Shown here piece by piece: positions 1 through 22,202 of a stretch of 22,202 nucleotides of DNA. How positions within the stretch are numbered: position 1 is the first letter of the stretch; every line of letters starts with the position of its first letter. The notes below the pieces were generated by a model. That model was not told the DNA's origin. It made no database searches and worked only from the letters and a program-made list of their open reading frames with translations. The stretch lies in assembly GCA_029259835.1 (NCBI GenBank), contig JAJDEL010000837.1:1-22202 (forward strand), read 5' to 3'. This DNA is from Planctomicrobium sp. (GTDB lineage Bacteria > Planctomycetota > Planctomycetia > Planctomycetales > Planctomycetaceae). A program made the position numbers and the translations under genes.

Positions 1-658
1 CGACTTTCGGCGTTTCAGATTTCATTGCTGCAGCTTCGAGTGCTTTGACGTTCTGCTGCAGTTGCGCGATCGTCTGGTCTCGTACTGTGACACTCTGTTT
101 GATTTCCGCAAGTTGCATTCGAGCCTGTTGCAGTTCCTGCTGACCTTTGGCAAGTAGTTCTTCTGCTTTGGCCTTGTTGGCTTTGGCGAGAGCCGCGATG
201 CGGTTACCAGCATCTTCAGCAGCTTTACGACCAGCTTGCTCTTTGGCGAGTTTTTGGTTGGTGTTTTTCACGATCCCTTGAAGACCATTGATTTTCTTCG
301 CCTGTGCCTGCGATTGCTTGCGGGTTTTGCTGAGGTTTGCGGCAAGCTGCTCGTTCTTTGCAGTGAGAGCAGCGAGTTGTTCTTGCATCGCTACGATTTC
401 TGCTTGTGCGACGGACAATTCTTCTGTGAGTTGCTTTTCACTTTGTCTGGATTCAGCAAGATGCTTTTCAGCGACATCAGCTGCGGCAGCGCGGCAGAGT
501 GCTTCCTGATGAGTCATCAATCGGCAGCCAGCTTGCTTGGCCTGGCGACTCAAATGTCGAATCGCGACACGATCACGACGTCCTGCAAAAGCTGAATTCG
601 GGATCGCGAAACATGCAACGACAATTAGGGACAAGGAGAGGATTTTTCGAGTGGTCAT
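1..658 (-). CDS. Exported coiled-coil protein (3' part beyond window)
   Basis: The reading frame is open on the minus strand from ATG at 658 to the window edge, giving 219 codons without a stop. The C-terminus lies outside, so it can be missed by ORF callers that need a stop codon. The N-terminus is a clear Sec signal peptide: MTTRK, a hydrophobic core (ILSLSLIVVACFAI) and a likely cleavage after AFA near residue 25. The mature part is almost entirely heptad-like and rich in Ala, Gln, Lys and Glu (for example QLAALTAKNEQLAANLSK), so a long coiled coil in the periplasm or cell envelope is expected. An AAAGG lies about 11 bases before the start. No catalytic motif is visible and the function is unknown. 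Antisense ORFs here are shadows of its biased codons. Confidence 0.85.
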   Translation of the reverse strand, partial: MTTRKILSLSLIVVACFAIPNSAFAGRRDRVAIRHLSRQAKQAGCRLMTHQEALCRAAAADVAEKHLAESRQSEKQLTEELSVAQAEIVAMQEQLAALTAKNEQLAANLSKTRKQSQAQAKKINGLQGIVKNTNQKLAKEQAGRKAAEDAGNRIAALAKANKAKAEELLAKGQQELQQARMQLAEIKQSVTVRDQTIAQLQQNVKALEAAAMKSETPKV

Positions 659-965
659 AGCTGTGATAACCTTTCTTCGAGGTAAGTTCAGGCTCTTCGA
701 GGTGGGATAGAATGTGAAGAGCCAAGGAATGGTACTTCCAAATCATCGTCAATAACCCGAAAAAAGCAAAGGACTTACCCCACTTTCCCAATTTCACAAC
801 AGATGCTTTGCCAGAGGGGAGAAGTTTTGTCAATTGTTCCGAGTGTGCGGGGAAATCACTCGTGCGGCGTCAACCGTGTTTTGATGGATCGTCAAGTTTG
901 ACGAGCACGAGAACGGAGTGCGGAACTCGTACTTAACGATTCCTCATTTGAAGCCTGACAAGGCA
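659..965. other. Intergenic region with two inverted repeats
   Basis: This is the 5' leader region of the exported coiled-coil gene and the 3' flank of the DUF456 gene, both on the minus strand. No convincing protein is seen. It holds an 8-bp perfect inverted repeat (691-698 with 716-723) and a small palindrome, CGTCAA-GT-TTGACG, at 890-903. A minus-strand TTGACA near 830 could be a -35 box, but no good -10 follows it. Confidence 0.5.
691..723 (-). promoter_or_regulatory. Stem-loop in leader of coiled-coil gene
   Basis: GGCTCTTC (691-698) and GAAGAGCC (716-723) are perfectly complementary around a 17-base loop. The structure ends about 33 bases before the start codon at 658, so if transcribed it would lie in the 5' UTR. 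There is no U-tract, so it does not look like a terminator. A regulatory role is a guess. Confidence 0.3.
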
Positions 966-1538
966 CTAGAACAAACTTGAATAGGTACAGACGATGATCA
1001 TCAGCAATCCCGCAACGATTCGCGGGATCGTTACAAGCTGTTGGTCCGTTAGAAACCGAGACAAAGTTGGGGTTGGTGGTGCGGTTGTTTTCGTGCGATC
1101 AGTCTCGTGCAGACGAGGTGAAATCACCGAGCCTAGCCACGCTCCCCCAGCGGCTCCGCCAACCGCCCCTAAAACGGCGAGGAAACTCCCGATGACAGGC
1201 ACCGTCATGCCTGCCAGAACGCAGGTGAGGCTTCCCATGCCTGCTCCAACCAAAACTCTTTGTCGGACCGGACCACTGGCGTGACTCGAAAAAATTCGGT
1301 GCCGCTTCGAAGCGTAATTGAAGGAATCTCCAAGAAACGCGAGTGAAACAGTCAGGCAGATCGAAAACCAACCCAGCCCCAAACCGGAAGCTGTTGTGGG
1401 GAGGAGCAACATTGCCAGCGTCGAGTTGGCAACGATGATCCAGTTCCCAGGTAGTCGATAGAAATTTCCGGACCAGCCTGCGAGGTTTGCAAGCAGCAAA
1501 ACGATCGCCGCCGGGTAATAAATCCAGTCGCCAAGCAT
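966..1538 (-). CDS. DUF456-family membrane protein
   Basis: A 190-residue, strongly hydrophobic protein with about five or six membrane segments (roughly 5-22, 31-50, 53-72, 95-113, 115-138 and 170-188). The LPGNW at 29-33 and the Gly/Ala-rich stretch GSFLAVLGAVGGAAGGAWLG (117-136) match the usual pattern of DUF456 (PF04306) proteins, which have a conserved LPG turn and a glycine-zipper-like helix pair and are normally about 160-190 residues. The biochemical role of the family is unknown. The start is ATG at 1538 with a modest GAG seven bases upstream. An overlapping ATG at 1542 is in another frame. It is divergent from the methyltransferase at 1724, with 185 bp between them for both promoters. 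Confidence 0.75.
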   Translation of the reverse strand: MLGDWIYYPAAIVLLLANLAGWSGNFYRLPGNWIIVANSTLAMLLLPTTASGLGLGWFSICLTVSLAFLGDSFNYASKRHRIFSSHASGPVRQRVLVGAGMGSLTCVLAGMTVPVIGSFLAVLGAVGGAAGGAWLGSVISPRLHETDRTKTTAPPTPTLSRFLTDQQLVTIPRIVAGLLMIIVCTYSSLF

Positions 1539-1723
1539 TCATTTACTCAAAAATGATTGATTACTTTTTTGAAGCATTCCATCTACGTTTCGTCTTGTGG
1601 AGAGATTGTTTTGCAACGCAATTCATATGCGGCCCTAAACAATTGATGAATCTCGATTCAAAATTTGCTCCTAGTCCCTAGACTACCGAACAGAAGTGTT
1701 GTTCACGAGACCGGAAGAAAGAA

Positions 1724-2506
1724 ATGTCTTCAACGAATGAATTTGGCGGAGGAATGCAGAGCGGAACAGGACCTGCGTTTCCTCAATTGAGTGAAGACCT
1801 CACGCAGTTGCCGACCATCCCTGGGGGCTGGAAGACGGAGAATTTTCAAATTGGCGAGAAATCTCTTTCGCTCTTCTGCCCTGTTGACCCCGACCTGTTT
1901 CTCGACGATGCGGATGTCATCGCCGCGAATGAGAAGAACGACTACATGCCATACTGGGCTTTCCTTTGGCCGACTGCGATCAAGATGGCTGCTCTGATGG
2001 ATCGGGTCCCTTGGGCTTTGGGAAGTTCCGTGCTGGAATTGGGAGCAGGACTTGGGTTGGTCGGAGTTGCGGCGATGATGCGGGGAGATGATGTCACTTT
2101 CAGCGATTACGATTCGACGGCACTGCATCTGTGCCGGGTGAACGCTGTCGCCAATAACCTCCCCGACCCACGTACACTCTTACTTGACTGGAGAGAACCA
2201 GTTTCAAAGAAATATGAAGTAATCATCGGTTGCGAAGTGACTTACGACGCCCCCATGCACTCTGTTATTCTCGATCTTCTCGACGTCATGCTGGCTGAGG
2301 ATGGAGTCTGTTGGCTGAGCGATCCGGGACGGTATCAGTCTCCGTTTTTCTACAACATGGCGAAGGAGCGGGGATATCAAGTTCGAATCTACACTGAGGA
2401 GCTTGAAGAAATTAACGTTCCGTCATCGGAAGGGTTTCAGATCCTGGAACTTCTCAGAATGTCAGAATCGCTTCAGGATGAAAACTCAAGCATCGAGTCT
2501 TCTTGA
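1724..2506 (+). CDS. Class I SAM methyltransferase (Methyltransf_16-like)
   Basis: A 260-residue protein with a Rossmann methyltransferase core. Motif I is ELGAGLGLVG (105-114). An acidic residue follows strand 2 (FSDYD, 126-130), LDWREP is at 154-159, and the strand-4 region is VIIGCEVTYD (166-175). PYWAFLWP at 76-83, just before the SAM site, is typical of the Methyltransf_16/ETFB-lysine-methyltransferase/PrmA-like group, which methylate proteins or small amines. That points to a protein lysine methyltransferase, but the substrate cannot be read from sequence. A good GGAAG lies six bases before ATG 1724. The last 34 bp overlap the 3' end of the convergent FHA-EAL gene. Confidence 0.8.
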   Translation: MSSTNEFGGGMQSGTGPAFPQLSEDLTQLPTIPGGWKTENFQIGEKSLSLFCPVDPDLFLDDADVIAANEKNDYMPYWAFLWPTAIKMAALMDRVPWALGSSVLELGAGLGLVGVAAMMRGDDVTFSDYDSTALHLCRVNAVANNLPDPRTLLLDWREPVSKKYEVIIGCEVTYDAPMHSVILDLLDVMLAEDGVCWLSDPGRYQSPFFYNMAKERGYQVRIYTEELEEINVPSSEGFQILELLRMSESLQDENSSIESS

Positions 2507-3648
2507 TTGAGAAGAGGATTGGCTTTCGGGTATCCGTAGTAATACCCTTGGGCAAGTTGGAAGCCAAAGTCCTGACAGGCATTAGCTTCGTCTTGCGTTT
2601 CGACCCCTTCCGCGAGAGTCGCGATGCCTGCGTCGTGCGCGGTGTCGATGAGTGACCGTAACATTCTGGAATGGTACGGAGTTGCCTCATGAATATCGCG
2701 GATTAGGCAACGATCAAACTTCAGGTAGTCAGGCGGAGCCTTCATCAATTCCAGTAGTCGAGATTGTCCTGAACCAAAGTCGTCATAAGCAATTTTGACA
2801 CCGATGTCGCTAAGCATGAGTTTGTAATCGAGCATCGTCGCAGCACTTTGAAACGTCCCTTCGTGAAATTCAACAACAATTGGAATCTCAGGGAAACGTT
2901 CTTGAATTCTTTTAATCGAGGGCAGAATGTTCGCACCCATATTTTCGTGTGGATGAGTATTCACAAAAATTGGGACTTGAAATTGGAGCCGGTCAGCAAA
3001 TTCAAGTGCTTTTTCTCGACAGATGATGCTCAGTTCGACTTCCTGATTCACAAGTTCTGCGGTTTGGAACATTTTTCCTGGGTTTTCCAGGCCTGCCATT
3101 TCGCTTCGAGCAAGCGCTTCCAGTCCGACGATCGACTTGGACTGGAAATTGAGAATCGGTTGGAAATGGGGAGTGATTTTCTCTTGAAAAATTAGCTCGT
3201 CAAATTGACTGAGTATCCAGTCTGCATCAATGGTTTCGATATCGCAAATTGTCTTCTTCATTTCGAAGAGGGAGTCACCTTCGACTTTGATCTGTGGCGG
3301 AGCGTATTGCACCCGAAATTCGATGTCAGCGAGTTCGATATGGTCGCCCGAAGCAACGGGGGTTGGCTGTGTCACTCTCTTGCGGTTCAAGAATGTTCCG
3401 TTTGTGCTGTCCAGATCACGGACAAACAAATGTTCGCCAACAAACAGAAGTTCTGCATGCCGACCAGAAACTCGCTTTGATTTCAAACAAACATCAGAAT
3501 CCGAACGCCGTCCGATCAACATTGTGGGCTGGTTGATGTGTAATTCAGAGAGTGACTCTTCAAGAGGGAGCCTACCAATCAGCGTCCACCCGACCGGGAC
3601 GGTTGAGTCCGGTGATTTCGTATCCTGGTTGATTGTCTTCAGACTCAT
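2473..3648 (-). CDS. FHA-EAL domain protein (c-di-GMP phosphodiesterase-like)
   Basis: A 391-residue two-domain regulator. The FHA domain (about 44-115) has the phosphothreonine-binding signatures GRRSDSD (46-52), SGRHAE (61-66) and DSTNGTFLN (80-88). The EAL domain (about 152-375) hydrolyses or binds cyclic di-GMP. It keeps the key positions of active enzymes: E177 in GLEAL, N230, E260, the D289-D290 pair in DDFG, K310, E347 in AEGVE, and Q367. It is therefore probably an active phosphodiesterase, with the FHA domain linking it to Ser/Thr phosphorylation, which is inference. No transmembrane segment is visible, so it should be cytosolic. The ATG at 3648 is preferred over the in-frame TTG just before it, with GAGAAG about nine bases upstream. 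Confidence 0.88.
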   Translation of the reverse strand: MSLKTINQDTKSPDSTVPVGWTLIGRLPLEESLSELHINQPTMLIGRRSDSDVCLKSKRVSGRHAELLFVGEHLFVRDLDSTNGTFLNRKRVTQPTPVASGDHIELADIEFRVQYAPPQIKVEGDSLFEMKKTICDIETIDADWILSQFDELIFQEKITPHFQPILNFQSKSIVGLEALARSEMAGLENPGKMFQTAELVNQEVELSIICREKALEFADRLQFQVPIFVNTHPHENMGANILPSIKRIQERFPEIPIVVEFHEGTFQSAATMLDYKLMLSDIGVKIAYDDFGSGQSRLLELMKAPPDYLKFDRCLIRDIHEATPYHSRMLRSLIDTAHDAGIATLAEGVETQDEANACQDFGFQLAQGYYYGYPKANPLLNQEDSMLEFSS

Positions 3649-4061
3649 CAATGATCACTTCTCAAAAAACACGCATCTGGGAGCAAATTGCCCTATCCAG
3701 AGCCTACTTCTCAAAATCCGATCACCGGCAGGTGTTTAATGAGAGTCTTCCGAAAGTGTTGCAAATTCTCAACAAGCTGAACGAGTGAGTTCGAAATCAA
3801 CGAGCTTGCTGATTTTTCAGATGAATTCAAAGAGTGGGATCGTGACGATGACTCGACCAGAAAAGAGTGTCTGTTTTGAAGTTCAATTCGAAGAGAGACC
3901 AACACCCATGCAGCGCATAGGCTGGGACTTGTCCCAGCATCTCGGTCACAGGCATCAAGATCGTGCTGCTGGATTTCGTAGAAAGTTAATCCAGCCTGTA
4001 AAAACACCCCACGTTGATCTAAGCATGAAACTTTCAATGCCGAGAGGCGACAGTCGAAAGG
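3649..4061. other. Intergenic region with one palindrome
   Basis: A stretch of 413 bp between two minus-strand genes. The ORFs that cross it (3711-4037 minus, 3785-4105 plus) have no recognisable domain, no ribosome-binding site and unusual composition. It holds the hairpin at 3921-3938 and presumably the promoter of the FHA-EAL gene near 3660-3720. No convincing -35/-10 pair was found. Confidence 0.5.
3921..3938. repeat. 18-bp perfect palindrome (REP-like hairpin)
   Basis: GCTGGGAC-TT-GTCCCAGC forms an 8-bp perfect stem with a two-base loop. No U-tract follows on either strand. In style it resembles the intergenic palindromes at 10723-10775 and 14100-14157, which also have GC-rich stems and tiny loops. 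Confidence 0.6.
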
Positions 4062-4523
4062 TTACTGAATTTCAAACAGCAATTCGATTTCGACAGCAGC
4101 GTTGAGTGGGAGTGCATTCACACCAACGGCGGCTCTAGCGTGTTTGCCGGCATCGCCGAAGATATTTTCAAGAAATTCGCTCGCGCCATTCGCGACCAAT
4201 GCTTGATCGTGAAATGAGGAATCGGACTGCACGAAGACGCCAATCCGAACGACGCGAGAGATTCGATTTAAATCACCTTGCAAATGAGCATTGACGACTG
4301 CCAGCCCGTTCAAGATGCATTGCTGAGCAGCTGCCTGGGCTTGATCAATTGGAATTCGCGAAGGAACAAGCCCTTCCGCAAGCAACTCTTTTCCAGCGAA
4401 TGGAAGCTGCCCACTCACAAACACGAGTTGTCCAGACTGGACACAAGGAACATATGCCGCGACAGGTTTTGGCGGGGTTGGAAGAATAATATCCAACTCT
4501 TTCAAGCGATCTGCAATTGACAT
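4062..4523 (-). CDS. RidA (YjgF/YER057c/UK114) family protein
   Basis: A 153-residue protein covering one chorismate-mutase-like RidA domain. Classic RidA enzymes are homotrimers that hydrolyse reactive 2-aminoacrylate and other enamine/imine intermediates released by PLP enzymes. The C-terminal signature HARAAVGVNALPLNAAVEIE (128-147) contains the conserved substrate-carboxylate-binding arginine (R130). LVFVSGQLP (33-41) is the usual N-terminal motif. It is about 25 residues longer than E. coli RidA, as in a longer subfamily common in diverse bacteria, so deaminase activity is likely but not certain. ATG 4523 has GAGG seven bases upstream. ATG 4529 (two residues longer) is possible but badly spaced. 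Confidence 0.88.
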   Translation of the reverse strand: MSIADRLKELDIILPTPPKPVAAYVPCVQSGQLVFVSGQLPFAGKELLAEGLVPSRIPIDQAQAAAQQCILNGLAVVNAHLQGDLNRISRVVRIGVFVQSDSSFHDQALVANGASEFLENIFGDAGKHARAAVGVNALPLNAAVEIELLFEIQ

Positions 4524-4552
4524 TGCCATGCCTCAGAAATCAAGCCTGATGA

Positions 4553-4711
4553 CTAATTTGGTCGCTTCATTTGCTCGACTTGACGGCGATATCTGGTCGC
4601 CTTATGTGCGAACTGAATGCGTTTCGGCTGGCTTTTGGTTGCGGCAGCTTGGCGTTCATATTTTTCCGCCAATGCAGTTTTGACGTCAATTAGTGATTTT
4701 GAACGATCCAT
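4553..4711 (-). CDS. Small basic protein, 52 residues, unknown function
   Basis: A short minus-strand ORF from ATG 4711 to TAG 4553, easily lost to a length cut-off. The product begins MDRSKSLIDVKTALAEKYER and ends RYRRQVEQMKRPN. It is strongly basic, probably helical, and has no membrane segment or cysteine. The codon pattern looks coding, and it fills the space between the RidA and CPBP genes on the same strand. The central SQPKRIQFAHKATRYRRQ resembles small helical hypothetical proteins that I recall being widespread in planctomycetes, but I cannot verify this here. A weak TGAGA lies just upstream. The function is unknown; nucleic-acid binding would fit the charge but is a guess. Confidence 0.65.
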   Translation of the reverse strand: MDRSKSLIDVKTALAEKYERQAAATKSQPKRIQFAHKATRYRRQVEQMKRPN

Positions 4712-4861
4712 TGTCTCAACACTTCAAAAATAATTAATAAAGAAAATTTCGAGTCGGGGAGTGTAGGAGATCGAAGCGAGAATATCCAGTCGATTCATTT
4801 CCACTGGACCCGACAGGATTCTTGCCCGAGGCGTTGCTGTAAACCTTTTCAGTAAAATGGA

Positions 4862-5731
4862 TTACGTCGCCATCCAACTGTGTCGCCGATTCTCGTAGGT
4901 CGCCAGGATTGTGAAAAGATAAGCCAGAAATCCGGAAGCAATCAGCGGAGAGACTGGAATCTCTGGGACAAAATCAAATCGCATCATCGAAACCGCGAGC
5001 AGGTTGTTGCAAAAGTGAACCAGAATCGGAATCCAGATTGTGCCTGTCTTGATGTACAGGAACTGCAACAAAAACGCGATGGGGAGAGTCGCAATCGCGT
5101 GCGATGGGGAAACATGGGCGAATGCGAATAGAACGGCGGTGATGATGGAACCGGTCCAGGGGCCGAAACGTTGGACGAGTCCCCTGCCGATGACTCCACG
5201 AAAGATCAACTCTTCGCCAATTGCAGGCCCCAGAGCAAGTGCAACAATCAGAACAGGAAACGAAACGCCTTCAAGGGTGGAACGCAAGTAGTCCAATGAA
5301 GAGGACTGCATTGCTTGGCTAAAAAGGTGCTGCATCGGCCCTGTCGTCCACCAGGAACGCGAAACTTCGTACAGCAAGTCACCCAGAATTGCGATTGGAA
5401 TGACCGTTGCCAGTGCGAAGATCACTTCTTCATGCCGTGGGGTTCGCCAGCCCATCGTCTTGCGAAAATTTCGCCCAAGCCGCAATCGTATCAAAGGAAC
5501 AATCAGAAACAGAACTCCCAGGCTTGTGACACCGATGAGCAGGAACGAACGATCAAGATTCAGCTCAAGCGCCAAATCCATCATCTCGCTCTGTGACGGC
5601 CAAGTAAACCCGTAACCCGCAGTAATCAATAACGCGAGAAACGTCACTAGGACAAATCCCTGCAACAATTGATAGCTGCACGTCCAGAGACATGCTTCAA
5701 GTATTGACCACAACCGCTTTGATTGCTTCAC
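4862..5731 (-). CDS. CPBP family intramembrane metalloprotease (CAAX/Abi)
   Basis: A 289-residue polytopic membrane protein with about seven or eight hydrophobic segments. The C-terminal half carries all three CPBP (PF02517) motifs: EExxxR as E173-E174 to R178 (GEELIFRG), FxxxH as F202-H206 and HxxxN as H239-N243. These residues coordinate the metal and activate water in the glutamic-type intramembrane proteases of the Rce1 family. Bacterial members are implicated in processing membrane peptides, bacteriocin self-immunity or membrane-protein maturation, and the substrate here is unknown. The start is GTG at 5731, supported by AAGAGG seven bases upstream. The N-terminal region (about 1-130) is divergent, with three or four membrane helices. 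Confidence 0.88.
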   Translation of the reverse strand: MKQSKRLWSILEACLWTCSYQLLQGFVLVTFLALLITAGYGFTWPSQSEMMDLALELNLDRSFLLIGVTSLGVLFLIVPLIRLRLGRNFRKTMGWRTPRHEEVIFALATVIPIAILGDLLYEVSRSWWTTGPMQHLFSQAMQSSSLDYLRSTLEGVSFPVLIVALALGPAIGEELIFRGVIGRGLVQRFGPWTGSIITAVLFAFAHVSPSHAIATLPIAFLLQFLYIKTGTIWIPILVHFCNNLLAVSMMRFDFVPEIPVSPLIASGFLAYLFTILATYENRRHSWMAT

Positions 5732-6112
5732 GGTATTACCTCTTAATCGGACCTGAAAAGCTTATCAGAATCACTCTTCGTTGTCACAAAACTGCCGCAA
5801 ATGAGTACGGAATTGTTTCACTTCGTGTTGGGCGAAGAAGTTCTCCGTCATCAGTTTCTAAGTCATTCCAGTAACAAGATGGGATGAGTAGGTAGATGAT
5901 ACGCGTAAGGAAACAGATACGCATTGGAGAAAACGTATGTCTCGTAGTCAATCTGAGTTGTCACTCCAATTTCCCGGTAAATCACTTCCTGAATAACCCT
6001 CATTGGCTTGGGTGTTGGAACGAAATCTGTCACCATTCAAGAAGAAACGTGGGCGGGCACCTGTTTGTTTCAGCAATTCTCAAATTTTCCTAAGTAGTGG
6101 ATCGTTCCCAGT
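5732..6112. other. Divergent intergenic region
   Basis: A stretch of 381 bp between the CPBP gene (-) and the MMPL exporter (+), so it must hold both promoters. Two copies of ATACGC occur at about 5899-5925, followed by an imperfect inverted repeat (AGATACG with CGTATGTCT, about 5918-5947). Small plus-strand ORFs (5692-5874, 5896-6093, 6003-6206) show no domain or plausible ribosome-binding site. I see no convincing promoter pair. Confidence 0.45.
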
Positions 6113-8869
6113 ATGGAACGTTTTTTCAATATTCGTGATTGGTGGGGAAACGGCATTACCCTGTGGGTTGTCGTATTGCTCCTCTTTTCGGCGCCGTTGT
6201 TGTTGATCGTTCTCAAGGATGTCAGCCTCGAGAACGACATCACGACCTGGCTTCCGAAAGACGATCCCGATGCGCAGTCGCTGGAATGGTTTTCCAACCA
6301 GTTTGAACGCGAAAACCGTCTTGTCGTTTCCTGGGACAGTAGTTCGTTATACGACCATCGAGTTGAAGCATTCGCGAAGGCGTTACAACAAGAGTCCGAC
6401 ACGCAAGGTTCGGGAATCGAGTTGGTTTCAACACCACAAGATATAATCCGGACGATGGTCGAGAACAAAGTCTCAGAAGAAGACGCTGTTGATCGGCTGA
6501 CTGGAGTTCTGGTCGGAATTGGGTTCCTGAAAGTCGAACTGACTTCCACCGGCCAAGCCGATGAACCAGCTGTTAAAAAACTTGTTCAAGCAACCGCTAC
6601 AACGTTGACCGGTTCGACGGTTTCGATTCTCCCTCCAGTGCCTGCCCCGCAAGTCGCGGTTGAATCACAAGACGAACTCGAAGAAGAAGAGCAATTCGAA
6701 CCGCTCTCGGTCGTTATTCCTGATCACGATTTCCAGTTACGCTGGTCGGAAATGGCGGCGAATTCACCTCTTGCTGATGAATTGCGGGAAAAGCTTGAAG
6801 GCTTGCAAAAGGATGGTCAACCGCTCATTGAACGAGCATTCTTCGCAAGTGGTGCTCCCGTTGCCGTCACGGTGAGTCTGAACAAAACGGGTGACAAATC
6901 TCTGCCAAAAACGATTGCGACAATCGAAGCCGCCGCCGTCGCACAGGGAATTCCCCTGGAAGAAGTCCGCATGGCAGGGAGTCCTGTCAGTCGAGTTCGA
7001 TTGAACGAAGAAGCCAAACGCGCTGTCTGGAACAGAGAATATCCAGTCTGGAACGTTTTCAAACGAACACCGATCCTGCTCTCGGCACTGATTAGCATCA
7101 TTGTCTCGTTCACGCTCTTGCGAAGTTTTCGACTTTCATTTCTCGTAACGATGGCCTCGATGTACACCTGCATGATGGTGGTCGCGCTGATTCCATTAAC
7201 GGGAAGATCGCTCAACATGGTGTTGATTGTCTTGCCGGACTTGTTGTTGGTCCTCACAACTTCTGGTGCAATTCACGTTGCGAACTACTGGAAGCATGCT
7301 GTTACTCTCGGTGAAGAGAATCCCATCCTCAGTGCCGTGAAAATGGCGTGGCAGCCATGTGCGTGGGCGAGTGTGACGACAGCAATTGGCATGGCGTCAT
7401 TGCTGACGGCTGTACTTGAACCTGTGCAACAGTTTGGGTTCTATTCATCAATTGGTTGTCTGGTTTCTCTGGCAATGATTCTGATTGGCTTCCCGTCCAT
7501 GATGAGTGTTTTGCCAGGACGTGGAAAGAAATTCGCCGAACATGCAGCACGAGAGTCGACGAACTGGGGCCATTTCGGTCGTAAAATTGTTCATCATCGA
7601 ACGCTGATTACGACCGCCTGCCTCGGCCTGTTTGTCTTTTCCCTCGTCGGATTGCAATGGTTCAAAACACAAACAAAAGTGATTCGGTACTTTCCAGCAG
7701 AATCTCGAATCAGCCGCGATTATCATTATCTTGAAGAAGGCCTCTCAGGCATTGTTTCTCTCGACACCGTCATTCGTTTTGACGCAACCAGCGTCGAAGA
7801 TTTGAACATCAGTGAACGCATGGAATTGATCCGTGATATCGAGCAGAAAGTTGCCGCACATCCACAAATCAGCGGCACACTTTCGCTTGCTGATTTTAGA
7901 GACCCAATGAAACCACCTTCAGAGAAGGCATCTCGCATAGTGAAAATTCGCTATGGGAAAACATTGCAACGGATTGAAAATACGCTCTTTAAAGAAAAGG
8001 CAGACGAGGTCTCTCAATTTACTCGGAAGGCTTCGGAAGGGTTGAGTTTAGTGACCCGTGGAGACCGCGAAGTTCGTATCAAAGCAGATGATGAAATCTG
8101 GCGAATTCGAGCGCAATCGATAGTGACTGCTGATGTTGATTACTCAGACCTCACTACAGAACTTGAACATATTGTTTCTGGAGCCATCGCCGAAAAAAGC
8201 GGTGTTGATTACCTAGTCACAGGGATGGTGCCGCTGTTTCTTCGGACACAACAAGCGGTTCTAGAGAGCCTGATTAAGAGTTTCGGGTTGGCGTTTATTG
8301 TCATTGCTGTCGTCATGGTTGGACTTCTCAGAAGCCCAACCTCGGGACTACTGGCGATGTTGCCGAATCTGTTTCCAGTCGGAGTTGTCTTCGGAATTGT
8401 CTCCTGGATGGGTGTTGCTGTTGATATCGGAACAATGATTACCGCGTCGGTCGCGCTCGGGATTGCCATCGATGGAACTCTGCACTTGTTGACGTGGTAT
8501 CGCGATGGTCTTCGCAACGGGATGCAACGAGAAGAGGCGGTCGTGCTGGCACTTCAGCACTGTGGACCGGCAATGTGGCAGACAAGCGCGACGATTGCCC
8601 TCGGGATGGTCATGCTTGCAGGTGCTGACCTGTTGCTCATCTCACGATTCGGCATCCTCATGGCAGGTCTAGTCGGCATGGCACTCATTGCCGATGTTGT
8701 CCTGCTGCCAGCACTCTTAAGCGGCTGGCTGGGGAAAATCATTCAAAAGAACACACCTGTCACGGAAAGTTCTTCGGAAGCGGTATTGGAAACAATCGAA
8801 TTTCCATCGGCCCCATCGCCAGAGCCAGACGCGGAACCGCTCCCAGTCCAGGCACGCTCACAATCGTAG
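6113..8869 (+). CDS. MMPL/RND superfamily exporter
   Basis: A 918-residue transporter with the duplicated RND layout. TM1 is at about 14-35, followed by a large extracytoplasmic domain (about 36-310). TM2-6 lie at about 319-470, TM7 at about 496-517, a second extracytoplasmic domain at about 518-720, and TM8-12 at about 722-876. The TM4-like segments carry the MMPL-type patterns DLLLVLTTSGAIHVANY and SVALGIAIDGTLHLL, with polar or acidic residues in the membrane that would relay protons. Relatives export lipids, hopanoids, siderophores or drugs by proton motive force. An acidic linker (DELEEEEQFE, about 186-195) interrupts the first loop. No adaptor (MFP) or outer-membrane partner is adjacent, which is usual for MMPL rather than HAE1 systems. 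Substrate unknown; a lipid is my best guess. The ATG at 6113 lacks a strong ribosome-binding site. Confidence 0.88.
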   Translation: MERFFNIRDWWGNGITLWVVVLLLFSAPLLLIVLKDVSLENDITTWLPKDDPDAQSLEWFSNQFERENRLVVSWDSSSLYDHRVEAFAKALQQESDTQGSGIELVSTPQDIIRTMVENKVSEEDAVDRLTGVLVGIGFLKVELTSTGQADEPAVKKLVQATATTLTGSTVSILPPVPAPQVAVESQDELEEEEQFEPLSVVIPDHDFQLRWSEMAANSPLADELREKLEGLQKDGQPLIERAFFASGAPVAVTVSLNKTGDKSLPKTIATIEAAAVAQGIPLEEVRMAGSPVSRVRLNEEAKRAVWNREYPVWNVFKRTPILLSALISIIVSFTLLRSFRLSFLVTMASMYTCMMVVALIPLTGRSLNMVLIVLPDLLLVLTTSGAIHVANYWKHAVTLGEENPILSAVKMAWQPCAWASVTTAIGMASLLTAVLEPVQQFGFYSSIGCLVSLAMILIGFPSMMSVLPGRGKKFAEHAARESTNWGHFGRKIVHHRTLITTACLGLFVFSLVGLQWFKTQTKVIRYFPAESRISRDYHYLEEGLSGIVSLDTVIRFDATSVEDLNISERMELIRDIEQKVAAHPQISGTLSLADFRDPMKPPSEKASRIVKIRYGKTLQRIENTLFKEKADEVSQFTRKASEGLSLVTRGDREVRIKADDEIWRIRAQSIVTADVDYSDLTTELEHIVSGAIAEKSGVDYLVTGMVPLFLRTQQAVLESLIKSFGLAFIVIAVVMVGLLRSPTSGLLAMLPNLFPVGVVFGIVSWMGVAVDIGTMITASVALGIAIDGTLHLLTWYRDGLRNGMQREEAVVLALQHCGPAMWQTSATIALGMVMLAGADLLLISRFGILMAGLVGMALIADVVLLPALLSGWLGKIIQKNTPVTESSSEAVLETIEFPSAPSPEPDAEPLPVQARSQS

Positions 8870-8938
8870 GTCGTATTGAGGAAGTGCTATTTTGCTGGAC
8901 GCTTCAAGTGTGCTGCATTCACTGATTCAAATTACGAA

Positions 8939-9604
8939 CTACTCCTTCGGACTGACAGAGCTTGAGAGCCATTTGAGGAACCTTGAGACGCGACCGCGTC
9001 GGATTTTTCGCTGTTTTTCTTCTTCGCTGGTCAGCCAGGCGATTTGAATGACTCGCCGTTCTCCCTGATAGGGCAAGTGTCCGTGGAAGGAATTGTCGGC
9101 GCGGCGGAACGCAGCCAGAGTTCCGTAAACCGGTCGCACTTCAGGAACGACGGTCGCTTCGATGTCGTCAATCGATGTCAGGAAGCGAAGGCAGCCACCA
9201 CTGGACTGCATCCAGTCTGGATTGAGATACAGCAGAGCCGTGACAATTTTGGAGTTGCCGTCTGTATGAATGTTGCCGTGATGTTTTTTCAAGGATCGGC
9301 AAATCGAAACAATCGTTGGGTACTGTTTCAAATTCGGCACTCCAAGCCGCTCGCCAATCGAGTCTGCGAATTCAGGCGAAGTCATTTCCTCGATCAGAGA
9401 CCTCACACTCGGACCACAGTCAACTTCTTCGTAGGGGAGATAGCCTGCGCCGCGGTAACTGGGAAAGTCACGATCAAGATCGTCGGCAATCTCCGTTGGC
9501 AACTGATTGTACGCAACCAGAATCGGAAACGGCTCCTGAAGAACCACTGTGTCAGAGCCGCTCAAGCGGCTCTCCGTAAGCATTGACGTCGTTTGGTCCA
9601 GCAT
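8939..9604 (-). CDS. 2OG-Fe(II) oxygenase (prolyl-4-hydroxylase-like)
   Basis: A 221-residue protein with the double-stranded beta-helix pattern of PF13640-type dioxygenases. The iron facial triad is H113-x-D115 (NIHTDG) plus H174 or H176 (SFHGH), and R183/R184 (GERR) sits where 2-oxoglutarate is bound. ALLYLNPDW (123-131) and SGGCLRFL (135-142) fill the usual core strands. Such enzymes hydroxylate protein side chains, sugars or lipids using 2-oxoglutarate and O2. Close relatives often lie in polysaccharide or LPS clusters, which fits the kinases and sugar enzymes downstream. The basic C-terminus (about 196-212, KQRKIRRGRVSRFLK) may contact membrane or RNA. ATG 9604 has AAGGA seven or eight bases upstream. 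A perfect hairpin (9555-9572) falls in codons 11-17. Confidence 0.82.
   Translation of the reverse strand: MLDQTTSMLTESRLSGSDTVVLQEPFPILVAYNQLPTEIADDLDRDFPSYRGAGYLPYEEVDCGPSVRSLIEEMTSPEFADSIGERLGVPNLKQYPTIVSICRSLKKHHGNIHTDGNSKIVTALLYLNPDWMQSSGGCLRFLTSIDDIEATVVPEVRPVYGTLAAFRRADNSFHGHLPYQGERRVIQIAWLTSEEEKQRKIRRGRVSRFLKWLSSSVSPKE
9555..9572 (-). repeat. 18-bp perfect palindrome inside start of oxygenase gene
   Basis: GAGCCGCT-CA-AGCGGCTC has an 8-bp stem and a two-base loop. It lies 33-50 bases inside the oxygenase reading frame. In mRNA it would be a stable hairpin just downstream of the initiation region and could dampen translation. It has the same form as the intergenic palindromes of this window. 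Confidence 0.5.
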
Positions 9605-9919
9605 ATTCCGATCCTTCGTAATTTACTAATCCACCACAAACCCGTTCGGTATATCCCGTGACGAACTGATTTTGTTCCTTCTACAAGTCGATGGACAACT
9701 CAATCGTGTCTACTTGCGGATTTGAGGGTGCGGGAGAGTTGCGAAATCGGCCTGCGCTGTCAATACGAGAACTCGTTGCAGCAAAATTTGATCTTGCGGC
9801 AATTTGGTCGATGACTTTACCCTGCGAGCAGAACAGGTTTTGTATTTTTAGGGGTCTTTTGTTAAAGACGTCAAGGAATGATATGCACGGGCTGCGAGAT
9901 CATTTGAAGGATTCAAAAG
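9605..9919. other. Divergent intergenic region, nothing recognised
   Basis: A stretch of 315 bp between the oxygenase (-) and YrbL-like (+) genes that must contain both promoters. The plus-strand ORF at 9691-9942 has no domain and overlaps the ribosome-binding site of the next gene, so I do not call it. No clear promoter or repeat was seen. Confidence 0.4.
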
Positions 9920-10642
9920 ATGACCGGCAAGGTTGCCAATAAATCGAAAACGGAACCTCTTCTCCTGAGCGACATGCAGCCGTTCGGAGTCGGGGGACGG
10001 CGGCTTTGCTATACGCATCCACATGAACCTGGCAAGTGCGTCAAAGTCTTGCGGCACGATGAAGGCCGCACAATTCGTGGCAAAAACAGCGGAATAGTCC
10101 CAGCTCGATTCCGAAGAGCTTATGACAACAACACTCACGAGCAGCAGATTCTTGAGTCTCTGTTTGCCCGAATCGGTCCACAGATGAGTCAGCATCTGCC
10201 CCGCTCTTACGGAATCGTTGAAACCGACTTGGGACCAGGATTGGTTCTGGACCTCGTTCGAGATGACGATGGAAATATCGCACGCAGTATTCGGGAATTG
10301 ATTTCAACAGGCTTTTCGCTCGCCGACTTCAAACCTGCGTTTGATGAGTTTTCGGAGTTCGTACTCAAACACGTCGTTTTAACACGAAACCTGCACGATC
10401 ATAACCTCGTCGCTCAGCATCGAGACGATGGAAACTGGCGGTTGTACTTGATCGATGGCTTTGGCGATTCCGCCTGGTTGCCGGTCGCACGCTGGATTCG
10501 TTCTGTCGGCAAAACGAAAGTCCGGAAGCGGATCGATCTCGCGTGGCCGAAAATGGAGAAATTTGCAGCCAGCGGTGGAGTCACTCCAGAGATGATCGAG
10601 AACAGCTCTTGGGGTCAAGGACTTCTCAATCATCGCGGCTGA
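9920..10642 (+). CDS. YrbL-like kinase-fold protein
   Basis: A 240-residue protein that fits the YrbL family (PF10707, named for a PhoP-regulated E. coli protein). It has a reduced protein-kinase fold: a glycine-rich start, FGVGGRRLCY (22-31); a lysine in strand 3, CVKV (K42); a hinge-like GLVLDLVRDDDGN (107-119); a catalytic-loop-like LHDHNLV (158-164, D160 and N162); and a metal-binding-loop-like LIDGFGDS (177-184, D179 in place of DFG). The reaction is unproven in the family; phosphorylation of an LPS or surface-glycan component is the usual proposal. A strong GAAGGA is eight bases before ATG 9920. The gene is followed by a palindromic repeat pair and then the zinc-ribbon methyltransferase. 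It is unrelated in primary sequence to the second kinase-like gene at 11645. Confidence 0.75.
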   Translation: MTGKVANKSKTEPLLLSDMQPFGVGGRRLCYTHPHEPGKCVKVLRHDEGRTIRGKNSGIVPARFRRAYDNNTHEQQILESLFARIGPQMSQHLPRSYGIVETDLGPGLVLDLVRDDDGNIARSIRELISTGFSLADFKPAFDEFSEFVLKHVVLTRNLHDHNLVAQHRDDGNWRLYLIDGFGDSAWLPVARWIRSVGKTKVRKRIDLAWPKMEKFAASGGVTPEMIENSSWGQGLLNHRG

Positions 10643-10722
10643 TTTTCACAATTTGAGCAACTTGGCAGGGAATTTCCGACCTATCTGATCAAACTGGAAT
10701 GATTTATATTGAAGTCGAGTAG

Positions 10723-10788
10723 GGCAGGCTCCCACCTGCCTTTCCAAACATTCAGGGGCAGGTAGGATCCTGCCCACAGAACTGAATG
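10723..10788. repeat. Tandem palindromic (REP-like) hairpins
   Basis: The first hairpin is GGCAGG-CTCCCA-CCTGCC (10723-10740). The second is GGGCAGG-TAGGAT-CCTGCCC (10756-10775), nested inside the outer pair CATTCAG (10749-10755) and CTGAATG (10782-10788). Both hairpins share the stem GGCAGG, so they are diverged copies or two halves of one element. They lie between the YrbL-like and methyltransferase genes. There is no U-tract, so they are not a standard terminator. Confidence 0.7.
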
Positions 10789-10832
10789 CTACAAACCCGA
10801 ATGCGTTCACCTTCAAGGAAGATGGTGCATCA

Positions 10833-11594
10833 ATGGCACAACTTTGGACCGAGAGAATTAAACAGGCGGTTCGGCCCCGAATTTACAAGACGCTGTTTCC
10901 GCATCGTCCACAATTTGATTGTCCAATTTGTGGTTACCACGGGCCATTCAAAGATAAAGTTGTCAGCAAAACCCCGTCTGTTGTTCGTGTTGATTCAAAG
11001 TGTCTCGGATGCTGTGCGGCGGAACGCCATCGCATGATGCACCTGACGATTCAAGAGGTCTTCGGCGATTGGGGGGCTGAGGAAAAATCACTGCTGCACA
11101 TTGCCCCTGAAGATTGCTTGAAACCGCAACTCAAGAGCCTGTTCGGGACTTACCATACCGCCGATTTGCTCCAGAAAAACGTCGACTTTAATGAAGACGT
11201 TCAGGCTTTATCTTTTGACGATGCGACATACGATGTGGTCCTGATTTCACGCGTTTTGACAATTCCCCCCGATTTGGAAGCGTGTATCCGAGAGATGCGG
11301 CGAGTGCTCAAGCCGGGTGGCATCGCAATGATCGCAGAAATCTACACGCACGAAAAAACCGTCGAGTTTGGAAAAATGGTCAACAGCCGGTCTCGTGAGA
11401 TCGGTGTCGATTTACTCTCAATGACGCAGCAGCACTTTCCGAAAGTCGACCAGTACCTATCGGATCGATACGACGATGAGTATCAATTGACGAATCAAAT
11501 CGTCCTCGATGGCAACCCTGCAAGCGACTATCCGGAATTAGTCCGAGTTCCAGACATCGGCTTCCTAGACCTCGTCGCCGTTTGTCATGCCTGA
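10833..11594 (+). CDS. Zinc-ribbon class I SAM methyltransferase
   Basis: A 253-residue protein. The N-terminus has a CxxC...CxxC zinc ribbon (C30, C33, C57, C60, in CPIC and CLGC), then AERHR (63-67) and HIAPE (89-93), the motif that replaces the classical motif I in this group. SFDDATYDVVLISRVL (127-142) and RRVLKPGG (156-163) are the later methyltransferase motifs. In relatives I recall, the same order (CPxCG, CxxC, ERHR, HxAPE) marks methyltransferases found in glycosyltransferase and exopolysaccharide clusters; the substrate is unknown. Chemistry is inferred from the fold. A GGAAGA lies about 12 bases before the ATG, which is weak. The downstream kinase-like gene follows within 51 bp, or overlaps if an upstream TTG is used. 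Confidence 0.78.
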   Translation: MAQLWTERIKQAVRPRIYKTLFPHRPQFDCPICGYHGPFKDKVVSKTPSVVRVDSKCLGCCAAERHRMMHLTIQEVFGDWGAEEKSLLHIAPEDCLKPQLKSLFGTYHTADLLQKNVDFNEDVQALSFDDATYDVVLISRVLTIPPDLEACIREMRRVLKPGGIAMIAEIYTHEKTVEFGKMVNSRSREIGVDLLSMTQQHFPKVDQYLSDRYDDEYQLTNQIVLDGNPASDYPELVRVPDIGFLDLVAVCHA

Positions 11595-11644
11595 GTCCAT
11601 TTTGCTACCGCGCTGTTATTGTCAATTCAAGAGTTCTTTTGGTC

Positions 11645-12454
11645 ATGTTATTCCTTCCCCTTCGGTGGCTCAAGCGACGATATCAGATCAATCTGATGTC
11701 GCCGCGCCGGCGCGAACTCGAACGCCTACTGACCGAAGCCTGGGAACAACCCATCCGGCTTGTTTCGGCATCAACCTCACAGAGCTACGACGAGATTTAT
11801 TATGCATCCGATCACAGCAAACGACTTGCAGTCGTTCGCGTGAATCGACCTGATTCGCCTCTTCCTGACCTCATCGGACCAGATGCACCCGGCGCTCCGC
11901 TCGATTCATCAGGGCGACTGAATATGGAATGGGAAACTTACTCGAAGCTTTCGCAAGTGAATCTCTCTCCAAAACCGCTCTGGAGAACCGACGATGCGAT
12001 TGCTTGTTCCTGGCTTCCGTGGGACCGAGCCTCTCGATATCTGGTGCGGCATCGGGATCGATTCTGGGAAGTGATGCAGTGCGTCATCCCGGCGATTCGA
12101 ATGATGCACGACCAGGGCGTGACACATCTCGATATGAATCTAGGAAACTTGCTGCTCAACCCAGATGGGAAAGGTGTTGCGTTCATCGATTTCGAGTTTG
12201 GTCCTGTCGATTGGGTCTCGCGAGAGCAGTTGATGGCTTTTGACTATTTACGACTCATCGCCGACTGCACGAAGCGTCGCCGAGGTGGAGACTATTTGCT
12301 CGCTGACCCAGAACGATTGCTCCCACTGCTCGATCAGAATGTTGAAGCCGAAGCACGTCTCGCCGATATGAGCTTTTCTCTAACGCAATTGCACCGCCTC
12401 ACCGAGCACCCGGAGTTGCAAAAGTCTCTAAGTTCTGTCTTTCGTGGGCTGTAA
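11645..12454 (+). CDS. WaaP/Kdo-kinase-like protein
   Basis: A 269-residue protein with the kinase signature of lipopolysaccharide and small-molecule kinases: THLDMNLGNLLL (160-171, catalytic D163, metal-binding N168) and AFIDFEFGP (179-187, D182 as DFE). The N-lobe is weakly conserved (possible ATP lysine at K59; E95 or E97 as helix C). WaaP and Kdo kinases phosphorylate heptose or Kdo of the LPS core, so a role in phosphorylating envelope sugars is plausible, but the target is not known. Start choice: the frame opens at TTG 11582, overlapping the methyltransferase stop by 13 bases. ATG 11645 is the first ATG, and ATG 11696 gives a shorter form. None has a strong ribosome-binding site. Confidence 0.7.
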   Translation: MLFLPLRWLKRRYQINLMSPRRRELERLLTEAWEQPIRLVSASTSQSYDEIYYASDHSKRLAVVRVNRPDSPLPDLIGPDAPGAPLDSSGRLNMEWETYSKLSQVNLSPKPLWRTDDAIACSWLPWDRASRYLVRHRDRFWEVMQCVIPAIRMMHDQGVTHLDMNLGNLLLNPDGKGVAFIDFEFGPVDWVSREQLMAFDYLRLIADCTKRRRGGDYLLADPERLLPLLDQNVEAEARLADMSFSLTQLHRLTEHPELQKSLSSVFRGL

Positions 12455-12455
12455 A

Positions 12456-12684
12456 TCCCCGAATCATTCGGTCGGTATCAGCCGCAAGGCGATTGCCCAA
12501 TGGGTATCTTCTTTGGAACTTCTCGCCATGAGCCGAACGCACTAGCGTCGGGAAATTTGCGAGAAAACGTGACTCGCGCAAGGTCCGAGGCTAGCGTCAA
12601 CGGCTCAAAAGTAGGCCTGTGGTTTACGAAGTAGACGGCATTGGGCTATCGCCCAAACGACTGATATCGGGAAACTATTCGGGA
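12456..12684. repeat. ~230-bp imperfect palindrome (long hairpin, MITE/REP-like)
   Basis: Left arm 12456-12551 and right arm 12585-12684 are inverted copies of each other along almost their full length. Outer blocks 12456-12502 and 12643-12684 pair as TCCCGAAT...TATCAG...CG...GGGCGATAGCCCAATG. Inner blocks 12530-12551 and 12585-12606 share GAGCCG...CTAGC...TCGG. The tip has TTGCGAG (12557-12563) against CTCGCGCAA (12573-12581). It fills the gap between two convergent genes and contains no ORF. The right arm matches the element at 14290-14332 closely. Confidence 0.8.
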
Positions 12685-12695
12685 CGATTTCTGAG

Positions 12696-14078
12696 TCAGG
12701 CCGCTTCCTGGAGACTCTCGGTATTCGGTTTGGCCTCTTCAAGCGGAGCCGTTTGTGTCACCTGCATGACATGAAAGATACCGCGCAAGGAACCCATTGC
12801 AGCGGTCAGTTCACCGTCATTGTTGAAAGCGACGTAATCCGTCGGGCAGCGGAACGCGAACTCCTGAAAAATGTCTTCGTCGTACTGATAATGACCTTTC
12901 GCAGTCACTTCCTGCTTCCGCTGCATAACGTTCTCGTGACTGACGATGCAGTGGACGTTGGGAACGCGGAGTCCAAAGAACTGAGTCAACCACAGAAATC
13001 GCGAGAAACTGGGTGAATCAGATTTTCGGTCAATGTACAGGAAGTCAATCAGTGATCTGTCGATCAAAGTGACGCGATTTGACTTTGGAAAAAGACGTAA
13101 CAATCGCAAACCGAGGCAGCCGCGCAGATAGACAAACGGTGCCAGGATTTCATCGAACCGTTCGCGATCCTGGAAAAGCAACGGACGGATGAAGATGACC
13201 GCTAGCTTGTAGCTCAACGATTTTCGATACAGATGCTTACCAGTGTACACTCTGCCGATCTCTTCCGAGTTCTCTTTCAAGGTGTGTGCGAGAGTCGTCT
13301 TCCCTGCCCCGTCGCAGCCCATCATTGTGAGCATTCGAGTTCGACGTGGCGGCCCCAGAAATTGAGCCTGTGCTTTCGCAATCAATCGATTGAAGCGTTC
13401 GTTCAATGATTGCGGAGTTGGCGAGCCAATTCGATCCTCAATAATCGATATGGTCTCACTCTCAGCCTCTGGCTGGATCGTTTTTGTTTCAATCATGGTG
13501 CGAATGATTTCGGAAAGTTTGAGATGATCTTCCGCTTCGCATTGAAAGGCGTACTTGGAAAGTCTTTGTAGAACTCGCTCGCTCGTTAGGTGTTTCTTTT
13601 TGCTGAGCAGATGTTGAATGTAGACGGCGGCTTCGACATCGACAGGCAACCGTTGAATCGATGGTTCGGAATCAATCACTGCGTGCGAACAAGCTTCGTA
13701 TGTGAGGCAACGTTGCCGATGATCAAACTGGCGCAGATTGATCCACAGGTCAAACAGGATCGAGTGACGACCATCGATGGAGAAGATCGTGAACTCAACT
13801 TTGTCTCGATTTCGATTTCGAACCCGAATGTGGCAGCGGCGCTCACGGACCCATCCCAACGCAGAATTGAGAAGCGCCTCGACTGAGTTTTGGCCTCCTA
13901 ACAAGTCGATGTCATCGTCAGGCAGGTTGGCAATGTCGAGACTTTGACCGCGAAGTTGAATGAATTTCCAGGGGCCTTTGCCGATAGCTTCGACGCACTC
14001 GACAAATCCAGATTGCGGAAGTTGAGATTGCGTGAACGGCTTGGCGTCGTTCTCAAGCTGTTGCATCCGTTCAACCAT
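12696..14078 (-). CDS. Nucleotidyltransferase-like + thymidylate-kinase-like fusion protein
   Basis: A 460-residue protein. The N-terminal half (about 20-200) has a DDDIDLL motif (54-60) with later acidic and aromatic residues (ILFDLW, 107-112), reminiscent of the nucleotidyltransferase (DxD) fold. The C-terminal half (about 245-430) is a P-loop kinase of the thymidylate-kinase type: Walker A GCDGAGKTT (254-262), DRS (340-342) in place of the DR(Y/F) motif, and a basic stretch near 387-389 (RKQ) that may act as the lid. Such two-part proteins occur near polysaccharide genes, possibly acting on sugar nucleotides or sugar phosphates. A role in DNA precursor synthesis is unlikely because the context and length do not fit Tmk. 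ATG 14078 is preferred because the ATG at 14108 lies inside a palindrome. A second methionine is at 14066. The reaction is unknown. Confidence 0.75.
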   Translation of the reverse strand: MVERMQQLENDAKPFTQSQLPQSGFVECVEAIGKGPWKFIQLRGQSLDIANLPDDDIDLLGGQNSVEALLNSALGWVRERRCHIRVRNRNRDKVEFTIFSIDGRHSILFDLWINLRQFDHRQRCLTYEACSHAVIDSEPSIQRLPVDVEAAVYIQHLLSKKKHLTSERVLQRLSKYAFQCEAEDHLKLSEIIRTMIETKTIQPEAESETISIIEDRIGSPTPQSLNERFNRLIAKAQAQFLGPPRRTRMLTMMGCDGAGKTTLAHTLKENSEEIGRVYTGKHLYRKSLSYKLAVIFIRPLLFQDRERFDEILAPFVYLRGCLGLRLLRLFPKSNRVTLIDRSLIDFLYIDRKSDSPSFSRFLWLTQFFGLRVPNVHCIVSHENVMQRKQEVTAKGHYQYDEDIFQEFAFRCPTDYVAFNNDGELTAAMGSLRGIFHVMQVTQTAPLEEAKPNTESLQEAA

Positions 14079-14099
14079 GAAAAAACTATGCTTAGGTTG

Positions 14100-14119
14100 G
14101 ACAGACATTCCTGTCTGTC
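14100..14119. repeat. 20-bp palindrome overlapping upstream start codon
   Basis: GACAGAC-ATTCCT-GTCTGTC forms a 7-bp perfect stem with a six-base loop. It overlaps the possible ATG at 14108 of the minus-strand fusion gene, which is one reason to prefer the internal start at 14078. It sits eight bases from the next palindrome. Confidence 0.65.
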
Positions 14120-14127
14120 TAAAAAAT

Positions 14128-14157
14128 GTAGGGTTCGCTCCGCGGAGCGGACCCTAC
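14128..14157. repeat. 30-bp near-perfect palindrome
   Basis: GTAGGGT-T-CGCTCCG followed at once by CGGAGCG-G-ACCCTAC is a 15-bp stem with no loop and a single T/G mismatch that would be a wobble pair in RNA. As DNA it could extrude as a cruciform. I recall similar sequences in other planctomycetes, but this needs a search. Confidence 0.7.
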
Positions 14158-14289
14158 TTGCCCATCTCCCTGTGTCAGACAGAGTTTTACAGATTTTTTT
14201 GCATTTTGGTCAACAGAAATTTGTATTAACAGGGCAAAAGTAGAGTGCCTTGCAATGCACGTCATGAAATTGTTTGCCCTATGGAACTC

Positions 14290-14400
14290 TCCCGAATTAG
14301 ATTCCCATTATCAGCCGTTTGGGCGCTAGCCCCCGATAAAACTCAGTTCACGCTCAGAACCGGGGTTGCGCCCTTCGGCTAATACAGGCCGAATCAACTC
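14290..14400. repeat. ~110-bp imperfect hairpin, same family as 12456-12684
   Basis: The first 43 bases (14290-14332) match the reverse complement of the right arm of the 12456-12684 element (12643-12684) with only a few substitutions, sharing TCCCGAAT, TTCCC, TATCAG and CGTTTGGGCG.TAGCCC. The downstream part (14354-14400) is an inverted, more diverged copy: its reverse complement reads TTAGCCGAAGGGCGCAACCC, against CAGCCGTTTGGGCGCTAGCC on the left. The element ends just short of the GlmU-like stop codon at 14415 and could also act as its transcription terminator. Confidence 0.7.
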
Positions 14401-14414
14401 GGTCATTTATGTTC

Positions 14415-15686
14415 CTAAGAGTGCATGTCGGCTTGACGCTGCAAAGCTGCCTGTCGTTCCGCTTGGGTTGCTTCGAATGTGTGCTGAATCAGGCGTTCCA
14501 TGGCAGGAGTCATTGACTGGTCACGCCGTCCCATTGCGTGACGGGCAGTTTGCAGGACGGATGTCGTTCCATCTGGGAGCGATTCAAGTCGACCATGCCA
14601 GAGACGACTGAATGGAGGAACATGCTTCGGGAGGAGTTCTCCTCCAGGCAGAATCAGGCATCCAGCACCGATTGAAGTGCCGGTATTTAGCATACTGCCG
14701 ATGGCTGTCTTTGTATGGTCGCCTATGAAGCAGCCGACTTTATTTGAATTGGTCTTAATACTGTTGCCTGTGAGCGGGACCGAGACGTTCGAATAGTCGT
14801 TTTTGAGATCACTGTTTGTTGTGAGAGCTCCCAGATTGACCCATGGGCAGACGTAACTGTGACCGAGAAAACCGTCGTGGTATTTGTTGGCATAGCCGTG
14901 AATAATGCTCTCTTCGATTTCGCCACCGACGCGGCAAACAGGCCCAATTGTCGTTCCTTCGCGGATATTCGCCCGAAATGTTTGGGACTCACGACCAATG
15001 TAAGCAGGCCCTTCGATTCGAGTGAACGCCTGAATTTTCGCCTTGGCATCGATGAAGATCGACCCATGCCGAGAATCAAGAACGACAAACGGATCAATGT
15101 CGGCAGTCGCATCGATGAAAACTCTCTCCGCCGGTCCGACGAGACCTGCGCTGGATGCCAATTTCTGCGAGTTGTCTTTGGCTCGCAGCGAGAAGTCTCG
15201 CTCTAACTGCTCTGCATTATTGGCGATGAGATCCCATGGGTAGTGCAACATTTTTCCTGAAGCAGGTACAGGCTTCTTCTGTTTGGCAATGTTGACCACA
15301 GCCTGCGAAAATGATTCGCCACTTCGATTGGGAAAATCTCCTGGCTCCACCAAGACCCAGGCAAGTTCATCCTCAACCCAGCCAGCATTGCCAGATTCGA
15401 TAATTTCAATTTTCTCAGGCGTCCCCAGCCAGCGTCCATTGATCAATAAAGTTGGATAACGGGCGAGCCATGCGTCCTCGTTGATGTGACATTTCGGGTG
15501 CTGTTCGTGATAAACATCCACAAATTCAGCGCGAAGAAACGCTCCCCAATCAGCGTCCGGATTTGAGGAGAGAAATCTCTCTCGCACCGAAGAAGCACCG
15601 CAAATCAACTCGAAAACCGGGCGCAATAGTGCCACTGGAGCAAAATTTCCAGCTTGGTGATCCTCAAAGAATGCGATCCGTCGCAT
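14415..15686 (-). CDS. Alternate GlmU: sugar-1-P nucleotidyltransferase/acyltransferase
   Basis: A 423-residue protein matching the alternate bacterial GlmU type (TIGR03991-like). The N-terminal domain (about 1-150) has RPVFELICGASSVRERF (22-38), the NTP-binding signature of this nucleotidyltransferase fold. The C-terminal part (about 190-390) is a left-handed beta-helix of hexapeptide repeats with the acyltransferase pocket KYHDGFLGHSYVCPWVNLGA and TTNSDLKNDYSNV. The family is thought to make UDP-GlcNAc from GlcN-1-P by acetylation and uridylylation, feeding peptidoglycan and surface glycans. A separate classical GlmU may exist elsewhere, so a specialised glycan role is possible. A strong GGAAGGA is directly upstream of ATG 15686. 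The basic and Gln-rich C-terminal tail (about 395-423) is an extra. Confidence 0.85.
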   Translation of the reverse strand: MRRIAFFEDHQAGNFAPVALLRPVFELICGASSVRERFLSSNPDADWGAFLRAEFVDVYHEQHPKCHINEDAWLARYPTLLINGRWLGTPEKIEIIESGNAGWVEDELAWVLVEPGDFPNRSGESFSQAVVNIAKQKKPVPASGKMLHYPWDLIANNAEQLERDFSLRAKDNSQKLASSAGLVGPAERVFIDATADIDPFVVLDSRHGSIFIDAKAKIQAFTRIEGPAYIGRESQTFRANIREGTTIGPVCRVGGEIEESIIHGYANKYHDGFLGHSYVCPWVNLGALTTNSDLKNDYSNVSVPLTGNSIKTNSNKVGCFIGDHTKTAIGSMLNTGTSIGAGCLILPGGELLPKHVPPFSRLWHGRLESLPDGTTSVLQTARHAMGRRDQSMTPAMERLIQHTFEATQAERQAALQRQADMHS

Positions 15687-16006
15687 TGATTCCTTCCTTC
15701 ATCTCGTCAGAACTAGTCATTATGACAAATTCCCAGCGATTCAATGACTGGACAATATCAAACTTCTCTTTTAGTTGGACAGGCCGAATTCGCTATTAAT
15801 GGAAACACACGTTCAGTATCGAAAAGTCCCATCTTGACAGAGATTTCCTCTTTATCATAGCTTTCCAAACGTGTGAATCTGTGCAGACTAAACGTCAATT
15901 TCACTGCGAGTTCTACATTACGACAAAGATGTCCTCACGCAGAGACACTGAACAAAAGAGTGTTCATCAATCTCGTGAGTTTTTGATTAGCGAATGGAGT
16001 CGCTGT
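15687..16006. other. Divergent promoter region
   Basis: A stretch of 320 bp between the GlmU-like (-) and aminotransferase (+) starts; both promoters must lie here. A perfect -35-like TTGACA occurs on the plus strand at 15834-15839, but the -10 candidates that follow (TATCAT with a 13-base spacer, TAGCTT with 18) are poor. The aminotransferase frame stays open up to 15881 but has no ribosome-binding site before 16007. Confidence 0.4.
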
Positions 16007-17209
16007 ATGTCTCATATCCTGCCAATTGCAACATCACAAGAATCTTCACAACCGGTCCCGTTGATCGATTTAGTCGCGCAGTACGGGACTATCCGAGACG
16101 AAGTTCAGGAAGCGGTACAGCGCGTCTTCGAGCGCCAGTCGTTCGTTCTTGGTGAAGAGGTTACGAACTTCGAAAATGAAGTCGCTCAGTATTGCGATTC
16201 GGCTCACGCGATTGGTTGTGCATCTGGCAGCGACGCTCTGCTGTTAGCGCTGATGGCATTGGAAATTGGACCTGGTGATGAAGTCATCACAACACCATAC
16301 AGCTTTTTTGCGACTGCGAGTTCCATTTCTCGAGCCGGTGCGACTCCGGTTTTCGTAGACATCGATCCGACCTCGTACAACATTGATACAGATCGAATAG
16401 AAGCGGCGATTACTCGTCGTACGCGTGCCATCATGCCGGTCCATTTGTTTGGACAGTGTGTCGATATGGACCCAATTTGGCGCATCGCGACACAGCATGG
16501 ACTCGCGATTGTTGAAGATGCTGCTCAAGCAATCGGAGCATCTTATCATGGTCGCAAAGCAGGCGTTTTGGGATCGGTGGGATGTTTTAGTTTCTTCCCG
16601 ACCAAAAATTTGGGTGGCGCTGGCGACGGTGGTTTAGTGACGACCGACGACAAAGATGTTGCAGCGCGACTGCGTCGACTGCGAGTTCACGGAGACATTG
16701 GTGGTTACACGCATGTCGATATCGGGATCAACAGTCGATTGGACGCATTGCAGGCAGCGGTCTTGTCCGTCAAATTACAACACCTCGACAGTTGGACAGA
16801 GGGTCGCCGTGAGAACGCTCGACATTACGAGGAATTGTTTGAGGAATTCTCGCTGACGGATCGAGTTGAACTTCCAACAGAGGTGACGGAGCAACATCAC
16901 ATTTACAACCAGTTCACGATCCGTATATCTGGTGGAATCCGCGACGAAGTCTTAAAACGGCTGCGTGAACGTCAGGTCGGTTGCTCGATTTACTATCCGA
17001 AACCGCTTCATCTTCAGGAATGTTTCTCTTCACTGGGCTATAAGGCTGGAGATTTTCCGGAAGCTGAACGTGCAGCGAATGAAACCATCGCCCTTCCGAT
17101 TTTCCCGGAATTGGGTGCGGAACGTCAGCGGATTGTCGTGGGAGAGCTACATCACGTTCTCGCAGAAATCGACGCAGAAATGTTCCCCAGCGTTCGCCGA
17201 GCGGCCTGA
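16007..17209 (+). CDS. DegT/DnrJ/EryC1/StrS-type sugar aminotransferase
   Basis: A 400-residue fold-type-I PLP enzyme of the sugar aminotransferase group (WbpE/ArnB/PglE-like). These transfer an amino group from glutamate to a nucleotide-activated keto sugar. The PLP lysine is K200 in [15 protein letters not shown]171 in EDAAQAIGA binds the pyridine nitrogen, and GSDALLLAL (74-82) and [11 protein letters not shown] (94-104) are the conserved N-terminal motifs. [16 protein letters not shown] (18-33) resembles WbpE-type enzymes of O-antigen synthesis. ATG 16007 is chosen because GGAG lies seven to eight bases upstream and the length matches the family. The frame continues upstream to 15881 but would add 42 atypical residues. 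It is divergent from the GlmU-like gene, both likely serving nucleotide-sugar supply. Confidence 0.9.
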
Positions 17210-17468
17210 TCTGGCAGAATCTGCGGTCGATTCCATCGATTCAGCTCCCCGGACCCGAATTCTCATCACGACCGGCGCGATCTGCTGCCGATAACGTTTC
17301 TGGATGGCACCGCGTCATCATTCTCGTAATGCAGCTACTTCAAAAGAACACATTCCTGAGCTCCATCACTAAGCCACTCGGCTAGGAATCAGGTGACGTC
17401 AAAATTTCGTTTGAAGTTCAAGGTTGCATTAGTCACGGATTGAAACTGCAATTGGGGGGGATGGCAGG

Positions 17469-18137
17469 ATGGTTCGCCTATCTTGGATCGCTTGTCTGTT
17501 AGCGATGTTGTGTGTATCGAGTCAAGTTTCGGCTGGTTGGCCGTTCTTTTCTGAGGACGGCTTGCGCCGAGGAACATCAGAGTATTACGAGGCGCATGCT
17601 GGCGATCCTCCGGGTGCTCGTCAGAAATATCGATACGGAAAACTGTGGCCTGTCCAGGCTCGTCCGGTTGGACCAAGTCAGACATTTGTTCACAAATATC
17701 ACACGGCTCACTACTGGCCGCATCCTTACAAATGCCAGGATCGTGCTTCCGTTATGGCATTCATGGATCTGCAAGTTCGAAATGGTTGGCAATCTGCCAC
17801 AACATTTTATGGCTACCACTTTGATGAGAAAACGAACGAGTTGAACAGTGCAGGGCGGCAGCATCTGTCGTGGTTGATGTCTCATGTCCCTGTTCAGCAT
17901 CGACAAGCCTATGTCGTTGTTGCCGCAGACCCTGCGGCGAACAGCACTCGCATCTTGAGTGTTGAAAAAACCATCGCCTCAGCAGTTGGCAATCAACAAG
18001 CGATTCCTGTTCTTCCACGTGTGGCCGATCCGCTTGGACGCCCAGCACATGAAGTTCAGCACATCCTTGAGGGAGCCGCCAAAGGAGCATTGCCACCAGT
18101 TATTAAGTATGCAGGTGCAGCAGCCTCCGGAGGTTAA
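17469..18137 (+). CDS. Secreted protein of unknown function
   Basis: A 222-residue protein with a Sec signal peptide (hydrophobic core WIACLLAMLCV, likely cleavage after VSA at 22). The mature N-terminus is rich in Tyr, His and Pro, including KYRYGKLWPVQARPVGPSQ and HKYHTAHYWPHPYKCQD. The second half (about 112-165) has a beta-alpha pattern (GYHFDEKTNELNSAGRQHLSWL, then QAYVVVA) that recalls an OmpA-like peptidoglycan-binding fold, but the diagnostic residues are not clear. I recall similar secreted proteins with WPxxxRPVGP in planctomycetes. The start is ATG 17469 behind a G7 tract (17454-17460) that may serve as the ribosome-binding site. A strong intrinsic terminator at 18171-18212 ends the unit. 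Confidence 0.72.
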   Translation: MVRLSWIACLLAMLCVSSQVSAGWPFFSEDGLRRGTSEYYEAHAGDPPGARQKYRYGKLWPVQARPVGPSQTFVHKYHTAHYWPHPYKCQDRASVMAFMDLQVRNGWQSATTFYGYHFDEKTNELNSAGRQHLSWLMSHVPVQHRQAYVVVAADPAANSTRILSVEKTIASAVGNQQAIPVLPRVADPLGRPAHEVQHILEGAAKGALPPVIKYAGAAASGG

Positions 18138-18170
18138 CAGACCGAATTTTTTTGATGACATGAGTTACAG

Positions 18171-18212
18171 ACCCTGGTTTCATTTCTTCGTGAAACCAGG
18201 GTGTTTCTGTCC
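18171..18212 (+). terminator. Intrinsic terminator after secreted-protein gene
   Basis: A 12-bp perfect stem (18171-18182 ACCCTGGTTTCA with 18191-18202 TGAAACCAGGGT) and an eight-base loop are followed by GTTTCTGT. The U-tract is short, but the stem is strong and sits 34 bases after the stop codon at 18137. It separates this gene from the ATPase unit that begins at 18275. Confidence 0.8.
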
Positions 18213-18274
18213 TTGAATACATTCACGCATAACGTTTTCGGGCGAGTTTGCCACACGTCGCGGACTGCTCTTTT

Positions 18275-19864
18275 ATGACATCGGAATTCACTTCAAAATC
18301 ATCTGCTGATTCTCCTCAGCCAAACCCTCTTCAAGAGGATTTGGCGACCGGAGATGCTATCGATCTTTCTGAAGAGGTCTACGAACGCATTGTTCAACAA
18401 GTGCAGCAAATCTGTGAATCCGTTGCTCCTGAGCCTGAAGAACCTGTTAACGCAACCGCTGCTCAGGCTGTGATTGTGCAAGCAGAGACGATGCAAGCGG
18501 ACAATGCTGTGCTGCGGGCGAAATCTTCCGCTGTCGATCATGTTCGTCCACCTCGGTCTCCGCAATCTCTGGATGAGGCTGAATTGAGTCTCAGTCAACT
18601 CTCCGACTTGATCCTCAAACTGATCTATCTCAACGGTTCACTGACTGGTTTCGAAGTTGCGAAGCAGATTCGATTACCATTTAGCGTTGTCGATGATGGA
18701 CTCGCTTTTCTGAAGAAAGAACGTTGCCTGGAAGTGAATTCCGGTGAGTTGGCAGGCCGATTGAGCTACTGTTTTTTACTAACTGATTACGGTCGCAAGC
18801 GATCCAGAGAAGCATTTGATGAGTGTCGATATGTTGGCCCAGCACCTGTTTCTCTGGAAAGTTATCGGCAGCAGTGCTTGCGACAATCGACTCGCAATAT
18901 CGGCCTCACCCCCACTGAAATTCGCCATGCGTTTCGTGATCTCGTTCTTGACGAGGCTCTCATTTCTCGAATGGGGCCAGCGATTCTGAGTGGTCAGTCA
19001 ATCTTCCTGTTTGGTTCACCAGGAAATGGAAAAACCGTTCTTGCTAAGGCAATTGGAACGCTAATGAACGAGTGTGGTGGGGACATCTATGTACCATATT
19101 CAGTGACGGTAGATCGGCACATCGTCACTGTCTTCGACCCGAGTCTGCATCAGACAGTGACCGCAGTTCCAAACGATGTCAGTACCGCTGAAGTCCCTCC
19201 AACGCTTAGTGATGAGACGCAGGAATTCGATCAACGATGGCGACGAATTGCGCGACCGGTCGTGATGACAGGAGGAGAACTGAGCCTGGGAATGCTCGAT
19301 TTGAAATATCATTCCAGCAGTGGATATTACACTGCTCCGCTGCATATGAAATCAAACGGAGGCGTCTTTTTATTGGATGATTTCGGACGTCAACTTGTTC
19401 CACCTGCTGAGCTTCTCAACCGGTGGATTCTGCCGCTCGAAGAACGTCATGACTACTTGACGCTTTCAACCGGGAAAAAATTTCTCGTCCCATTCGAGCA
19501 GTTGATTATTTTCTCGACGAACCTGTCACCAACAGACTTGGTTGACGATGCGTTTCTCAGGAGAATCCGCCACAAAATTCCGATTTCAGCTCCTTCAGAA
19601 AGCCAGTTTCGGGAAATTTTCCGAAAGTGCTGCGAGCAAAAAGGAGTGAGCTACGACGACTGGATGGTGACTCAACTCCTGAGAACGCACTACAACGAGC
19701 GGAGACTGCCGAAATCAAGCGATCCTCGCGATTTGCTTGACATCGTTCAGTCGATCTGCCGATTTAAAGAAGAGAAGTTTCATCTGAGTGAGGAACTTCT
19801 CACCGAAGCGTGGCAGGAATGTCACGGTGGGTTACAAAACAGTGGAATAGGAGAAGTCGGTTGA
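18275..19864 (+). CDS. AAA+ ATPase with N-terminal winged-helix-like domain
   Basis: A 529-residue cytosolic protein. A poorly conserved acidic N-terminus (1-100) precedes a winged-helix-like segment (about 105-175: LSQLSDLILKLIYLNGSLTGFEVAKQIRL). The AAA+ domain (about 215-440) has Walker A GSPGNGKT (247-254, K253), Walker B VFLLDD (364-369), sensor 1 N416 in FSTN and a likely arginine finger R429/R430. The usual Walker B glutamate is Asp (D369). It resembles MoxR-like and bacterial enhancer-binding-like AAA+ ATPases without a response-regulator domain. I recall genes like this beside Tad/Flp pilus genes in planctomycetes, but the role is unknown. ATG 18275 is preferred over TTG 18248. It is coupled to the next gene by a TTGA overlap at 19861-19864. 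Confidence 0.78.
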   Translation: MTSEFTSKSSADSPQPNPLQEDLATGDAIDLSEEVYERIVQQVQQICESVAPEPEEPVNATAAQAVIVQAETMQADNAVLRAKSSAVDHVRPPRSPQSLDEAELSLSQLSDLILKLIYLNGSLTGFEVAKQIRLPFSVVDDGLAFLKKERCLEVNSGELAGRLSYCFLLTDYGRKRSREAFDECRYVGPAPVSLESYRQQCLRQSTRNIGLTPTEIRHAFRDLVLDEALISRMGPAILSGQSIFLFGSPGNGKTVLAKAIGTLMNECGGDIYVPYSVTVDRHIVTVFDPSLHQTVTAVPNDVSTAEVPPTLSDETQEFDQRWRRIARPVVMTGGELSLGMLDLKYHSSSGYYTAPLHMKSNGGVFLLDDFGRQLVPPAELLNRWILPLEERHDYLTLSTGKKFLVPFEQLIIFSTNLSPTDLVDDAFLRRIRHKIPISAPSESQFREIFRKCCEQKGVSYDDWMVTQLLRTHYNERRLPKSSDPRDLLDIVQSICRFKEEKFHLSEELLTEAWQECHGGLQNSGIGEVG

Positions 19865-20721
19865 TTCGCTCGACCTTTGGGAAAGCAGTTCTTCTTGGAA
19901 TTTGCGCGGTGGGAGTATTCTCGTCCGGCTGTATTTCCGTTTCCGCACCTGGACTTTCAAAGAATTCTCGTAAGAAATCGAGCATTCAGCAAGTGTCATA
20001 CGAGGACGAAATTGCAGAAGCTCCTGGTGATCCGAAGAACCCTGAACAGTTGAAGCTGGCCTATGCTCGCTGGATGGAAGAGATCAACGACGTCGTCGAA
20101 GCACGGAAGCATTACTCAGCTGTCACACGGACTGAGCCGGAGAATGTTGAGGCGATTTTGGGGCTGGCAAGGCTCGATCAAGTGACAGGGCAGTATGCTG
20201 AGGCGGAACAGAAATTCAAACGAGCCATCCGACTTTCTCCTGAATCTCCGATTGCCCAATATAGCCTGGGACAGTTCTACGCATCTCAGCAACGCTGGGA
20301 TGAGTCGAGGGAACCCCTCACAGCAGCCATGCTTGCTGACCCGGAAAATACAACCTACCGATATCAATTGGCAGTCGCTCTTGTCCATACTGATGATATT
20401 TCCTCCGCACTCCCGCACTTCATTCGAACGATCGGTGATGCGGAAGGGCATTACAATGTTGGCCTCATTCTCCACGAAGAAGAACGGTACGACGAAGCAG
20501 AAAAACACTTCTTATTGGCTGTGACGAAAAAGCCGGAACTCGAACTCGCCCAGCAGTGGCTCGCTAAGTTACGGCAACAGAGAAAAGGGACGTCAGCTCA
20601 CCAATCCCGAAATGCACAGCCAGCACAGATTGTGCCTGTCGGTCATCGTTCTTTTGAGCCAAGTCATTCGTTTTCAACAGATGCCCCGGGCCTCTCTGCA
20701 CTCACGCCGCTCACTCGCTAA
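19861..20721 (+). CDS. TPR-repeat lipoprotein (TadD-like)
   Basis: A 286-residue protein. The TTG at 19861 overlaps the ATPase stop (TTGA) and has AGGAG seven bases upstream, so translational coupling is likely. A longer GTG start at 19810 is less plausible. The N-terminus is a lipoprotein signal (FGKAVLLGICAVGVFSSGC) with the lipid-carrying cysteine at residue 24. About four or five tetratricopeptide repeats (about 65-245) follow, for example ARKHYSAVTRTEPENVEAIL and AEQKFKRAIRLSPESPIAQY. TPR lipoproteins such as TadD or PilW/PilF help assemble pilins, secretins or other envelope complexes. The ATPase neighbour suggests a shared envelope machine, which is inference because no pilin or secretin gene is in the window. 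The C-terminal tail (about 250-286) is Ser/Pro-rich and disordered. Confidence 0.82.
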   Translation: MIRSTFGKAVLLGICAVGVFSSGCISVSAPGLSKNSRKKSSIQQVSYEDEIAEAPGDPKNPEQLKLAYARWMEEINDVVEARKHYSAVTRTEPENVEAILGLARLDQVTGQYAEAEQKFKRAIRLSPESPIAQYSLGQFYASQQRWDESREPLTAAMLADPENTTYRYQLAVALVHTDDISSALPHFIRTIGDAEGHYNVGLILHEEERYDEAEKHFLLAVTKKPELELAQQWLAKLRQQRKGTSAHQSRNAQPAQIVPVGHRSFEPSHSFSTDAPGLSALTPLTR

Positions 20722-20789
20722 CAAGCAGTCCGAGTGATGCGTTTCCATTGATGACGGCTCCAACTGCTCTGTGATTGCCACACCACTTG

Positions 20790-22202
20790 CTACTCAGGTG
20801 CGGCACCTTCATTCCAAAACAGACTCACGACCTCATTTTCTGTTTGTTTCGTCTGAAGAAAATGACTCACGGCGAGGTCAATATCTCCATCACTATCGAA
20901 GTCGCCAAGCGTCATCGCAGAATGGATCGGCACGCCACGCTCGATTGAATGTCGACTGAAGTTTCCGGGAGTCGTTTGTTCTAACCAAATGACAGAGTCG
21001 TAGTCAGAGTTCTTCTCACCCTGAAAGGCTTTGTGTGGTAACAAGGACGTCGAAACGATGTCCATATCTCCATCTCCATCAATATCTGCAGCCAATGCCC
21101 GGTGGACGCCAGGGAACTGCGTCAGTCGATGTTCTACAAAGTTGAGATCCCCGCGATTTTCCAGCCAGAGAATTCCGTGGTATGGTTTCACAATCGCGGA
21201 GTCGAAAGTGTCTCCGTTGGTATAAAGAATATCGAGATCATGATCTTGATCGAGATCGACGAGTTCGATTCCGCTTGATCCAAAAGAGGGATCTGGTGCC
21301 CGAAACAGTTCTACTTTCTGAAATCCATCGACCTTGTTGAGAAAGGCGACGACCTTTTCGTGCTCCTGGCTTATTAAAGCGATGAAGTCGACCCGACCAT
21401 CTCCGTCGAGATCCGTTGTTGGAACGTGAATTGTCCCTGAACGGTCGTCGAGAATTGTTTTCTGGAACGTGATTGAAGATGGATCGTCGACAGCGAATCC
21501 TTGATTCATCAGAAGGTGAATTCCCCCTGTCGTGTGCCATCCGAATTCCGCGACAACAAGATCGTCATCGCCGTCTCCGTCAAAATCACTCACGCGGACA
21601 TCCGCGACTCGGCCCACATTCTCGAGAAGATTCTCGACGACAGGGTTTGGAGTGCGGTAATCGCGAACCCAGACGACTTTTCCTTTGTTGTGATCTTCAG
21701 GCAGAAAGCTCCCCAAATCGGCAATAACAAGATCATCTTTGTTGTTTTGATCCAGATCGCACACACGCATCGCAACAGGATTCTGGCAAACCTCTGCAAT
21801 GCTGAAGTCACTTTGACCATCAACTTTTATTTGCCCGGCGATTCCGCGACGCATGTCGCTGATAAAAAAAGACTCATCCTTTTCAGCGGACCAGTCGAGA
21901 AACGAGATCGCGGGGGAGTTGTCCTTGTCGACTTCCGCAGCAAAGTTTGAAATGACTTCGTGGCGAAAGCGAATCGGACTTGGCGTATCGCTCTCCGAAG
22001 CAATTGGAATGAGAAGTTTCTCTGGAGCATGAGTGCGGTAGTAGGCAATCACATCTGACTGAAGTGGCGGGAGAAGGTCGTTTCGATCAGAGACGAAGTA
22101 GAAGTTGTAACCTCGCTGAACTTCTTCAAACCACGCCGACTTCGGAAACGTGGCAGGGTCCGGAGTGATGTGACAGGCTCCGCAAAATTTTTCAATTTCC
22201 TC
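20790..22202 (-). CDS. Haem-motif (CxxCH) protein with FG-GAP/VCBS repeats (5' end beyond window)
   Basis: The frame is open for 470 codons from the window edge to TAG at 20790-20792. The real start lies outside the window, so the GTG at 22052 is only an internal codon. The first visible residues hold FCGACH (22170-22187), a covalent c-type haem motif with a following HITPDPATFP. Then come at least six FG-GAP/VCBS calcium-binding repeats with DxDxDG-type loops: DLDQNNKDD, DFDGDGDDD, DLDGDGRVD, DLDQDHDLD, DIDGDGDMD and DFDSDGDID. These make a seven-bladed propeller-like domain, typically exported and often involved in ligand or carbohydrate binding. Cytochrome plus VCBS fusions are especially common in planctomycetes. 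The gene converges with the TPR lipoprotein 69 bp away. Confidence 0.88.
   Translation of the reverse strand, partial: EEIEKFCGACHITPDPATFPKSAWFEEVQRGYNFYFVSDRNDLLPPLQSDVIAYYRTHAPEKLLIPIASESDTPSPIRFRHEVISNFAAEVDKDNSPAISFLDWSAEKDESFFISDMRRGIAGQIKVDGQSDFSIAEVCQNPVAMRVCDLDQNNKDDLVIADLGSFLPEDHNKGKVVWVRDYRTPNPVVENLLENVGRVADVRVSDFDGDGDDDLVVAEFGWHTTGGIHLLMNQGFAVDDPSSITFQKTILDDRSGTIHVPTTDLDGDGRVDFIALISQEHEKVVAFLNKVDGFQKVELFRAPDPSFGSSGIELVDLDQDHDLDILYTNGDTFDSAIVKPYHGILWLENRGDLNFVEHRLTQFPGVHRALAADIDGDGDMDIVSTSLLPHKAFQGEKNSDYDSVIWLEQTTPGNFSRHSIERGVPIHSAMTLGDFDSDGDIDLAVSHFLQTKQTENEVVSLFWNEGAAPE

Follow-up and report, generated by a model that had tools for sequence, protein, structure and literature searches.

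What kind of element fills the gap between two genes that end facing each other is the question raised by this locus, which lies in a 22,202-nucleotide stretch of Planctomicrobium DNA (the whole of it hereafter referred to as the window). The gap measures 241 bp between the two convergent stop codons, and is bounded by the ORF 11582–12454 on the plus strand, encoding a kinase-like protein (Pfam APH), and by the ORF 12696–14108 on the minus strand, encoding a 470-amino acid protein with no Pfam match. A reading made from the letters by themselves (the sequence-only reading) had described an imperfect palindrome of ∼230 bp here, devoid of an ORF, and had listed a non-autonomous MITE/REP-like element, a structured RNA and a chromosome-organising site as candidates. 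The palindrome is borne out, and no listed ORF of 80 amino acids or more lies over it; the limits first given, 12456–12684, were roughly right, but the element reaches slightly further, from 12455 to 12691.

When folded as RNA, positions 12440–12700 of the plus strand form one long imperfect hairpin, with a minimum free energy of −108.4 kcal/mol, compared to a mean of −80.9 kcal/mol (sd 4.95) for shuffled sequences (z −5.56). The minus strand gives a z of −6.18, and on either strand none of 200 shuffles is as stable as the palindrome. Folded as single-stranded DNA, positions 12455–12695 give a z of −3.99. As in the layout that had been proposed, the arms pair in an extended outer block, then in an inner one centred on GAGCCG..CGGCTC, and end in a hairpin at the tip.

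Comparison with the other copies described below divides the window elements into the following parts:

12455–12691, no strand assigned: entire palindrome (type A), lacking part of its left end (fold and copy comparison).
12455–12476, plus strand: remnant of the left terminal inverted repeat (TIR) arm (copies compared by eye).
12477–12498, plus strand: left outer REP, ATCAGCCG..GCCC, with its GCTAGC decayed (copy comparison and alignment).
12499–12529, plus strand: left arm of the inner element, AATGGGTATCTTCTTTGG.. (copy comparison).
12530–12551, plus strand: left inner REP, one base off the phylum-wide 22-mer (copy comparison and 22-mer search).
12556–12582, no strand assigned: tip hairpin (fold).
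12585–12606, minus strand: right inner REP, inverted (copy comparison and REP pairing).
12607–12642, minus strand: right arm of the inner element (copy comparison).
12643–12665, minus strand: right outer REP, inverted (copy comparison and alignment).
12666–12691, minus strand: right TIR arm, ..TTCGGGACGATTTC (copy comparison and TIR pattern).
12692–12694, no strand assigned: TGA adjoining the right end, a candidate half of a TNA duplication whose left partner is unreadable.
14283–14415, no strand assigned: second, simpler member, with TIRs around one outer-type REPIN and flanks TAT / TAA.

The second member was seen in a search that kept the best 40 of 105 candidates, and on the right it extends up to the stop codon of a GlmU-like ORF (14415–15686). 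Between it and the ORF of the 470-amino acid protein, positions 14128–14157 hold a short, perfect-looking hairpin (GTAGGGTTCGCTCCGCGGAGCGGACCCTAC), which matches itself when inverted.

The palindrome is a member of a dispersed repeat family. The genome is a draft of 6.0 Mb in 954 contigs, 82% complete. A search of it with the whole element returned 47 matched pieces in 40 places, the window included (the best 40 of 85 candidates), and the central 88 bases added 5 further places (the best 40 of 63 candidates), for a family of at least 45 places, that is, the window and at least 44 other sites. Modules are seen when the copies are set side by side. At the centre, a variable spacer separates two REP-like hairpins in inverted orientation, which is the design of a REPIN (two inverted REP hairpins, short spacer). 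In elements of ∼130 bp (type B), the REP centre lies between the TIRs GAACGTGTTTTGAAA. In the longer elements of the window kind (type A), it lies within inner arms (AATGGTATCTACTTTGG..), followed by outer REPs (ATCAGCCG..GGGCGCTAGCCC) and the TIRs GGAACTGTCCCGAA, so that the inner core is enclosed by two TIR types in this one genome. An 88-bp form (L204) has a single REP in the middle between TIRs. Among the 37 copies that could be located in the fetched stretches, 16 possess the A-type outer modules, 9 the B-type TIRs, 9 the inner arms only and 3 the core only. The six module patterns had between 0 and 37 matches in the controls with 1000 shuffles, the pattern for TIR A being the loosest; this pattern yielded 37 matches and its reversed control 2. 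Beside the core, the left flank of L016 and the downstream flank of L025 have an extra stretch in common (TTTTCCGCGGGCACAGGAAA..AGCAATCTGCTCTAG), perhaps a further module.

Terminal inverted repeats, by which a MITE is recognized, are present in many copies; the window copy is without its left end, where ∼20 terminal bases of the TIR are missing relative to the sister copies L012, L025 and L029. The sequence-only reading was right in substance when it proposed a non-autonomous MITE/REP-like element, as the palindrome is MITE-like on the outside and REPIN-like on the inside. I consider, with a probability of about 0.72, that the window palindrome belongs to a composite, non-autonomous kind of mobile element, of which it is a copy in partial decay. 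The convergent setting is true of the window copy, but is not typical of the family: by a crude ORF scan, 21 of the 37 copies lie between tandem genes and 8 between convergent ones, with 2 divergent, 2 overlapping an ORF and 4 unassigned, and convergent placement as a family rule is not supported.

The ends of the copies bear on how they were moved. Identical triplets on both sides point to a target duplication, whereas a TIR merely extended by symmetry would give reverse-complementary triplets. Across 19 TIR pairs extracted by script, some of which look spurious, the flanking triplets are identical in 7 (TAA three times, TTA twice, TCA and TGA), reverse-complementary in 1 and neither in 11. 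Identical triplets missed by the script were found by eye at L013, L029 and L035, bringing the 3-bp TNA duplication to ten copies. Flanking target-site duplications, which the sequence-only reading had suggested looking for, are present at some copies of the family, but cannot be read at the window copy, since the terminal bases of its left end are missing.

A TNA target duplication is the rule of the IS1031 group in the IS5 family. As several of the better preserved copies show such a duplication, an IS5-like DDE transposase probably moved the TIR-bounded copies. The genome contains three PF01609 matches, and an inverted-repeat search around these revealed one intact IS5-family element (NCBIfam IS5_3), with TGA on both sides, but its TIRs differ from those of the palindrome family. 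None of the three matches is a DDE gene bounded by the family TIRs (GGAACTGTCCCG / GAACGTGTTTTGAAA ends). Twenty stretches around TIR matches were also fetched: reading the ORFs of three of these (L202, L203 and L210) showed no transposase, and the remaining 17 were scanned for TIRs and GCTAGC only.

The same locus could be compared in two congeners. In G002 and G005 the same two genes are convergent, with the 470-amino acid protein at 76% and 56% identity respectively, and the gaps between them are 91 and 128 bp, without the palindrome; the other three congeners have no match to this protein. In G002 the C-terminus of the kinase (SLSSIFCGL, TAA) coincides with that in the window (SLSSVFRGL, TAA), which indicates that the palindrome did not supply the end of the protein. 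Both gaps are too diverged to align, and so to fix the insertion point or an exact empty site. Among the 59 genomes searched as relatives (this one included), matches to the window element are found in three, namely its own, G002 (13 matches) and G018 (one weak match), and are absent from four of the five congeners. The gap between the two stop codons is a place that tolerates an insertion.

The same observations bear on a different explanation, in which the palindrome is a selected RNA, or a bidirectional terminator serving the two convergent genes. The very stable fold on both strands and the convergent setting are what this would lead one to expect. However, an Rfam scan of the palindrome gave no match up to an E value of 1, no promoter-like site was seen in the element, and terminator-like sites (a short G+C hairpin followed by a T run) number 1, against 0.7 in shuffles, so that an intrinsic terminator is at chance level. 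In ten aligned copies, hand-picked by the analyst, pairing is maintained through a change of both bases in only 2 of the 44 predicted pairs of the long stem, with an unfavourable covariation term (+3.49). Given this near lack of compensatory change, the structured RNA that had been offered as a candidate is unlikely, and with the family so seldom convergent and two congeners lacking the palindrome between the same genes, I regard selection for an RNA or terminator function as very improbable. The long stem is most readily understood as the legacy of a mobile element that is palindromic and decays once inserted. The sequence-only reading had reserved the name of a chance or decayed structure for a palindrome with neither further copies nor conserved pairing; there are further copies, and pairing fails to be conserved in the long stem but is conserved in the REP hairpin.

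A search for copies in related planctomycetes had been suggested as well, and for the inner REP such copies are plentiful. Public genomes contain the exact 22-mer GAGCCGAACGCGCTAGCGTCGG in no fewer than 104 stretches, with at least 25 accession prefixes, all planctomycetes by title except for one (L091), a contig titled as an Acidobacteria MAG, where transfer or misbinning may be at play. The REP folds as a hairpin, CCG-bulge-xxGC-GCTA-GCyy-CGG, in which the two free pairs are Watson-Crick in 208 of 234 distinct contexts, compared to a mean of 92 and a maximum of 108 in shuffles. Five fully paired types are represented (AC/GT, CG/CG, AG/CT, TG/CA and GG/CC), the AC/GT type with 135 cases, a number inflated by searching with that very 22-mer. 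In the listed copies the foot of the hairpin reads NTGA, and not the GT[AG]G of canonical REPINs; relative to the CnGA of class 3 enzymes, the first base is C in some copies only.

Since some REPs bind host proteins, such exact conservation of a 22-mer in many planctomycete genomes could also be taken to mean that the element is a chromosome-organising or protein-binding site under selection. This I consider the least probable of the explanations, and scarcely credible: the window element has matches in only one of the five congeners, its copies are truncated and decayed, and the conservation of the REP is explained by its link to Y1 genes.

This link comes from other genomes. The window's own genome has four PF01797 matches, none with the REP motif beside it, and a protein search found no cognate Y1 gene in this 82% complete assembly, in G002 or in four further REP-carrying genomes. 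In G066, however, the REP flanks a Y1 (HUH) gene on both sides, in inverted orientation (L222, the same locus as L195). A search of 15 carrier genomes with the G066 protein found relatives in 9 and none in 6. Three of these are close relatives, with 59–72% identity over the matched part and an adjoining REP (L223, L224 and L227), so that the inner REP is found beside Y1 genes in four other genomes. At L223 and L224 the REP is present on both sides (at L223 as the exact 22-mer), and at L227 on the one side that the contig end allows. Four relatives at 39–48% identity lack a REP of the family type beside the gene by motif scan, two having a lone GCTAGC. L222 and L223 possess the motifs NHVH, WT and Y----Q, as expected for class 3 TnpA-Y1 proteins (NHVH, W[TA], Y----Q), and at L224 these are readable in part only, owing to masked bases; the motif read-out covers 25 of 37 Y1 loci. 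Planctomycetes, acidobacteria and proteobacteria are the main groups from which class 3 Y1 proteins have been described, and the 'atypical' hairpins that flank their genes can reach high copy numbers (Quentin et al., 2018, PMC6006769).

The outer REPs of the family have a counterpart in the congener G005, where a class 3-like Y1 gene (L245) is accompanied by three REPIN-like pairs of the outer type. Aligned to the sister elements L166 and L168, these score 46–52, with shuffle maxima of 22–26, two pairs through the whole REPIN and one through 27–28 bases. Scores against the simple copy at 14283–14415 are 30–32 (shuffle maxima 23–29), and against the window palindrome 24, 31 and 24 (shuffle maxima 29, 24 and 23), two of them at or only just above the shuffles. 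Because the decayed window palindrome scores so low, its link to the G005 Y1 gene rests mainly on the sister copies. With REPs of the same design flanking class 3-like Y1 genes elsewhere, including in a congener, it was probably an enzyme of this class that spread the REPINs.

Across 392 genomes of the phylum, a Y1 relative was found in 58, and GCTAGC lies near the Y1 gene in 8 of the 30 loci fetched. An inverted repeat of at least 15 bases on both sides of the gene is present in 17 of 26 class 3-like loci, compared to 0.2% of random places (26 of 30 loci tested, with L240, L242, L261 and L263 left out). For the other Y1 loci, of which 22 of 29 were tested, a repeat of at least 13 bases is found in 15 of 22, compared to 1% of random places. 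At least one of the long matches (L244) has the look of a duplication, not of a REP. Flanking hairpins of the class 3-like Y1 genes at L246, L247, L248, L249, L251, L253, L256 and L258 have loops GCAA, GTAA or GTGA, not GCTA; a G-N-N-A loop may be common to the REPs cognate to this family.

That planctomycete Y1 genes so often have inverted repeats on both sides raises the question of whether Y1 enzymes alone moved all the arms, the 'TIRs' included, as a pure REPIN/BIME product with no DDE transposase involved, comparable to the TIR-flanked tyrosine transposases termed 'TIRtrons' (PMC3733652). I judge this unlikely. Identical TNA triplets speak against it, as Y1 enzymes of the IS200/IS605 kind are not known to duplicate their target, and the REPINs beside the Y1 genes L195, L223, L224 and L245 have no TIR arms of the window family. 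In its favour, no DDE partner was found in this genome, and composites of REPs with unrelated palindromes have been reported from Pseudomonas (PMC3733652).

The composite origin of the window palindrome can be summarized as follows. From the outside in, the order of nesting is a MITE-like TIR arm, the outer REPIN, the inner REPIN and the tip hairpin. The outer arms represent the TIRs of a MITE-like element, probably moved by an IS5-like DDE transposase, and these enclose two nested REPINs, each an inverted REP pair, probably spread by a class 3-like Y1 enzyme. The series of forms suggests that the element probably grew by nesting, in which case a TIR element with a single REP (L204) would have given rise to TIRs around a REPIN (14283–14415), and then to TIRs and REPs around an element with the inner REPIN (12455–12691).

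These kinds of element are known, and their nested combination is unusual. The following likenesses and differences can be stated. REPINs or BIMEs with their RAYT (TnpA-REP) likewise consist of an inverted REP pair around a spacer, in many intergenic copies, with REPs beside HUH/Y1 genes elsewhere (PMC3116915, PMC6006769), but their foot is GT[AG]G and not NTGA, and here the REPIN sits inside TIR-bounded elements of a genome in which the cognate gene was not found. Class 3 TnpA-Y1 systems share the planctomycete host, the motifs seen at L222 and L223 and the hairpins on both sides of the gene, whereas the foot reported for them is CnGA, and nesting in MITEs is not mentioned in the portion available (PMC6006769). 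The composite TIRs of Pseudomonas, made of degenerate GTAG-1 REPs and unrelated palindromes, are similar in joining a REP to a palindrome in many copies; there, however, they flank tyrosine transposase genes, while in the present family it is the REPIN that occupies the middle (PMC3733652). In insertion sequences that use REPs as targets, one mobile element also enters the hairpin of another, but here both partners are devoid of genes and the product is itself repeated (PMC1525189). REPs have been noted for planctomycetes, including R. baltica (PMC3733652). The parts of the open literature available, subscription journals and supplements aside, hold no planctomycete MITE with a REPIN centre, and planctomycete names were not found in the text of PMC2817692. 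The palindrome family resembles IS5-family MITEs of the IS1031 group in its TIRs, its lack of coding capacity and the TNA duplications of ten copies, but differs in being a long, near-complete palindrome with a REPIN centre, and in that none of the three PF01609 matches of this genome proved to be an autonomous partner bounded by these TIRs.

The inner REP may have entered such company more than once. At 111 places in other genomes, I looked for inverted repeats flanking the REP. Of the 97 that could be tested (14 being too near an end), 36 exceed the 99% level of a null built from comparisons between genomes; these come from 9 of 23 genomes, 17 of them from a single one (JAHELS); a stricter version gives 28 of 53 places, after exclusion of 52 without a right half by pattern and 6 too near an end or duplicate. 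At the other 61 of the 97, the flanks do not rise above the null, and in this sample naked REPINs are commoner than TIR-flanked ones. The flanking arms were sorted into seven groups, some of which are alike, and type A has a look-alike in the TIR of Rhodopirellula sp. Ww632; judged by eye, there may be about four to six independent TIR types around the inner core. I therefore put forward, tentatively and as somewhat doubtful, that one REP module (GAGCCG..GCTAGC..CGG), tied to class 3-like Y1 enzymes, has repeatedly become the centre of unrelated TIR-bounded MITEs in planctomycetes, and that both the HUH single-strand and the DDE double-strand chemistries could move the resulting chimeras.

The prevailing view is that a REPIN depends on a RAYT of its own. 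If the chimeras are as proposed, genomes without the Y1 gene would keep spreading its REPs by the DDE route, and a REP enclosed by several TIR types, in genomes where a cognate Y1 was not detected, offers a natural test of REP spread by another transposase. The hairpin, its loop and its foot also provide a sequence handle on the little-studied class 3 Y1 proteins, and the composite design would account for other such palindromes between planctomycete genes. In two places the REP is found in direct tandem copies: at L224 (1130–1220) with a spacing of 37 bp, and at L073 (5494–5605) with a spacing of 90 bp for the whole REPIN unit.
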